Below are positions 1 through 64,000 of a stretch of DNA of 64,000 bases, piece by piece. The position numbers and the translations under genes were made by a program. The notes below the pieces were generated by a model that saw only the letters and a program-made list of their open reading frames with translations, was not told the DNA's origin and searched no databases. The DNA comes from Pleurocapsa minor HA4230-MV1. GTDB lineage: Bacteria > Cyanobacteriota > Cyanobacteriia > Cyanobacteriales > Xenococcaceae. Position 1 is the first letter of the stretch, and each line of letters opens with the position of its first letter. The stretch lies in NCBI GenBank assembly GCA_019359095.1, contig JAHHHZ010000019.1, positions 1 to 64,000 on the forward strand, read 5' to 3'.

Positions 1-394
1 CCCACTGACGACCGAGGTATGAGAATACACCGATCAAGAAGTGGAAAATAATCAACTGGTAAGGGCCACCGTTGTATAACCACTCGTCTAAGGATGCTGC
101 TTCCCAAATTGGGTAGAAGTGTAGACCAATAGCATTGGAGCTAGGTACTACTGCTCCAGAGATGATGTTGTTGCCGTAGATCAAGGAACCTGCTACAGGC
201 TCACGAATACCGTCGATGTCTACAGGAGGTGCTGCGACGAAAGCGATCAGGAAACAAGTTGTTGCTGCTAGGAGGGTGGGGATCATCAAGACGCCGAACC
301 AACCGACATAGATACGGTTGTTAGTGCTTGTTACCCACTGACAGAAATTCTCCCAAGCACCGCGTGTTTCGCGCTGTTGTAAAGTAGTTGTCAT
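1..394 (-). CDS. psbA: Photosystem II D1 protein, N-terminal part (gene runs off the window)
   Basis: D1 is the core reaction-centre subunit of photosystem II in the thylakoid membrane; with D2 it carries the redox cofactors and, through its C-terminus, the Mn4CaO5 cluster. The minus strand from 394 translates to 131 residues of a typical cyanobacterial D1: start [17 protein letters not shown], first transmembrane helix near residues 30-55, lumenal stretch [12 protein letters not shown] and second helix beginning near 110. The start is an ATG at 392-394. The remaining two thirds, including the quinone and manganese ligands, lie outside the window. Residue 130 is glutamine (YLGRQW), the form found in low-light D1:1 proteins rather than the glutamate of high-light D1:2. 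A Mn-type ABC transporter lies about 0.7 kb away, a fitting neighbour but not proof of co-regulation. Confidence 0.98.
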
Positions 395-502
395 TGTGTT
401 TATGATTGCTTTATTTATTTATTTGTCTAGGTTCTAAACTAGATGAGCCAGGAAGCAGATGAATGATTTGCTCTTGTCTCTGTAATTAAATATAGCTGAG
501 TA

Positions 503-526
503 TTTATACTTTATCAAGCTTTGTAA
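503..526 (-). promoter_or_regulatory. Candidate psbA promoter
   Basis: On the minus strand TATAAA (503-508) lies about 110 bases before the psbA start, with TTACAA (521-526) 12 bases further upstream. The -10 match is good, but the spacing to the -35-like box is short, so only the -10 is credible. The 5' leader between it and psbA contains an AATAAATAAATAAA run. Inference from motif only. Confidence 0.3.
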
Positions 527-566
527 CATTCTTATTATTAATGTTAACTATAAGCTTGTCTTATGT

Positions 567-1037
567 TTACTTTTTCTTTTCAATATATTCACGCCAATAC
601 AAAATTTTTCCGTTTGCCAATTCAAACACAATCGCGTCTTCTGCAAAACCCTCTTTTCCAGTCTTACGGTTTTGGTCACGCCAATCCCATTCCACTGCAC
701 CACAATTTTTATCTACATCTAGAATAGTTCGTTTAATTGTTACAGAGGTATGGTGAAACTGTTTAAAGTAATCCTGGGCAGCCTTTTTAATCTGCTGCTT
801 ACCCATGAACTTAAAACCTGCGGCAATAAATATTGCATTTTCAGCAAAATCATCAACGATCGCTTGAGCATTTTGCTGTTCCCAAGCTTGAGCTTGTCTT
901 ACTATGATCTCTTGAATTTGTGCTGATGAGAGTAAAGACTCAGCCATAATTTGGGGTGTCGCCAAAGTGCTAAGAATCACAGTAATTATGACGATTGAAA
1001 GTGTTAAACAGTCTAAATATTTGCGTGGGAAATTCAA
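567..1037 (-). CDS. Secreted SnoaL-like / NTF2-fold protein
   Basis: A 156-residue protein with a probable signal peptide: basic start, hydrophobic residues about 11-30, then an ALA-type site near TPQIMAES. The mature part has the SnoaL/SgcJ-like pattern: a helix with IVRQAQAWEQQNAQAIVDDF, then a cone-shaped fold with a GKQQIKKAAQDYF segment and a C-terminal strand pair ending ILYWREYI. Members of this fold are enzymes (isomerases, cyclases) or small-ligand-binding proteins; no catalytic residues identify a reaction here, so substrate is unknown. It is separated from the ABC ATPase upstream by 74 bases on the same strand and may be co-transcribed with it. Confidence 0.7.
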   Translation of the reverse strand: MNFPRKYLDCLTLSIVIITVILSTLATPQIMAESLLSSAQIQEIIVRQAQAWEQQNAQAIVDDFAENAIFIAAGFKFMGKQQIKKAAQDYFKQFHHTSVTIKRTILDVDKNCGAVEWDWRDQNRKTGKEGFAEDAIVFELANGKILYWREYIEKKK

Positions 1038-1111
1038 TTTATTTAATTGGCTTTTCAGTCAGGTAACACATACAAGGCACAGTTTAAACGCCTATAGCAT
1101 ATAGCTTATAA

Positions 1112-1855
1112 CTAATTGTTATTCTCGTCAGAAAAAAACATCACCTTGCCACCATAGGCTCGCTGCAAGTTTTCATCGCGCAACACCTGTTGTCTTTGTC
1201 CTGCGGCAATTAGCTCTTTATTGAGCAAGATTAATTCATCAAAATTGGTTATTGATTCACCTAAATCATGATTGACCACCACCACAATTTTGCCCCGATC
1301 GGCAAGCTGATGAAAAATCTTGAATATAATATTTTCAGTCTTTTGATCTACTCCCACAAATGGCTCATCAAAAAAGAATACTTCTGCCTGTTGTGCTAAG
1401 GATCTGGCTAAAAACACTCGCTGTTGCTGTCCGCCTGAAAGTTGACCGAGGGGACGGTGTTGATATTCGCTCATTTCTACCTGCTCGAGTGCAGCCATTG
1501 CTTGACGACGACTAACATTAGAAAAACGACGAAACCATCCTGTTTTACGAACTTGACCCATCATGACCACATCCCAAACGGTTACGGGGTATGTCCAGTC
1601 AATTTGCGATCGCTGGGGAACATAGGCAATTTTATCAAGATGGTGCTGTATTGGTTGCCCATCATAAGATACCGACCCACTATTGGCAGGAATAAGACCT
1701 AACATAGCTTTAACTAGAGTACTTTTCCCTGCACCATTGGGGCCAAATACTCCAGTTACTTTACCTGGTGTCAGATTTAGAGAAATATTTCGCAGTGCTT
1801 CGACTGTACGGTAACAAACTCCTAAATTATCAACGGCGATCGCGTTGTAGCTCAT
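1112..1855 (-). CDS. mntA: Metal (Mn/Zn-type) ABC transporter ATP-binding protein
   Basis: ATPase subunit of a cluster-9-type metal importer, acting on the cytoplasmic face of the plasma membrane. It is 247 residues, the usual length. Walker A is GPNGAGKST near residue 38, the Q-loop lies in YVPQRSQIDW, the signature is LSGGQQQR, Walker B is VFFFDEPFVGVD and the switch histidine is in VVVNHDLGE. The TYPVTVWDVVMMGQ segment is typical of the MntA/ZnuC group. It is divergent from the binding-protein gene at 1944, with 88 bases between starts. No permease gene (MntB/ZnuB) lies nearby, so the system is split. The Mn assignment rests on the binding protein's ligand pattern; ZnuC is the alternative. 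Confidence 0.85.
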   Translation of the reverse strand: MSYNAIAVDNLGVCYRTVEALRNISLNLTPGKVTGVFGPNGAGKSTLVKAMLGLIPANSGSVSYDGQPIQHHLDKIAYVPQRSQIDWTYPVTVWDVVMMGQVRKTGWFRRFSNVSRRQAMAALEQVEMSEYQHRPLGQLSGGQQQRVFLARSLAQQAEVFFFDEPFVGVDQKTENIIFKIFHQLADRGKIVVVVNHDLGESITNFDELILLNKELIAAGQRQQVLRDENLQRAYGGKVMFFSDENNN

Positions 1856-1868
1856 GACTCAAGTAAAA

Positions 1869-1914
1869 TATGAAAGGATTATGATAAACATTATGAAAGA
1901 AATATGATAAATAT
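1869..1914. promoter_or_regulatory. Tandem 23-bp direct repeats with a Zur-like palindrome in the divergent metal-transporter control region
   Basis: Two abutting 23-base repeats, 1869-1891 and 1892-1914, agree at 20 of 23 positions; each begins TATGAAAG and contains TATGATAAA. Across the repeat junction lies TGATAAACATTATGA (1882-1896), a 6-3-6 palindrome with one mismatch, close to the TGATAAnnnTTATCA form of Fur-family (Zur) boxes. The region sits between the two divergent starts and is the natural place for a metal-responsive regulator. The regulator itself is inference; Zur, Fur or a MntR-type protein are possible. Confidence 0.6.
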
Positions 1915-1943
1915 GTCAATCTTAGGTTTGTACGGAAAACAGT

Positions 1944-2894
1944 ATGGTTGCTGAACAATTTAGTACTCGGCGATGGTTTGTCTTAGCAGGAGCTTGTTTA
2001 GGCTTATTACTAGTTGGATGTGAAGCAAGTGGAGATCGAGTAGAAAGTGACAAACCGCAAGTAGTTTCAACTAGTACGATCATTGCCGATTTGACTGAAA
2101 AAGTGGGGGGAGATGAAATCAGTCATCAGGGTATTTTAGAGCCTGGAGCCGATCCTCATGTATATGAACCAACCCCACAAAATAGCGTAGCGTTAGAGCA
2201 AGCAGATTTAATCTTATATAACGGATTTAATTTAGAGCCAGGAATCATCAAAATGATTAGCTCGACGGGAGTTAACGCGAAGAAATATGCTGTAGGAGAA
2301 GTAGTTACACCACTAGATTTTGAATATCAGGGACAACAAGAACCCGATCCTCATGTATGGGGAGATGCGCAAAATGCGATCGCGATGACGAAAGCAATTC
2401 GCGATCGCTTAATTGAACTATCCCCTGAAGATCGAGCAGAATTTACAGCTAATGCTGAGGAGTTGATTACCGAGTTACAGCAGGTCGATCGGTGGATTAC
2501 CGAACAGATTAAAACTATTCCCCCAGCGAAACGGCGGTTAGTTACCACTCATGATGCGTTTCAGTATTATACTCGCGCCTATGGTCTAGAAATGGCAGGA
2601 ACATTGATTGGAATTAGTACAGAGGAACAGCCGAGCGCCCAAACAGTTAAGAATTTGGCTAATGAGATTAGAAAAATGCAGATACCCGCAATTTTCGCCG
2701 AAACAACCATCAATCCTCAGTTAATTCAGACAGTTGCCGAAGAAGCGGGAGTAAGGCTTGCACCACAGGAACTATATTCTGACTCTATCGGTGTCAAAGG
2801 AAGCGAGGGAGATAGTTATGTCAAAATGTTGGTAGCCAATACTAAATCTATCGTTGAGTCATTAGGTGGAGACTATCAGGCATTTATGAGGTAA
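1944..2894 (+). CDS. mntC: Metal-binding lipoprotein of a Mn-type ABC importer
   Basis: Periplasmic substrate-binding protein of the cluster A-I family, 316 residues. A lipoprotein signal peptide ends in LLLVGCEAS, so Cys26 would be lipidated. Four metal ligands follow the family pattern: His in GADPHVYEP, His in PDPHVWGD, Glu in IFAETT and Asp in LYSDSIGVKG. The His-His-Glu-Asp set is that of manganese/iron binders such as MntC and PsaA; Zn binders use a third His and usually have a His-rich loop, which is absent. The expected partner ATPase is divergently transcribed at 1112-1855. Manganese would serve photosystem II, whose psbA is nearby. Metal choice is inferred from the ligands and not certain. 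Confidence 0.85.
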   Translation: MVAEQFSTRRWFVLAGACLGLLLVGCEASGDRVESDKPQVVSTSTIIADLTEKVGGDEISHQGILEPGADPHVYEPTPQNSVALEQADLILYNGFNLEPGIIKMISSTGVNAKKYAVGEVVTPLDFEYQGQQEPDPHVWGDAQNAIAMTKAIRDRLIELSPEDRAEFTANAEELITELQQVDRWITEQIKTIPPAKRRLVTTHDAFQYYTRAYGLEMAGTLIGISTEEQPSAQTVKNLANEIRKMQIPAIFAETTINPQLIQTVAEEAGVRLAPQELYSDSIGVKGSEGDSYVKMLVANTKSIVESLGGDYQAFMR

Positions 2895-2930
2895 TTAATA
2901 AGTAATAAGTAATAAATAATAGGTAATCAA
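2895..2930. repeat. Heptanucleotide tandem repeat (STRR), AAGTAAT type
   Basis: Imperfect tandem copies of a 7-base unit (AATAAGT/AATAAAT) start directly after the stop codon of the metal-binding lipoprotein gene. It is one of seven short tandem repeat tracts in this window, a class well known in filamentous and related cyanobacteria. Confidence 0.6.
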
Positions 2931-3087
2931 GGAAACTTGCTAAACTGATCATTACATTACGATGTCTCTTCTCCAACTAATCAGCTATGGGATTGAAGAA
3001 GGATGTAGTTCGTATTCATAAGTCTGAGGTGTAGTAACAGAATTACGCTCCTTACTCTCGGCTTTTCTAGTCTCAATCAAGATAACT

Positions 3088-6000
3088 ATGTCAATTATTC
3101 ACGGCAGTTGGATCGTTAATGCGGGTCAAGATTATTTCTTTGTCTGGGGACAAACTTGGCGTTCTTTGGTTAACGAAACCTTCTCTCTTAATAAGTCGGG
3201 GGATTTTATTCATCCCTTTAACTTACAACGTTCAGAATTACTCGATCTGTTCCAAAGCCATGAATTAGATGTTGCCGATTTATTGGCTCAAAGCAAGTGG
3301 CATACTCAGCTAGTAGGAATGCCGACGATCATTACCGAAACGTCAGTGAGCAAAAAAGTACAGCCTGTATTTGCGGGAAACGCAGTTAAAGGGGAATCAA
3401 AGTTAGATCTGTATCTTTGGGAAGTAAAAGGATTTCGTCTAACTGTCGAGGAAACCATTAGTCTATTGCAGATATTATCCCTAGCTGCGCTACAGTCTGG
3501 TACAGATTATTTGGCGGGAGATCTACGTTATTGGTCGCATATATATCGCTGGGTATTAGATTTAATCGTCAGACAAAAGTTTCTGCCAGGAATTGAAGTT
3601 AAAAAATCTCGTAGAACTAACTACAGAAGTGTCTGGCAACCTCTAATTGATAGCGAAATCGATCGAGTACGCTTGGCAAAATTTACTCAAGCACTACCAG
3701 AAGCTTGTTTAGCCTATCTGGATGCGGAAGAATCTCAAGCCAATACTACCGAGGAAGGATTATTATTGCGATCGCTTTCTCTACTCTTAGATGGGCGGTT
3801 GCGTTCTTGGATTGACTATAATCCCAATAGTTATAAAGATATAAGTATTGAACCCTGGTTGCGATCGCTCTCGGGATCTCCTGTTTTAGAAACAAATTTA
3901 AGTGATGCTAACCGTTTGACTCATGCTTTGTATAGCTGGACTTTACCTGTCAGCGAGTATATAGTTAATCGGCAAAATGAATTAGGCTTAAATCGTTATC
4001 GAGTCTGTTTTGTGCTGGCACCGCCAATAGAAACTAAGGAAGATAGCGAACAGCCAGACTGGTCATTAAACTATTATTTACAAGCTTTAGATAATCCCGA
4101 TTTTATCGTTGATGCAGCGACGATCTGGCAATGTGCTGCTGAATTTCTCAAAATTGGCGATCGCACTATTGAAAATCCCCAGGAAACCTTACTTAAAGGC
4201 TTAGGATTAGCAACTCGTATTTATGAACCTGTGCGGGAAAGTTTAAATCATAGTCACCCTAGTAGTTGTATTCTCGATCCAATTCAGGTGTATGAGTTTA
4301 TTCGGGCGAAGGTTTGGCAGTTAAGGGACAATGGTTTAGGCGTAATTCTGCCTCCTGGCTTAACCAACGACAATCGAGAACAAAGACTGGGCATCAAAAT
4401 GACTGCTAGCGTTTCTCAGAGGAAGGGAGAGCGTTTAAGTCTGCAAAGTATGCTTAAGTATAAATTAGAAATTGCCGTAGGCGATCGCACTGTTTCTAAA
4501 ACAGACTTTAAAAAGTTACTGGCACAGAAGTCACCCATTGTGGAAATCGATGGACAGTGGATTGCCCTGCAACCAGCAGATGTTAGGGCTGCCCAAGCGG
4601 TATTAGATCAGTCTAACGATCAGCTGGATCTTTCAGTAGAAGATGCATTGCGTTTATCCACAGGAGATACTAAAACTTTAGCCAAGTTGCCCGTAGTTAA
4701 GTTTGAACCGACAGGAGTCTTAGCAGGCTTATTAGATAATTTGTCCGATGATAAGTCTGTCGAACCCGTGAATAAAATTAAGGATTTTAAAGGTGAATTA
4801 CGTCCTTATCAGGCAAAGGGTGTGGGCTGGCTATCCTTTTTAGACACTTGGGGATTAGGTGCTTGTTTAGCAGACGATATGGGTTTGGGCAAAACGATCC
4901 AATTAATTGCCTTCTTACTTAATCTTAAGCAGCAAAAGCTGTTAACGAAACCAACATTGTTAATCTGCCCTACTTCCGTAATTAACAACTGGGAACGAGA
5001 AGTTAAAAAATTTGCCCCCACATTACAAGCTATGATTCATCACGGCAATCAAAGAGAACAAGGAAAGGCATTTGCTAAAATAGTTAAGGATAAACAACTA
5101 GTAATCACCAGTTATTCCTTAGTGCATCGCGATCAAAAAACCTTATCAGGTATTGATTGGCAAGGGATAGTGTTAGACGAAGCCCAAAACATTAAAAACC
5201 CTGTGGCAAAACAATCTCAAGCGGTTAGAGAAATTCCCGCAGGATTTCGGATTGCCTTAACTGGTACGCCTGTAGAAAATCGTCTCACTGAACTATGGTC
5301 AATTCTGGATTTTCTTAATCCTGGCTTTTTGGGCAATCGCAACTTCTTCCAAAAGAGGTTTGCCGTACCGATCGAAAAATATGGCGATCGCGAATCTTTA
5401 AACATCCTCAGATCGCTAACGCAACCATTTATTCTCCGTCGTTTAAAAACCGATAAAAATATCATTCAAGACTTGCCCGAAAAGCAAGAAATGAACGTAT
5501 TCTGTGGATTATCGGCAGAACAGGCAGAACTCTATCAACAACTAGTAGATAACTCCCTCGAAGAGATTGAAGATGCTGATGGGATCAAACGCCGTGGCTT
5601 AATTCTGACACTGCTACTACGTCTTAAACAGCTTTGCAACCATCCCGAATTACTCGATCGCCATCAAGACAAAAAAGCGATCGTCAAGACAGAACATTTC
5701 GGCGATCGCTCTGGTAAACTATTGCGTTTAGAAGAAATGCTCGAAGAAATTGTCGATGAAGGCGATCGCTCTTTAATTTTTACTCAGTTTTCCGAGTGGG
5801 GCAAAATACTCAAACCCTATCTATCTGAGAAGCTAAAACAAGAAGTAATGTTCTTATACGGGGCAACTCCGCGCGAAGCTAGACAAGAAATGGTAGATCG
5901 CTTCCAAAATGAACCCAATGGCCCCAAAATCTTCATTCTATCCCTTAAAGCTGGGGGAACTGGACTCAACCTCACTAGAGCAAATCATGTCTTCCACGTC

Positions 6001-6255
6001 GATCGCTGGTGGAATCCTGCGGTAGAAAATCAGGCAACAGATCGAGCATTTCGTATTGGACAACAACGCAATGTGCAGGTACATAAATTTGTCTGTACAG
6101 GTACCCTAGAAGAACGGATTAACGACATCATTGAAAGCAAAAAAGAACTAGCCGAACAAACTGTCGGCGCAGGGGAACAGTGGTTAACAGATCTTGATAC
6201 TGGCAGTCTGCGTAATCTATTGTTATTAGATCGAGATGCAGTTATTGATGATTAA
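3088..6255 (+). CDS. SNF2-family DEAD/DEAH-type helicase
   Basis: A 1055-residue Swi2/Snf2-type ATPase that would translocate on double-stranded DNA and remodel protein-DNA contacts. The N-terminal half (about 1-560) is the cyanobacterial/bacterial SNF2-associated region of unknown role. The motor starts near residue 570: motif I DDMGLGKT, motif II DEAQ (VLDEAQNIKN), motif III LTGTPVENRL, and in the C-terminal lobe motif V LKAGGTGLNLT and motif VI DRAFRIGQ. All key residues are present. It stands alone between the metal lipoprotein and glnB. Relatives occur in most cyanobacteria as stand-alone genes, so a defence role is not supported by this context. The ATG at 3088 begins a full-length family N-terminus. 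Confidence 0.93.
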   Translation: MSIIHGSWIVNAGQDYFFVWGQTWRSLVNETFSLNKSGDFIHPFNLQRSELLDLFQSHELDVADLLAQSKWHTQLVGMPTIITETSVSKKVQPVFAGNAVKGESKLDLYLWEVKGFRLTVEETISLLQILSLAALQSGTDYLAGDLRYWSHIYRWVLDLIVRQKFLPGIEVKKSRRTNYRSVWQPLIDSEIDRVRLAKFTQALPEACLAYLDAEESQANTTEEGLLLRSLSLLLDGRLRSWIDYNPNSYKDISIEPWLRSLSGSPVLETNLSDANRLTHALYSWTLPVSEYIVNRQNELGLNRYRVCFVLAPPIETKEDSEQPDWSLNYYLQALDNPDFIVDAATIWQCAAEFLKIGDRTIENPQETLLKGLGLATRIYEPVRESLNHSHPSSCILDPIQVYEFIRAKVWQLRDNGLGVILPPGLTNDNREQRLGIKMTASVSQRKGERLSLQSMLKYKLEIAVGDRTVSKTDFKKLLAQKSPIVEIDGQWIALQPADVRAAQAVLDQSNDQLDLSVEDALRLSTGDTKTLAKLPVVKFEPTGVLAGLLDNLSDDKSVEPVNKIKDFKGELRPYQAKGVGWLSFLDTWGLGACLADDMGLGKTIQLIAFLLNLKQQKLLTKPTLLICPTSVINNWEREVKKFAPTLQAMIHHGNQREQGKAFAKIVKDKQLVITSYSLVHRDQKTLSGIDWQGIVLDEAQNIKNPVAKQSQAVREIPAGFRIALTGTPVENRLTELWSILDFLNPGFLGNRNFFQKRFAVPIEKYGDRESLNILRSLTQPFILRRLKTDKNIIQDLPEKQEMNVFCGLSAEQAELYQQLVDNSLEEIEDADGIKRRGLILTLLLRLKQLCNHPELLDRHQDKKAIVKTEHFGDRSGKLLRLEEMLEEIVDEGDRSLIFTQFSEWGKILKPYLSEKLKQEVMFLYGATPREARQEMVDRFQNEPNGPKIFILSLKAGGTGLNLTRANHVFHVDRWWNPAVENQATDRAFRIGQQRNVQVHKFVCTGTLEERINDIIESKKELAEQTVGAGEQWLTDLDTGSLRNLLLLDRDAVIDD

Positions 6256-6427
6256 AAAAAAAGATAATCAGTTAATCAGTCCTGAAATAGACAAAATAAA
6301 GTGATCGCTTGAAACTTTATTTCATTTATTGCCAGGTAATTAAACAGTTACATTTTACATTCTCTATCTCTTTAGACTATCTTTCTAAATAAATATACGT
6401 AAAATAGTGAAAGTTAATCTTTCATAG

Positions 6428-6787
<360 letters not shown>

Positions 6788-6951
6788 CATTCGGAAAATC
6801 GCCTCCAAATTGACATAGAACAATAATTTTTTGATTATTTATCTAACTCAATCACAGCATTAGCATCTGGAGTCAAAAATAGTAGATTCTAGGTGCTTTT
6901 TAGGAATATTTGCAAAAAGCCGTAAAAATTAGGAAGATATATTATTTCCCC

Positions 6952-6999
6952 AAGTCCCAAGTCCCAAGTCCCTAAATCCCTAAATCCCTAAATCCCAGT
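6952..6999. repeat. Short tandem repeats, CCCAAGT then CCCTAAAT units
   Basis: Three copies of the 7-mer CCCAAGT run into three copies of the 8-mer CCCTAAAT. It lies in the 354-base gap between glnB and the LysR gene. Apart from this tract and AT-rich sequence before the LysR gene, nothing else is seen in that gap. Confidence 0.75.
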
Positions 7000-7141
7000 C
7001 AACAATAGTTAAAAATTAACCGAACAGTATTGGCTTAGATCTAGCTCTATCCATAATCTAAAAATTATGATTTTTACCAAAAGCATTGGTTTTTATATAT
7101 GATAATATAAATAATCATTGCATATTGAGGAGCAAAGTCTC

Positions 7142-8074
7142 TTGATTCCAGCCACTCTGCATCAATTAAAGGTATTTGAGACAGTCGCCCGCAACGGCAG
7201 CTTCACTCGTGCAGCAGAAGAACTGTTGATTACACAGCCAACTGTTTCTAGTCAAGTCAAGCAACTGACTAATTCAGTAGGACTACCTTTATTTGAACAA
7301 ATCGGTAAAAGACTATATCTTACTGATGCAGGTCAAGAGTTACTGCTTACCTGTCAAGATATTTTTGAAAAGCTCAACAATTTTGAAATCAAAATAGCAG
7401 ATCTCAAGGGAACAAAACAAGGACAGCTAAATCTGGCTGTAATTACTACTGCTAAATATTTTGTCCCCAGATTACTTGGTTCTTTTTGTCAAAACTATCC
7501 TGGTATTGATGTTGCACTCCAGGTGACCAATCATCAAGAAATTCAACAGCGCATGTTAGCGAATAAAGATGATTTATACGTAGTTAGTAATCCGTCCAAT
7601 GATGTTGATTTGACTACTAAGCCATTTCTCAATAATCCTTTAGTTGTCGTGGCGAGAAAGGATCACCCATTAGCCAACAAAAAAAATATCGATTTAAAAG
7701 AGTTGAACAATCAACCTTTTATTATGAGGGAGCAAGGTTCAGGTACTAGAGAGTCGATTGTGAAATTATTAACGGAAAATAATCTTTCGGTCAAGGTTAA
7801 ATTGGAGTTGGGTAGTAATGAAGCAATTAAACAAGCTATTTACGGCGGATTGGGTATCTCTATCTTGTCAGAACACTCTCTATTTTCCGAGGGGATGTCA
7901 GGAGAATTAACCATTCTCGACTTTAAACACTTTCCCATCAAGCGCCGTTGGTATGTTGCTTATTTAGCGGGTAAAAAACTCTCAGTCATTGCGGAAACCT
8001 TTCTGGATTACCTATTAGAAGAAAGTCCCAAGATGTCTTTTCCTCAGTCAAGTATCTTGGCTAGATCAAATTAA
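7142..8074 (+). CDS. LysR-family transcriptional regulator, CmpR/RbcR-like
   Basis: A LysR regulator of about 310 residues. The N-terminal winged helix (TLHQLKVFETVARNGSFTRA, TQPTVSSQVKQL, LFEQIGKRLYLTDAG) is very close to the CmpR/RbcR group, which in cyanobacteria controls CO2/bicarbonate uptake or Calvin-cycle genes using 2-phosphoglycolate or RuBP as co-inducer. The C-terminal part is the usual two-lobed effector domain. The start at TTG 7142 is preferred: GAGGAG ends 11 bases before it and the family begins at this point (IPATLHQ). A longer reading from TTG 7118 would place the ribosome site inside the gene. No carbon-uptake genes are adjacent, so target genes are unknown. Confidence 0.88.
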   Translation: MIPATLHQLKVFETVARNGSFTRAAEELLITQPTVSSQVKQLTNSVGLPLFEQIGKRLYLTDAGQELLLTCQDIFEKLNNFEIKIADLKGTKQGQLNLAVITTAKYFVPRLLGSFCQNYPGIDVALQVTNHQEIQQRMLANKDDLYVVSNPSNDVDLTTKPFLNNPLVVVARKDHPLANKKNIDLKELNNQPFIMREQGSGTRESIVKLLTENNLSVKVKLELGSNEAIKQAIYGGLGISILSEHSLFSEGMSGELTILDFKHFPIKRRWYVAYLAGKKLSVIAETFLDYLLEESPKMSFPQSSILARSN

Positions 8075-8205
8075 TAAGAGCGTTTTACCCTGGCTTGTGG
8101 TAAAGAATTTTCTAACCTGCCAAGGTTTAGCTACAATCTAGAGTGGAGTTTAGACAATACTTCATTGCATCGCCACTAGCTAGTTATTATGATGAGGTAA
8201 AAATT

Positions 8206-8583
8206 ATGGCTAATAGTCGTCGCGTCGCTCGTGTAGCTGCTTTGATTAAGCGAGAAGTGAGCCAAATGTTGTTTAGTGAAATTAAAGATGATCGCGTTGG
8301 TGCGGGGATGGTTAGTATTACTGACGTGGACGTTTCTGGAGATCTACAGCACGCTAAAATCTTTGTCAGTATTTATGGTACAGATGAAGCCAGAGAAGAA
8401 ACGATGGCTGGCTTAGACTCTTCTTCTCACTATATTCGCAAGGAATTGGGTAGTCGGATGAAGTTAAGACGTACTCCTACAGTTCAATTTTTGGAAAGTC
8501 CCTTGGAGAGAGGAGACAATATGTTAAATCTGCTGAGTAAAATTAGTCAGGAGCGACAAAATAAACCCGAGGCAGTAGATTAA
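8206..8583 (+). CDS. rbfA: Ribosome-binding factor A
   Basis: RbfA binds the 30S subunit and helps 16S rRNA 5'-end maturation, notably in the cold. The 125 residues form one KH-like domain: [29 protein letters not shown]-type strand (here [19 protein letters not shown]), [18 protein letters not shown] and the acidic ERGDNM segment. The ATG at 8206 matches the family start and has GATGAGG upstream; a longer reading from GTG 8143 adds a non-conserved extension. nagZ follows after 39 bases on the same strand, so the two are probably co-transcribed. Confidence 0.95.
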
Positions 8584-8622
8584 ATTGGTAAATATTTAAA
8601 TGATCTGAATGATCGGCGATTG

Positions 8623-10212
8623 ATGAAACAAGATTGGCAAAGTTTATCCCTCAAAGAGCAAATTGCTCAGATGATTATTGTCCGTGCTTCAGGTCATTTG
8701 TTCGATCATCAAATCCGTTATCCTGCTTGGGAAGCCAACAATCAGCAATTAAAAACCTGGCTGAGGGAGTTTAATCTGGGTGGTGTGATTCTGCTAGGTG
8801 GAAGTAGTGTTGAATTGCAGGCGCGATCGCAACAGTTGCAGAGTTGGGCAAATATACCCCTATTCATTGCTGCGGATATTGAAGAAGGGATTGGACAGCG
8901 TTTTCCTGGAGGGACTTGGTTTCCCCCGCCAATGGCATTAGGCAAGATTTATGAGCAGAATCCAGACTTAGCCCGACAATATGCGCATCAGATGGGAGAA
9001 GTAACGGCACAGGAAGCTTTAGCCGTCGGTATTAACTGGTTACTTGCTCCTGTGGTGGATGTTAATAATAATCCCGATAATCCCGCGATTAATATTCGCG
9101 CTTTTGGCGATCGCTCTGAAGTTGTAGCTGATTTAACTACGGCATTTATTCAAGGTGCTAAATCTACGGCTGTTTTAACCACCGCCAAGCATTTTCCTGG
9201 ACATGGGGATACCTCCACCGATTCTCATTTGGATTTACCTGCTTTGAATCATTCTGAGTCCAGATTAGCCACAGTTGAATTACCTCCTTTTCAGCAGGCG
9301 ATCGCGGCTGGGGTAGATAGTGTGATGACGGCTCATTTATTAATTGCTGCTTGGGATGCAAAGCTACCAGTCACTCTGTCGCAGAAAATTGTGAGCGAAA
9401 TTTTAAGAAATCGCCTCGGTTTTTCGGGTTTAGTCGTCACAGATGCGCTGATTATGGGGGGAATAACTAAATATGCGACTCCTGAAACAGTAGCAGTGAT
9501 GGCAGTTGAAGCAGGTACAGATATTTTATTAATGCCCGATCATCCAGAAGTAGCGATCGCTTCGATCTATGATGCAGTGCAAACTGGCAGGATTAAGCAA
9601 TCAAGAATTCAGGAGTCTTTAGCACGTATCTGGCAGGCTAAACAACAGGTTTTTGCTGATTCAACTACAATTACAGAATTGTCGAGCGATCGCGCTAGAT
9701 CTACCGTCAACTCGATCCTGAAAAATTCTCTACAACAAAGTAAGATATCAATAATTACTGATGCTCATGCACCAGGGCGTAATTTAATCGTGGTAGATGA
9801 TCTATTAACTGTAAATTACCTAGATATTAACTCTCCAGCAATTACTATTCCTCAAGAATACAATTATCAAAGGCAGCTTGTAGACAGCAATACTTTAGAC
9901 TGTATTTTATTAGATTCTCGTCCAACTCTACTACAAGTATTTATTCGTGGTAATCCCTTTCGCGGTAATGCAGGTTTAACTAATAAAACTAAAGCAATAT
10001 ATCAACAGTTAATTGCAAATCAACAAGTAGCTGGTATAGCAATTTACGGTAGTCCCTACGTCCTAGAATGGTTTAAAAGCATTATGGGATCGGATTTACC
10101 GTGGGTGTTTACTTATGGACAAATGCCACAGGCTCAGGCGATCGCTCTTAAGACTTTATTTGCTGATAATTCTCAGTCTTTAGAATTTCAATCTCCTAAT
10201 TTTGGGTTTTAG
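8623..10212 (+). CDS. nagZ: Beta-N-acetylhexosaminidase, glycoside hydrolase family 3
   Basis: GH3 enzyme that removes N-acetylglucosamine from muropeptide fragments during peptidoglycan recycling. Residues about 10-350 form the barrel; the hallmark KHFPGHGDTSTDSH carries the catalytic His-Asp dyad of NagZ-type enzymes, and the nucleophile Asp is expected in GLVVTDALIMGG. About 180 C-terminal residues form the second domain present in many cyanobacterial members, making the 529-residue protein longer than E. coli NagZ. The ATG at 8623 is chosen over the TTG directly before it. anmK, a later step of the same pathway, lies at 28836. Location (cytoplasm or periplasm) is not settled; no clear signal peptide is seen. 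Confidence 0.93.
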   Translation: MKQDWQSLSLKEQIAQMIIVRASGHLFDHQIRYPAWEANNQQLKTWLREFNLGGVILLGGSSVELQARSQQLQSWANIPLFIAADIEEGIGQRFPGGTWFPPPMALGKIYEQNPDLARQYAHQMGEVTAQEALAVGINWLLAPVVDVNNNPDNPAINIRAFGDRSEVVADLTTAFIQGAKSTAVLTTAKHFPGHGDTSTDSHLDLPALNHSESRLATVELPPFQQAIAAGVDSVMTAHLLIAAWDAKLPVTLSQKIVSEILRNRLGFSGLVVTDALIMGGITKYATPETVAVMAVEAGTDILLMPDHPEVAIASIYDAVQTGRIKQSRIQESLARIWQAKQQVFADSTTITELSSDRARSTVNSILKNSLQQSKISIITDAHAPGRNLIVVDDLLTVNYLDINSPAITIPQEYNYQRQLVDSNTLDCILLDSRPTLLQVFIRGNPFRGNAGLTNKTKAIYQQLIANQQVAGIAIYGSPYVLEWFKSIMGSDLPWVFTYGQMPQAQAIALKTLFADNSQSLEFQSPNFGF

Positions 10213-10469
10213 TTAAATTGTAAAATCGAACGAATATCGTAGCTTAAGTTGAATAAAAAATCATTATAAATGACCAGTATAAATCACTTGATATCCTGAC
10301 AAAGTGCTTAATCAAATCTTAACTTGCCATCGATTTTCCTAACATTAAAAAGCTAATGTAATTTTAGATACAGCAAGTAATAATATTTTTGCTAGCAGCA
10401 GTTTGGTTAATAGTTTATATTGATAGAAAGATTAATTTTAAAGCTATTTTATTTATACGGTAATACAAC

Positions 10470-10709
10470 ATGACTGCTACTACACAATCATACCCTTCTA
10501 CTATTTATTCTCTTGATACCCTTAAAGATGAAGCTCGCCAGCTAATCGAAACAGGCATTATTAGCCGTCAACAATCGATCTATACCCTGTGCAAATATAT
10601 TCCCGCTCGTGAGTGGGTTACAATTGAGTGTCAATTAGAAAGAGCTGACTATTTACTCAGAGATCCGATTGGTGATTTAGTTTCCTACGACAGCTGGGAA
10701 AACGACTAA
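10470..10709 (+). CDS. DUF4327 family small protein
   Basis: A 79-residue protein restricted to cyanobacteria, matching DUF4327 from memory of the family: YSLDTLKDEARQLIETGIISRQQSIYTLC, then the invariant YIPAREWVTIECQLE and LLRDPIGDLVSYDSWEND. Function is unknown. It has no signal peptide or membrane segment and stands alone. The ATG at 10470 gives the usual family length. Confidence 0.85.
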   Translation: MTATTQSYPSTIYSLDTLKDEARQLIETGIISRQQSIYTLCKYIPAREWVTIECQLERADYLLRDPIGDLVSYDSWEND

Positions 10710-10799
10710 ATACCACTTTGCTTTTACTTAAGTAGCGAGTAAGTTAACTAAATAAAGCAATACTAGACAATGTTAGGACGTTTTTTATTACTACCCACT

Positions 10800-10860
10800 A
10801 TCTATTTGCGAAGCTTATGCTAAAGCACTAGCTACGCGTCGTCCTTTAGGACTACCTACT
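10800..10860. repeat. Dispersed palindromic repeat, copy A (type 2 module)
   Basis: Contains GCTAAAGCACTAGCTACGCG and the palindrome GTCCTTTAGGAC. The CACTAGCT-CGCGTCG module recurs at 16380-16405 and 22108-22127, and the CCTTTAGG core recurs in all copies of this family in the window. It lies in the gap between the DUF4327 gene and the convergent pentapeptide gene. Confidence 0.7.
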
Positions 10861-10921
10861 ACCTTCGAGCCGATCACCCTCATTGTCTTAATCTAACTTT
10901 GTACGGCTATAATTACCCTAC

Positions 10922-12199
10922 TTAAGGCATTAACTGTTCTAGCTGGCTGCGCCAAATTTTAAGTTTTAGTGACAAAGGATATTCTGGGTTTTGAGTCCAA
11001 AAAATATATCCAGTAGCAGCTACAGCAGCTACAATTCCTATTAATAAAATACCTAGCCGATTTTTCGCTGGTTTTTGACTAGCTTTAGTCAGTTGAACTG
11101 GTGCAGTTTGAATATGCTGAATCTTTGTAGGGGTTGATGATCGGGCTATTATTTCTGGCTCAACTTCTAACTCAGTAACAGGTTGTGCTTTGACCATTAA
11201 ATTAGTCTGATGATTATTAAGAGTCGATAATTTAGTACGGCGATCGCTAATTATTGATTTAAGTTTAGTACCCTTAAGATTAGCCTGCTCTAGATCTACT
11301 CCACAAACATTTGCGCCAACTAAATCGCTATTAGTTAAGTTAGCATTGGTTAAATTACTATGACGTAGAATAGAGTTGCTGAGTTTGGCATTCGTCAAAT
11401 TCGCTTCCTCAAAGTTTACTCCTTGGAGATTAGCGTTACTCAAATCCGCACCACTGAGATTCTTTCTCGCTGCACCATAATTAACGATCTCCCAAACAGA
11501 ATACCATTTAGGATCGATCATCGTCTTTTGGCTAAATTTAGCTGTTTTAAAATTGGCAAATTTTAGTTCTGCATCCTTAAAATATGTGCCACAACACAAT
11601 GCACCAGCGAGATTAACCGCAGTCAGATTTGCTTGACTAAAATAAGCATTTCTCAAGTCCGCATTTTGCAAATTAGCCCCAGTTAAATCTACTTTATAAA
11701 GATAAGTATTACTCAAATTAGCGCTATTAAAATTGACGTTTAGCAGTTTAGTATTACTCAAATCAGCATTACTCAAATCAACTCGAAATAAATTAGAATT
11801 GCTGAGATCGATGCCAGAATAATTTTTTTTTGCAGTTTGACGATTGACAATTTCATGTACCTTGCGATACTTGGTTGCCATTATTGTTTTAGCATTAATA
11901 GTAGCTTGAGAAAAGATGGCATAATCTAAATTAGCTCCTTTAAAGTTAGTATCAAAAAGATTAGCGCCCAATAAATTAGCTTGCTCTAAATTAGCATTAG
12001 CTAACTGAGCATTACTTAAGTCTACCCGACTAAAATTAACCTGTTGAAGAATAGCCCCTTTTAGGTTAATTCCGCGAAGATTTAAATTAATTAGATTAGC
12101 TTGTGAAAGATCTGGTATAACTTGTTTGTGCATATCATACCAGCTATTCCAGGCTTCAACACCCTGCTTAATTAATGCCAAATGTTCTGAGTTTGCCAT
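10922..12199 (-). CDS. Pentapeptide-repeat protein with C-terminal membrane anchor
   Basis: 425 residues. From about residue 35 to 310 it is built of A(D/N)LXX pentapeptides (ANLINLNLRG, ADLSNTKLLN and many more) that fold as a right-handed square beta-helix. Two non-repeat inserts of similar sequence (KVHEIVNRQTAKKNYSG and SVWEIVNYGAARKNLSG) break the helix into three blocks. A low-complexity linker follows, then one transmembrane segment near residues 382-402 (GILLIGIVAAVAATGYIFW). The helix would face the cytoplasm or the lumen depending on topology. Function is unknown; such proteins are numerous in cyanobacteria. Monocistronic. Confidence 0.9.
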   Translation of the reverse strand: MANSEHLALIKQGVEAWNSWYDMHKQVIPDLSQANLINLNLRGINLKGAILQQVNFSRVDLSNAQLANANLEQANLLGANLFDTNFKGANLDYAIFSQATINAKTIMATKYRKVHEIVNRQTAKKNYSGIDLSNSNLFRVDLSNADLSNTKLLNVNFNSANLSNTYLYKVDLTGANLQNADLRNAYFSQANLTAVNLAGALCCGTYFKDAELKFANFKTAKFSQKTMIDPKWYSVWEIVNYGAARKNLSGADLSNANLQGVNFEEANLTNAKLSNSILRHSNLTNANLTNSDLVGANVCGVDLEQANLKGTKLKSIISDRRTKLSTLNNHQTNLMVKAQPVTELEVEPEIIARSSTPTKIQHIQTAPVQLTKASQKPAKNRLGILLIGIVAAVAATGYIFWTQNPEYPLSLKLKIWRSQLEQLMP

Positions 12200-12626
12200 G
12201 ATTAAAATTCCTTAATAAAACTTACTTATAAGCTACAATCTCTTTGAGTTTTTTAAAAATTTAAACATAATATGGTCATTAAATATTAAATATATATCGT
12301 AGTATGACAGCTTAATATTTACCACACTGTTAAAATAAGACACTTAAATTTTATCAACATTTATATTGTTAATTTAATATATAAGTTATCAATCAAGTGT
12401 GAAGTTTTAAATAAATGTCAACTGAGTAAAGTAAATTAAACTCAAGTATCGATCATCTACAATTAGTAAAGCTTTGCGTAAATAGTAAACAGCGCGCCAG
12501 ATATCGTAATAATTAAAAATTTGGATGAGTTACAAGCTCAAAGCATTGATATAATCGACCAACCAAGCAGTGTAACTATTGGGAATCGAAACTAGCGATC
12601 GCTCTAATGAATTTTTGCTGATATCT
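12200..12626. other. Gene-free AT-rich stretch
   Basis: Between two divergent starts (pentapeptide gene and GNAT gene). Very AT-rich, with several possible TATAAT-like boxes but no convincing promoter, RNA or repeat. It presumably holds both promoters. Confidence 0.5.
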
Positions 12627-13256
12627 ATGAATATTTTCCTAGAAACTGACCGCTTAATTTTACGCAAATTGACTCAAGATGATCTAGACAATTTAGTCCA
12701 ATTAGATAGCGATCCTGAAGTAATGCGATTTATTAATGGTGGCATTGCGACTACAAGAGAAGCAATCGCCAATGAATTTTTACCCTACGCAACAGGCTAT
12801 TACAAAAAATCTTCAGATTTGGGTTTCTGGGCAATAGTTGAACGACAAAACCAAGAATTTGTTGGTTGGATATTTTTACGTCCTGAAATTGATTTTAAAT
12901 TACTACAACAGCTAAATCTTGCTGAACCAGATGCAGTGGAATTAGGCTATCGTCTTCGTCAACCAAGTTGGAACAAAGGCTACACTACCGAAGTTGCGCA
13001 AGCATTAATCGATAAAAGCTTTACTGACTCTGATATTAATAAAATAAGTGCCTGGGCTTTAACTGAAAATAAGGCTTCGACAAAAGTAATGCAAAAGGTG
13101 GGTTTAAAATTGCAGCAAGAATATCTTGTCACTGCGGATCTGCTACCGCCAAGTTTATTAGAAAATTCTTTGATTCAAAACTTATTAGATCGCCAGTTAG
13201 TTAAGTATCAAATAGACAAAACTACTTGGAACTTGAAACAATTTTATCTAGCTTAA
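12627..13256 (+). CDS. GNAT-family N-acetyltransferase, RimJ/RimL type
   Basis: About 209 residues. The N-terminus LETDRLILRKLTQDDLDNL is the classic start of the RimJ/RimL acetyltransferase group, and the acetyl-CoA site corresponds to RLRQPSWNKGYTTEVAQALI, with the later AWALTENKASTKVMQKVG motif. These enzymes acetylate protein N-termini or small amines, but the substrate cannot be predicted. ATG 12627 begins at the family start; an upstream TTG at 12579 would add 16 non-conserved residues. The last 40 residues are not family-typical. The AraC gene follows on the same strand. Confidence 0.88.
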   Translation: MNIFLETDRLILRKLTQDDLDNLVQLDSDPEVMRFINGGIATTREAIANEFLPYATGYYKKSSDLGFWAIVERQNQEFVGWIFLRPEIDFKLLQQLNLAEPDAVELGYRLRQPSWNKGYTTEVAQALIDKSFTDSDINKISAWALTENKASTKVMQKVGLKLQQEYLVTADLLPPSLLENSLIQNLLDRQLVKYQIDKTTWNLKQFYLA

Positions 13257-13351
13257 AAAACTTGAAAATATATATCTAATTGCCGTTAAATATAATAAAA
13301 TATTGCTTTTTAATGACAAAAATGACAAAAATTAAATTGGGTAATTAATTG

Positions 13352-14194
13352 ATGTCAACTAACATCTCAACTCCATCTTTGTTGACTTCTAGCGATCGAG
13401 CAAATTGGACGGGAGTATCTTTAGAACATTATCTGTATCCAGCTTACGAAACTCCAGAACATACACTTAACGAGCATCACATTTGTCTTTATGTTGGTAA
13501 ACCTTTAATTTACGAACAGGTTGTCAATGGCAAGTTGCGATCGCTTAATTGTATTTACGGCGATATGGTAATTTATCCTGCTGGTTTAACCCAAAAACTC
13601 AGTTGGAATAAAAACGCAGAAATTATTCAGTTAGATATCAATCCAGCATTACTAACTCAAGCCTGCCAAGATGCACCGCGATCGCACAAGCTCGAACTTA
13701 TTCCTCAGTATGGCATTAGAGATAATTTAGTTCAACAGTTACTTTTTACTTTGCTGGGAGAATTGCAATCTGGCTCAAACAACAGTTTGTATACCGAGTC
13801 ACTGCATAATACTCTCTGTCTGCATCTGCTGAAACACTACACTACATTCCAAACCGAGATTAATTACAGCGATGATCCTCTACCACCTTATCTACATCGA
13901 CGGTTAGATGAATATATTCAGGCAAATTTAGCAGAAAATATTACTCTAGCGGATATGGCTCAAGTAACTAGTTTAAGTATCTCCCACCTGACCAAACTAT
14001 TTAGGCAAACTCAAGGAATTTCTCTATATCAGTACGTTATTCACTGTCGCATTGCTAGAGCTAAACAATTATTAAAACACCAACAATTAACTATTGCTGA
14101 AATTGCTACTCAAGTAGGATTTGCCGATCAAAGTCATCTGACTCATCACTTCAAGCGTCATGTCGGTGTAACCCCCAAAGCTTTTCGACTTTAA
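13352..14194 (+). CDS. AraC-family transcriptional regulator
   Basis: 280 residues. The N-terminal part (1-165) is a cupin-like sensor region without recognisable ligand residues; the C-terminal 100 residues are the double helix-turn-helix DNA-binding domain (NITLADMAQVTSLSISHLTK, IAEIATQVGFADQSHLTHHF, HVGVTPKAF). The ATG at 13352 is preferred over the TTG immediately before it. A small membrane protein and a P450 follow on the same strand within 600 bases and are plausible targets, which is inference from position only. Confidence 0.93.
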   Translation: MSTNISTPSLLTSSDRANWTGVSLEHYLYPAYETPEHTLNEHHICLYVGKPLIYEQVVNGKLRSLNCIYGDMVIYPAGLTQKLSWNKNAEIIQLDINPALLTQACQDAPRSHKLELIPQYGIRDNLVQQLLFTLLGELQSGSNNSLYTESLHNTLCLHLLKHYTTFQTEINYSDDPLPPYLHRRLDEYIQANLAENITLADMAQVTSLSISHLTKLFRQTQGISLYQYVIHCRIARAKQLLKHQQLTIAEIATQVGFADQSHLTHHFKRHVGVTPKAFRL

Positions 14195-14288
14195 AGCAGA
14201 ATCTTCTAAAATAAGCAAAATCTACAATATTTATCGACACTTCATCTCCTAACCTGTAAACAAATCAAATCAACAGGAGATGCAAATC

Positions 14289-14345
14289 ATGTCAATTGAA
14301 CAAAATAAAGCGATCGCGATTAGGAGTTTATTATGCTTCGTTTAG
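14289..14345 (+). CDS. Possible 18-residue leader peptide overlapping the next gene
   Basis: ATG at 14289 has a strong ribosome site (CAGGAGATG) and encodes MSIEQNKAIAIRSLLCFV, stopping at 14345 after overlapping the start of the membrane-protein gene (14333) by 13 bases. The N-terminus resembles that of SnoaL-type cyclases, so it could be a remnant of such a gene whose body is gone, or a leader for translational coupling. No direct support for expression. Confidence 0.3.
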   Translation: MSIEQNKAIAIRSLLCFV

Positions 14346-14722
14346 CTGGTTGGTGGTGGATTGGAGTAAGTGCGCTTCATGCTTTGGGGGGAATAATTTT
14401 ATATTATTCTCAATGGCAAGAAATAGCTCAGGCTGGTTGGTTCAATGTTGTAGCACCAGAGCCATTTACACCAATATTTTCTCGCGAGACTGCCTTTTGG
14501 TTTATCTTGCTTTCGCCTTTTATTTATCTTGTGGGAGAATTATGTCTTTGGGCGCATCGTCAAAAGTTAACTTTGCCAATTTCTGTAGGGATAATTTTGC
14601 TAATTACCATGTCAATCGCGTTATTCTTTATGCCTATATCTGGTTTTTGGCTGGGACTACCGCCAAGTATAATGATGCTCTACTCATCAAAAATATTTCA
14701 ACGTCAAAATAGCAGTGTTTAA
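14333..14722 (+). CDS. Four-helix membrane protein, DUF6463-like
   Basis: 129 residues with four hydrophobic segments (about 5-25, 47-67, 78-98 and 101-117) and short loops. The start LAGWWWIGVSALHALGG resembles small membrane proteins of the DUF6463 type; assignment is from memory and tentative. Function unknown. GGAG lies at the right distance before ATG 14333. The overlapping reading in another frame from 14296 is a shadow. It is placed between the AraC regulator and the P450. Confidence 0.7.
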   Translation: MLRLAGWWWIGVSALHALGGIILYYSQWQEIAQAGWFNVVAPEPFTPIFSRETAFWFILLSPFIYLVGELCLWAHRQKLTLPISVGIILLITMSIALFFMPISGFWLGLPPSIMMLYSSKIFQRQNSSV

Positions 14723-14768
14723 TTTCGCTAAAATCGATACTTAGTGCAATTAAATAAGCGATCGCCAT
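14712..14768 (+). repeat. P450 leader sequence, copy 1 of a duplicated segment
   Basis: The 57 bases before the P450 start (GTTTAATTTCGCT, AAATCGAT, ATTAAATAAGCGATCGC) recur at 16508-16563 with roughly 85% identity and one gap. Both copies end in the HIP1 octamer. The second copy lies beyond the P450 gene, so the leader was duplicated around it, or both derive from a mobile repeat. Confidence 0.7.
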
Positions 14769-14769
14769 T

Positions 14770-16281
14770 ATGAATACTATCCCTACAGTAAAAAGCACTT
14801 CTGGTTTGCTGAGAGCCTTTCGTCAAGTAAATGCAATTTTGCGTCCTGTGGAATTTATGGAACGGCGCAGCCAAAAATACGGTGATTTTTATCAGGTAAC
14901 GTTTAAAAATTCGCCACCAACTATTATGACCTCTAATCCTCAAGCGATCGAGGAAATTTTAACCGCTTCTGCCGATAAGTTTGATGTCGGTCGTGGTAAT
15001 AAAATGCTGAGTTTTTTGGTGGGAGATAATTCTTTACTGTTGTTGGATGGTAAAACCCATAAGCGTCGCCGAAAGTTATTGATCCCACCATTTCACGGTG
15101 AATCATTACACCGATGTAGCCAGCAAATAGTTGAAATAACTAATAAAGCAAGCGATCGCCTAGAGGTTAATCAACCATTTAAAGTCCGTTCTTTAACCCA
15201 AGAAATTACGATGCGAGTAATTCTAAGCGTGGTGTTTGGCATTGATTCGGGGACGCGATACGACCGCCTGAGAGAATTATTAACCAACCTACTAGATACA
15301 TTTAATAACCCATTAAATTCCAGTCTCATATTTTTTACTTGGTTACAACAAGACTGGGGTAAATATAGTCCTTGGGGTCGTTTTCTACTGATTAAACAAG
15401 AAATTAGAGAGTTAATCTATGCCGAAATAAAAGATAGACGAGAAGCGATTCAGCGCGGTGACGCGACGTTAGGAGCTAATCCTTTAGGACTTGGGGGTTT
15501 CCACCCAACTAAGCGGTGCAAGCCCCATGAGCGATATGCGGAGCGGTATCCTTTAGGACTGAATCAAGAAGCGATCGCTACTAATAAATTAGAGTACCGT
15601 GATATCTTAAGTTTATTGCTGATGGCAACAGATGAAACGGGCGAAGGAATGAGCGATGAAGAACTCCACGATGAGCTTATTACCCTGTTGTTTGCTGGAC
15701 ATGAAACTACCGCCTCAGCTTTGGCTTGGCTGTTTTACTGGATTCATTATCTACCCGAAGTCAAAGAAAAGCTACAGCAAGAGTTAGATTCATTAGGAGA
15801 CAATACTGATTATCAAGCGATCGCCAATCTACCCTATTTAAATGCAGTTATTTGTGAAACCCTACGTATTTATCCCATCGCTGCGGGAACTTTTGCTCGC
15901 GTTTTGACTCAACCCATGTCAATTATGGATTGTGATTTTCAGACCAATACTTGGTTTCTGATCTCAATTTATAATTTACATCATCAGGAAGCTTTATATC
16001 CCAATGCCAATCAATTTAATCCCGAAAGATTTTTAACCAAAAGTTATTCTAATTATGAATATCTGCCTTTTGGTGGTGGCAATCGTCGCTGTATTGGTTC
16101 AGCACTAGCATTACTAGAAATGAAATTAGTCACCGCAACTATATTATCTCGCTGTCAACTAGAACTAACGAATAAACGTCAAATGTTACCCGTACGTCGT
16201 GGTTTGACTCTCGCGCCACCAGCTTCTTTTAAAATGACTCTTGCAGCCAAGAAAGTTGCAAAGAGTTTAGAACTTGTCTGA
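14770..16281 (+). CDS. Cytochrome P450, CYP110-like, with an in-frame repeat insertion
   Basis: 503 residues. P450 hallmarks are intact: C-helix region GDNSLLLLDGKTHKRRRKLL, I-helix FAGHETTA, K-helix ETLR (ExxR), PERF, and the heme loop FGGGNRRCIG with the axial Cys. The sequence follows the cyanobacterial CYP110 family, thought to oxidise fatty acids or terpenes; the substrate is unknown. Residues about 231-265 (DATLGANPLGLGG to YPLGLN) have no counterpart in the family, where the ERR helix leads quickly into RDILSLLL. The DNA for this stretch is a copy of the dispersed palindromic repeat. Reading frame is kept, so the enzyme may still be active with an extra surface loop in the G-H region. 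ATG 14770 follows a HIP1 octamer. Confidence 0.93.
   Translation: MNTIPTVKSTSGLLRAFRQVNAILRPVEFMERRSQKYGDFYQVTFKNSPPTIMTSNPQAIEEILTASADKFDVGRGNKMLSFLVGDNSLLLLDGKTHKRRRKLLIPPFHGESLHRCSQQIVEITNKASDRLEVNQPFKVRSLTQEITMRVILSVVFGIDSGTRYDRLRELLTNLLDTFNNPLNSSLIFFTWLQQDWGKYSPWGRFLLIKQEIRELIYAEIKDRREAIQRGDATLGANPLGLGGFHPTKRCKPHERYAERYPLGLNQEAIATNKLEYRDILSLLLMATDETGEGMSDEELHDELITLLFAGHETTASALAWLFYWIHYLPEVKEKLQQELDSLGDNTDYQAIANLPYLNAVICETLRIYPIAAGTFARVLTQPMSIMDCDFQTNTWFLISIYNLHHQEALYPNANQFNPERFLTKSYSNYEYLPFGGGNRRCIGSALALLEMKLVTATILSRCQLELTNKRQMLPVRRGLTLAPPASFKMTLAAKKVAKSLELV
15461..15561. repeat. Dispersed palindromic repeat, copy inside the P450 gene
   Basis: About 100 bases inside the coding sequence. 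GATATGCGGAGCGGTAT followed by CCTTTAGG (15533-15557) differs at only two positions from the intergenic copies at 19558-19582, 22085-22110 and 28523-28547. A CCTTTAGGAC half also occurs at 15481-15490, giving an overall inverted pair. Its length keeps the reading frame open. Confidence 0.85.
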
Positions 16282-16331
16282 TAAAGCAGTGAAATTAACT
16301 TTTCTAACTTTCATACAAAAATGCGATTAGG

Positions 16332-16425
16332 CTCCCCTAAAGGATATGCGTAGCGGTATCTCCAACTATGCGAGACAAGTGCTTTAGCACTAGCTCCGCG
16401 TCGCGCCTACCCTTCGGATCGCACT
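16332..16425. repeat. Dispersed palindromic repeat, copy B (both modules)
   Basis: CCCTAAAGGATATGCGTAGC GGTAT (type 1 module, left half) is followed after 12 bases by GTGCTTTAGCACTAGCT and CCGCGTCGC (type 2 module). It starts 50 bases after the P450 stop codon. With the duplicated leader copy at 16508 it fills most of the 347-base gap before the next gene. Confidence 0.8.
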
Positions 16426-16507
16426 TTCGAGTCTTATGTTAAGTTCATGACTTAATCTCAGTTAATAGACAGACAACCCGTTAAAACAAAATATAGTATT
16501 ACTCATG

Positions 16508-16563
16508 GCAATGTTTGATTTCGCTCAAATCGATATTGGTGCCATTAAATAAGCGATCGCTAT
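16508..16563 (+). repeat. Duplicated P450 leader, copy 2
   Basis: Matches 14712-14768 (GATTTCGCT, AAATCGATATT, CCATTAAATAAGCGATCGC) but is not followed by a start codon for a large gene. A short protein begins 65 bases later. Confidence 0.65.
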
Positions 16564-16628
16564 CTTCAATATTGAGCAATTGGGGCATAACTTATAATAA
16601 TCAGTGTTTGAAAGCTGAGAATAAAACT

Positions 16629-16808
16629 ATGACCGACAAAGCAAGTTCGTTACAAAATAATTATCATCTTGCTCCAATAAACATTGCCAAAATGAAAGCT
16701 CCTTTAAACGATCCAATTATGGCTGAATTTGCCAATGCACTAGACGAAAAAGCCAAACTAGAGTTATCGAACTTGATGGCACTGTTAACAAAGTTTTTAC
16801 GAGCTTAA
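16629..16808 (+). CDS. Small hypothetical protein, 59 residues
   Basis: Starts at ATG 16629 (MTDKASSLQNNYHLAPINIA) and ends with a predicted amphipathic helix, EFANALDEKAKLELSNLMAL. No membrane segment, signal or known domain. A longer reading from 16515 would run through the duplicated leader sequence and is rejected. Codon use is ordinary, but no family was recognised. It could be a real cyanobacterial small protein. Confidence 0.45.
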   Translation: MTDKASSLQNNYHLAPINIAKMKAPLNDPIMAEFANALDEKAKLELSNLMALLTKFLRA

Positions 16809-16904
16809 TGGATCTCTGTGGCGATCGCAAAGTTCAAGAATCGGATTTAGGATTACTTCTCTTTACTTTGTAATCAACCCGATCAGCCGCTGCAAGTCGT
16901 TAGA

Positions 16905-16965
16905 CTCAGCTAGTCCTTTAAGACTAACTAGGTGTCGCCCTAAAGGATTACCTTTAGGGCCAGAG
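16905..16965. repeat. Dispersed palindromic repeat, copy C (degenerate)
   Basis: Contains CTAGTCCTTTAAGACTA, then GTGTCGCCCTAAAGGATTAC and CCTTTAGGGC. The CCCTAAAGG and CCTTTAGGG arms form a short hairpin. It lies in the 317-base gap between the small protein and the UXS gene; nothing else is seen there. Confidence 0.7.
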
Positions 16966-17125
16966 GCGAGGGTCTTCTTTTGGAAGAAAGATAAAAAACA
17001 GGTGAAATTTAGCTGGATGTAGATGAATTTTTAGCAAGCTAAGTCTTTTTACTTAGTTAAAGATCGCAAATCAGGCACGGTTAGTTTAAGATTGTTCTTG
17101 AAATAATTTAAAGTTAAATTTACAA

Positions 17126-18064
17126 ATGAGAATATTAGTAACTGGCGGTGCTGGTTTTATTGGCTCCCATCTCATTGATCGTTTGATGAAGCAAGGTCAC
17201 GACGTAATCTGTCTAGACAACTTTTTTACAGGTCATAAGCGCAACATTCGTCATTGGCTTGATAATCCCTATTTTGAATTGATTCGCCACGATATTACCG
17301 AACCAATTCGTTTAGAAGTCGATCAGATCTATCATCTTGCTTGTCCAGCATCCCCCGTTCACTATCAGTATAATCCCGTAAAAACCATCAAGACTAACGT
17401 GATGGGGACTTTAAATATGTTGGGATTAGCCAAACGAGTTAACGCTAGATTTTTGCTGGCTTCCACTTCGGAAGTATACGGAGATCCTGACGTTCATCCT
17501 CAGCCTGAAGAATATCGTGGTAATGTAAACTGTATTGGTATTCGTAGCTGCTATGACGAAGGCAAAAGGGTCGCTGAAACCTTAGCTTTCGACTATCATC
17601 GACAAAATAATGTTGACATTCGAGTCATGCGTATTTTCAATACCTATGGGCCAAGAATGTTTGAGAATGACGGTCGCGTCGTGAGTAACTTTATTGTTCA
17701 AGCTCTCCAAGGTACACCATTAACTGTTTATGGTGATGGTTCCCAGACTCGTAGCTTCTGTTATGTAGCTGATTTAGTCGAAGGAATGATGCGCTTAATG
17801 AACGGTGAGCATATGGGGCCTATTAACATCGGTAATCCAGGAGAATATACGATTCTACAGCTGGCGGAGACAATTCAGAAAATGATTAATCCTGATGCGC
17901 AGCTATCCTACAAGCCACTTCCTCAAGACGATCCCAAACAAAGACAGCCTGATATTACCAAAGCTAAAAACTTATTAGGCTGGGAACCTACAATCAATCT
18001 TGAAGAGGGTCTAAAAATGACTATTGAAGACTTTCGCTCTCGTATGGAAGCAGAAGAGTCATAG
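17126..18064 (+). CDS. uxs: UDP-glucuronate decarboxylase (UDP-xylose synthase)
   Basis: NAD-dependent short-chain dehydrogenase/epimerase-fold enzyme converting UDP-glucuronate to UDP-xylose in the cytoplasm. 312 residues. The N-terminal Rossmann motif is [26 protein letters not shown] is the UXS signature; the catalytic Ser/Thr is in STSEVYGDP and the YxxxK pair in [11 protein letters not shown]. The substrate loop [10 protein letters not shown] follows. It sits 90 bases before ugd, whose product is its substrate, so the pair forms one pathway from UDP-glucose to UDP-xylose for extracellular polysaccharide or glycosylation. Confidence 0.95.
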
Positions 18065-18154
18065 AATTATAGTCTCAGAAAAATAGTTTTTCTCAATGTA
18101 TTTCGGGAAGTTTAAATTTAAAGCAATCAAAACTCTAAGAGGTTAAATAAGTTT

Positions 18155-19501
18155 ATGCGTGTTTGCGTCATTGGCACTGGATATGTTGGTTTAGTTACGG
18201 GTGTTTGCTTGTCTCATATCGGACACGATGTGATTTGTGTTGATAACAACGAAGAAAAAGTTAAGCTAATGCAGTCGGGACAGTCTCCCATTTATGAGCC
18301 TGGTTTATCTGAACTAATGAAGTCTTCTGCTGAATCGGGAAAATTAACTTTTACTACTGATTTGTCTAAAGGCGTCGCTCACGGAGAAATTTTGTATATT
18401 GCAGTCGGAACTCCTCCCTTACCCACAGGCGAAAGTGATACTCGTTACGTTGAAGCAGTGGCTCGCGGGATTGGAACTCACCTAAAGGATGAATATAAAG
18501 TAATTGTCAATAAATCTACTGTACCCATTGGTTCTGGTGATTGGGTGAGAATGATTATATTAGATGGTCACAAAGAGTCTGGTAGCACGGTGGAAACCAG
18601 CTTCGATGTCATCAGTAATCCTGAGTTTTTGCGTGAAGGTTCGGCAGTATACGATACTTTCAATCCCGATCGCATTGTTTTAGGTGGGAACAGCGATAAA
18701 GCTATTTCCATGATGCAGGATTTATACCAGCCTTTAGTCAGTAGAAAATTTGCCGAAGACCAATCTTTGCCTGAAGTACCAGTAGTAGTGACAGATCTTA
18801 GTTCAGCAGAAATGATTAAATATGCTGCCAACTCTTTTCTGGCAACTAAAATCAGCTTTATCAACGAAGTCGCTAATATTTGCGATCGCGTAGGTGCTGA
18901 CGTAACTCAAGTAGCTAGAGGAATTGGCTTAGATTCGCGGATTGGTGGCAAGTTTCTTAGTGCTGGTCTTGGCTGGGGTGGATCTTGTTTCCCCAAAGAT
19001 GTCTCGGCGTTGGTACACACTGCCAATGACTACAATTACGAATCTGAGTTACTAAAAGCTGCCATTAACGTTAACCAACGTCAGCGTTTATTGGTTCTAG
19101 AAAAATTACAAAATGAGTTGAAGATTCTCAAAGGTAAAACCATTGGTCTATTAGGCTTGACCTTTAAACCTGATACTGATGATATGAGAGATGCCCCAGC
19201 CTTGGATTTGATTGAACAACTAAATCGTTTAGGAGCGAGAGTCAAAGCCTACGATCCTATTGTCTCTCAATCTGGTTTGAGTCATGGTCTTTCTAATGTA
19301 ATTATTGAAACTAACGCTGAAATGCTGGCAGATAGCTGTGATGCTCTAGTTTTAGTGACTGATTGGAAAGAGTTCCTCAAGCTAGACTTGCAAAAAATTG
19401 CTAAGTTAATGAACCATTCTTTAATCATTGACGGGCGTAATTTCTTAAACCGTGAAGCAGTTCAGGCTGCTGGCATCCGCTATATTGGCATGGGTCGTTA
19501 A
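18155..19501 (+). CDS. ugd: UDP-glucose 6-dehydrogenase
   Basis: Oxidises UDP-glucose to UDP-glucuronate with two NAD+. 448 residues, full length. The NAD-binding motif is GTGYVGLVTGVCLSHIGHDV; the central helix holds the active Lys/Asn region EMIKYAANSFLATKISFINE; the catalytic cysteine is in GWGGSCFPKD; the C-terminal domain contains GLTFKPDTDDMRDAPA. Directly downstream of uxs on the same strand and probably in one operon. A strong palindromic repeat follows the stop codon at 19509-19604. Confidence 0.97.
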   Translation: MRVCVIGTGYVGLVTGVCLSHIGHDVICVDNNEEKVKLMQSGQSPIYEPGLSELMKSSAESGKLTFTTDLSKGVAHGEILYIAVGTPPLPTGESDTRYVEAVARGIGTHLKDEYKVIVNKSTVPIGSGDWVRMIILDGHKESGSTVETSFDVISNPEFLREGSAVYDTFNPDRIVLGGNSDKAISMMQDLYQPLVSRKFAEDQSLPEVPVVVTDLSSAEMIKYAANSFLATKISFINEVANICDRVGADVTQVARGIGLDSRIGGKFLSAGLGWGGSCFPKDVSALVHTANDYNYESELLKAAINVNQRQRLLVLEKLQNELKILKGKTIGLLGLTFKPDTDDMRDAPALDLIEQLNRLGARVKAYDPIVSQSGLSHGLSNVIIETNAEMLADSCDALVLVTDWKEFLKLDLQKIAKLMNHSLIIDGRNFLNREAVQAAGIRYIGMGR

Positions 19502-19508
19502 GTCTCAA

Positions 19509-19604
19509 TTATATGAAGTCCGTTTAAACAATTTCAATTAAAACTCGCGCCCTAAAGGATATGCGTAGCGGTATGCTTTAGGGCGCGAGATAAAGTTTTA
19601 ATTG
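19509..19604. repeat. Dispersed palindromic repeat, copy D, with long inverted arms
   Basis: CTCGCGCCCTAAAG (19544-19557) pairs with CTTTAGGGCGCGAG (19576-19589), around GATATGCGTAGCGGTAT. Outer arms CAATTAAAACT (19535-19545) and AGTTTTAATTG (19594-19604) extend the hairpin. Bases 19509-19581 match 22038-22110 with one difference. Placed between the convergent ugd and dioxygenase genes, it could also act as an mRNA 3'-end stabiliser. Confidence 0.88.
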
Positions 19605-19657
19605 TCCTAACCTTTACTTCAACTGCTATAAATCTCAACAAGATCTAAATAAATTAT

Positions 19658-20491
19658 TTACTTAAGAAACTTCATGCCATGAACTGGGTTAGATTTGGGC
19701 ATCAAATTATGTCTCAGTAGTTTTTTTAACCTCGCAGGGGCATTCTCGATCGCTTCTGGTTGATAATTAAATAAATTATTCTCTAGAGGATGAATATACT
19801 GTGGTGTATAGTTTCCCAGCAAAGATACCCTAGGGCGATCGCTATTATTATCGGAAGTATCATGCCAACATAGTCCATGAGAGATAATTGCCGATCCTGC
19901 TTTCCCTGTCATTCTCTTAGCAATTCTTTTAAACTGCCACTTATTGGGCTGAGTAGCTAAATTCTGAGTTCCCGCAGCGAAGAAAGGTGCGCCATTGTTA
20001 TGCGTAAAATCTTCCATGAGCCAAATTACCTGAAGTTCTAAGACAGGATATTTAGGAAAAGGTGCAGGCATTGCCCAATAGGGATAATCGACATGGATAC
20101 CCATACTTTTTGCCCCTGGGTGCAGAATATGAGCGGAGAAACCACCCAAGATGGCATCTTCACCAATAATTGCGTCAACAATTGAGAGTAAAGACTCATT
20201 TTGCGCCATCTGAGCAAAGATATCTGCCTGATAGATCAAGCCATAGAGACGCTCTTTTTTTTCCTGAACAACTAATTTGTCTTCTTTTCTTTCTTGTTCG
20301 GCTAATTCCAGAACTAGTTGTCTGGCTGTTGCTGCTTCTTTGGGAGTGATCAAATCGGGCAGCATGACATAGCCTTGACCATCAATAATTTCGTCCGTCA
20401 TGGCAGCCATCTCTGTTGACACGGTATTTTTCAAAGACGAATTAGACGAATTAAATGAGGGTGAGAGAAAATTTTGTAGTTGTTGAATCAT
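19658..20491 (-). CDS. Phytanoyl-CoA dioxygenase-like Fe(II)/2-oxoglutarate oxygenase
   Basis: 277 residues of the PhyH superfamily. The iron triad is visible: His and Asp in GIHVDYPYW, and the distal His in SHGLCWHDTSDN, followed by the 2-oxoglutarate-binding Arg in DRPRVSLLGNY. The first 30 residues are Ser/Asn-rich and not part of the fold. Substrates range from fatty acyl-CoA to amino acids and natural products; none can be inferred. It stands alone, convergent with ugd and upstream-adjacent to pepP on the same strand (80 bases). Confidence 0.85.
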   Translation of the reverse strand: MIQQLQNFLSPSFNSSNSSLKNTVSTEMAAMTDEIIDGQGYVMLPDLITPKEAATARQLVLELAEQERKEDKLVVQEKKERLYGLIYQADIFAQMAQNESLLSIVDAIIGEDAILGGFSAHILHPGAKSMGIHVDYPYWAMPAPFPKYPVLELQVIWLMEDFTHNNGAPFFAAGTQNLATQPNKWQFKRIAKRMTGKAGSAIISHGLCWHDTSDNNSDRPRVSLLGNYTPQYIHPLENNLFNYQPEAIENAPARLKKLLRHNLMPKSNPVHGMKFLK

Positions 20492-20571
20492 TGATTTTGT
20501 GTAGAGAATTTTTTTAACTTGGTAAGTGTAATTAAGTGTTAATTATTTAATTAAAAGAAGAGACAAGACTC

Positions 20572-21891
20572 TTAGTTTTCCATGTCTGCAATGGATTTAG
20601 GTACATCGGAGGTTAGAACTTCGTGTCCGTCGGCTGTTACCAACAGATCATCTTCAATCCGAATGCCAATTCCTTTCCATCTGTCAGGAATTTCTGGTTG
20701 TCCTTCCGCAGGTTTAATATTGGGGGAGATATAAATTCCTGGTTCAACCGTAACAATGTGTCCTGGGGTTAAATTCTGCCAAGTTTCGGCATCATGCTTA
20801 TAAACTCCGACATCATGCACATCTAAACCAAGCCAATGTCCTGTACGGTGCATATAGAAAGGCTTGTATTTCTCTGACTGGATAATTTCGGTTAAATCAC
20901 CCTGGAGTAATCCCAAATCTAATAAACCCTGGACAATTACACAGACAGCGAGATCGTGAAATTCGTTGTAAGGCTTCCCTGGCTGTACTTCCTCGATCGC
21001 TTTTAGCTGTGCTTCTAAGACAATTTCATATAAAGCTTTTTGTTCTGGAGTAAACTTGCCACCCACAGGAAAAGTGCGGGTAATATCGCCATTGTAGTAA
21101 CCGTAGGAACAGCCCGCATCAACTAGCAATAGCTCGCGATCCTGCATCTGGCGATTGTTTTCAATATAGTGCAGAATACAAGCATTAGCCCCTGATGCCA
21201 CTATAGATGGGTAAGCAATCCCAATCGCCCCCTCCTTGCGAAAAACATGCTCTATTTCTGCCTGCACCTGATATTCATAGACTCCAGGTTGAGCAAATTC
21301 ACGAGCGCGATTATGTGCCATTGCCGAGATCTTAGCTGCCTGACGCATCAGGGCAATTTCTCCAGGGCTTTTGACCAACCGCATGGCAAAAGTTAATGGG
21401 CGAGTATCTTCTAATGCCAGAGGTGCTGTACCTCGTTTTTGATAACCCTGCATTAATCTTTGCCAATGTGCAATGATTGTCTGGTTAAATTTCTCGTCGT
21501 TGCCTAAATGATAGTAAATGCGATCGCTATTAATTAAATACTGCGGCAGTTTTTCATTCAACTCAGCAATCGGATAAGCCTCATCTGCACCATAAATTTC
21601 CTTGGCTGCTTCCACGCCACAGCGATATCCCGTCCAGGTTTCTTGCTCTGGATCTTTAGGCTGTACAAACAAAATATACTGATGTTCCTCATGATGAGGT
21701 GCGAAGATCGCCACTGCTTCAGGTTCATTAAAACCTGTTAAATAGTAAAAACTGCTTTCCTGACGGTAAGTATATTCAACATCATTGTGCATCGTTGCCA
21801 GAGGCGCACTACGAAAAATTGCTGTTCCTCCACCAATCTTCGACATTAACTCCCTTTGACGTTGGCGATACTCTTGCTGCTCAATCCCCAT
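20572..21891 (-). CDS. pepP: Xaa-Pro aminopeptidase P
   Basis: M24B metallopeptidase that removes N-terminal residues preceding proline. 439 residues, normal length. The creatinase-like N-domain is followed by the pita-bread catalytic domain, whose two-metal ligands are visible: LLVDAGCSYGYYNGDITRTFPV (two Asp), HRTGHWLGLDVHD (His), TVEPGIYISP (Glu) and GIGIRIEDDLLVT (Glu). Cytoplasmic. It is followed on the same strand by the dioxygenase gene. Confidence 0.95.
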   Translation of the reverse strand: MGIEQQEYRQRQRELMSKIGGGTAIFRSAPLATMHNDVEYTYRQESSFYYLTGFNEPEAVAIFAPHHEEHQYILFVQPKDPEQETWTGYRCGVEAAKEIYGADEAYPIAELNEKLPQYLINSDRIYYHLGNDEKFNQTIIAHWQRLMQGYQKRGTAPLALEDTRPLTFAMRLVKSPGEIALMRQAAKISAMAHNRAREFAQPGVYEYQVQAEIEHVFRKEGAIGIAYPSIVASGANACILHYIENNRQMQDRELLLVDAGCSYGYYNGDITRTFPVGGKFTPEQKALYEIVLEAQLKAIEEVQPGKPYNEFHDLAVCVIVQGLLDLGLLQGDLTEIIQSEKYKPFYMHRTGHWLGLDVHDVGVYKHDAETWQNLTPGHIVTVEPGIYISPNIKPAEGQPEIPDRWKGIGIRIEDDLLVTADGHEVLTSDVPKSIADMEN

Positions 21892-22036
21892 GCTGCTTTA
21901 TTTCTTTAACATTTTTTAACATTTGCCTATAATTTATTATGCATTAAAAACGATTTGTGGGGGGAAGAATCTATTTAATCACTGATGTTACGCACCTGCT
22001 AATTTACTCTATAGTTTTGACGTAGGGGTTTGGGGA

Positions 22037-22230
22037 TTTATATGAAGTCCGTTTAAACAATTCCAATTAAAACTCGCGCCCTAAAGGATATGCGTAGCGG
22101 TATGCTTTAGCACTAGCTTCGCGTCGCAAAGACGTTTATCCCGCTTAGTTTGGGGCAAAGACGCAAAGACGTTTATCGCGTTCTTGGGGCAAAGATTTTA
22201 TTAGAAGTAATTAAGCGGACTTGATATTAG
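22037..22230. mobile_element. MITE-like element with terminal inverted repeats (copy E of the palindromic repeat inside)
   Basis: ATATGAAGTCCGTTTAA (22039-22055) faces TTAAGCGGACTTGATAT (22211-22227): 15 of 17 positions are complementary, and weaker matching extends to about 30 bases. Inside are the type 1 and type 2 palindromic modules (22075-22127) and two direct copies of GCAAAGACGTTTATC separated by 30 bases. It has no coding capacity. The left 73 bases occur again at 19509-19581. It fills most of the 385-base gap between the divergently placed pepP start and the phosphatase-like gene. Confidence 0.65.
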
Positions 22231-22276
22231 GGGTTTAGGGAATTAGTGATAGGTTAACTTGACGCTCCCTATCTCC

Positions 22277-22723
22277 CTACAAAAGTTGTGTTTCTGCTTG
22301 TTCGATTAGTGTTTGCCAGACTCCTGTAGGTTGCCAGATTTGATTCATGGGATAGCTGGCTTGTTCTTCTGGTAAGCGCAAAATGTATTTCTGCCAAAAG
22401 TAGATAAAGCAAGACACTCGCATGTTTTTAGCACAGTGTACCGAAACTTTTTGACCGTCGAAAGACTGCATGATCTTAAAAAAGATTTTTACATCTTCGA
22501 GTTTGGGGTTGTCCCAAATTACGGGAATCTGCACGTAAACTATTTCTAGATCGGTAACGATGATTCCTTCGTTGGCTAAAGCATTGGTTGAACCAGAGGT
22601 AGCTAAATTAATTATGGCTTGATCTCCAGCTTGGGCAATAGATGCAAATTCTTGGGGAGTTGGTTGTCCTGAAGTCGCCAGATGATTATTGATTTGATAG
22701 TAGTCTCGAATAGTCTCAATCAC
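22277..22723 (-). CDS. Protein tyrosine phosphatase-like protein with altered P-loop
   Basis: 148 residues resembling the beta-lactamase-hydrolase-like/PTP family: YYQINNHLATSGQPTPQEF at the start, LATSGSTNALANEG, and a phosphate-loop-like VHCAKNMRVSCFIYFW. Classical enzymes have HCx5R; here Cys and Arg are separated by four residues (C-A-K-N-M-R), a variant seen in this subfamily, so phosphatase activity is uncertain. Possible roles are phosphoester hydrolysis or sulfur-related chemistry. Divergent from the SPFH gene, 87 bases apart. Confidence 0.75.
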   Translation of the reverse strand: MIETIRDYYQINNHLATSGQPTPQEFASIAQAGDQAIINLATSGSTNALANEGIIVTDLEIVYVQIPVIWDNPKLEDVKIFFKIMQSFDGQKVSVHCAKNMRVSCFIYFWQKYILRLPEEQASYPMNQIWQPTGVWQTLIEQAETQLL

Positions 22724-22810
22724 TGTTCAATCCTCAAAGTACGATACGATGAAACTTGCAAATATCAATAACAGACTAATTCCATACATAATATACGAGG
22801 AGATATCAGC

Positions 22811-23650
22811 TTGAATACTCAGTCACCTAATAGTTGGCAGCCATTACTAGGTGGTATTGTCGCCGCCTTGCTGGTTTTGATTGCTTTTAATTCATTTGTA
22901 ATTCTTAATCCTGGTCAGGCTGGGGTTTTGAGCATTTTGGGTAAGGCACAAGACGGCGTGTTATTGGAAGGAATTCATCTTCGTCCCCCTTTAGTTTCTA
23001 ACGTTGATGTTTACGATCTGACGGTTCAAAAATTTGAAGTACCCGCAGAAAGTTCCACCAAAGATTTACAAGATCTCAAGGCCAGTTTTGCCATTAACTT
23101 TCGCCTAGATCCTGTGCAGGTAGTTGAGATTCGTCGTACACAAGGAACACTACAAAATATCGTGTCTAAAATTATCGCACCGCAAACTCAAGAATCTTTT
23201 AAAATCGCTGCTGCTAGGAGAACTGTTGAAGAAGCAATTACTAAACGAGATGAACTAAAAGAAGACTTTGATAATGCCTTGAGCGATCGCCTGGATAAAT
23301 ATGGTATTTTGATTCTGGATACTAGTGTCGTCGATCTTAGTTTCTCCCCTGAATTTGCCAGAGCAGTTGAAGAAAAGCAAATTGCCGAACAGAAGTCTCA
23401 AAGAGCCGTATACGTAGCCAGAGAAGCCGAACAAGAGGCTCAGGCAGATATTAACCGCGCCAAGGGTAAAGCCGAAGCTCAAAGACTGTTAGCCGAGACT
23501 TTACGAGCGCAAGGTGGACAATTAGTATTACAAAAAGAAGCGATCGAAGCTTGGCGAGAAGGTGGCGCACAAATGCCTAGAGTTTTAGTTACCAGTGGTG
23601 AATCTAAAGGAGGTGTTCCTTTCTTGTTTAATTTAGGCGATGTTCAGTAG
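22811..23650 (+). CDS. Prohibitin-like SPFH/Band 7 protein
   Basis: 279 residues with one N-terminal membrane anchor (about 14-32) followed by the SPFH domain (VILNPGQAGVLSILGKAQDG) and a long alanine/glutamate-rich coiled coil (about 180-245, EEKQIAEQKSQRAVYVARE). Such proteins assemble into ring-shaped membrane scaffolds and often regulate FtsH proteases; cyanobacterial prohibitins belong here. The start is a TTG at 22811 with GAGGAG 8 bases upstream; no in-frame ATG is available before the membrane anchor. Confidence 0.92.
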   Translation: MNTQSPNSWQPLLGGIVAALLVLIAFNSFVILNPGQAGVLSILGKAQDGVLLEGIHLRPPLVSNVDVYDLTVQKFEVPAESSTKDLQDLKASFAINFRLDPVQVVEIRRTQGTLQNIVSKIIAPQTQESFKIAAARRTVEEAITKRDELKEDFDNALSDRLDKYGILILDTSVVDLSFSPEFARAVEEKQIAEQKSQRAVYVAREAEQEAQADINRAKGKAEAQRLLAETLRAQGGQLVLQKEAIEAWREGGAQMPRVLVTSGESKGGVPFLFNLGDVQ

Positions 23651-23736
23651 AGTGAGATTACTCACGGGGTGACAACATACTCACAAAAGGATGAGAGGAT
23701 AAGTTTTTTAGCCCTCATACTCTGTTGATAAAAAGG

Positions 23737-23834
23737 TAGTTTGTTGGGAGTTAGTATCAGTAATTGTTCAACCTACAAACTATCATATAAGCCTATCCAA
23801 TTTGGGCAGTCAACATCCTGGGATCTCCCCAGGA
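23737..23834. terminator. Two hairpins between convergent genes, possible bidirectional terminator
   Basis: TAGTTTGTTGG (23737-23747) pairs with CCTACAAACTA (23772-23782) at 10 of 11 positions; TCCTGGG (23816-23822) pairs with CCCAGGA (23828-23834) around a 5-base loop. Neither is followed by a clean T-run, so terminator function is weakly supported. They are the only structure in the 382-base gap between the SPFH and GAF genes. Confidence 0.4.
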
Positions 23835-24032
23835 TTAGGCCCTTAAAAAATTGCTATGTCTTTTATCTTTTCTCAAATTTTCTGGCAAGCGACAAATATA
23901 TTCTTTGACTCCTTTGTAGGCAATTGCTATTAGTAAAATTAAAGATAATAAGTGTTTGTCCTTTCCTTACTCATTTTGGCTTTTGTTTTTAGTATTTCTA
24001 CTCCAATAAAAAGTACTAGAAGCTTTGCTTCT

Positions 24033-26846
24033 TTATTGTTGATCGAACTGATATTGGTTAAAAGATTCAATAATCGCTACAGATTGTTGAGCAATTCGCT
24101 TGGTAATATCTGTTAATTCATGAACTGAATTTTGAGTAAAAGTTGAACTTTGGATTTGGATGTCCAAAGAATCAGAAATATTTTGCATCAGATTACTCAT
24201 GTTATGATTTAACGCCACAATTTGCTCTAAATTCTGACTAGCTGTGGCAAAATCATCAACCCCGCTCATTAGTTGCTCTGTTTCCGATTCCAGGGTGGTT
24301 GTTTTAGCCGTAATTTCCGTTTTGATACTAGTAAATAGAGGATCGATTCTTGCCGTAGCTTCAAATAGCTCTTGCATCAAAGTAAAAATTCGCTCAGATA
24401 AATCACCAGCAGCATCTTGGTTACTTTTACTTGGTTCAAGTTGACTAGAATTGATTGCTCTAGCCATCCCCATCGATTGTTGAGCTAATTGCTTGCTCAA
24501 ATCTTTGACTTGTCCGATAGTTTCCGCAAAAGTTTGACAAGAATTACTCAATTTTTCAAATCCTACTGTGGCATTTTGCACAGTACGTTTTATATTTGAA
24601 CCGCTATTGGCTGCGCGATCTAAAATTGCTTGAGTATCTTGAGTGTATTGTTCTAACTTAGCTAGCAATTGGGCATTATCAAGAGCCAAACCTACTTGAG
24701 TAGCAATTTGACTCATCCAACTGATTTCAGCTTCTTGCCATGGGCGAGTGTCAGAACATTGGTGTGCTACCAACAAACCAAATAGTTTTCCTTGATAGAT
24801 AATTGGTGTGACGAGATTTGCCTTAACTTCCAATTGTGCTAATTGTTCCACATAACAGTTGCTCATACCTGCTTCGTAAATATTCTCCCAGGCGCGAACT
24901 CTACCGTCGCGATACTGATCTAAATATCTGGCTTCAAAGCAGGGATCTTTAATTATTCTCCCCTCAGCCCTTGTCCAACCATGGTTAACAGATTCGGCGA
25001 CAACTTTACCATAATTATCTTCATCTAGAGCATAAACTAAGACGCGATCGCAATTTAAAACTCTTTTTACTTCTCGAACACTGGCTTTGAGAACATCTTT
25101 TTCTTTGAGGGATTGGCGAATTTGTTGTACTGCATCGGTGTAATACTCTGTCCACATTTTTTCTGATTCTGCCTGGAGACGTAGGCGTTGGGCATCAGCT
25201 AATAATTGGGCATTATCAAGGGCAAAACCCACTTGGGTGGCAATTTGAGTCAACCACAGGATCTCTGCTTGCTGCCAGTGACGAGGGTTAGAACATTGCT
25301 GGGCGACTAATAAACCAAATAGTTGTCCTTCGATGATAATAGGAACGATTAAATTTGCTTTAACTTCAAACTTTTCCAGTTGCTCTACATGACACTGACT
25401 CATGCCTGCATCGTAGATATTGTCCCAGGCGCGTATTCTACCGTCACGATACTTGGCGAAATATTTGGCTTCAAAGCAAGGATCTTTGATCACCATTCCT
25501 TCTGTCTTTGTCCAACCAGAAGAGACAGATTCTGCCACAATTTTGCCATAAATCTTATGATGCAAAGCATAAACCAAAACGCGATCGCAATTTAAAACTC
25601 TTTGTATTTCTCGAACGCTGGATTTGAGAATGTCTTTAATTTTGAACGATTGACGAATCTGCTGTAGCACATCAGAAAAATGCTTGATCCACATTCTTTC
25701 TTGTTCAAGCTGCTGCTGAAAATCAATAATTTGTTCTTGCTGATTACCATGGGAAATTTGCGTATATTCGGGCATATTACCTATCTGATTAGCGATATGA
25801 GTTATCCAGTTAATTTCTTGCTGTTGCCAGCTTCGAGCATTTGAACACTGATGAGCGATTAATAACCCGAATAGTTGACTATCCTTAGCGATTGGTGCTA
25901 TTAGTCCAGCTTTTACATTTAAAGCTTCTAATTGTTTTCGATACCAAGAGGGAGCATCTTCGTCAGAGGTATTATCCCAAACACGAACTTTACCATTACG
26001 ATCTTCTTCTAAATATTGAGTTGCTTCCTGAGAATTTTTGGCGACTCGATCTAAAACTTTAGTCCAGCCATCAGCAACAGATTCAGCGATCACCGCACCA
26101 TCATTAGCAATATTTAGACTATAAATTAAAACGCGATCGCATTTAAGTAGCTGGCGTATATCTGCAACTATAGTTTTGAGAATATTTTTTGGTTTTAATT
26201 GGTCATTTAGCTTATCTTTGATCTCAGCCAATAATCTATTTTGTTCCTGCTCAAGAACTTGTTGCTGTTGAGAATTTTTAGCTCCATTATTTGCAGCTCG
26301 GTAATTTTGGTTATTGTGATTGTTTTCCATCTGCTGTAATAAGGTAAATTCTGCTAATTCGTCGGCTTGGACAATCCCTGAAAGAGCTTTTCCTGCTGAA
26401 CTTGCTTTTTCCGCCAACAAGTTAACTGTCTGCTCATCCCAAGGCTGAAGTTGAAAACACTGATGAGCAACCAAAAAAGCTAATAATCTATTGTCAACAT
26501 AAATTGGGGCAACTGCGACATTCTTAATCCCCAGCTGTTCTAGCTCTTTTAACTTACTTCGATTAACATCTGATGCGTAAATGCTATCTATGGTTAAAGA
26601 CATACCATAACAGTACATCTCCAGATAATCACCTTCTAAAAAAGGATCTTGAATTGTTTGTCCCAACAGAGAGACGCATTTTTCATGACTTGATTCTGCT
26701 AAAACTTCTGCTTGAGGTAAATTGTTGGCAGTATAAATAATAACGCGATCGCACCTCAGAATTTCTCTGGTTGTTTTAACAGTAGATTTTAAAATCTGTT
26801 GCAGATTTCGATATTTAATTAGTTTAAGCTCAAAAGTTTGATTCAT
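24033..26846 (-). CDS. Four-GAF sensor protein with two DXCF-type cyanobacteriochrome signatures
   Basis: 937 residues: GAF1 about 15-155, GAF2 215-357, GAF3 403-546, GAF4 583-728, then a helical C-terminal region (730-937). GAF3 has KDPCFEA (Cys457) and MSQCHVEQL (Cys485); GAF4 has KDPCFEA (Cys636) and MSNCYVEQL (Cys664). In both the DxCF cysteine and the canonical bilin cysteine are 28 residues apart, as in DXCF cyanobacteriochromes. GAF1 and GAF2 lack both cysteines. The C-terminal part is heptad-rich like a chemoreceptor tail but lacks the conserved hairpin tip (no EAARAGE), so it cannot be expected to activate CheA. No transmembrane segment. It stands alone; probable photosensor, output unknown. 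Confidence 0.85.
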   Translation of the reverse strand: MNQTFELKLIKYRNLQQILKSTVKTTREILRCDRVIIYTANNLPQAEVLAESSHEKCVSLLGQTIQDPFLEGDYLEMYCYGMSLTIDSIYASDVNRSKLKELEQLGIKNVAVAPIYVDNRLLAFLVAHQCFQLQPWDEQTVNLLAEKASSAGKALSGIVQADELAEFTLLQQMENNHNNQNYRAANNGAKNSQQQQVLEQEQNRLLAEIKDKLNDQLKPKNILKTIVADIRQLLKCDRVLIYSLNIANDGAVIAESVADGWTKVLDRVAKNSQEATQYLEEDRNGKVRVWDNTSDEDAPSWYRKQLEALNVKAGLIAPIAKDSQLFGLLIAHQCSNARSWQQQEINWITHIANQIGNMPEYTQISHGNQQEQIIDFQQQLEQERMWIKHFSDVLQQIRQSFKIKDILKSSVREIQRVLNCDRVLVYALHHKIYGKIVAESVSSGWTKTEGMVIKDPCFEAKYFAKYRDGRIRAWDNIYDAGMSQCHVEQLEKFEVKANLIVPIIIEGQLFGLLVAQQCSNPRHWQQAEILWLTQIATQVGFALDNAQLLADAQRLRLQAESEKMWTEYYTDAVQQIRQSLKEKDVLKASVREVKRVLNCDRVLVYALDEDNYGKVVAESVNHGWTRAEGRIIKDPCFEARYLDQYRDGRVRAWENIYEAGMSNCYVEQLAQLEVKANLVTPIIYQGKLFGLLVAHQCSDTRPWQEAEISWMSQIATQVGLALDNAQLLAKLEQYTQDTQAILDRAANSGSNIKRTVQNATVGFEKLSNSCQTFAETIGQVKDLSKQLAQQSMGMARAINSSQLEPSKSNQDAAGDLSERIFTLMQELFEATARIDPLFTSIKTEITAKTTTLESETEQLMSGVDDFATASQNLEQIVALNHNMSNLMQNISDSLDIQIQSSTFTQNSVHELTDITKRIAQQSVAIIESFNQYQFDQQ

Positions 26847-27077
26847 TGCTTACATAAAAATAGCCATAGGAATTATCAAAAAAAAATCAAAGATATTTAT
26901 TAATTTGGTAAATTTGCATACTACCGACATTTAGAAGTATATAGCTAAATAACTTATTGTTTCTGTATATTTACTGAGTATTTTGTGATTGGGCGTTGCT
27001 GATTTAAAAGATAAAACTGTTGATAGCTCTAGGCTTGTACCAAAAAAAAGATAATGACATCTGGCAGACAAATAACA

Positions 27078-27725
27078 TTAATTGATGCCTTGTAATCCCA
27101 AAAAAACAAACTCACTTTCAAAATCTGCGCGCTCCAACCAGGTTTTTTTGGCTGAGACTTGTTTTTTAGCAAAAGCAACCACTTGTAAACTATCTTCGAG
27201 CATCGATTCTGTTTCCCGTGCAACTAGTTCCCGATCTAAATCGATTAAATTGCCGTTGGCATCTAACATTTTCTGAGTGAGAGGTAAAATTGTCTTTGGA
27301 GCGCCTTTAAGATAAATAGTTTTTCCCTCAATATTTGAATGCAAAGTTGCCATGTAGTGAAATTCTGATGTACAGGAAAAAGTATCTAATTTAGGCATTA
27401 ACTGTTGCCAGCTAGATTGGCACAGCCTAACTTTACTTGCAGCAGCGATTGAAGCTCCTTCGAGGGGATTACCAATGACAATCCACCTCCCCTGGTGATT
27501 TTTTAAGCCAGAATTATTGCAAAGTATACCTGCTATCAAGCATTCTCTAAGAGCGATGTGAGAGTAAAGTTCTGTTATGTTTAGCAACCAGCATTTTGAC
27601 TCTTGAGGTGACACATTAAGAATATAACCTTCTGGGCTGTAATCTAAACCCTCAACTTGGTAATGTTGCCGTCCTGCGTAAATTTCTGTAACGCTCGAAT
27701 TACTATTGTGCTGCTGGGAATTCAT
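27078..27725 (-). CDS. Isolated nucleotide-binding (N) domain of a P-type cation ATPase
   Basis: 215 residues matching only the N domain of Ca2+/PMR-type P-type ATPases. VTEIYAGRQHYQVEGLDYSP corresponds to the sequence just after the DKTGT phosphorylation site; CNN, GRWIVIGNPLEGA (residues 80-91) to the GDPTEGAL motif with changes; SEFHYMATLH (120-129) and KGAPKTIL (140-147) to the ATP-binding site; and FLGLQG (208-213) to the segment before the hinge, where the protein stops. The phosphorylation Asp, hinge, P domain and all transmembrane helices are absent, and no remnant of them is visible on either side. The frame is intact, so this is either a domesticated ATP-binding protein or a very clean fragment. 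Confidence 0.8.
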   Translation of the reverse strand: MNSQQHNSNSSVTEIYAGRQHYQVEGLDYSPEGYILNVSPQESKCWLLNITELYSHIALRECLIAGILCNNSGLKNHQGRWIVIGNPLEGASIAAASKVRLCQSSWQQLMPKLDTFSCTSEFHYMATLHSNIEGKTIYLKGAPKTILPLTQKMLDANGNLIDLDRELVARETESMLEDSLQVVAFAKKQVSAKKTWLERADFESEFVFLGLQGIN

Positions 27726-28515
27726 AATATTTCGGGGGTAAATACCAAATTTTTAACTATTAACCAAATAAACCTGAATAATCTGATTTTGAAATAGTCA
27801 AAACAATCAAATTTTTAGCGAGTAATTATTATTTTGCAAGCACCAAGTATTACTTAATTTAGCTGAGTAAAAGCCTGAAATGTAGCATTTTTTCAAGCAA
27901 ATTAGCTAATAATTATAGATAAACTCAAATTCAAATCTATCAGAATTATAAGAACCCCAAAAAAGCTTCTCTTTAATCAATAAAAGAAACATTATTGATA
28001 AATTTAAGCAATTTATTATGCTAAAAATTATAGTTGTATTCAACTTTGATGAGCAACAACATTCTGGACAAAAATAAGGCTATTTTGTCTGCAATAAATG
28101 TTGATGATGTAAGCTCGAAACGAGATAGCTCAGGTAATTGAAGAGACTGAGTTATAGAGCTTAATAGCTAAAGATTAAGGTGGACATTGACCAGGGATTC
28201 TGGGTGTTTGACTATATTTCCAGGTCAAACTTCTTACTGAGTTTAATAAAACTATAAACCGATCACTATAAATGTAGTGTTCAAGTCTTGAGTTAAGAGT
28301 TAGTTGGCATCGCGACTTTTTATAATTTTTATAAACAGTTTTCACAATTATGTATGCCAGTTACTAGTTTCCAATTTGATCATAAATTAAAGCTATAAAA
28401 ACAGCAAGAGATACTGTGTAATTGTAAGCGGCGTTGCTGGATTAAGGTATGATTTTCTAACAGATGCGATCGCTAATTTAAAATAAGATCCCAGAAAAAT
28501 GAACTGTCCTGAGTG

Positions 28516-28549
28516 TCCTAAAGGATATGCCTAGCGGTATGCTTTAGGA
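28516..28549. repeat. Dispersed palindromic repeat, copy F (type 1 module)
   Basis: TCCTAAAG and CTTTAGGA arms around GATATGCCTAGCGGTAT. It differs at one core position from copies D and E (CCTAGC for CGTAGC) and is an isolated single module. Confidence 0.85.
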
Positions 28550-28765
28550 TAAAACTTACATGACGAGAGTTGAAGGAGAAAATACCAGACTCAGACACTA
28601 TCTAGCTCAATTACATCGAAAAACTCTGTGTTACTCGAAGTCTCTCAAGATGCTTGAATACTTGATTAGATTATTAGTTGATTATCTTTTGGTCGAATAT
28701 CGGAAAATATTATGAAACTCAGGCAAAAACTCATTAAAAAACTCATTTTGCTCTTAGCTCGACCT

Positions 28766-28800
28766 TAACTTCTGACTCTTGACTCTTAACTCTTGACTCA
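28766..28800. repeat. Heptanucleotide tandem repeat, GACTCTT type
   Basis: About four consecutive 7-base units (GACTCTT, one AACTCTT) end 36 bases before the anmK start codon, so they lie in its leader or promoter. Confidence 0.75.
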
Positions 28801-28835
28801 CTACAACATAAACGTAAACCTTACGAAACAAAGCG

Positions 28836-29975
28836 ATGATAGTGATTGGTTTAATGAGTGGAACTTCTGTTGATGGAATTGATGCTGCTTTAGTTGAAAT
28901 CAAGGGTACAGAGCAGGATCTAAAAGTAAAGCTGTTAGCAGGAGCAACCTTTGCTTATCCTCAAGACCTAAGAAACCAAATATTAGCTATTTGTGGCGGA
29001 AAAGCGTTAAATATAGCTGAATTAGCAGACTTAGATGATGCGATCGCCCTACAATTTACCCAAGCTGCACGACAGATTCAAGCCCAACATCAACCAGCAG
29101 AATTAATTGGTTCTCATGGTCAAACTATCTATCATCGACCACCTACTCAGGATAAATTGGGCTACAGCTATCAGATTGGCAGAGGAGAAATGATTGCTCA
29201 CCTCACAGGTATTCAAACTATCAGTAACTTTCGGGTAGCGGATATTGCAGCAGGAGGAGAAGGCGCACCATTAGTATCAAAAATCGATCTTTGTTTGTTA
29301 TCTCACCCGACTAAAATTAGAGCGATTCAAAACCTGGGTGGCATTGGCAACGTGACCTATTTACCTCCCAAGACTACAACTGACTGGGATGCACAAATAT
29401 TTGGTTGGGATACTGGCCCAGCAAATGCTTTATTAGACCTCGCTGTAGCTCGTTTAACTAACGGAACTAAAACTTACGATCGAGATGGTCAATGGGCAGC
29501 CCAAGGCACGCCAAATCAGCAATTAGTAGCGCAGTGGTTGCAGCAAGACTTTTTTCAGCAGTCGCCACCAAAATCTACGGGGAGAGAACTATTTGGCAAG
29601 GATTATTTAGAGCAATGTTGGCAAGAAATGGATAACCTGAGTTTAACCGAAAGCGATCGCCTGGCGACGTTAACAGAGCTTACTGTTGCCTCGATTATTC
29701 ATAGTTACCGCCAGTTTTTGCCCCAAATGCCTGACGAGGTTTTACTTTGTGGTGGAGGCAGTAGAAATTCATATCTGAGACAACGCCTACAAGCTGAGTT
29801 AACATCGGCACATATTGGGACAACCGATGAAATGGGAATTAATGGAGATTTTAAAGAGGCGATCGCTTTTGCCGTTTTAGCATACTGGAGAGTTAAATCA
29901 ATTCCTGGCAATTTACCTCAAGTTACAGGAGCAGCTAAACCTGTTTTGTTAGGGGATATTCACCTGTCAATGTAA
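28836..29975 (+). CDS. anmK: Anhydro-N-acetylmuramic acid kinase
   Basis: Cleaves and phosphorylates 1,6-anhydro-MurNAc to MurNAc-6-phosphate in peptidoglycan recycling. 379 residues, usual length. The actin-like ATPase phosphate loop is [17 protein letters not shown]; the catalytic Asp is in [14 protein letters not shown]; other family segments are [24 protein letters not shown] and [11 protein letters not shown]. The start is the ATG at 28836. nagZ elsewhere in the window supplies the preceding step. Heptamer repeats lie on both sides of the gene. Confidence 0.96.
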
Positions 29976-29982
29976 TCGGCTC

Positions 29983-30040
29983 GTAAGTAGGAAATAAGAA
30001 ATAAGAAATAGGAAATAGGAAGTAGGAAGTAGGAAGTAGT
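29983..30040. repeat. Heptanucleotide tandem repeat, AGGAAAT/AGGAAGT type
   Basis: Eight or so 7-base units (AAGTAGG, AAATAAG, AAATAGG) start 8 bases after the anmK stop codon. The same unit family recurs at 32200-32262. Confidence 0.8.
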
Positions 30041-30108
30041 ATTTCAAAAATGTCCTAACGTTTTTACGTATGGCTGTTATCACATCGAAATTGAGAGAAT
30101 AAAGTTTT

Positions 30109-30546
30109 ATGGCTCATAGTTTCCTCATTGAAGCTGGTTATTGGCATGTAACTGGTCATTGGTTAAAACCAAACTTCCCCCCAATTCCGCTTGAGGGAGG
30201 AATTAAGATCGCTTGGAAAAGAGCCAACTGGTTCAAGCTAACTACGAGCCTAACTTGTGATGATGAAACAGCGACGGAGATTGTTTATCAATGCCGAGGC
30301 AACCTGAATTACGAGACAAAATACTATACCTATGTTGCTCAACACAGTCTTTTGGGGAATATTGAGGGAGAAGGTAGATTGGTACAGCAATCGATCATTC
30401 AGTATTACTGGTTTATCGGCACTGGTAGCAAACACAAAGGATTGGATACATATGTCTGTCTAGATCAAAATACTTACTATCTAACTAGCAATATTTTAGA
30501 TGGTCACAGTATTAAGCAGACGATTGAAGCAACCTTAAGACGTTAG
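30109..30546 (+). CDS. Conserved-looking hypothetical protein, 145 residues
   Basis: Not recognised. Soluble, no signal peptide, rich in aromatic residues and beta-prone: IEAGYWHVTGHWLKPNFPPI, LNYETKYYTYVAQHSLLGNI, QYYWFIGTGSKHKGLDTYV. The pattern suggests a single beta-sandwich or lipocalin-like fold, which is a guess. ATG 30109 is the only good start. It lies between anmK and the Ser/Thr kinase gene, 75 bases before the latter and possibly co-transcribed. Confidence 0.65.
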   Translation: MAHSFLIEAGYWHVTGHWLKPNFPPIPLEGGIKIAWKRANWFKLTTSLTCDDETATEIVYQCRGNLNYETKYYTYVAQHSLLGNIEGEGRLVQQSIIQYYWFIGTGSKHKGLDTYVCLDQNTYYLTSNILDGHSIKQTIEATLRR

Positions 30547-30621
30547 CCCAATTTAGAAGCTCACTATAACCGATAACAATAGCCAAAATTGATTTAAGAA
30601 ACTTAACTTCCCCAATAGAAG

Positions 30622-32205
30622 ATGAATAAAGATACTAATCAAGGTCGTTTACTTGCCAACCGCTACGAACTATCCGAGCTTGTCGGAGAAGGTGCAATGG
30701 GTCGAGTTTACAGCGCCAAAGATACAGTATTAGGTGGGGTGATCGTAGCTGTTAAGTTCTTATCTCAAGCTCTAATGAGTGAGAGTATGCGCGATCGCTT
30801 TGAGCGAGAGGCAACAATTTCGGCTCTTTTAGGGGAAAAAAGTATTCATGTCGTTCGGGTTAAAGACTATGGTGTGGATGAGCATAACGCTCCTTTCTAT
30901 GTCATGGAGTTTTTGGCGGGAGAAAGCATCAACGATCTGATTTCCTATCAACCTATGCAGCTAAAAAGATTTCTCCCCTTAGCTCGTCATGTTTGTCTAG
31001 GATTAGAATCTGCTCACCAAGGAATTTTTTTTAATGGCGAACTGTGTCGAATTATTCACCGCGATATCAAGCCTAGTAATATAATTGTAATACAAGATCC
31101 TAGCTTGGGGGAAGTAGCCAAAATTCTCGATTTTGGTATTGCGAAACTGATCCAAGCAAGTGCTAACCAAACTCAATCTTTTATGGGAACTCTAGCCTAT
31201 TGTTCCCCCGAACAAATGGAAGGCAAAGAGCTAGACAGCCGTTCTGACATCTATAGCTTGGGTGTGATGATGTACGAAATGCTCACCATGGATATGCCTT
31301 TGTTACCTCAAAACTCATCCTTTGGTGGTTGGTATCAAGCTCATCATAATTTTAAGCCAGAACCTTTTAGCGATCGCCTCAATTTACCTCGCGAATTACA
31401 GGATTTAGTCTTTCGCTGTTTAGAAAAAGAAAGAGATCGGCGACCTCAAAGCGCTCGTGAGATTATGGAAACTCTAGAAAGAATCGAGCAGCAGTCTAGA
31501 TTTGGCCTAACTAACCCAGGATTAAACATCAACCCAGCCGAACATTTTGCCAAAAATAATACCTTAGATGCTACTTTGAGTACTACATTCTCTCGTAATG
31601 CTACTCTTAATGCGATTAATAATCGCACTATCAATACCGAAACTTCAGTAACGGAAATTTGTTTACAGACTCCTTGGCCTCAGGATAAACCTTTAAGCAA
31701 AATTGTTTTTTCTCAGCTCATCGATACTCCATTAGGAGAAGTCCCTGTACTCTGCGTCATGCTGGAGCAAGAAGATATTTACCAAAGAATTTCTGGCACT
31801 CGCTACAATCAATTTTTATATTTGGCAAATCCTCATCCTATATTACTTTGGGTTACAGTCCTCTACAACGCTGAACATGGCGCTAAATGGCTTCCCTGTT
31901 ATTTAGATCTTAAATCCCAAAAAGGACAAGAAATTGCTCGCGCTTTAGCACATAGAGGTAAATATCGGATTTTATTTTATGGTTTAGACGAACCTCGACA
32001 ATGCCAACATATCACTAACTCCATAATCAATACTCATAACTGTAAAATGCTTCAGGAATGGGCAAATTTAAGTCAACTGACTAAAAGTTTTGGTGATGCC
32101 AAAAAAGCGAAAAAAGTTCTGCAACAGGAGCTAGAAAAATTAAAAGACCAAATTATAACTAAAGTCAAAGCTTCTAAATTAACTGATGTGAATGCAGGGA
32201 AGTAG
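30622..32205 (+). CDS. Serine/threonine protein kinase
   Basis: 527-residue Hanks-type kinase. Kinase domain about 14-292: glycine loop VGEGAMGRVYSAKD, Lys in VAVKFLS, catalytic loop HRDIKPSN, DFGIAK, and activation/APE-equivalent CSPEQ. All catalytic residues are present. The C-terminal 230 residues include a Asn/Thr-rich linker (310-345) and an unrecognised domain (350-500), ending in a coiled helix. No transmembrane segment, so it is soluble. Substrates unknown. Ends at a heptamer repeat. Confidence 0.94.
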   Translation: MNKDTNQGRLLANRYELSELVGEGAMGRVYSAKDTVLGGVIVAVKFLSQALMSESMRDRFEREATISALLGEKSIHVVRVKDYGVDEHNAPFYVMEFLAGESINDLISYQPMQLKRFLPLARHVCLGLESAHQGIFFNGELCRIIHRDIKPSNIIVIQDPSLGEVAKILDFGIAKLIQASANQTQSFMGTLAYCSPEQMEGKELDSRSDIYSLGVMMYEMLTMDMPLLPQNSSFGGWYQAHHNFKPEPFSDRLNLPRELQDLVFRCLEKERDRRPQSAREIMETLERIEQQSRFGLTNPGLNINPAEHFAKNNTLDATLSTTFSRNATLNAINNRTINTETSVTEICLQTPWPQDKPLSKIVFSQLIDTPLGEVPVLCVMLEQEDIYQRISGTRYNQFLYLANPHPILLWVTVLYNAEHGAKWLPCYLDLKSQKGQEIARALAHRGKYRILFYGLDEPRQCQHITNSIINTHNCKMLQEWANLSQLTKSFGDAKKAKKVLQQELEKLKDQIITKVKASKLTDVNAGK

Positions 32206-32262
32206 GGAGTAGGGAGTAGGAAGTAGGAAATAGGAAATAGGAAGTAGGAAATGGAAAGATAA
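32200..32262. repeat. Heptanucleotide tandem repeat, AGGGAGT/AGGAAAT type
   Basis: Nine or so 7-base units (AGTAGGG, AGTAGGA, AATAGGA) begin at the kinase stop codon and fill the gap to the convergent tlyA gene. Confidence 0.8.
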
Positions 32263-32275
32263 TTCTTAATTAAAA

Positions 32276-33076
32276 TTAAGTTGTTTCAGTAATTATTTCT
32301 TTGGTTTTTGTTAGATTCAGAGGTTGTTGTTCAGATTCTGTCGTAGATAGCCAAAGTAAGTACTCGACGTTGCCTGCGGGGCCTGTGATGGGTGAAACGG
32401 TTAGACCTCGATATTGCCAGCCTAATGTTTGGGCTGCTTGCCATACCTGCATAATTGCCTCAGCGCGATCGCTTTGATCGCGAACTACGCCTTTTTTACC
32501 AACTCGCTCTCGTCCTACTTCAAACTGTGGTTTAACAAGCAATACGACTTCTTTTGGTGCAGCTAATAAATTCCAGAAGGGTTCAAGCACCTTAGTTAGA
32601 GAAATAAAAGATAAATCCATTACTCCCAAGTCTGCCATAGTTGCATCGCCGTATAGTTCGTTTGCGGGTAAATAACGGATATTAGTTCGCTCTTTTAAAA
32701 TAACGCGATCGCTAGTACGAATATTCCAAGCTACCTGTCCATAGCCCACATCTACGCCATAGACTAACTTTGCTCCTGATTGTAATAAACAATCCGTAAA
32801 TCCTCCTGTAGATATGCCACCGTCTAAGCAAATGCGATCGCATACCTGAATATTAAATGTTTCTAAAGCCTTAGCTAGTTTCTTACCCCCACGAGAAACA
32901 TAAGGAGGTTGTTCTTTGACCTCAATTTCCGCCGTGGTTTTAATTTCTGTCCCAGGTTTATCGATGATTTCTTGATTTACCTTGACTTTACCTGCTCTAA
33001 TCAAACTCTGTGCTAACGCCCTAGATTCACAGAGTTCTAGGCTGACTAATAATTTATCTAATCGCTGTTTAGCCAA
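32276..33076 (-). CDS. tlyA: TlyA-family rRNA 2'-O-methyltransferase / hemolysin-like protein
   Basis: 266 residues: an N-terminal S4 RNA-binding domain (RLDKLLVSLELCESRALAQS, VKVNQEIIDKPG) and an FtsJ-like methyltransferase domain with the SAM motif CLDGGISTGGFTDCLL and the KDKE-type residues (VGYGQV, DLSFISL, KPQFEVGR). In bacteria TlyA methylates 16S/23S rRNA; the hemolysin label is historical. The ATG at 33076 is the family start. Divergent from ffh, with a candidate sRNA between. Confidence 0.93.
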   Translation of the reverse strand: MAKQRLDKLLVSLELCESRALAQSLIRAGKVKVNQEIIDKPGTEIKTTAEIEVKEQPPYVSRGGKKLAKALETFNIQVCDRICLDGGISTGGFTDCLLQSGAKLVYGVDVGYGQVAWNIRTSDRVILKERTNIRYLPANELYGDATMADLGVMDLSFISLTKVLEPFWNLLAAPKEVVLLVKPQFEVGRERVGKKGVVRDQSDRAEAIMQVWQAAQTLGWQYRGLTVSPITGPAGNVEYLLWLSTTESEQQPLNLTKTKEIITETT

Positions 33077-33127
33077 GATATATAACTTGAAGATGCGGGC
33101 ATCACGATCATATCAGTTTGCATAGCT

Positions 33128-33190
33128 AAAAAAAAACCAGAGCTAGCAATATATTCTCACCATGCAGGCTCTGGATCTGTTCGAGAAGTA
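33128..33190 (-). ncRNA. Candidate short RNA ending in a factor-independent terminator
   Basis: On the minus strand CCAGAGC (33168-33174 complement) and GCTCTGG (33137-33143 complement) form a 7-bp stem with a 24-base loop and are followed by nine T residues (33128-33136). A TATATAAA-like -10 box (about 33196-33203) would start a transcript near 33190, giving about 63 nt. The terminator lies upstream of the tlyA start, so it cannot belong to tlyA or to the divergent ffh; it must end a separate transcript. No match to SRP RNA or Yfr1 was seen. Nothing else is apparent in the 322-base gap. Confidence 0.5.
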
Positions 33191-33398
33191 TCTTTTATAT
33201 AGAATAAACAACCCAACTGTTTTGAGCATCAGTCATTTTACGCAATGTCAATCCTTAAAAGTCAGCAAGATGACTGAGATCGCTTTATTTGCACTATTAG
33301 TAGCCGTCAAAATGAGCGGTTAAATGACAAAAAACTCACTCGACACCGCAAAATTATAAAATTAATTAGAGAAGGGAATAATTAAAGGTTAATATTTT

Positions 33399-34841
33399 AT
33401 GTTTGATGCTTTAGCAGATCGCCTCGATGATGCTTGGAAAAAGATCCGTGGTCAGGACAAGATATCTAAAAGTAATATTCAAGACACTTTAAATGAGGTA
33501 CGTCGCGCTCTGTTATCAGCCGATGTCAACCTTCAGGTCGTCAAAGCTTTTGTTGCCGATGTTGAAAAGAAAGCTCTAGGGGAAGGCGTGATTTCTGGGG
33601 TCAACCCAGGACAGCAGTTTATCAAGATTGTCTACGATGAACTGGTTAAAGTCATGGGAGACAGCAATGTTCCTCTCGCCCAGGCAGACAAACCCCCTAC
33701 AGTAATTTTGATGGCGGGTTTGCAGGGAACGGGTAAAACTACCGCTACTGCCAAGTTAGCCCTTTATCTGCGTAAACAAGAGCGCTCCTGCTTGATGGTC
33801 GGAACAGACGTATATCGTCCTGCGGCGATCGATCAATTGCTCACTTTGGGCAAGCAGATTGATGTTCCTGTATTTGAAATGGGTACGGATGCCGACCCTG
33901 TGGAAATCGCCAGACAGGGTATAGAAAAAGGGAAAGAGCTAGGGGTTGACACAGTTATTGTTGATACTGCGGGACGACTCCAGATCGACAGCGACATGAT
34001 GGGGGAACTAGCTCGCATCAAAGACACGATTAAACCTGACGATACCCTCTTAGTTGTTGATGCGATGACGGGGCAGGAAGCTGCAAACCTGACCTATACC
34101 TTTCACGATCAAATTGGTATTACGGGAGCTATTTTAACTAAGTTAGACGGTGATAGTCGTGGTGGTGCTGCGCTATCCGTCAGACAAGTATCGGGACAGC
34201 CAATTAAATTTGTCGGTGTCGGCGAAAAAGTTGAGGCGCTAGAGCCATTTTATCCCGATCGCTTGGCATCCCGTATCCTCAACATGGGAGATATTCTGAC
34301 TCTCGTGGAAAAAGCCCAGGAAGAAATCGATCTGGCTGATGTCGAGAAGATGCAGTCGAAGATTATGGAGGCGAAGTTTGATTTTAATGATTTCATTAAA
34401 CAAATGCGCCTACTCAAGAATATGGGTTCTTTGGGGGGCGTTCTCAAACTCATCCCTGGCATGGGCAAAATTAGCGGTGCAGACTTAGCTAAGGGCGAAA
34501 CTCAGCTTAAACGCACTGAGTCTATGATTAGCTCCATGACCAAAGCCGAAAAAGCCGATCCTGACTTATTGGCACAGTCTCCTAGTCGCCGTCGTCGGGT
34601 AGCCAAAGGTTCTGGATTTAACGAAAAAGATGTTTCTAAGTTAGTACAAGACTTTACGAAGATGCGTTCGATGATGCAAAATATGGGGCGTGGTATGCCT
34701 GGGATGGGGATGCCTGGTATGGGAATGCCTGGTATGGGTGGCGGAATGCCTGGGATGGGGATGCCTGGTATGGGCGGTTATCCCGAGCAAGGTAGAAGAA
34801 AAAAGCCCAAGAAGAAGAAAAAAGGCTTTGGATCGTTGTAA
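33399..34841 (+). CDS. ffh: Signal recognition particle protein Ffh (SRP54)
   Basis: GTPase that binds signal sequences and, with SRP RNA, delivers ribosomes to FtsY at the membrane. 480 residues. N domain 1-95; G domain with G1 GLQGTGKTT, G3 DTAGRLQ, G4 TKLDGD; M domain from about 300 with the methionine-rich signal-binding groove. The C-terminal tail contains repeated GMPGMG units (about 432-465) and a lysine-rich end (KKPKKKKKG). It begins the ffh-rpsP-khpA cluster, a common order in bacteria. Confidence 0.98.
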   Translation: MFDALADRLDDAWKKIRGQDKISKSNIQDTLNEVRRALLSADVNLQVVKAFVADVEKKALGEGVISGVNPGQQFIKIVYDELVKVMGDSNVPLAQADKPPTVILMAGLQGTGKTTATAKLALYLRKQERSCLMVGTDVYRPAAIDQLLTLGKQIDVPVFEMGTDADPVEIARQGIEKGKELGVDTVIVDTAGRLQIDSDMMGELARIKDTIKPDDTLLVVDAMTGQEAANLTYTFHDQIGITGAILTKLDGDSRGGAALSVRQVSGQPIKFVGVGEKVEALEPFYPDRLASRILNMGDILTLVEKAQEEIDLADVEKMQSKIMEAKFDFNDFIKQMRLLKNMGSLGGVLKLIPGMGKISGADLAKGETQLKRTESMISSMTKAEKADPDLLAQSPSRRRRVAKGSGFNEKDVSKLVQDFTKMRSMMQNMGRGMPGMGMPGMGMPGMGGGMPGMGMPGMGGYPEQGRRKKPKKKKKGFGSL

Positions 34842-34921
34842 GATGAGAGATTGCCTTGGTTAATTCCCAGGAAAAAACACAAAGATCGACTACAATCGTA
34901 AAGGATAAATTTACCTAGCCA

Positions 34922-35173
34922 ATGATTAAATTACGTTTAAAGCGCTTCGGCAAAAAAAAAGAAGTCAGCTACCGCATCGTAGCTATTGAGAGTAAGACTC
35001 GTAGAGATGGTCGTCCCATTGAAGAACTCGGTTTTTATAACCCCAGAACAGATGAAACTAGATTAGATGTTCCAGCGATCGTTAAAAGACTTCAGCAGGG
35101 AGCGCAACCTAGTGAAACTGTAAGAAGCATTCTGAACAAAGCTCAAGTTTTTGAACAAGTAAATGCCAAATAA
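34922..35173 (+). CDS. rpsP: 30S ribosomal protein S16
   Basis: 83 residues, full length: [20 protein letters not shown], the invariant [19 protein letters not shown], and a typical C-terminus. Assembles early on the 5' domain of 16S rRNA. It follows ffh by 80 bases and overlaps khpA by 11 bases, showing translational coupling. Confidence 0.98.
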
Positions 35174-35567
35174 GACCCCATTGTCTGGCGATCAGAGCGC
35201 GGCTAGTCCCGATTATGAGCAACTAGCTCGCTTTCTGATCGAACCTTTTTTAGAAGATCCCCAAAGTTTAAGTATCAACTCCGAAGTTAATCCCCAGAGT
35301 AAAAAGATTTGGCTCAGAGTTGCTTTTGATCAAAGCGATCGCGGTAAAGTATTCGGACGTGGTGGTCGCAATATTCAAGCCATTAGAACCACTATTCAAA
35401 CGGCAGCCGCAGCTCACGGAGAATCTGTTTTTCTAGATATCTATAGCGATGAACCACCCGAATCAGATAATAATTCTGGTCGTCGCGAAAGATCGTCATC
35501 AAGTGGCAGTAATAACAGCAGGCGTCAAAGTCCCAGCAAACCTGCACCCAAGATTACGAAGAAGTGA
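35163..35567 (+). CDS. khpA: KH-domain RNA-binding protein KhpA
   Basis: 134 residues. One KH domain (about 15-95) with the RNA-binding GxxG loop in [14 protein letters not shown]; longer than most KhpA proteins because of a Ser/Arg/Lys-rich disordered tail ([17 protein letters not shown]) that could add RNA contacts. KhpA acts with KhpB in RNA metabolism and cell-size control in other bacteria. Starts inside rpsP (11-base overlap). Confidence 0.92.
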
Positions 35568-35570
35568 TTA

Positions 35571-35600
35571 ATTACTGATTACTGATTACTGATTACTGAC
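35571..35600. repeat. Heptanucleotide tandem repeat, ATTACTG type
   Basis: Four consecutive ATTACTG units, directly after khpA and before the convergent pdxA stop. Confidence 0.85.
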
Positions 35601-35627
35601 GTTATAACTTTATGTTATTACTAATTG

Positions 35628-36674
35628 CTAGATCGATTGAAGAAGTCGTTGTTTAATGATTTGGATTGCTAATTCAATTGCTGCTTTCATGCTGCTGGCG
35701 TTAGCAATTCCCTTACCCGCAATATCGAAAGCAGTACCATGGTCAGGAGAAGTACGAATGAAGGGTAACCCTACTGTAGTATTGATTGCCTGATCGAACG
35801 CCATTAGCTTAACAGGAATCAATCCCTGGTCATGATAAAGAGCTAGATAGGCATCAGCAGTATGCGGTTTAACCTGATAGTTGCCATACCAAGCTTGTCC
35901 AGGCTTGACCCACATAGTATCGGGGGGAATCAAGCCAATTAGCTTTATTTGAGGATATTTACTCTGGGCTTGTTTGAGCCAGCTTAAAAGCCAATCTTGT
36001 TCTTCTGTACCAAGTTGTCCTGCTTCCCCGCTATGGGGATTTAAACCAGCGATCGCAATTTCAGGTTTTTCCAGCCCAAAATCTTGTTGCAGACAGTTAA
36101 TTAATAGATCTAGCTTCAAGTCCATTAATTCTGGAGTTAAGGCTTGAGGCACATCCGCTAAAGGAATATGAGTTGTGACGAGTAAACTCCGTAGCATCCA
36201 ACCTGTGTGAGGGGACTGTCCGATAAACATCATGCCAAACTTATCGCTTCTTGCACTTTGAGCTAGAACTTCAGTTTGACCAGGATATTCGTGTCCTGCT
36301 GCTTTCCAGAGAGATTTAGCAATAGGTGCGGTGACAATACCCTGAAACTTACCCTCAAGAGTTAAAGCGATCGCTTTTTCCAAACAGGCAAAGCTAAATT
36401 CCCCCGTAATAGCGTCTCCCTGTCCGAAAGTAATAGTGTCCTGAAGCGGAATATCCAATACAGATAGAGTTTGCGGATCGGCTAAGTCTTGCTTGGTTAA
36501 CTCAGTCTGCTGCAACAAATGCTCATAGGTAAATTGCAATAGTTGACGATTTCCGACAACCACAATCTGATATTTTTCAGCAAGAGCATTATCTGCTAGG
36601 GCTTTGAGAATAATTTCTGACCCAATTCCCGCAGGATCACCTTGGGTAATAGCCAAGCTAGGAGTTATAGACAT
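35628..36674 (-). CDS. pdxA: 4-hydroxythreonine-4-phosphate dehydrogenase
   Basis: NAD-dependent enzyme of the DXP-dependent pyridoxal 5'-phosphate pathway. 348 residues. Family segments: [38 protein letters not shown], metal-binding His in LLVTTHIPL and [37 protein letters not shown]. Complete, no unusual residues. Monocistronic; divergent from petM with 143 bases between. Confidence 0.97.
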
Positions 36675-36817
36675 GGAATTAAGATAATTGATTAGGGATG
36701 ATCTAACCTGATGATTTAAAATACCTATTATTGATTATGGTTGAGAATTAAGAATTTAAACTTAAATCATTTTCTTAAACAAGATAAAATATCTCATAAA
36801 AAACAGGAGAAATAGAC

Positions 36818-36931
36818 ATGAGTGCAGAAAGTATGTTGTTTAATGGTGCAATCCTTTGCATCGTTCTAATTTTGGGTGGTCTGAGCTTAGGTTTTCTGAT
36901 GCTCAAAATTCAAGGTGGAGAACCAGAATAG
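36818..36931 (+). CDS. petM: Cytochrome b6f complex subunit 7 PetM
   Basis: 37 residues, [14 protein letters not shown] then a single transmembrane helix and the end LKIQGGEPE, matching cyanobacterial PetM. It is a peripheral one-helix subunit of the b6f complex in the thylakoid membrane, supporting electron transfer between the photosystems. An ACAGGAGA ribosome site lies 9 bases before the ATG. A perfect hairpin terminator follows at 36986. Confidence 0.95.
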
Positions 36932-36985
36932 ACTCTAAAGACTCTAATTGCTTATTTAAAATAGTTAAAAAGCAACTTTATGATG

Positions 36986-37013
36986 GTAAGGGCGAATGGT
37001 TGTTCGCCCTTAC
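36986..37013. terminator. Strong hairpin, shared terminator of petM and the Nudix gene
   Basis: GTAAGGGCGAA pairs perfectly over 11 bases with TTCGCCCTTAC around a 6-base loop. It lies 55 bases after petM and 22 bases after the Nudix stop on the other strand. T-runs are weak on both sides. Confidence 0.75.
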
Positions 37014-37034
37014 TAAGATAATTAATTTTCCTAA

Positions 37035-37466
37035 CTATTGGATTCTTGGTCTTAAACCATAGTTACGATAATTCCAGTAATCACTCATGATCCGATCGTG
37101 GTCGAAACAGAGATTTGGCGGCAATTCCCATTGATGGAATACCCCTAAGCTTTTAGCGTCATCCGCAGCCACAGGTATACCTTTTGCCGTAGCAATAAAA
37201 GCGATCGCCAAGGTATGCTGACGAGCATCGCGTTTGGGATCGGAATACACATAAAACTGCTCGATCAGTTCTACTTTCAGGCTTACTTCTTCCTCCGCCT
37301 CACGAATTGCTGAAGTTTCAATTGACTCACCATAATCGACAAATCCTCCAGGAATTGCCCAGCCAAAGGGTTCATTTTTTCTTTCAATCAGTACAATAGG
37401 TCGTCCAGGGCGATCGATTAATTCGATAATGATATCTACGGTGGGTGCGGGATTACGATGATTCAC
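37035..37466 (-). CDS. Nudix hydrolase
   Basis: 143 residues. The Nudix box GxxxxxEx7REUxEExGU is present as [24 protein letters not shown]. The N-terminus ([20 protein letters not shown]) and the [17 protein letters not shown] segment resemble ADP-ribose/NADH pyrophosphatase-type or 8-oxo-dGTP sanitising enzymes. Substrate not determined. ATG at 37466. Confidence 0.93.
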
Positions 37467-37947
37467 TCTTTAATTAGGGGTATAGTTGAGAAACTGATTG
37501 TTTAAGGATAAATAGGCAGCATAAAGATATTTTACCCTCATAATTTCTTCACAAGTAGTCGGTATCGTATAGGTTATGGCTAGGTAAAGGAGTGAGGCTA
37601 TGGATACGAATCTTGAATAAATCACCAAAATTTCAGAGCAAGACGCATCGATAATTGCTGCCAATGTTTTCAGTTGGAAAATCTATTAATAAATTTAATC
37701 AATAAATCCAACAGACTATTTTAAGTAGAGGTTGAAGTCTTAAAGGCTTATATTCTCATACTAAGGCGATCGCAATAATGAAAAATGAAAAATTTTCATC
37801 TTAATCGCCGAAACCATCTCTTTACAGGCTTTAAACTCTATGCTGCATATTTTACAAGTATCTCGGTCTTTCTCCAGAAATACTTTCTAGACCATTTTGC
37901 AGAATTTTACATTAACCTCGGCGCAATGCCTGTAAAGGAGAAAAAAT
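37467..37947. other. Gene-free stretch before the repeat protein
   Basis: Short readings exist on both strands (37470-37664 minus, 37785-37985 plus) but lack ribosome sites and family character. The stretch presumably contains the promoter of the repeat protein; its ribosome site AAAGGAG is at 37935-37941. No RNA or repeat element is recognised. Confidence 0.5.
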
Positions 37948-39378
37948 ATGAAAACCTCCACTCAAATCATTACAACCAACTCTGATGATAACGCAGATGG
38001 CATTATCGATTCTCGTTATTCCAACACCAACACCTACGATCAAAAGGGTAATCTGCTCACTAACGTTTCTGAAGCTGATAATAACGCAGATGGCGTTATC
38101 GATTCTCGTTATTCCAACACCAACACCTACGATCAAAGTGGTAATCAACTAACTAGCGTTTCTGAATTTGACGATAACGCAGATGGCACTATCGATTATC
38201 GTTCTTCCAATACCAACACCTACGATCAAAGGGGTAATCAACTAACTAGTATTTCTGAATCTGACGATAACGCAGATGGCACTATCGATTATCGTTCTTC
38301 CAATACCAACACCTACGATCAAAAGGGTAATCAACTAACTAGCATTTATGAAGCTGATAACGATGGAGATGGCACTATCGATTATCGTTATTCCAACATC
38401 AACACCTATGATCGAGGGGATAATCAGCTAACTAGCGTTTCGGAAACTGATGACGATGGAGATGGCACTATCGATTATCGTTATTCAAGCACAAATACCT
38501 ACGATCAAAGGGGTAATCAACTCACTAGCGTTTATGAAACTGATGACAACGCAGATGGCGATATCGGTTATCGTTATTCAACCACAAATACCTACGATCA
38601 ACGTGGTAATCAACTAACTAGCATTTATGAAACTGATGACGATGGAGATGGCGCTATCAATTATCGTTCTTCAAGCACCAACACCTATGATCGACGGGGT
38701 AATCAACTAACTAGCGTTTCGGAAACTGATGATGATGGAGATGGCGATATCGATTATCGTTCTTCCAATACAAACACTTACGATCGAGGGGATAATCAAC
38801 TCACTAGCATTTATGAATATGATGACAACGCAGATGGCACTGTCGATTATCGTTCTTCAAGCACCAACACCTACGATCAAAGGGGTAATCAACTCACTAG
38901 CGTTTATGAATATGATGACACCGCAGATGGCACTGTCGATTCTCTTTATTCAAACACCAACACCTACGATCAAAGGGGTAATCAACTAACTGTCGTTTCT
39001 GAAGCCGATCACAACGCAGATGGTACTATCGATTATCGTTATTCAACCACAAATACCTACGATCAGATGGGTAATCAGCTAACTAGCGTTTCGGAAACTG
39101 ATATCGATGGAGATGGTCTTCTCAATTATCGTTCTTCAAGCACAAATACTTACGATCAAAGTGGTAATCAACTCACTAGCATTTATGAGTATGATGAAAA
39201 CGCAGATGGTACTATCGATTATCGTCAGGAAACACTCTATGAATATTCAGATGGAAATAAATACGTAATGGGTGTTTCCACTGGAGAAGTTGAAGTCTTT
39301 GCCGATGATTCGTTTGATTTCCCAGTCAATCCATTGACTGAACAATTTAATCTACCTTTTACAGTTTCTGAGGTTTAA
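37948..39378 (+). CDS. Tandem 31-residue-repeat protein with calcium-loop-like and YD-like motifs
   Basis: 476 residues made of 13 full repeats of 31 residues (13-415) and a partial 14th. Each repeat has an Asp-rich loop (DDNADGTIDYR, like the calcium loops of EF-hand, dockerin and thrombospondin type 3 repeats) followed by NTNTYDQRGNQLTS, resembling YD/RHS repeats. The first 12 residues (MKTSTQIITTNS) are not a signal peptide. The last 60 residues (DFPVNPLTEQFNLPFT) are non-repetitive and may be a secretion or anchoring signal. A calcium-stabilised solenoid, probably surface-located, is the best inference. AAAGGAG precedes ATG 37948. Confidence 0.8.
   Translation: MKTSTQIITTNSDDNADGIIDSRYSNTNTYDQKGNLLTNVSEADNNADGVIDSRYSNTNTYDQSGNQLTSVSEFDDNADGTIDYRSSNTNTYDQRGNQLTSISESDDNADGTIDYRSSNTNTYDQKGNQLTSIYEADNDGDGTIDYRYSNINTYDRGDNQLTSVSETDDDGDGTIDYRYSSTNTYDQRGNQLTSVYETDDNADGDIGYRYSTTNTYDQRGNQLTSIYETDDDGDGAINYRSSSTNTYDRRGNQLTSVSETDDDGDGDIDYRSSNTNTYDRGDNQLTSIYEYDDNADGTVDYRSSSTNTYDQRGNQLTSVYEYDDTADGTVDSLYSNTNTYDQRGNQLTVVSEADHNADGTIDYRYSTTNTYDQMGNQLTSVSETDIDGDGLLNYRSSSTNTYDQSGNQLTSIYEYDENADGTIDYRQETLYEYSDGNKYVMGVSTGEVEVFADDSFDFPVNPLTEQFNLPFTVSEV
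37984..39192 (+). repeat. 13 tandem 93-bp coding repeats
   Basis: The DNA repeats in steps of 93 bases, each with near-constant AACACCTACGATCAAAGG and GGTAATCAACT. Neighbouring units are alike in third codon positions too, so recent expansion or gene conversion is likely. Confidence 0.9.
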
Positions 39379-39387
39379 CTAGCAACG

Positions 39388-39497
39388 GATACTGTTGATT
39401 AACTGAATATTAAAGCTTGAGATAAGATATATAAGATTAGATCATTAATGATTTTATTAACTTTGACCTTGCTTTGGTAACGTTCGTCAACAGTATC
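39388..39497. mobile_element. Second MITE-like element, about 110 bp
   Basis: GATACTGTTGA (39388-39398) and TCAACAGTATC (39487-39497) are perfect inverted repeats; similarity extends inward (AAC at 3 bases further, then AAAGC) to about 28 bases. The interior is AT-rich and noncoding. It sits between the repeat-protein gene and the YchJ-like gene. No target duplication is obvious. Confidence 0.5.
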
Positions 39498-39529
39498 AGT
39501 AAGTAGAGAATAAAGCTCTTTAACAGAAA

Positions 39530-40000
39530 ATGCCTCAAGAATTGTGTCCCTGTGGCAGCAAAAAGCAAGAGCAATACTGTTGCCAGATGTATTTATCAGG
39601 GAAGAAACAGCCAGAGACAGCAGAGAAATTAATGCGATCGCGCTATACTGCTTTTGCCAGAGGTTACGTTGACTATTTAATTGCCACGTTACACCCAGAT
39701 TATAGACAGCCTAATGATTATGCGGAGTTAACAAAAAGCGTTAGTCAGACTCAATGGTTAGGATTGCAAATAATTGATGCTCAAAAAGGCAAGAAAAACG
39801 ACACTACGGGAATTGTCGAATTTGAGGCGGTTTATCAAAGAAATGAACCAGGACAACTCCACGAACGTTCTCGGTTTATTAAAACTGAGGGACGATGGTT
39901 TTATGTCGATGGTGATATTTTACCAAGAACAATACCTAAACCGAAAGACCCTTGCTGGTGTAAAAGTGGTTATAAATATAGGCAATGCCATGGAAAATGA
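39530..40000 (+). CDS. YchJ-like SEC-C motif protein (UPF0225)
   Basis: 156 residues. A zinc-binding SEC-C motif occurs at each end (CPCGSKKQEQYCC and CWCKSGYKYRQCHG), around a NTF2-like core (ETAEKLMRSRYTAFARGYVDYL, FEAVYQRN, HERSRFIKTEGRWFYVDG). This is the YchJ/UPF0225 arrangement. Function unknown; SEC-C motifs suggest interaction with SecB- or ribosome-type partners in other proteins. ATG 39530. Confidence 0.88.
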   Translation: MPQELCPCGSKKQEQYCCQMYLSGKKQPETAEKLMRSRYTAFARGYVDYLIATLHPDYRQPNDYAELTKSVSQTQWLGLQIIDAQKGKKNDTTGIVEFEAVYQRNEPGQLHERSRFIKTEGRWFYVDGDILPRTIPKPKDPCWCKSGYKYRQCHGK

Positions 40001-40144
40001 GGAAGATTGGAGATCTGGAGACACGTAGTTTTAATTAATCACACAGCTTTTAAAATACAGCTCATCCTTTAGTCGATGATATGTCTGAACTAAAAAATCT
40101 AAGATAAGGGTACGATCGATCTAATCATTAACCTTATCTATAAA

Positions 40145-40813
40145 ATGCCAGATTTAAAGAAAATTGCTGCTCAGTTGGAAAGTGCCGATTCTAAGGATCG
40201 TTTATTAGCTTTAACATCTTTGAGGGAAGTTGCACCAGAAGATGCCGTTCCCTTAATTAAAAAAGTTTTAAACGATGAGATACTACCAGTGCGCTCAATG
40301 GCGGTTTTTGCCTTGGGAATCAAGCCAACAGCCGAGTGTTTCCCGCTACTAATCGATTTATTAGCCAGTGATCCAGACTATGGTATTCGAGCGGATGCAG
40401 CGGGAGCATTAGGGTATCTCAATGATATTCGTGCCTTTGAACATCTAGTTAGAGCATTTTACGAAGATACAAACTGGTTGGTAAGATTTAGTGCAGCGGT
40501 TTCTTTGGGCAACCTACAAGATATTAGAGCTAAGGAGTTGCTGATGGAAGCTCTTGATAGCGAGGAAGTTATTCTACAGCAAGCAGCGATCGCCGCTTTA
40601 GGAGAAATCAAAGCAGTAGAATCAGTAGATAAAATCTTGAATTTTGCCGCCTCAGAAGACTGGTTAATTCGTCAGAGGATCGCCGAAGCTTTAGGAAATT
40701 TGGGGACAGAAAAAAGTATCTCAGCCTTGAAATTTTTGGCGAAAGATCTGCACCCTCAAGTGAAAGAAGCTGCTCAAATATCTTTGCAGCGCCTGGGAGA
40801 CAGTATTAAATAG
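40145..40813 (+). CDS. HEAT-repeat protein
   Basis: 222 residues forming about six HEAT/PBS-lyase-type repeats (e.g. VPLIKKVLNDEILPVRSMAV, GIRADAAGALGYLNDI, WLVRFSAAVSLGNLQDI, IRQRIAEALGNLG). Related to the repeat proteins of the CpcE/NblB group, but the repeats alone do not prove a phycobilisome role. Soluble. The ATG at 40145 gives a complete first repeat. Confidence 0.88.
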   Translation: MPDLKKIAAQLESADSKDRLLALTSLREVAPEDAVPLIKKVLNDEILPVRSMAVFALGIKPTAECFPLLIDLLASDPDYGIRADAAGALGYLNDIRAFEHLVRAFYEDTNWLVRFSAAVSLGNLQDIRAKELLMEALDSEEVILQQAAIAALGEIKAVESVDKILNFAASEDWLIRQRIAEALGNLGTEKSISALKFLAKDLHPQVKEAAQISLQRLGDSIK

Positions 40814-40844
40814 ATTTTTTAAAATTAATAGAAGATTAATAGAC

Positions 40845-40872
40845 AAAAAAATATCGGTTTTTAACAACCGAT
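40845..40872 (-). terminator. Factor-independent terminator of pyrH-frr
   Basis: On the minus strand ATCGGTT pairs with AACCGAT around a 6-base loop (stem 40853-40859 and 40866-40872) and is followed by A then seven T residues (40845-40851 complement). It lies 33 bases after the frr stop. Confidence 0.85.
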
Positions 40873-40904
40873 TAATCAGGCTTATATTAGACTTTTTGCC
40901 TTAT

Positions 40905-41453
40905 TTAAACAGTCATAATATCCTGTTCTTTAATCGCCAAAAGCTCATCAATTTTCTTGTTGTAGCTATCGGTGACGCTTTGAATTTCATCTTGTAAATC
41001 TCGCGATTCATCTTCTGATATATCGCTATTTTTCTCTTGTGTCCGCACTGCGTCGATCGCATCACGACGGATATTACGAATTCCCACCTTACCTTCTTCT
41101 GCCAACTTACCCGCCGTTTTAACCAACTCTTGACGACGCTGTTTAGTTAGAGGCGGAATATTGAGCCGAATCAAACTCCCATCATTATTGGGGGTTAAAC
41201 CAATATCAGACATAGAGATTGCTTTCTCAATTTGCCCCATGCTACTTTTGTCATAAGGCTGAATCATAATTGTTGTGGCATCAGGAGTACTCAGGTTGGC
41301 AAGAGATTTCAAAGGAGTCTCTGAGCCATAATAGTCCACCATCACCCGATCTAATAAAGAGGTGCTAGCTCTTCCTGTCCTAATCGTGTTGAAAGACCTT
41401 TGAGTTGCCTCGATAGTCTTTTGCATACGTTCTTTTACTTCAGATAACTTCAC
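40905..41453 (-). CDS. frr: Ribosome recycling factor
   Basis: 182 residues, full length. Splits post-termination ribosomes with EF-G. Family signature: [41 protein letters not shown] and the helical C-terminus [19 protein letters not shown]. It overlaps the end of pyrH by 14 bases, the common pyrH-frr order. Confidence 0.98.
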
Positions 41454-42162
41454 AATTTCCTCCTACAATCGTGCCGACAGATTCACCTTTGCTCGCACGC
41501 ATAATGTTACCATTTACCGAAAGATCGAATACTAAGATAGGAATATTATTTTCTTTACAAAGAGCGATCGCCGTACTGTCCATTACTTTTAATTCATTAG
41601 TCAAAACATGATGATAAGTTAAGCTTTGATAACGGCGAGCATCAGGATTCTTTACTGGATCGGCATCATAAATTCCGTCTACCTTAGTCGCCTTAAAAAT
41701 AATTTCTGCATCAATCTCCGCTGCTCTTAAGGCAGCAGTTGTATCAGTAGTGAAGAAAGGATTGCCCGAACCTGCACCAAAGATGACTACTCGACCTCTT
41801 TCCAGGTGACGAATAGCACGACGACGGATATAAGGTTCTGCTACCTCCTGCATGGCAATTGCAGTTTGGAGACGATTGTCGATGCCAATTCTTTCCAAAG
41901 CGTCTTGCAAAGTCATGGCGTTCATCACGGTAGCAATCATGCCGATATAGTCAGCCGTTGCCCGATCCATACCCGCAGCGGAGGCTTTCATACCGCGAAA
42001 GATATTTCCCCCACCAACCACAATGGCTAGCTCCACCCCACTGTTGACTACGTCCGCTACTTCTTGGGCGATCTCGGCGACTACCATCGGATCGATGCCA
42101 TAGCCTAAGTTGCCCATTAAGGCTTCGCCACTTAATTTTAATAAAACCCTCTGGTAACTCAT
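41440..42162 (-). CDS. pyrH: UMP kinase
   Basis: Phosphorylates UMP to UDP in pyrimidine synthesis. 240 residues: [11 protein letters not shown] at the N-terminus, [61 protein letters not shown]. The ATG at 42162 ([10 protein letters not shown]) matches the family start; a TTG-started version from 42183 would add 7 residues. Cotranscribed with frr. Confidence 0.97.
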
Positions 42163-42309
42163 TCCTAGAAAAGTAAACCTCAATCTTTCTTGTTATTTAC
42201 CTCCCCATAACATAGCAGCTTTCCGTACTTTAGTAATGCAAAAAGCTCTAAGCTATCAAGCTAAGTAGCTTAAAAGTTATTTTAAAGCAAGCGATCGCCA
42301 CAACCAGGT

Positions 42310-42837
42310 TTACTGGGGTCGCCAATTAATCTCTGTACCCACAGGTTCGACATAGTTTCTCTCAATTCTTTCTCCTCCAAGCATCGCCACAACGCTATTG
42401 CGCAGATAATGATGATTTTGTCCTGATTCTGCACCGTCATCAATTTTGCCTTGATAACGAATCACCGCCTCACTATCTAAGAGATAAACGGTTGGTAAAA
42501 CTTTAGTCTTAAAAGCTTTTGCCACGTCTTGATTAGAATCTCTCAAATAGGGAAAATTGAGTTGTTTTGCTTGAGCATACTTTTGCATCGCTTTAATGCT
42601 ATCAGCAATAGGCTCAACAGAGTAATTAGGGTCTATGCCAATAACGGTGAATTTTTGTCCCCCAAAATCAGTCTGAAGTTGCTTAAGACGCTCAAGATAC
42701 TGATTTACTTCGGTCATATCGCTCATAAAAACTACAGCGATCGCCTCAAATCCACGGAGATAGTTACCCAGATGATATACCTTTTGATCGATACCTGGAA
42801 GCTCAAAGTCGGGGGCGTAATTACCTATCGTATTCAT
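42310..42837 (-). CDS. Thioredoxin-fold (AhpC/TSA-like) protein without any cysteine
   Basis: 175 residues from ATG 42837 (MNTIGNYAPDFELPGIDQK). The fold is that of redoxin/AhpC-TSA proteins: FEAIAVVFMSDMTEVNQYL is where related proteins have a CxxC (typically CNHCPYV), and VLPTVYLLDSEAVIRYQGKIDDG is the cis-proline strand. There is no cysteine in the whole protein, so peroxidase or disulfide activity is excluded; it is a degenerate, perhaps regulatory or scaffolding, member. A longer reading from 42903 has no family support at its start. Monocistronic. Confidence 0.85.
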   Translation of the reverse strand: MNTIGNYAPDFELPGIDQKVYHLGNYLRGFEAIAVVFMSDMTEVNQYLERLKQLQTDFGGQKFTVIGIDPNYSVEPIADSIKAMQKYAQAKQLNFPYLRDSNQDVAKAFKTKVLPTVYLLDSEAVIRYQGKIDDGAESGQNHHYLRNSVVAMLGGERIERNYVEPVGTEINWRPQ

Positions 42838-43022
42838 AAAGTTTTGGTTAATAATAAAGTTGGTAGTGGTAAAAAAGAGGCAGTATTCTATCTTTACAAA
42901 CACCCAATTTTATCAGTTTTAAATTTGATTTAAGTGTGAATTGGCTCGGCATCTCTGGCTTTAAAGCATGGATACTAGCTAATCAATTATTCGACCTCTT
43001 GACATAAATATCGATCTAGTAG

Positions 43023-43916
43023 CTATTTATTGGGCTTAAAAGTTTGGGAATAACCAATTAGTTTATAGACTAGCTTGGCTGCGGTAAATTCTGAGGCTAC
43101 TGAGTCAGATGTGGGTGCTAATTCCATCATGTCACAACCGATCACCTCATGTCGGGTGAATACTGCACGCATAAATTTAATTAGCTCATACCAGTTTAAA
43201 CCGCCAGGTTCAGGAGTTCCTACTCCAGGCATGGAACTTGGATCTAAGCCATCAAGATCGATGGTGATAAATACTTTTTCCGTAGAGATTAAAGCGATCG
43301 CCTGCTCAATCCAGTCAGAATTGTGATAGATATCTTTAGCCCAAACTACAGGAATTTGCTGTTGTTTAATTAATTCTGCTTCTTCTAAGCAAATACTGCG
43401 AATACCTACGGGTAGAGTCGGTAGTCCCATGTCTAACACTCGACGCATGACGCAGGCGTGATTATAGATTGAACCCTCGTAACTATGGCGCATGTCCCCA
43501 TGAGCATCAATCTGAATTACGGTAAAAGGCTGGCTTAACTGCTGTTGATAGGCTGTGACTATGGCTGCGGTAATACTATGTTCTCCCCCCAAGGCAATCA
43601 CAAACTTTCCGTCAGTAATCAACTCAGATACTCTGTTGCCAACAATCGCCATCATCATCTCAGGCTCTAGATCGGGATTTAATTTAGTATTGGCGATCGC
43701 TTCTGTGGTAAATATTCCTGTCTGCTGACAAACTTCTTGTTCTAGCTCAAGGTCATAAGCTTCTAGCTGTTCTGAGGCGGTGATTATCGCTTCAGGGCCA
43801 TTTTGACAGCCTTTACGGTAAGTAGTTGTTTTTTCATAAGGAATAGGCAAAATTACTACCTTTGCTTGATTGTAGGTAGTCTGTGCTTCTGAACCAATAA
43901 ATTGTTGGGGAATCAT
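43023..43916 (-). CDS. speB: Agmatinase
   Basis: Ureohydrolase that converts agmatine to putrescine and urea, with a two-manganese centre. 297 residues. Metal ligands are in GGEHSI (His), DAHGDMR (Asp-His-Asp) and DLDGLDPSSMPGVGTPEPGG (two Asp). No arginase-specific features; closest to agmatinase or related ureohydrolases. The ATG is at 43916, and only 4 bases upstream begins a heptamer repeat tract, so no ordinary ribosome site is present. Confidence 0.92.
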   Translation of the reverse strand: MIPQQFIGSEAQTTYNQAKVVILPIPYEKTTTYRKGCQNGPEAIITASEQLEAYDLELEQEVCQQTGIFTTEAIANTKLNPDLEPEMMMAIVGNRVSELITDGKFVIALGGEHSITAAIVTAYQQQLSQPFTVIQIDAHGDMRHSYEGSIYNHACVMRRVLDMGLPTLPVGIRSICLEEAELIKQQQIPVVWAKDIYHNSDWIEQAIALISTEKVFITIDLDGLDPSSMPGVGTPEPGGLNWYELIKFMRAVFTRHEVIGCDMMELAPTSDSVASEFTAAKLVYKLIGYSQTFKPNK

Positions 43917-43995
43917 TTAATGAGTGGGTAGTGGGTAGTGGGTAATGGGTAGTGGGTAATGGGTAATGGGTAATGGGTAATGGGTAATAGGTAGT
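43917..43995. repeat. Heptanucleotide tandem repeat, GGGTAGT/GGGTAAT type
   Basis: About nine 7-base units (GGGTAGT, then GGGTAAT) directly abut the speB start codon, on its upstream side. It is the longest such tract in the window. Confidence 0.9.
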
Positions 43996-44009
43996 TAATT
44001 GTTCATTGT

Positions 44010-44093
44010 GACGCGAGCTTGCGAGCTTATCCGAAGGTGTATACCGCAAGGGTACTAACTCCGTGTCGCCCTTTAGGGAATCCTTTAGGACTC
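44010..44093. repeat. Dispersed palindromic repeat, copy G (degenerate)
   Basis: ACGCGAGCTTGCGAGCTTAT, CCGAAGGTGTATACCGCAAG and GTGTCGCCCTTTAGGG / AATCCTTTAGGACTC. The CCCTTTAGGG and CCTTTAGG cores show membership; the central GATATGCGTAGC core is replaced. It ends at the stop codon of the DCC-family gene. Confidence 0.6.
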
Positions 44094-44457
44094 ATTGCAA
44101 ATGGCGTTCCCCAAACCATTCATAGCGATGATCGCGGATTTGTTCATAACTGCGATCGCCTAGCCACTTCATGCCTGGAATAGCTCGATAGGCAGCAATA
44201 AAAGCTGATCCCAGAGGTAATAGGCGGGCAATTTCTTCCGCTGCGGCGCTTCCCTGCCATCTTCTAGCAGGGTTATTTGTTTCGATTAAAATCATTCCTG
44301 CCTCACAGTCTGTTGGCGTAATCCCATAATCAGCTAAAGCTATGGGATCCTGCATGGGAATATAACTGAAAGTTTGTTCGCGGTCAAATTGCTGGAGAAT
44401 CTGGGCAAAATTGGAGCAGAGATTACACTTGCTGTCGTAAACGACTTGATATTTCAT
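44092..44457 (-). CDS. DCC-family thiol-disulfide oxidoreductase-like protein (DUF393)
   Basis: 121 residues. The DCC motif region is YDSKCNLCSNFAQIL, with a CxxC (Cys-Asn-Leu-Cys) preceded by Asp-Ser-Lys. GMILIETNNPARRWQGSAAA and AIPGMKWLGDRSYEQI complete the domain. Predicted thioredoxin-like redox role, substrate unknown. ATG at 44457; monocistronic. Confidence 0.9.
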   Translation of the reverse strand: MKYQVVYDSKCNLCSNFAQILQQFDREQTFSYIPMQDPIALADYGITPTDCEAGMILIETNNPARRWQGSAAAEEIARLLPLGSAFIAAYRAIPGMKWLGDRSYEQIRDHRYEWFGERHLQ

Positions 44458-44595
44458 GATGCGAGATATATTTCTTTTTTAAGCTTGAGCAGCTATACAA
44501 ATGGGATTTTATCGCCTAAAACAGAGGCAGTTATGCGAAAGACGAAAGAATCGTAATTTTTTAACTTATTTTATCTTGGTTTAGGAGACAATGTT

Positions 44596-47500
44596 TTGGC
44601 TATCTCTCTATCAGATCTGAAAAATACAAATGGTAATGATGGCTTAGTTATTCCTGGCAAAAATGAGGGCGATCGCTTGGGAGAAGCAGTTTATAGTGCA
44701 GGGGATCTCAATGGTGATGGTCTTGATGATCTAGTGGTGACTGCGCCTGATGGGGGAATACCCAGTACTGATGATGATAGCTATTATCAGAGCGATCGCC
44801 GTGGTCAAGCCTATGTGATTTTTGGTACTCGCAGCAGCAATAATTCTACTGTTAATCTTGATAGCCTCAATGGTAGCAATGGATTTAAGGTTTCTGGGAT
44901 TGATGCTACTAATCAGTTGGGTAGTGCGGTTTCGGTGGGAGATCTTAATGGTGATGGCATTGATGACTTAGTTTTAGGTGCGCCTAACGCAGGACGCAAT
45001 ATTAGTAGCTATAACTACAGCTACAGTGAAAATAATGGTGAAGCTTATGTGATTTTTGGTACTCGCAATGGCAAAGATGCTAATTTCAATCTGCAATCGT
45101 TAAATGGCAGCAATGGTTTTACCCTTAAAGGAATTGACGCTTCAGATCTTTTGGGGACAGCTATTACTAGTGCAGGAGACATTAATGGTGATGGAATTGA
45201 CGATCTAGCAGTTAGCGCTACAGGAGGGGGTCAACCAATTACCAATCGCAATGGTTTTACCTATAGCGATCGCCGTGGAGAAGTTTATGTTTTATTTGGC
45301 AAGAAAAACGGCTTTGATGCTCGAATTAATCTGTTTAATCTCAATGGTAGCAACGGTTTTATCGTTGATGGTAAGGATGCTAATGATAGCTTAGGTAGTG
45401 CTTTGAGTAATGCAGGAGATATCAATGGTGATGGGATTGATGATCTGGTGATTGGTGCGTCTAATGCAGGAAATGTGATCGATAGTCCCTTTGCTGATGG
45501 CGATAGCGATCGACGAGGAGAAATTTACGTTGTTTTTGGCAGTAAAAACGGATTTAATTCTCGATTTAGCGTTGGCGATCGCTTTACTCTGACAGGAATT
45601 GGCATAGAAGATAATTTAGGCACGGCAATTAGTAGTGCAGGCGATCTTAATGGGGATGGTATTGATGATTTAGTTATAGGTGCAGCTAACGCTTCTGTTG
45701 ATGGGTCATATACCCAATCAGGTCAGGTTTACGTATTGTTTGGCCGTCAGGGTGGGTTTGGCACTCAGTTTGACCTTAATAGTCTCAACGGCAACAACGG
45801 CTTTAGTATTGCTGGTATCAATGGGGGAGATGGTTTAGGAAATGCCGTAAGCGCAGGAGATTTTAATGGTGATGACATTGACGATCTCCTGGTTGGTGCT
45901 AGTACCGCTGGGTCAGATAGTCGTGGTGCAGCCTACGTTCTGTTTGGTAAACGCAATGGTTTTACGTCGCAAGTAGATTTGGCTAATCTTAGCAGCAGTG
46001 CAGGCATCAAAATTGCGGGAGTTAGCAGTGAAGATCTGCTTGGTAGTGGGATTAGTAGTGGTGGAGATCTTAACGGTGATGGTGCTGACGATTTAATAGT
46101 TAGTGCGCCTGGTGTCGATTTAGGTAATGAATACACGAAAGAAGGTACGACCTATGTGATTTTTGGCAAGCCACAACCACAACCACAGCCAGTTCCTTCT
46201 AATAGTCCCACACCCTACAGCGATCGCCTTAAAGGAACTGCTCAAAACGACCAGATTTCAGGACAAAACGGTGATGATACTATCTTTGGGGAAGATGGCA
46301 ACGACACCTTAGCGGGAGATGGTGGTAACGATCGGCTCTCTGGTAGCAATGGCAACGACACCTTAGCGGGAAATGATGGCGGAGATACAATCTCTGGTGG
46401 TGCAGGAACAGATCTGCTCAATGGTGGCAATCAACAAGACCGACTTTTAGGAGATGCGGGTAATGATAGCCTAGTGGGAGGCACTGATAATGATTTATTA
46501 GAAGGAGGTTCGGGGAATGACACTATTTTTGGTGCCGATCCCAATAACTTTCAGGTTCAAGTTGGCGAACAAGAAACCCTCATTGGTGGAGAGGGAACAG
46601 ATTTATTTATCCTCGGTGACAAAAATCAGATCTACTATGACGATCGCAATTCCAGGACAGATGGTTCAACCGACTACGCTCTCATTGAAGACTTTAATCT
46701 TGCTCAAGACAAAATTCAGTTAAAAGGCGATCGCTCTTTATATAGCCTCTCTTTCTTTGCAGATGGCAATGGTAAAACCTTAGCTAACCTTTTTTACTTA
46801 CAGCCAGAAGCAGTTCCCGAACGAGTGGGTATTCTTAAGAACGTTTCTTCTAACCTCACTTTAAGTAATTCTGCCTTTGTTTTTGTCGGTCAACAGCCTA
46901 GTAATCCGCCACCGACAACTATCATCGGTCAAGCAACTCCCTACAACGATCGCCTTAACGGAACTGCTCAAAACGACCAGATTTCAGGACAAAACGGTAA
47001 TGATACTATCTTTGGGGAAGATGGCAACGACACCCTAGCGGGAGATGGTGGTAACGATCGGCTCTCTGGTAGCAATGGCAACGACACCTTAGCGGGAAAT
47101 GATGGCGGAGATACAATCTCTGGTGGTGCAGGAACAGATCTGCTCAATGGTGGCAATCAACAAGACCGACTTCTAGGAGACGCGGGTAATGATAGCCTAG
47201 TGGGAGGCACTGATAATGATTTATTAGAAGGAGGTTCGGGGAATGACACTCTCTTTGGTGCCGATCCCAATAACTCCCAGGTTCAAGTTGGCGAACAAGA
47301 AACCCTCATTGGTGGAGAGGGAACAGATTTATTTATCCTCGGTGACAAAAATCAGATCTACTATGACGATCGCAATTCCAGGACAGATGGTTCAACGGAC
47401 TACGCTTTAATTGAAGACTTTAATTCTGCTCAAGACAAAATTCAGTTAAAAGGCGATCGCAGTTTATATAGTTTGTCTTTCTTTGCAGATGGCAATGGTC

Positions 47501-48339
47501 AAACCTTAGCTAACCTCTATTACCTACAGCCAGGAGCAACAGCCGAACGAGTGGGTATTCTTAAGAACGTTTCTTCTAACCTCACTCTAAGTAATTCTGC
47601 CTTCATCTATTTACCAAATGAATCACCCCAACCAGCGTTTAATTTAATCGGTGGAGCAACACCTTACAATGACAAGCTTAAAGGCAGTGTTTTAAACGAT
47701 CAAATCTCAGGAAATAGCGGAGACGACAACATCTCTGGCGGGGATGGTAATGATTCTCTAGCTGGTGATGGCGGTGGTGATTCTCTCTTTGGGGATAGTG
47801 GTAACGATACGGTTAACGGGGGCAACAATAACGATAATCTCTATGGTGCAGCAGGTAATGATTTGCTTGATGGAGGCAATAATCAAGACCAACTCTCAGG
47901 AGATGACGGTAACGATACCCTCAATGGCGGTACTGACAATGACTTCTTAACAGGGGGAATAGGTAACGATACTCTCAATGGTACTAACCCTAATAACTTT
48001 GAACTCCAGCTTGGGGAACAGGATACTTTGGTTGGTGGTGCAGACAGAGATCTTTTCATCCTAGGGGACAAAGATCGGCTCTACTATAGCGATCGCAATT
48101 CCAGGACAGATGGTTCAACCGACTACGCTGTAATTAAGGACTTCAATCCTGCACAAGATCAAATTCAGCTAAAAGGCGATCGCCGTTCATATAACCTCTC
48201 TTTCTTTACTGGTGCTAATGGTAATACTCTGGCTAGTATTTTATATCTTGAAGCTGGAAGTACTCCTGAAAGAATCGGCATCATTGAAGATGTCTCACCT
48301 GATTTGACCATCAATAACAGCGCTTTTACCTTTATTTAA
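44596..48339 (+). CDS. FG-GAP beta-propeller and RTX-repeat protein
   Basis: 1247 residues. Residues about 1-530 hold seven FG-GAP repeats, each with a calcium loop (e.g. GDLNGDGLDDLVV, GDINGDGIDDLAV), as in integrin-alpha propellers. Then three modules of hemolysin-type RTX nonapeptides (GGxGxDxUx; GEDGNDTLAGDGGND), each ending in a DRNSRTDGSTDYALIEDFN segment typical of RTX C-terminal capping. Such proteins usually leave by type I secretion and stay on the surface or in the matrix; calcium binds in both parts. No N-terminal signal, as expected. The start is TTG 44596, 8 bases after AGGAG; the ATG at 44591 is out of frame. RTX modules 1 and 2 are near identical in DNA. Confidence 0.93.
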   Translation: MAISLSDLKNTNGNDGLVIPGKNEGDRLGEAVYSAGDLNGDGLDDLVVTAPDGGIPSTDDDSYYQSDRRGQAYVIFGTRSSNNSTVNLDSLNGSNGFKVSGIDATNQLGSAVSVGDLNGDGIDDLVLGAPNAGRNISSYNYSYSENNGEAYVIFGTRNGKDANFNLQSLNGSNGFTLKGIDASDLLGTAITSAGDINGDGIDDLAVSATGGGQPITNRNGFTYSDRRGEVYVLFGKKNGFDARINLFNLNGSNGFIVDGKDANDSLGSALSNAGDINGDGIDDLVIGASNAGNVIDSPFADGDSDRRGEIYVVFGSKNGFNSRFSVGDRFTLTGIGIEDNLGTAISSAGDLNGDGIDDLVIGAANASVDGSYTQSGQVYVLFGRQGGFGTQFDLNSLNGNNGFSIAGINGGDGLGNAVSAGDFNGDDIDDLLVGASTAGSDSRGAAYVLFGKRNGFTSQVDLANLSSSAGIKIAGVSSEDLLGSGISSGGDLNGDGADDLIVSAPGVDLGNEYTKEGTTYVIFGKPQPQPQPVPSNSPTPYSDRLKGTAQNDQISGQNGDDTIFGEDGNDTLAGDGGNDRLSGSNGNDTLAGNDGGDTISGGAGTDLLNGGNQQDRLLGDAGNDSLVGGTDNDLLEGGSGNDTIFGADPNNFQVQVGEQETLIGGEGTDLFILGDKNQIYYDDRNSRTDGSTDYALIEDFNLAQDKIQLKGDRSLYSLSFFADGNGKTLANLFYLQPEAVPERVGILKNVSSNLTLSNSAFVFVGQQPSNPPPTTIIGQATPYNDRLNGTAQNDQISGQNGNDTIFGEDGNDTLAGDGGNDRLSGSNGNDTLAGNDGGDTISGGAGTDLLNGGNQQDRLLGDAGNDSLVGGTDNDLLEGGSGNDTLFGADPNNSQVQVGEQETLIGGEGTDLFILGDKNQIYYDDRNSRTDGSTDYALIEDFNSAQDKIQLKGDRSLYSLSFFADGNGQTLANLYYLQPGATAERVGILKNVSSNLTLSNSAFIYLPNESPQPAFNLIGGATPYNDKLKGSVLNDQISGNSGDDNISGGDGNDSLAGDGGGDSLFGDSGNDTVNGGNNNDNLYGAAGNDLLDGGNNQDQLSGDDGNDTLNGGTDNDFLTGGIGNDTLNGTNPNNFELQLGEQDTLVGGADRDLFILGDKDRLYYSDRNSRTDGSTDYAVIKDFNPAQDQIQLKGDRRSYNLSFFTGANGNTLASILYLEAGSTPERIGIIEDVSPDLTINNSAFTFI
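46210..47660 (+). repeat. Tandem 726-bp duplication inside the RTX gene
   Basis: The sequence from about 46210 recurs 726 bases (242 codons) later with very high identity, including silent positions (for example GAAGATGGCAACGACACC and GGTAACGATCGGCTCTCTGG in both). A third, diverged copy follows 723 bases further. Confidence 0.92.
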
Positions 48340-48438
48340 TACGCCTAATGTTAAAAATCATAGTGATTTATTTTTAGCTAAGAGCTAAAAGCTACGAACT
48401 AGTTCATTTAAACGAAGCTAATTCACATCAAGCGTACT

Positions 48439-49098
48439 TTAATTAGAGGCAAGTTTATCTGCCCATCTAGTTGTTTCTGGGAGGCGATATTTAGTGAGAC
48501 AACCCATGACATAATTAATCGCCGTTGGTAAACTAATTTTGTGTCCAATCGAGACATAAATTGGCTTGACTTTAGTACGCGATCGCAATACCACACCAAT
48601 AGTTTCACCCTTGTCTAGTAACGGTTGCCAGCTACCTTTTTCTAAGGAAACAGCTTCGTGTTGACCAATAAGTAAGGACTTTGCTACTCCAATTGTGGGA
48701 ATGTCTAATAATACACCTAAATGACAAGCTAAACCGAGACGACGCGGATGAGCGTAACCTTGACCATCACAGAGAATTAAATCGGGAGTAGTTTTGATCT
48801 GAGGCAAGGCAGCCAAAATCGCGGGAATTTCGCGAAATGAAAGATAGCCTGGCACATAGGGAAAAGCAGTTGGGATACAGGCGATCGCCTGTTCGACTAA
48901 TTCTAATTCTGGGTAGGTTAAAATTGCGATCGCTGCTTGAGAAATAGTGTAATTATTTTTAAACCCAATATCGACTCCTGCCACATATCTAACTTCTCCT
49001 AACTCGTCAACATCAATCACTTTGTCTCGCAATTGCGCTTGAATTAGTTTTGCTTCGCCGACAGTCTTGACCCAAGGATGACTAAAATTTATGGTCAA
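48439..49098 (-). CDS. nfi: Endonuclease V
   Basis: Cleaves DNA (and RNA) 3' to deoxyinosine for repair of deaminated adenine. 219 residues. Conserved metal residues are in VAGVDIGFK and LILCDGQGYAHPRRLGLACHLG; PFVPGYLSFRE-type segment is present as PYVPGYLSFREIP. Usual length. ATG at 49098. Monocistronic; the STRR-free gap upstream has no recognised features. Confidence 0.94.
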   Translation of the reverse strand: MTINFSHPWVKTVGEAKLIQAQLRDKVIDVDELGEVRYVAGVDIGFKNNYTISQAAIAILTYPELELVEQAIACIPTAFPYVPGYLSFREIPAILAALPQIKTTPDLILCDGQGYAHPRRLGLACHLGVLLDIPTIGVAKSLLIGQHEAVSLEKGSWQPLLDKGETIGVVLRSRTKVKPIYVSIGHKISLPTAINYVMGCLTKYRLPETTRWADKLASN

Positions 49099-49483
49099 TT
49101 TTCTTTAGTTAGTTATTAATTAGTGCATTCTTAAGTGATCTTATAATTATTCAGGACAAAATAAAACTCTAGTTAAGATTTAGCCTATTTAGATAAAGTT
49201 ATAATTTAGTATTCATCTCAATCTTTTCATTTTAAGCTAATGACTAAAAGATAAACGTGCTTTATGATGTAGTCGTTCTGTTTATCCTAATTTTTGTCAA
49301 TAGTAGGATTAGCCTTTTATCAAGGGACATTTGGTCTTAATTTATCAAAAGTTTATGCTTAAAATTAGTTGAACTTACTGAGATATTCCCGATCAAATGG
49401 GCAACCAAACTGATTCTTATAATCTGTAAGAAAATAAATTAGACCGTTTTTAATTTGCTCCGCTAACGTCTATTTTTAAACAA
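49099..49483. other. Gene-free AT-rich stretch
   Basis: Lies between divergent starts (nfi and the pentapeptide gene). No convincing promoter, RNA or repeat was found. Confidence 0.5.
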
Positions 49484-50407
49484 ATGCCAAATTTATCTAA
49501 TAGTTCTCATAGTAATGAGCTTTTAATTTCCAAAGCAAATCCACCGTTAGGCGAAGTCTTGATTGAAGCGGGGTTAATTACGGCTAGCCAAATAGAATTT
49601 GCTCTACAGCTACAGTCTACAAGTCATCTCAAAATTGGTGAAATATTAGCTTCCCACAACTGGATTAAACAGCAAACGGCAGATTTTTTTGCGGAACAGT
49701 GGGCAGATTTACTGGAACAAAAGCAAAAAAAACCTCTAGTTTATTATTTTCGCAGTGCAGGATTATTAAACGAGCAGCAAATTGCGGCGCTCATTCGAGA
49801 ACAAAAGCAACAGGCTCAACCCAAGAGATTTCATCGGCTGGCTGTGGAACAAGGATATTTAAAACAAACTACGGTAGACTTTTTTCTGGCAAAGATTTTT
49901 AATATCTACAACACTAATGTTTTTTCTTTTACTAAACCCTACGAAATTCTCAGCCGATACAATCGAGGTGAAACTAACTTTCGACGTACAGATCTTAGTA
50001 AAGCACCATTAATGGGTGTCAGCCTCAAAGGAATTCAACTAGACGGTTCTAATCTGCGTAAAGCTAATCTTAGTAGCTCCAACTTAAGTGAATCTAGCCT
50101 TATTCAAACTGATTTAGCTTTAGTGGATCTAATGAAAGCTGTTTTAGCGGGAGTAAATTTTGAACGAGCAAATCTATCTCAGGCTAATTTAAGAGAAGCT
50201 CATTTAAAAGCAGCTAACTTTACTAAAGCTAATTTACAGGGTGCAGATTTAAGAGACGCTCATTTATTTAATGCTGTTTTTGCAGGTGCAAATTTAAGAG
50301 AAGCTCATTTATCAACCGAATATGCCTATGAAGTTTTTTACGATTCTCAGACTATTTTTGACGATCGGTTTCAACCACAAAAAGCAGGCTGGAAAAAGCT
50401 AGATTAA
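49484..50407 (+). CDS. Pentapeptide-repeat protein with an N-terminal GspE-like module
   Basis: 307 residues. Residues 15-135 contain two copies of a helical motif (LGEVLIEAGLITASQIEFAL and HRLAVEQGYLKQTTVDFFLA) like the N-terminal domain of GspE/PilB secretion ATPases (MshEN type, possible c-di-GMP binder). Residues about 160-280 are A(D/N)LXX pentapeptides (ANLSSSNLSE, ANLQGADLRD). A fusion of this kind suggests regulatory or scaffolding use. ATG at 49484. Monocistronic. Confidence 0.85.
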   Translation: MPNLSNSSHSNELLISKANPPLGEVLIEAGLITASQIEFALQLQSTSHLKIGEILASHNWIKQQTADFFAEQWADLLEQKQKKPLVYYFRSAGLLNEQQIAALIREQKQQAQPKRFHRLAVEQGYLKQTTVDFFLAKIFNIYNTNVFSFTKPYEILSRYNRGETNFRRTDLSKAPLMGVSLKGIQLDGSNLRKANLSSSNLSESSLIQTDLALVDLMKAVLAGVNFERANLSQANLREAHLKAANFTKANLQGADLRDAHLFNAVFAGANLREAHLSTEYAYEVFYDSQTIFDDRFQPQKAGWKKLD

Positions 50408-50543
50408 CCAGTGCTTAAAAAAACTTAAATAATAAACATAAAACTATAGTCCTGTTCCCTTATAAGATACAGGTTCTAACAATTCAGATAATGTTAGGAT
50501 CGAGTCACGAGAAAAAGAAGCGAAAAAATAAGGAACAAACTCA

Positions 50544-52694
50544 ATGCAGGAATTTGACAAGTCGATATCTTTTGATGGTCGTGATATTCGGCTTAAAGTA
50601 GGCTTGCTCGCACCACAGGCAGGCGGTTCAGTATTGGTAGAATCGGGTGATACGGCAGTTTTGGTTACAGCCACTAGAGCTAAAGGTAGAGAGGGAATTG
50701 ATTTCTTACCTTTGACCGTAGATTATGAAGAACGACAATATGCAGCAGGGCGAATTCCTGGAGGGTTTTTTCGACGAGAAGGTAGACCTGGAGAGAAGGC
50801 AATCCTGACCAGTAGGTTAATCGATCGCCCGATCCGTCCTTTATTTCCTAGCTGGATGCGAGATGATATTCAGATCGTGGCTACTACCCTATCGATGGAT
50901 GAAGATGTTCCTCCAGACGTTTTGGCAGTTACAGGAGCTTCGATCGCCGTTTTACTGGCCCAAATTCCTTTTTATGGCCCGATGGCAGCAGTTAGGGTCG
51001 GTTTGGAGGGAGATGAATTTATTCTCAATCCAACCTATAAAGAAATTAATAAAGGCGATTTGGATATTGTCGTCGCGGGAACTCCTGACGGGATTGTCAT
51101 GGTAGAAGCGGGGGCTAACCAATTACCAGAGCAAGACGTAATTGAGGCGATTGAGTTTGCCTACGAAGCAATTCAAGAGTTAATTCAGTCCCAACTAGAA
51201 TTGCTCAAGGATTTGGGTATTGAGATGGTTAGGCCAGAAAATCCTGATGAAGATCGAAGTCTGATCGATTTCATTAGCGATCGCGCTAGCAAAGATATTA
51301 AACACATCCTCTCCCAGTATGACTTTGATAAAAAGACTCGGGATGAAGCTTTAGACGAAATCAAGCAAACTCAAATCGTTGAAGCGATCGCTGGATTGCC
51401 CGAAGATGACCCCATTGCCGTGGCGACGACAGAAGATGCCAAAGCGATCGACAAGGCCTTTAAAACCCTGACTAAAAAGCTGATGCGGAGTCAGATTATC
51501 GAAGATGGTATGCGAGTTGATGGTCGCAAACTCGATCAGGTTCGGCCCATTAGCTCTAGAGCAGGAGTATTGCCCAATCGGGTGCATGGTAGTGGCTTGT
51601 TTAGAAGAGGTCTAACTCAAGTACTCTCCATTGCCACTCTGGGTACATCAGGAGATGCTCAGGATACCAGAGACGATATGACCATTCAAGACGAAAAACG
51701 CTATCTGCACCACTATAATTTTCCTCCTTATTCCGTCGGTGAAACTCGCCCAATGCGATCGCCTGGACGTAGAGAAATTGGTCACGGTGCTTTGGCTGAA
51801 AGAGCTTTACTGCCAGTATTGCCCAGTATGGAAGATTTTCCTTACGTCATCCGCGTAGTCTCCGAGGTACTGTCTTCTAATGGTTCAACCTCGATGGGTT
51901 CGGTATGTGGTTCGACTCTTTCTTTGATGGATGCAGGTGTTCCTCTAAGCAAACCTGTCAGTGGCGCAGCCATGGGTTTAATTAAAGAAGGAGATGAGGT
52001 GAGAATCCTGACAGACATTCAGGGGATCGAAGACTTCCTAGGAGATATGGACTTCAAGGTAGCAGGAACCGATACGGGTATTACTGCTCTCCAGATGGAT
52101 ATGAAGATCACTGGGTTACCGATGGAAGTGATTGCCAAAGCAATTCAACAAGCTTTACCAGCTAGGATCTATATATTAGAAGAGATGCTTAAGGCGATCG
52201 ATGAACCTAGACCAGAGCTATCTCCTTATGCGCCGAGATTGTTAACCATGAAAATCGACCCCGATTTAATCGGCATGGTCATTGGGCCTTCTGGTAAGAC
52301 AATTAAAGCAATTACCGAGCAAACAGGGGCAAAAATTGATATTGAGGATGACGGCAAGGTGATCATTGCTGCGGTAGAAGCTGAGAAAGCTGAGATGGCG
52401 CGCAAGATGATCTTTAACATCACTCGCAAATTAAATGAGGGAGATGTCTATCTGGGTAAAGTTACCAGAATTATCGATATCGGTGCTTTCATCGAAATTT
52501 TGCCAGGTAAAGAAGGCATGATCCACATTTCCCAGTTAGCGGAAGGTAGAGTCGGCAAGGTCGATGATGAAGTAGCTGTAGGTGACGAGATCGTGGTCAA
52601 AATCCGTGGTTTCGATCAAAAAAATCGCCTGAATCTTACCCGCTTGGGCATTCATCCAGACGAAGCTGCCGCCGCTAGAGCTGCTGCCAACTAA
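50544..52694 (+). CDS. pnp: Polyribonucleotide nucleotidyltransferase (PNPase)
   Basis: 3'-5' phosphorolytic exoribonuclease of RNA turnover and tailing. 716 residues: two RNase PH-like domains with the helical linker between, then KH ([14 protein letters not shown]) and S1 ([36 protein letters not shown]) domains. Key segments RGEAQRP-like [22 protein letters not shown] and [23 protein letters not shown] are intact. AAGGAAC precedes ATG 50544. Confidence 0.98.
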
Positions 52695-52711
52695 TTAAAG
52701 TCAAGGACTAG

Positions 52712-52769
52712 TAAGAAGTAGAGAGGATCTGGGAGTAATGAAAAAACTCTTTAATCGCTCCCTACTTCT
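52712..52769. terminator. Long hairpin between convergent pnp and response-regulator genes
   Basis: AGAAGTAGAGAG (52712-52723) pairs with CTCCCTACTTCT (52758-52769) at 11 of 12 positions, with a nested GAGT/ACTC pair inside. It ends both transcripts or stabilises them; no T-run is present. Confidence 0.5.
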
Positions 52770-52778
52770 GACCTTTGA

Positions 52779-53207
52779 TTATCTCAAGGGAATTGCCTTA
52801 ACTTTCTTGGTTGCCAGGACTCTAATTTTCACTTCCAGCTCGTTTTGCATGGATTCAGTGTTCCCGCCCAAAGCAGTCTGAGGTTTTGCCATCACATCGA
52901 CAGCCCCTGCTTTCATTACTTCATAGATGTTGTCAACATCGGACTTCTGTACGGCATTGCTTAATACCAAAATTGGCGTAGGATGATGAGCCATTACCTG
53001 TTTGGTAAACTCCAAGCCATCCATTTGCGGCATCTGTAAGTCAGTACAAATTACATCAGGATTAAGTTGGGAAACTAAATCTAATCCTTCTTTTCCGTCG
53101 GCAGCTTTACCAATTACTTCAATATGACGAGAAGAATTGAGCATCTTCTCATAGATATTAATTGCTACTGCGGAATCTTCAACTAGTAATACTCTAATTT
53201 TAGCCAT
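52779..53207 (-). CDS. CheB-type receiver domain protein without methylesterase domain, copy 1
   Basis: 142 residues of receiver domain: phosphoacceptor Asp in VICTDLQMPQMDGLEF, acidic pair in VEDSAVA, Lys in MAKPQT. The sequence HPTPILVLSNAVQKSD and GAVDVMAKPQTALGG is that of CheB receivers, and the C-terminal IRVLATKKVKAIPL matches the start of the CheB linker, but the methylesterase domain is missing. Last gene of the chemotaxis-like operon. About 81% identical to the next gene. Confidence 0.9.
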   Translation of the reverse strand: MAKIRVLLVEDSAVAINIYEKMLNSSRHIEVIGKAADGKEGLDLVSQLNPDVICTDLQMPQMDGLEFTKQVMAHHPTPILVLSNAVQKSDVDNIYEVMKAGAVDVMAKPQTALGGNTESMQNELEVKIRVLATKKVKAIPLR

Positions 53208-53384
53208 AATATTTTTGTCTATTTATGTGATGTTTTTCTGTGTAAAAGATAGAGGAAACTAATCGATGTTATCAGAGGTTTTCCTCCCGCTAACACTCTA
53301 TAAAAGAGTTTGATAGGGAGATTAAAGTTATGAACTAAGTTTAAAAACATAATAATTGTGAGTTAAAAATTCAACAAATAGAAC

Positions 53385-53813
53385 TTAATTTAAAGGAATA
53401 GGCGAAACTTTTTTAGTAGCTAAAACTCGAATTTTAGTAATTAATTCGTTCTGCATTGCGTCTGAATTTCCCCCTAAAGCAGTTTGAGGTTTGGGCATCA
53501 CATCAACTACCCCTGCCTTCATCACCTGATATATTGTTTCCGTATCACTTTTTTGCACAGTATTACTTAACACCAAAATTGGCGTAGGATAGTGAGCCAT
53601 GATCTGTTTGGTGAATTCTAACCCGTCCATTTCAGGCATTTGTAAATCAGTGCAGATTACGTCAGGCTGAAGTTTAAAGGTTAAATCTAATCCTTCTTTG
53701 CCGTTGCTGGCTTTGCCCACTACCTCAATATGGCGAGAAGAATTGAGCATTTTTTCATAGATGTTGATGGCAACAGCGGAATCTTCCACTAGTAGAACTT
53801 TGATTTTAGACAT
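53385..53813 (-). CDS. CheB-type receiver domain protein without methylesterase domain, copy 2
   Basis: 142 residues, about 81% identical to copy 1. All receiver residues are present (VEDSAVA, VICTDLQMPEMDGLEF, MPKPQT). It ends after the linker start (IRVLATKKVSPIPL). It begins 14 bases after the hybrid CheA stop; copy 1 lies 177 bases further, so a tandem duplication is likely. Either serves as a phosphate sink or diffusible output. Confidence 0.9.
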   Translation of the reverse strand: MSKIKVLLVEDSAVAINIYEKMLNSSRHIEVVGKASNGKEGLDLTFKLQPDVICTDLQMPEMDGLEFTKQIMAHYPTPILVLSNTVQKSDTETIYQVMKAGVVDVMPKPQTALGGNSDAMQNELITKIRVLATKKVSPIPLN

Positions 53814-53827
53814 AGTTTTTGAGTTAA

Positions 53828-56176
53828 TTAATGGTGAGTATGAATTAATTGAGCCAGAGTTTTCAACAGTATCTGTTGATTGAAATCACCTTTGGTTAGA
53901 TAGGCATTAGCTCCTGCTTCCATACCACGACGTTTATCTTCTCTAGATGCCAGAGTAGTAATTAAAACAATGGGTAGGCGATCGTATTTACTGTCTTGGC
54001 GAATCTTAGCCGTCATTTCTAAGCCAGTCATGTGAGGCATTTCCACATCCGACAGCACGATATCAAACTCTTGAGCTTGAACCTGCTGTAAACCGAGTAA
54101 TCCATTCTCGGCAACGGTAATTTCATAACCTGCACCCTTTAACAAACGATGCATTTGCGTCAGGATAATAATTGAATCCTCCACCAGCAAGAGTCTATTT
54201 TTAGTAGTAAGGGAAGTGGCCGAGGGTACAGCGTTCCAACTCCCTTTTCTGAGGGAATGAAGTAAATCTACAGGATTAAGAATCATACAGACTTCTCCAC
54301 TACCTAAGATAGTCGCTCCAGTAATATTCGGAATACGCTTGAGCAGTTTACTTTGAGATTTGAGTACAACATCTTGCTGATCGATCAAATCATCAACAAT
54401 TACCCCAAAAAGATCGCTGCCGACTTGCAGCACGATACAGGAGAGATAATTTTTGGGGCGCTTATCCTGTGGGGGAGGTAACTGGAGTAAGCTGCTAAGT
54501 TCCTTAATGGATAAAGGTTGCTCTTCAAAGGTAATAGTAGGTTTTCCTTCAAGCTCATAAATATCTTTAGGAGAGAGGGTAATCATAGTTTGGATAAATT
54601 CCAAAGGCAACGCATAAAGAGTCCGCTCAATTTCGACAATTAGAACTTTAGTGGTTGCCAGGCTAGTATTTAAACGCACCTGGAATTTACAGCCGTTGCC
54701 AGGGACAGAAGTTACCTGGATTGCTCCTTTAAGACGTTCTACATTAGCCCGAACCACATCTAAACCAACGCCTCTACCTGAAAGTTCGGTAATTTCGGTA
54801 CGAGTGGAAAAACCAGAGGCAAAAATCAAAGATTGAATCTCCGACTCACTCATAGCAGCTAGTTCTGCTTCAGTACGCACTTGACGCCGAATGGCAGTAT
54901 TACGAATACTACTGATGTTTAAGCCTCGTCCATCATCACTAACATCGATGCCGATGCTACTTCCCATTTGATAGCCGCGTAGGCGCAAAGTGGCAGTGGT
55001 AGCTTTACCTTGAGCAACACGTTCGGCAGGAGTTTCGATCCCGTGATCGATCGCATTGCGAATTAGATGCAGCAGGGGATCTTTGATTTCTTCTAAAATG
55101 CGTTTATCAGCTTTAGTATCTCCACCTTCAATAATTAACTCAATTTCTTTACCCTGTTGACGAGCTAGATCCCGCACCATACGGGGATAAATATTGAATA
55201 CTGTAGCTAAAGGTAACTGTCTTAAACCGTTGATGCCTGACTCTAGGCGATCGCTAATAATTCCCAGACTAGCACTATCTTCGTTGGCTCTAGTTCGTAG
55301 ATTATTAATCAAACTCCCGAGAAAATCTACTCGCTGTTCAGTATTGCTTAAGAACTGTTTGAAGGGTTGTAAAAGCTCAGGAGCTAAAGCCTGTCCAATC
55401 TCCGTGACAATTGAGCTATCCTGTTTGACCCATTCCGACCATAAAGCTGATATTTGCTCTATTTCTGCCATTTGTTGTGAAATTCGCAATCTAGTTACGC
55501 TTAATTCACTTGCTTGAGTCATGAGCGTGTCTAACTTTTGTGGCTCAACTCGAATTGTGTCAATCTGATAGTCTTGATTAATGACAGGAGTTGCTACAGC
55601 CTCTTCAAGTTTAAGGCTAGCGTTGGATTGAACCACGAAACTAGACTCATCTGCTGATGGCTCATCAGCAAATAAATCTTCGGTAAATTGTTCTGGAGTA
55701 ACATCACTACCAAAGAAGTCATCGTCATCATTATCGCCAAAGAAGTCATCGTCATCACCAAACAAGTCTGGTTCAGATCTAGTAGCAGGTGAATTGCCTG
55801 ACACATCCATCAGCGATGCCAAGACGGCAACAGGATCGATGTTAATTGATTCTCCTGTAATTGCCTGATGAGAAAGCTGGTTAATCGCATCAATACCTTG
55901 ATACAGGTGATCGCATAATTCGGGAGTAATTTTGCTATGTCCTGCCTTAATTGCTTCCATACAGTCTTCTAGCTGATGCACCAACATCTCAATCTCATCT
56001 AATCCCAGCATCCGAGAGTCGCCCTTGAGGGTATGAGCTTCCCGCAAGAATTCTTCTAATGCTGCGGTATCTTGGGGATTTTTCTCCAAGATCATCAAAT
56101 CGGATTCCAGCTTTTGCAAGTGTTCATTGCTAGAAGTCTTATAAAGCAGTCTTAGCTCTTCATCTTCAATCATCAT
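53828..56176 (-). CDS. Hybrid CheA histidine kinase
   Basis: 782 residues: Hpt domain with His48 in REAHTLKGDSRMLG, a Asp/Phe-rich low-complexity linker (about 140-175), dimerisation and ATPase domains (HLIRNAIDHGIETP, DVSDDGRGLN, GRGVGLDVV), a CheW-like domain and a C-terminal receiver (LLLVEDSI, VLSDVEMPHMTG). All catalytic residues are present. This Hpt-CheA-receiver layout is that of PixL/PilL-type hybrids in cyanobacteria. It sits in an operon with a receptor, double CheW, PatA regulator and two receivers; likely controls type IV pilus motility or phototaxis. Confidence 0.94.
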   Translation of the reverse strand: MMIEDEELRLLYKTSSNEHLQKLESDLMILEKNPQDTAALEEFLREAHTLKGDSRMLGLDEIEMLVHQLEDCMEAIKAGHSKITPELCDHLYQGIDAINQLSHQAITGESINIDPVAVLASLMDVSGNSPATRSEPDLFGDDDDFFGDNDDDDFFGSDVTPEQFTEDLFADEPSADESSFVVQSNASLKLEEAVATPVINQDYQIDTIRVEPQKLDTLMTQASELSVTRLRISQQMAEIEQISALWSEWVKQDSSIVTEIGQALAPELLQPFKQFLSNTEQRVDFLGSLINNLRTRANEDSASLGIISDRLESGINGLRQLPLATVFNIYPRMVRDLARQQGKEIELIIEGGDTKADKRILEEIKDPLLHLIRNAIDHGIETPAERVAQGKATTATLRLRGYQMGSSIGIDVSDDGRGLNISSIRNTAIRRQVRTEAELAAMSESEIQSLIFASGFSTRTEITELSGRGVGLDVVRANVERLKGAIQVTSVPGNGCKFQVRLNTSLATTKVLIVEIERTLYALPLEFIQTMITLSPKDIYELEGKPTITFEEQPLSIKELSSLLQLPPPQDKRPKNYLSCIVLQVGSDLFGVIVDDLIDQQDVVLKSQSKLLKRIPNITGATILGSGEVCMILNPVDLLHSLRKGSWNAVPSATSLTTKNRLLLVEDSIIILTQMHRLLKGAGYEITVAENGLLGLQQVQAQEFDIVLSDVEMPHMTGLEMTAKIRQDSKYDRLPIVLITTLASREDKRRGMEAGANAYLTKGDFNQQILLKTLAQLIHTHH

Positions 56177-56211
56177 AGTTTTGCTGGGAAAATTTTAGTA
56201 AAAAGCTCTAA

Positions 56212-57570
56212 TTAAACAACCGCTTTAAGTTGTTCGGTCGATTTTTTCAGTTCTAGGGTAGAAGCCTTAACATCTTGCATATCTGCTGCCGTATCCATCG
56301 CCCCCAGGTTAAGAGCGTTAATCGCTGCCAAAATCTCCTGAATACTTACCGCTTGCAGTTTTGCTGCTTGGGAGATCTCCGAGGTGTTGGAGAATACGTT
56401 GGTTACTGCGTTTTTCACCCCGATAAATGATTCGGCAGTATCTAGCGCCAATTCAATACTAGATTCAGCGGTTTTCTTACCTTCGTCCGTTACCATTACC
56501 GCGCTGTTCATCGCAGCTTGGACATCTGTTACCAGTTTGTTGATTTTGTCGGCAGACTTACGACTTTGATCCGCCAGTTTCCGAATCTCACCCGCAACCA
56601 CCCCGAAACCTTTACCATACTCTCCAGCACGAGCCGCCTCAACCGCTGCGTTTAGTGCCAACATGTTGGTTTGGTTTGCCAAATCCCCTACCACCTCTGA
56701 TACTCCCGCAATTTGTTCAGTTTGTTCACTCAGGTTAATGATCTGTTCGGCAATTTCTCTAACTCTGTCCTTGAGACTTTCCATGCCTACCCTGGTTTGT
56801 TCGACTGTTTCTGCTCCAGATTCCGCCAGAGCAAGAGCTGTACTGGCGCTTTTTGCCGATTCTTCTGCCTGTACTGCCGAACGACGAGAAGTTTCACCCA
56901 AGGAATCCACCGTAGAGGTAGTTTGACTGACGGAATTGGACTGTTCATTGGCTACTGCCTCTTGATTTTCGACCTTGGCAGAAATCTCCTCTGAAGATTT
57001 GGCGATCATATTGGTAAATTGATCTAGAGTATTGGTAATTCGGCGAGAACCAGCAATAATTGCCGTAACGATCATTAAGTTGAGTAATGCTACGAACAAC
57101 TCAATTGTCTGTAATTGTTTAACTTCGTTTTCTGCATATTTTTCGGCGGCGGTTACTGTCTCGTCGGCTAGTTTAAATAAAGTTTCACTTTGTTTGAGTA
57201 AGGCTGCACGGTTAGCTTCTGTTGGCTGCTTTCTGACTTGCTGAATTAGTGCTTTAGATTTGTTCCATTCAGCTTTTGTTGTATTTAGCTTGGCAATGTA
57301 ATCTACGTCTGTAGCAGCAGACAAGCCTAATTCTTCATTACCCTTGATTAAGTTTTCAATTAGCTGATCCAATTGAGCAATTAACTTATCATCAGCGCTG
57401 TTGGACAGTTCGAGCTTAATCGATCTTTGAGTTCCCCCCCTAACTTTACCAACGACGTTAATCTCCTTGGCGCCATGTTCGGCAGTAGCCAGAAAAATTA
57501 CCCCTAAGTTGACCAATACAATAGTTCCAATCCCAAATGCGCCAGCGGTTAACTGAGTTCCAATTTTCAT
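56212..57570 (-). CDS. Methyl-accepting chemotaxis protein (PilJ-like)
   Basis: 452 residues. One membrane segment near 10-30 and a second near 157-176 frame an all-helical extracytoplasmic region of about 125 residues (PilJ N-terminal type). No HAMP domain is recognisable; the coiled coil starts right after the second segment. The hairpin tip is intact (NQTNMLALNAAVEAARAGE, GKGFGVVAGEIRKLADQS), so CheA/CheW contact is expected. No GAF or bilin domain here, so it is not itself a photoreceptor. Preceded by the CheW gene and followed by cheA. Confidence 0.93.
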   Translation of the reverse strand: MKIGTQLTAGAFGIGTIVLVNLGVIFLATAEHGAKEINVVGKVRGGTQRSIKLELSNSADDKLIAQLDQLIENLIKGNEELGLSAATDVDYIAKLNTTKAEWNKSKALIQQVRKQPTEANRAALLKQSETLFKLADETVTAAEKYAENEVKQLQTIELFVALLNLMIVTAIIAGSRRITNTLDQFTNMIAKSSEEISAKVENQEAVANEQSNSVSQTTSTVDSLGETSRRSAVQAEESAKSASTALALAESGAETVEQTRVGMESLKDRVREIAEQIINLSEQTEQIAGVSEVVGDLANQTNMLALNAAVEAARAGEYGKGFGVVAGEIRKLADQSRKSADKINKLVTDVQAAMNSAVMVTDEGKKTAESSIELALDTAESFIGVKNAVTNVFSNTSEISQAAKLQAVSIQEILAAINALNLGAMDTAADMQDVKASTLELKKSTEQLKAVV

Positions 57571-57627
57571 AAGTTTTCTACCTGTATTTTCTACCTGTAA
57601 TTTTTGTTAGTTAATTTAGAAATATAT

Positions 57628-58671
57628 TTATGCTGTTAGCTCAACCGTCATTGCTCCAGCCGCCAAAAGCTTCGAGAGGTCAATCACGTTCAGAGTTTGG
57701 TTTTGATAGTCAGCTACTCCTTTGAGATAGGAAGTTGCATCACTATTCATAGCGACGGGAACTGGTTTTAATTCTTCAGGACGAAAATCAACCACGTCGA
57801 ATACTTCGTCCACGATAATACCCGCCGTCAGATCGTCAACCTCAATCACCACTGCTTTACGAGCCAAATTGTTCTGGGTCATGGTCAGGTTCAAAAGCTG
57901 ACAAATATTGACCAGAGTTAAAATTTCACCCCGCAAGTTCATGTTGCCGACAATATGTTCGGGACAGCAGGGAATAGTGGTAATTCTGCCGACGTTGGTA
58001 AATTCCCGCACTATGCCTAAATCAAAAGCAAAGTATCTACCCCCAATACTGACCACCGCCAAGGAAACTAATTTAGTCGCTGCTGTTTTATCAGTAACTT
58101 CTTTAAGGTTGATTGCTCGTTGATGGAGAATCGCTTTGATACTAGAGCTAGCATTAGTAAAATACTGTTGGTAAAAGTTACCAGGTAGCATTTGCCGCTC
58201 AGAATTAGTTTCAGCTTCAGTCGAGACTAGATCCTCCAAAGCTTCAGGATGACGTACCAGATTATCTATATTGAGCAGGGTAATCATCTCATCATCAAGA
58301 TCGATCACACTTTGGACAAAAGCTTGATGAATATGGCGTCGACCATAGGACAAATCAGTCTGAAGATAGCGATCGTCGATTTCGTTGACTGTTTCAACCC
58401 GATGGACAATCATCCCCACCTGTAAGCCTTGAGACTCAACCACAATCACGCTATCCGTTACCTGGCAGCGATCGAATTTATGACCAAAGCGCAGATCGAG
58501 GTGCATGACTGGCACATATACTGAATGTAAATTCAATAAACCCACAATATCTGGAGGTGCTTCGGCGATAGGAGTCAATTCAGGTAATAAAAATATTTCG
58601 GTAACTGATTCTGCTGCGATCGCATATCGCAAATTATGCAGGCTAAAGATTAAATATGATTTCATGCCCAT
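57628..58671 (-). CDS. Double CheW-domain coupling protein
   Basis: 347 residues with two CheW-like domains (about 5-150 and 190-340), e.g. YLIFSLHNLRYAIAAESVTE and VSIGGRYFAFDLGIVREFTN; NLRGEILTLVNICQLL is the second domain's typical strand. Couples receptor to CheA. Two-domain CheW proteins occur in cyanobacterial pilus chemotaxis loci. Second gene of the operon. Confidence 0.92.
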   Translation of the reverse strand: MGMKSYLIFSLHNLRYAIAAESVTEIFLLPELTPIAEAPPDIVGLLNLHSVYVPVMHLDLRFGHKFDRCQVTDSVIVVESQGLQVGMIVHRVETVNEIDDRYLQTDLSYGRRHIHQAFVQSVIDLDDEMITLLNIDNLVRHPEALEDLVSTEAETNSERQMLPGNFYQQYFTNASSSIKAILHQRAINLKEVTDKTAATKLVSLAVVSIGGRYFAFDLGIVREFTNVGRITTIPCCPEHIVGNMNLRGEILTLVNICQLLNLTMTQNNLARKAVVIEVDDLTAGIIVDEVFDVVDFRPEELKPVPVAMNSDATSYLKGVADYQNQTLNVIDLSKLLAAGAMTVELTA

Positions 58672-58712
58672 AATCTATAATCTCTCAATCTTCCTTCTCT
58701 AAAAGTTATTAG

Positions 58713-59915
58713 CTATTTAATGTACTGACGGACAACTTCTCTCAGTTCTTCTGGCTTAAAGGGCTTGGTAAGATACTTACTCGTGCCTGCGATATGCCCC
58801 CTCATTTTGTTGACTAAGCCATCCCTAGCTGTCACCATCACAATCGGTAAATCTCGAAACTGGGGAATGGCACGAACTGTTTTGCAAAACTCCAGACCAT
58901 CAACATCAGGCATGGTCAAGTCCAACAGCATCAGTTCAACCTTTACCTCTTGCAGAATGTCCAACGCCTCCTTTGCCTTACCCGCCAGTAAGACGTTGTA
59001 GTCCTCTTGCAAAGCTCGTTTGATCGAAGTTTGGATAATGGCGCTGTCATCTACGGATAAGACAATCGGTAAATTATGATCAATTTTGGCGATCGCCTCA
59101 GTAGAATCGACGCTGGTTGATACTCCAGGCACACTTCCCTGCATATTGGCTATAGCTGCAACATCAGTCTTAGCTTCGATCGGACTATCTACAAAACTTA
59201 CCCAGTCCTTGTTCGCCCAATTAAAATAGTTTTTTGCTACTGTGATCGGATCTTTGCCCATTTTGTCGGCAATATTGAGCAAACTAGCTCTGCCATCGAC
59301 TAATTTTGTAAAATGGTCTTTTACCTGGGGATTATCGATCGCTCTTAACTGCTGAGGCGTGAACACTGGAATCACATTCATGCTAGATATTTGAGGCGCA
59401 TAATCCTGCCATATTTGCTGACGACGCTTCAATTCCTGTTGAAGATCGACCCAGTTTAAGCCGTGTCGATCTGCACCGTAGCTGAGATCTAAATCAAGGT
59501 CTGTATTCCACTGTGCTTCTCCTGGATAAGGGAGAAATTTTTCAATAATTAATAAAACTTTTGTATTGACTAGAGATTCTACTTCTTGCCAAGTAAAAGC
59601 TCTCATCCTAATCAACATCTCCAGTAGCTCTACGGCTGAATTAGGCTCTTTGGCTTTTTCCACTGCCACCGAAAGGGCAGCTTTAATTAGATTAGGCTTT
59701 AGTGCTTGACCGATTTTGAAGCATAATTCTTCAGCATTGGGAACTTGGTTACCACCATAGACCAAAGCTCCGTTACGTAAAATCAAAATACAGGAACGTT
59801 GTTGTTGCCAGGAATCAACCTGGGTTTTTAAGCTTAAAATTCCACTGCTGTTCTTTTTAAATAAAGAATCAAGAATAGAAATAAGCTGATTTGGATTATA
59901 TTTTTTGGCAGACAT
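58713..59915 (-). CDS. PatA-type response regulator
   Basis: 400 residues: N-terminal DUF4388/PatA domain (NPNQLISILDSLFKKNSSGI and ILILRNGALVYGG), a helical middle, and a C-terminal receiver (about 283-400; VLSVDDSA, LMLLDLTMPDVDGLEF, TKPFKPEEL). The N-terminal PATAN-like layout is as in PixG/PatA, which act on pilus or cell-pattern outputs. ATG 59915 with AAGGAAAG upstream is preferred to a TTG-like start at 59951. First gene of the operon. Confidence 0.93.
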   Translation of the reverse strand: MSAKKYNPNQLISILDSLFKKNSSGILSLKTQVDSWQQQRSCILILRNGALVYGGNQVPNAEELCFKIGQALKPNLIKAALSVAVEKAKEPNSAVELLEMLIRMRAFTWQEVESLVNTKVLLIIEKFLPYPGEAQWNTDLDLDLSYGADRHGLNWVDLQQELKRRQQIWQDYAPQISSMNVIPVFTPQQLRAIDNPQVKDHFTKLVDGRASLLNIADKMGKDPITVAKNYFNWANKDWVSFVDSPIEAKTDVAAIANMQGSVPGVSTSVDSTEAIAKIDHNLPIVLSVDDSAIIQTSIKRALQEDYNVLLAGKAKEALDILQEVKVELMLLDLTMPDVDGLEFCKTVRAIPQFRDLPIVMVTARDGLVNKMRGHIAGTSKYLTKPFKPEELREVVRQYIK

Positions 59916-60104
59916 TATTAACTTTCCTTGACTTTTATAATGCAAAAACAACTATCAAGAAATATAGATATGCATATAGTTCCCCAAAAATTGATTTTAA
60001 TCACATGATTTACTGATTTTGATCGTGCAACTTCTCCTTAAAAGCGACAGAAGCAACCATCAATGCATCTGATTAAATCTTTTTTGGCAGAGCGCTACTA
60101 ATCG

Positions 60105-60455
60105 CTAATAAAAAACCCCAACGAAGTGAACCATCGTCGAACCTGCAAAGTCATAAAATCCCTGAGCCTTAAGCCAACCGTTTGGGGTCACAATCCAGTG
60201 GCCAATAATGGGATAAGCGATCGCTGTTAACAGTAAACTAAAGATCCCGAAGCTGACAAATCTAATTCTTTCTGCCACTGCACTAGAGACAATCGTGGCT
60301 GCTGTACCAGCAAATGCTGATTGAAACAGAAAAAACAAGGCAATGGGTAGTCCCTTGGGATAGGCTTCTAGTCCATAGATAGCTGGGTTAGTACTTAGGT
60401 AAAGACATAAGTTTAGAGCCAGCTTAAATACGCTTAACGCGCTAGGTAGAGGCAA
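60105..60455 (-). pseudogene. Ammonium transporter fragment (amt)
   Basis: 116 residues matching only the middle of Amt: [52 protein letters not shown] and [13 protein letters not shown]. The N-terminal third and the C-terminal half (including the twin-His core) are missing, and the frame stops just after the VHxVGG position. It lies next to a region of foreign-looking sequence at 60456, so an insertion or deletion has disrupted the gene. No function expected. Confidence 0.85.
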
Positions 60456-60796
60456 GTTCCCTCACACTGCCAATGCTGTTAATAACGCGATCGCGATCGC
60501 TCAAGAATTAGACCTCAAAATACAAGCTGAATCATTCAACTGGCTTGATTATCCCCAGTGGATACCTAAAAAGTTCAGACCGAAAGACGCGCTCAAAGAA
60601 ATAGAGAAGACGATAGCCGAATGGGTGGAGGAATACGAAGCTTACTACTGGCTGTCTAGAGACAAGCAAAGGTATCAAGATTCTAACTCAACTTTTTTAG
60701 CATCCAAGAATAGCTTAGTCTCATCTGCTAGATCTTTCTTCTCTTTTCTTAGTCAAAGCTGCGTAATTAGTCGAGCCGATCATAGAGGTGATTAGA
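60433..60796 (+). pseudogene. Gene fragment without start, at the junction of the foreign region
   Basis: The plus strand has an open frame with protein-like composition ([57 protein letters not shown]) from about 60461 to 60720, with no ATG, GTG or TTG before it; the frame runs on to 60796 into the opposite gene. It looks like the 3' part of a gene cut at the Amt junction. Family not recognised. Confidence 0.4.
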
Positions 60797-61842
60797 CTAG
60801 TCATTTTAGCCTTAACTACAGCGTTAACATTGATAGGAGTACCATCGCTATTATCAATCTTCATAGCAGCAAGAACACCATTTGTAGCCTCTCCTATGGT
60901 TTGAACTAAATTACCACTTAACATGACAGCATTATGAATGACTAAAGCGGTAGTCATACCGTTAAGTATCTTGTCAACATGAGTAGCTTTCCAGGCGATA
61001 TCAGCAAACTTCTGAACAGACTCTAAGCCGTACTTGGCGTGAGTAACTGCTTTCTGAAGGACTGCATTTTGAGCTATTGTTACTCCTTGTAAACCAGCAA
61101 CCGCTACGCCGTTAGCTTTAGCCTGAGCGCCTACTGGTGGAACTAACACGGGGGCTAGACAAGTCGGTAGAGGTATAGGCTTGTTTTTAATTTGACGTAA
61201 AATATCTAGTCCTCCTACGGCGGGAGCTATTCCCGCAAGAGTTAACGGATCGGGAAACTTACTATTGAGATTATCTAGCTTGGCGGTAATTTGTTGAACT
61301 TGCTGATTATTCACTTGATTAGTTTGCTTGATTTGACTACTGACCTCGGTTTTAACAATCTGCTTAATTTCTGTTGGTTGAACTTTGGGAATAGTTGATA
61401 TTTCGGAACTCAATCGCTCGTTAAAATCTGTAGTTACTTTGGCTATCTTGGCATCGAATAATTTTGATACTTTGCTGATGTCAAACTCAGGTACGTTAAT
61501 GTTTGCTATTGCTTGGGAGACTTGCTTTTGGGCATTTTGTTTAAAGGTCTGAATGTTGTTGCTAAACTCAGACTTGACAGTCTGACCAATCTTGCTTTCT
61601 ATGCCTATGTACTGACCATTTAAATCTTTGATGCCACTGGCATTAGTTATCGTCTGTTCTCTAACTTTCCTGGTAATAAGCTTGTCTTCTTGAGTAGGTA
61701 ATCTAGCAGCAAAGTTATTTAAGGCTACTCTGTACCCGTTTAAGTCAGACTGTTGTAACTCCAGTTGTCGTCTCAAGCGGTTATTCTCAGCCGACAAGTT
61801 TTGTATTTGGCTAAGGTCTTTAATTACTGGAACAGGAGGCAA
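60721..61842 (-). CDS. Phage- or plasmid-type coiled-coil protein, 373 residues
   Basis: The N-terminal half is heptad-rich (LSAENNRLRRQLELQQSDLN, VTTDFNERLSSEI, TKLDNLNSKF-like), the C-terminal half is Ala/Val/Gly-rich (GVAVAGLQGVTIAQNAVLQK) with an INVNAVVKAKMTSLITSMIG end. Tail or tape-measure-like architecture is possible; no family is recognised with confidence. The TTG at 61842 starts one base after the stop of the 39-codon gene (TAAATTG), indicating coupling. An upstream in-frame extension looks like a signal peptide but lacks a start codon. Confidence 0.6.
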   Translation of the reverse strand: MPPVPVIKDLSQIQNLSAENNRLRRQLELQQSDLNGYRVALNNFAARLPTQEDKLITRKVREQTITNASGIKDLNGQYIGIESKIGQTVKSEFSNNIQTFKQNAQKQVSQAIANINVPEFDISKVSKLFDAKIAKVTTDFNERLSSEISTIPKVQPTEIKQIVKTEVSSQIKQTNQVNNQQVQQITAKLDNLNSKFPDPLTLAGIAPAVGGLDILRQIKNKPIPLPTCLAPVLVPPVGAQAKANGVAVAGLQGVTIAQNAVLQKAVTHAKYGLESVQKFADIAWKATHVDKILNGMTTALVIHNAVMLSGNLVQTIGEATNGVLAAMKIDNSDGTPINVNAVVKAKMTSLITSMIGSTNYAALTKKREERSSR

Positions 61843-61843
61843 T

Positions 61844-61963
61844 TTATTGGAGGTAGCTTGAGCAATAAAGGCTAGTAGCGGTATTGATAATCGAAGCTTT
61901 TTCAGTTTTTGGCAAGTACTGCTGTAACTCTGCCTTACTTGCTAAATCGCTACAAGTTCCCAT
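61844..61963 (-). CDS. Small protein, 39 residues, coupled to the next gene
   Basis: ATG at 61963, MGTCSDLASKAELQQYLPKT, ending in TAA one base before the TTG start of the downstream gene. The LASKAELQQYLPKTEKA pattern resembles tail-fibre-type repeats. Short, so uncertain, but spacing supports it. Confidence 0.45.
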   Translation of the reverse strand: MGTCSDLASKAELQQYLPKTEKASIINTATSLYCSSYLQ

Positions 61964-62060
61964 ATGATTATTTTCTAAAACTCTTTACTGCTTTTCCTGT
62001 TTTCGTGTCGTAGCAACAGACTTCTGAACCACAATCACACTGGCAAGTGCCTGGGGGGCA

Positions 62061-62309
62061 TTGTTCGCCTCAAAAATAGTAGCTGATTTTGCTAAACCAC
62101 CTTTCTTTTTCAAGCGAGGGAAAAAGTTATTTAGTTATGTTGACAAGACCAAAGGTTACTTTTTTAACGTCACAACAGACGACGAAGCTGATGCTAAAAA
62201 GATTATTGAGCAAGTTATCAGAATACAGGACAACGTAGAGCCAGACTGGGAAAACAAGCTCAAGTACCACGAAGACAAGAACTATTTACGAGGACTCTAT
62301 GCCAATTAA
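62061..62309 (+). CDS. Small phage-like hypothetical protein
   Basis: 82 residues, KKLFSYVDKTKGYFFNVTTD then a charged helix (EADAKKIIEQVIRIQD) and a C-terminal LKYHEDKNYLRGLYAN. Start (TTG 62061) is weak: the upstream G-run is too close, and the first 15 residues may be spurious. It overlaps the next gene by 11 bases, as in phage cassettes. Function unknown. Confidence 0.55.
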   Translation: MFASKIVADFAKPPFFFKRGKKLFSYVDKTKGYFFNVTTDDEADAKKIIEQVIRIQDNVEPDWENKLKYHEDKNYLRGLYAN

Positions 62310-62640
62310 TTTTGAACCCGCCCCACCAGTGGTAAACGTACCGAACCCGTTTGCTAGTGCTGCCCTTGGTGGTACTGCGCCAATTTCTACTACTTCAGTT
62401 GCTTTCTTAGCTGCTAACGCTAACCGTAAGAAGATGATAATTGCTAACAATAGCAATCAAGACCTGTACATTGACCTTGATGCGACTGCCTCAGTTGCCG
62501 ATCATGCGATCAAGATTCCCAAGGTTTCTAATAGTGGTTTTATTGCTAGTTACGAACTAGAACATTACACAGGTGTTGTTTCTGGTATTTGGGCTGCTGC
62601 TGGTAGTGGTGCTGCTTTAATTAGGGAGATGGTGGCGTAA
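62299..62640 (+). CDS. Probable phage structural or decoration protein
   Basis: 113 residues with a Pro-rich start and beta-rich body: FAALGG-like ASAALGGTAPISTTSVAFLA, ANRKKMIIANNSNQDLYIDL and GVVSGIWAAAGSGAALI. The NRKKxxIxNNSNxxLYI pattern occurs in small virion-associated proteins. No signal peptide. Its TAA overlaps the next start (TAATG). Confidence 0.6.
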   Translation: MPINFEPAPPVVNVPNPFASAALGGTAPISTTSVAFLAANANRKKMIIANNSNQDLYIDLDATASVADHAIKIPKVSNSGFIASYELEHYTGVVSGIWAAAGSGAALIREMVA

Positions 62641-62846
62641 TGACTGACCAAGAAATTAATCATCTAATTGCTACTCAAGTCAACGGCTGGATTCACGACG
62701 AGGGTATCTTTTACCACGACGCTAGTGGGTTTACCTGTTACTTAGCTGACTACTGTAACTCTATCGCTCACGCTCTGGACTTAGCTAAGGCTAACGGGGT
62801 TGCCCTTAAGCCAACAGTCGAAGACTGGACTGCTTACAAGTTATAG
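62640..62846 (+). pseudogene. Phage ABA-sandwich-like protein, truncated by the IS630 insertion (5' part)
   Basis: MTDQEINHLIATQVNGWIHD with the typical phage ABA-domain beginning, then ALDLAKANGVALKPTVEDWTAYKL. The stop codon TAG (62844-62846) is supplied by the first bases of the insertion sequence. Joining this frame to 63789 after removing the element restores a continuous gene of 94 codons. Confidence 0.75.
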
Positions 62847-62869
62847 TTATTTCAAATAAGAAAGAAACA

Positions 62870-63418
62870 CTAAGTTGTGCAATAATCGCGAATAATATCA
62901 TCTAACGATGTATCTGGAGGTGCATACATTCTTTTGCGCTTCAAAGCACTAAAATCGTGTTCAATATCATTTAAATCAGGAGAATATTTAGGCAGAAATA
63001 CTATTTGATGCACTGTCTCTTCTATCAGTTGTTTGATAGCATTTTTCCGATGAATTGGTGCATTATCCATAATCAATACTGATGGTCTTGTTAATGATGG
63101 CAATAAATATTTGCTCAACCACCCTTCAAACCCTTCGGCATTAAGACTGCCTGTAAAGATCATCGGTACGATTAAATCTTTTTTACCTTTTCTTCTGGCA
63201 GCTAATAAATTTTCCCTCACTCCCCTTCTACCTTGTCTTTCTCCATAAATCTTTTGTCCTCTTGCTGACCAAGCATAAATACAAGTTTGAATTGGCTCAA
63301 ATCCTGACTCATCGATAAAAATCAGACTTTTGCTACCGTAGACTTTAATTAGTTCTCTTAGTCTTCGATAATATTCAATTCTTTCTTGTCGGTTTCTTTC
63401 TCGATAACGGAGTTGTTT
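62870..63418 (-). CDS. IS630 transposase, C-terminal part (ORF B, DDE domain)
   Basis: In the -1 frame relative to ORF A, 182 residues following the slip. Catalytic acids: Asp in LIFIDESGFEP, Asp in LIMDNAPIH and Glu in YSPDLNDIEHDF, as in the DDE/D core of IS630. It ends at 62870. An internal GTG at 63220 could start a shorter product, but would lose the first Asp. Confidence 0.92.
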   Translation of the reverse strand, partial: KQLRYRERNRQERIEYYRRLRELIKVYGSKSLIFIDESGFEPIQTCIYAWSARGQKIYGERQGRRGVRENLLAARRKGKKDLIVPMIFTGSLNAEGFEGWLSKYLLPSLTRPSVLIMDNAPIHRKNAIKQLIEETVHQIVFLPKYSPDLNDIEHDFSALKRKRMYAPPDTSLDDIIRDYCTT

Positions 63419-63717
63419 TTTTTTCTGGTAATCTTCATTTGACTTAGAGCGTATAGTATTGCCGAAGGTTGAACTTTAAATTTGATTGCTCGATCTATTA
63501 ATCGTTGCTGCGGATTTTCTCTAACATCTTGTTTTAATGCTTCCCAGTTCAATTTTCGTTGGCGACGTTTAACTTTAGTTGCTTCGAGATTCTCTCGATT
63601 TAACCAGCGATAGATCGATGCTCTCGACACTTGAAAAATTTGGGACGCTTTTGTCACACCGCCCCCTCTTTCCAGATAGTCAATTACTTTTTTCCTTAGA
63701 TCTAGACTGTAAGGCAT
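63358..63717 (-). CDS. IS630 transposase, N-terminal part (ORF A)
   Basis: 119 residues, starting MPYSLDLRKKVIDYLERGGG with helix-turn-helix KASQIFQVSRASIYRWLNR, the DNA-binding region. The frame runs past a run of nine A (63416-63424 complement); a -1 slip at A-AAA-AAA there joins ORF A codon 100 to ORF B, giving a protein of about 282 residues. Without slippage a shorter product ends after IIED. Confidence 0.93.
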   Translation of the reverse strand: MPYSLDLRKKVIDYLERGGGVTKASQIFQVSRASIYRWLNRENLEATKVKRRQRKLNWEALKQDVRENPQQRLIDRAIKFKVQPSAILYALSQMKITRKKNNSVIEKETDKKELNIIED

Positions 63718-63788
63718 TAGTATGAGCTGAAGAAAGTTTTACTTTAATTTACTCTATATTTGTCTCAGTCTTAATTAAAATGACTATA

Positions 63789-63869
63789 GCTGACGAAACA
63801 GTAGTAGGTATAGACTCGTTAGCTAGCAAAGCTATCTGCCTTTGCCTAGTTTCCTCATTTCCTAGCTAA
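63789..63869 (+). pseudogene. 3' part of the phage ABA-like gene split by the IS
   Basis: Reading on from the deduced target TA, the frame gives ADETVVGIDSLASKAICLCL and ends in TAA at 63867-63869. The hydrophobic SKAICLCLV resembles the C-terminal helix of these phage proteins. Confidence 0.7.
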
Positions 63870-63900
63870 TCCTTACTCAAATCTTCTATCAGTTAAACTC

Positions 63901-63987
63901 ATGGCTTCCTTAAAATCTAACCGCGCAAAAGCATTAAAAGTCTATGCAGACAAAGCAGACAAGTCTGTACCAATGCTGCTAGACTAG
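63901..63987 (+). CDS. Short possible protein near the window end
   Basis: 28 residues, MASLKSNRAKALKVYADKAD then a stop. Charged helical composition. No ribosome site; may be a fragment. Confidence 0.25.
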   Translation: MASLKSNRAKALKVYADKADKSVPMLLD

Positions 63988-64000
63988 CATATCGACGATT

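Follow-up and report, generated by a model that had tools for sequence, protein, structure and literature searches.

A probable mobile hairpin of 51 nucleotides lying in frame in a P450 gene of the cyanobacterium Pleurocapsa minor

Mobile palindromic repeats that lie in frame within unrelated protein genes, where they encode a peptide of conserved sequence, have been described in Rickettsia, and a review gives these Rickettsia palindromic elements as about 150 bp long (PMC10969869). Occurrences of REPs inside ORFs were reported in PMC3733652, and canonical REPs are characterized by GT[AG]G on the 5' side of the stem (PMC6006769). In the IS200/IS605 and TnpA-REP systems, hairpins are recognized and the cleavage sites are chosen by guide bases, as set out in PMC8266576 and PMC6006769. 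The PATEs and SMRs of Haloquadratum are presented in PMC3119063 as transposase-free palindromic elements that insert without target duplication and have smaller mobile repeats inside their palindromes, and the PATE palindromes are said there to resemble IS605-type ends. The locus described below was compared with these systems and is best read, with a probability of roughly 80%, as a P450 gene into which a small mobile hairpin, non-autonomous and with a 51-nt unit, has been copied; the hairpin inserts beside an ARAA-like sequence without target duplication. The window, that is, the whole stretch of 64,000 nucleotides of Pleurocapsa minor HA4230-MV1 that was analyzed (contig JAHHHZ010000019.1), contains the following gene and element.

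14770–16281, + strand: gene for a P450 of 503 aa, its frame continuing across the insert (ORF list and Pfam)
15445–15570, + strand: composite element, 126 nt, codon phase 0, residues 226–267, absent from 20 of 20 homologue rows, with limits set by comparison with the 51-nt family

The 503-aa product was matched by the Pfam p450 model (E = 3.3e-79, residues 26–484), and no NCBIfam model scored above its cut-off against it. The P450 domain and the heme-ligand, I-helix and K-helix motifs are present, with AGHETT, ETLR and FGGGNRRCIG intact and coinciding with invariant alignment columns, and the frame runs through without a stop, as the first-pass annotation had stated. In the alignment of the window protein with 20 homologue rows, taken from named contigs and other relatives (of the seven named rows, six seem to come from genomes that also supplied other rows, leaving about 14 independent rows, one of which, L104, is a truncated gene), 42 extra residues before RDILSLLL were found in the window row alone. 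The annotated stretch without a counterpart in homologues was thus confirmed as a single in-frame segment before that motif; its limits, given as residues 231–265, had to be redrawn to 226–267, and the label “exon-like” was misleading, as there was no sign of splicing. The nearest homologue, from Waterburya agarophytonicola (L006), reads GAGAGGCGATCGCTAATAAT at this site and the window reads GAGAA, 126 nt and GCGATCGCTACTAAT. The L006 P450 itself lacks residues 46–185, and the two sides of this missing part are joined directly (about position 4126). The P450 of L001/G011 presented a separate 16-aa in-frame insertion, from another palindrome, about 10 residues downstream of the window's site; the 16-aa palindromic insertion is carried by the P450 gene of L001 and of L101, and L001 has a further insertion near the C-terminus. 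The pN/pS values, 0.18–0.24 on both sides of the insert when the window P450 was compared with its nearest full-length homologues (L098 and L099), show past constraint, mostly from before the insertion, and are no proof of present function. The plant P450 LUT5, whose structure has been solved, is longer and different at the insert position. By the general topology of P450s, this place is probably the loop between helices G and H, a predicted surface loop that the insert should lengthen, and the P450 with its insert probably still folds. The insertion event may be recent, judging from nested modules that closely equal other copies.

Alignment of the insert with other copies, proposed in the first-pass annotation, returned matches elsewhere in the own genome, which cover the insert piecewise and not as a single repeat. 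At least 56 such matches were obtained at E ≤ 1, with the insert itself counted and 40 of the 331 first-look candidates scored. When nested repeats of 30, 21 and 24 nt were taken out, the remaining 51 nt were found to equal the family consensus, GCGATGCAGCGCGGTCTTGGGGGTTTCCCCCATGAGCGACTGCATCAAGAA, bar two changes, and these two departures compensate each other in the outer stem. The parts of the insert and its flanks are as follows.

15441–15444, + strand: left flank AGAA, on the target side; the left-flank consensus of the family is ARAA
15447–15453, + strand: left arm of the outer stem, GATTCAG, pairing with 15559–15565; both arms are off-consensus at one paired position
15460–15489, + strand: nested 30-nt repeat (module A), with the same junction in L090, a related module in L035 and more own-genome copies
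15503–15523, + strand: nested 21-nt repeat in the loop region of the hairpin, found at 11 places in the fetched loci at ≤3 mismatches, the window copy included, most of them within the hairpin
15535–15558, + strand: nested 24-nt repeat (module C), with the same junction in L080, L017, L020 and others
15559–15565, + strand: right arm of the outer stem, CTGAATC, pairing with the left arm, with covariation across copies
15571–15578, + strand: right flank GCGATCGC, the HIP1 octamer; it lies directly downstream in 10 of 56 51-nt copies

An 18-nt core pattern gave 15 matches, versus none with the reversed control, and no second 51-nt core was found within the window at ≤3 mismatches in its 18-nt center. 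The whole insert gave no folding signal (z = −0.57 as DNA and −0.36 as RNA), its hairpin being broken up by the nested modules; stable folds were obtained for two 51-nt units (z = −5.49 and −3.32). A known RNA family, with HEARO as the first guess, was considered and rejected, the window having no Rfam match at the gathering score; a run of Rfam on 15 own-genome repeat loci at E ≤ 1 gave one irrelevant sub-threshold match. The nested 21- and 24-nt modules are presumably of the size of the small mobile repeats of Elhai et al. 2008, a study which reportedly deals with very small mobile repeats of cyanobacterial genomes and which may describe part of this element. Repeats akin to one of the modules lie elsewhere in the window.

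16336–16367, + strand: intergenic repeat, kin to the 24-nt module only (78% over 32 nt)
19551–19582, + strand: intergenic hairpin repeat, kin to the 24-nt module only (3 mismatches)
22080–22111, + strand: intergenic hairpin repeat, kin to the 24-nt module only (3 mismatches)
28517–28548, + strand: intergenic hairpin repeat, kin to the 24-nt module only (3 mismatches)

The insert had been described as a copy of a repeat that otherwise lies between genes of the window. It is probably a mobile palindromic repeat; what it shares with the intergenic repeats named is at most a 24-nt module. This module is all that recurs at 19.5, 22.1 and 28.5 kb, part of it recurs at 16.3 kb, and the supposed copies at 10.8, 16.9 and 44.0 kb were, by eye, other CCTTTAGG-type repeats and not the element of the insert. 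The short intergenic CCTTTAGG-type repeats are kin only to modules nested inside the 51-nt hairpin. The window also holds a 93-nt tandem repeat in 13 copies (37889–39304) and a repeat in 3 copies spaced by about 725 nt (46210–48132).

Copies of the 51-nt unit were called from searches of the own genome and from the best places among the matches listed in 20 relatives, six contig-end places being left out. The copies called, at least 88, include at least two double calls (L077 and L010) and some doubtful long ones. Among the matches listed, 56 of the 88 measured exactly 51 nt and 73 had a length divisible by three, with 15 that did not; the 32 copies of other lengths, some of them miscalls, were accordingly divided into 17 and 15. 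All 56 copies of 51 nt, 35 distinct ones among them, start with GCG (GCGA or GCGG). Their left flank was ARAA in 27 of 56 and had a final A in 53 of 56, and their right flank had G first in 35 of 56 and GCGATCGC in 10. The stems of the 51-nt hairpin covary. Pairing was determined in a set of 59 copies (35 distinct) not chosen for pairing: of all 147 anchors in the loci, some of which belong to other families, the ones retained show AAGA at the fixed right end. In the 35 distinct copies, 240 of 245 outer-arm pairs were formed (best of 2000 shuffles, 205), 95.7% of the cells of the whole hairpin were paired (86.2% when shuffled) and 51 cells were doubly changed (14.0 when shuffled); none of 500 shuffles, which leave the kinship of the copies in, reached any of five measures, and sliding the partners by 1–3 columns brought the pairing to 40–50%. 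Hairpin interiors swapped for other hairpins, giving 102 or 104 nt, were observed in L206, L208, L209 and L234. Eight copies from several genomes (L085, L189, L190, L198, L199, L200, L201 and L208) have nearly common flanks, AAGAA or GAAA followed by a AATGGTGTAAT-like sequence, and go back either to a single old insertion into repeated DNA or to a target that is favored.

The 51-nt element was shown to insert exactly and without target duplication. The empty site of an AAA_23 ATPase gene in relatives reads CCAGAA^AAT, and the own genome has CCAGAA, exactly 51 nt and AAT. For L193 and L233, a duplication of as little as 1 nt is excluded by the empty sites: either the element's last base is unlike the base preceding the element and its first base unlike the one following it, or there is no room for a duplication; AAGAA or AAGAC is therefore part of the element. 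The empty site of L083 is consistent with no duplication, with up to two bases ambiguous, and heptamer arrays continue in register around nine copies. The target-site duplication by which MITEs are recognized is thus absent from this element at the AAA_23, L193 and L233 empty sites and in the heptamer arrays.

The first-pass annotation had likened the P450 insert to the palindromic elements of Rickettsia, as a mobile palindromic repeat in frame within a gene. This comparison was supported and extends to other genes; further in-frame insertions, for which a search of the genome had been suggested, turned up in genes of the own genome and of relatives. In the own genome, the AAA_23 ATPase has 17 inserted aa; G005 shares the insertion at this site, five other relatives show a 17-aa gap and three are irregular in length. 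A Glucosamine_iso protein has 25 aa, with a clean 25-aa gap in eight relatives, one irregular relative and one in which the site was not spanned, and a DUF7005 protein has 42 aa from a copy in reverse orientation, opposite which three relatives show gaps of 42, 42 and 40 aa. A kinase/AAA_16/histidine-kinase protein has 24 aa; in G002 this site is occupied too, but by a copy whose nested sequence is different, both being in frame, and G005 showed no clean gap there. Two own-genome ORFs, C5 and C24b, are doubtful, one having no Pfam family and one being a transposase fragment. Pfam was run on the own-genome host genes (7 proteins), and the genes of relatives were named by eye. From the relatives, 14 host genes were chosen and 10 were searched for homologues: clean 17-aa gaps were found in homologues of L083, L193, L213, L233 and L267, gaps of 7 and 9 aa in those of L221, and an ambiguous result was obtained for L188. 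The insertion of L086 is common to L330 at the same site, and no empty-site homologue of L092 or L235 was found among 30 fetched loci. Mobile-element genes also harbor copies (L086, L096, L097, L203, L225 and L151), the hosts, most of them named by eye, being IscB-like, LtrA-like, TnpB-like, IS200 TnpA and an ISL3 transposase fragment. Two NRPS genes, L145 (G000:C2:46861-50766) and L146 (G000:C36, ORF to 527028), carry modules of the 30-nt and 24-nt types in frame, without the 51-nt core and near TGDLARYL...EYLGR; a Pfam run on one of the two placed the small modules between AMP-binding and AMP-binding_C.

Among the matches listed, 26 of the 88 called copies are enclosed by an ORF that extends 60 aa or more beyond the copy in both directions. 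Three of these were set aside, namely the double calls L077 and L010 together with L255, in which the right end as called differs from AAGA; the length of each of the other 23 is a multiple of three. Of 1760 random 51-nt windows taken from the same loci, 834 fell, with such margins, in ORFs of 200 aa or more, versus the 26 of 88 for the copies. The translated consensus has a stop in two of the six frames and is open in four; about 32% of the copies would be expected in ORFs if only open frames survived without other selection, and 30% were observed, a rough comparison given the biased sample and ORFs that are not proven genes. A gene should usually remain readable after insertion because 51 nt make 17 codons and four of the six frames are open. 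Frame use, with the three set-aside copies and ORFs open on both strands included, was 14 for forward phase 0, 8 for reverse phase 0, 4 for forward phase 1, 2 for reverse phase 2 and 1 for forward phase 2. The two phase-0 frames, forward (AMQRGLGGFPHERLHQE) and reverse (FLMQSLMGETPKTALHR), were used most, which could reflect the frame in which the usual targets are read.

The element was found in 21 of the 40 genomes searched, 21 of 25 from its own family (own genome included) and none of 15 from other families at that cut-off. A 20-nt hairpin pattern with ≤1 mismatch was detected in 37 of 386 cyanobacterial genomes, again with the own genome included (150 in one genome, 0 with the reversed control), and the 51-nt form occurs outside the own family in L304, L306 and L307. 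A sister form elsewhere in the phylum has a different right end and 57-nt inserts in three of five copies (L310, L314 and L321), with heptamer-like flanks agreeing at 19, 15 and 16 of 21 positions, respectively, the other two copies being uninformative; L314 lies within an open frame of 936 aa. Phage records gave no match to the unit, and plasmid records gave three, each covering 57–71% of it. No report of the element was found in the literature search, which did not take in the most relevant paper, so that absence from print is not claimed; in the literature text, stretches of the element sequence appeared in seven papers, unrelated by title, and the peptide appeared in none.

Because there is no target duplication, compensatory changes keep the pairing and the left flank ARAA resembles the right end AAGAA, we infer, tentatively and at somewhat less than even odds, a route in which a transposase of the HUH (Y1-type) class, supplied in trans, would move the element as a single-stranded hairpin. 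That the left flank is similar to the right end fits the guide-base cleavage scheme of IS200/IS605 and TnpA-REP. Against this route stand the lack of a linked enzyme, the missing GTAG tag and the definable IS200-type left ends, which do not match. None of the eight Y1-type genes of the own genome has an element-flanked neighborhood, and Y1 genes fetched elsewhere have single neighbors only, which may lie there by chance, at about 0.7 and 1.5 kb in G006 and about 0.35 kb in G388. One element copy is placed at the beginning of an IS200 gene (L225), perhaps also by chance. IS200-type left ends could be defined only in two relatives, G008 and G010, and look unlike the element. The arm sequence was separately considered as a target guide and rejected, as the commonest arm pair was found at many unrelated targets.

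How the insert reached its present form and what it does to the gene admit other explanations. A plain 51-nt element may have entered the P450 and received its three small whole-codon repeats later, within the gene, instead of arriving as a finished 126-nt composite; the kinase/AAA_16 site, where the cores of the own genome and of G002 enclose different nested sequence, each of them in frame, and the failure to find a second copy of the exact composite speak for such a build-up, but the same nested junctions in copies without a spanning ORF (L090, L080 and L017) indicate that ready-made composites exist, and we lean slightly against a stepwise origin. Movement without any transposase, by homologous or replication-based recombination between short identical sequences such as GAAGCGAT on both sides, would agree with the place of the P450 insert between GAAGCGAT and GAAGCGATCGC and with the 10 of 56 51-nt copies that lie directly before GCGATCGC; it is nevertheless quite improbable, as the two ends are constant in most copies although the right flanks are unrelated, which short homology does not explain.

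The insert might also inactivate the P450, the frame being open by luck of length in a gene heading for loss. Copies elsewhere match the nested modules exactly or almost exactly, so that the event is perhaps too recent for selection to have acted, and the shortened P450 of L006 implies that the gene can be dispensable; set against the absence of a stop, the intact motifs, the low pN/pS on both sides and the independent 16-aa palindromic insertion in the same region of L001/G011, which suggests a tolerant site, this outcome is judged unlikely. Removal of the insert after transcription or translation, in the style of an intron or intein, would suit a structured and precisely bounded segment; with no relevant Rfam match in the window or in 15 own-genome repeat loci, a frame open through the insert and a size far below that of the self-splicing introns and inteins known, it is hardly credible. 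The preferred reading is a copy of the mobile 51-nt hairpin carried in frame.

The small mobile hairpins might further form a set of frame-proof elements which, through whole-codon lengths and insertion without target duplication, donate ready-made peptide loops at low cost. The lengths of the core (51 nt), the sister form (57 nt) and the nested modules (18, 21, 24, 24 and 30 nt) accord with this idea, which we hold to be rather doubtful: in 15 of the 88 called copies the length is not a multiple of three, and a length held in common is not necessarily the outcome of selection. It can now be tested whether new segments of proteins come routinely from mobile repeats and whether selection for reading-frame safety acts on the lengths of repeats. 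The covarying stems and exact ends also provide a clean substrate with which to look for the enzyme behind the movement of such repeats.

Compared with the known systems, the 51-nt element resembles REPs and BIMEs in being a short imperfect hairpin with conserved irregularities in many copies, but it starts with GCGA or GCGG and lacks the GTAG (GT[AG]G) tag, and no flanking transposase gene was found among the Y1-type genes fetched. It is like PATEs in the absence of target duplication and in the smaller repeats nested in its palindrome, and seems unlike them in that the IS200-type left ends of two relatives (G008 and G010, the only definable ones) do not resemble it. With the Rickettsia palindromic elements it shares a palindromic and probably mobile nature and an in-frame position in unrelated genes; the Rickettsia elements are about 150 bp and the cyanobacterial unit is 51 nt, with four open frames, two of which are used most. 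The likeness is one of mode of action. In-frame palindromic insertion is already known from Rickettsia, and the event described here is of that kind, with a different, codon-sized element in cyanobacteria. In-frame palindromic elements come chiefly from Rickettsia in the review (PMC10969869), and a short, sharply bounded cyanobacterial hairpin does likewise, for a simple reason: its length is a multiple of the codon, it inserts without target duplication and four of its six frames are open.
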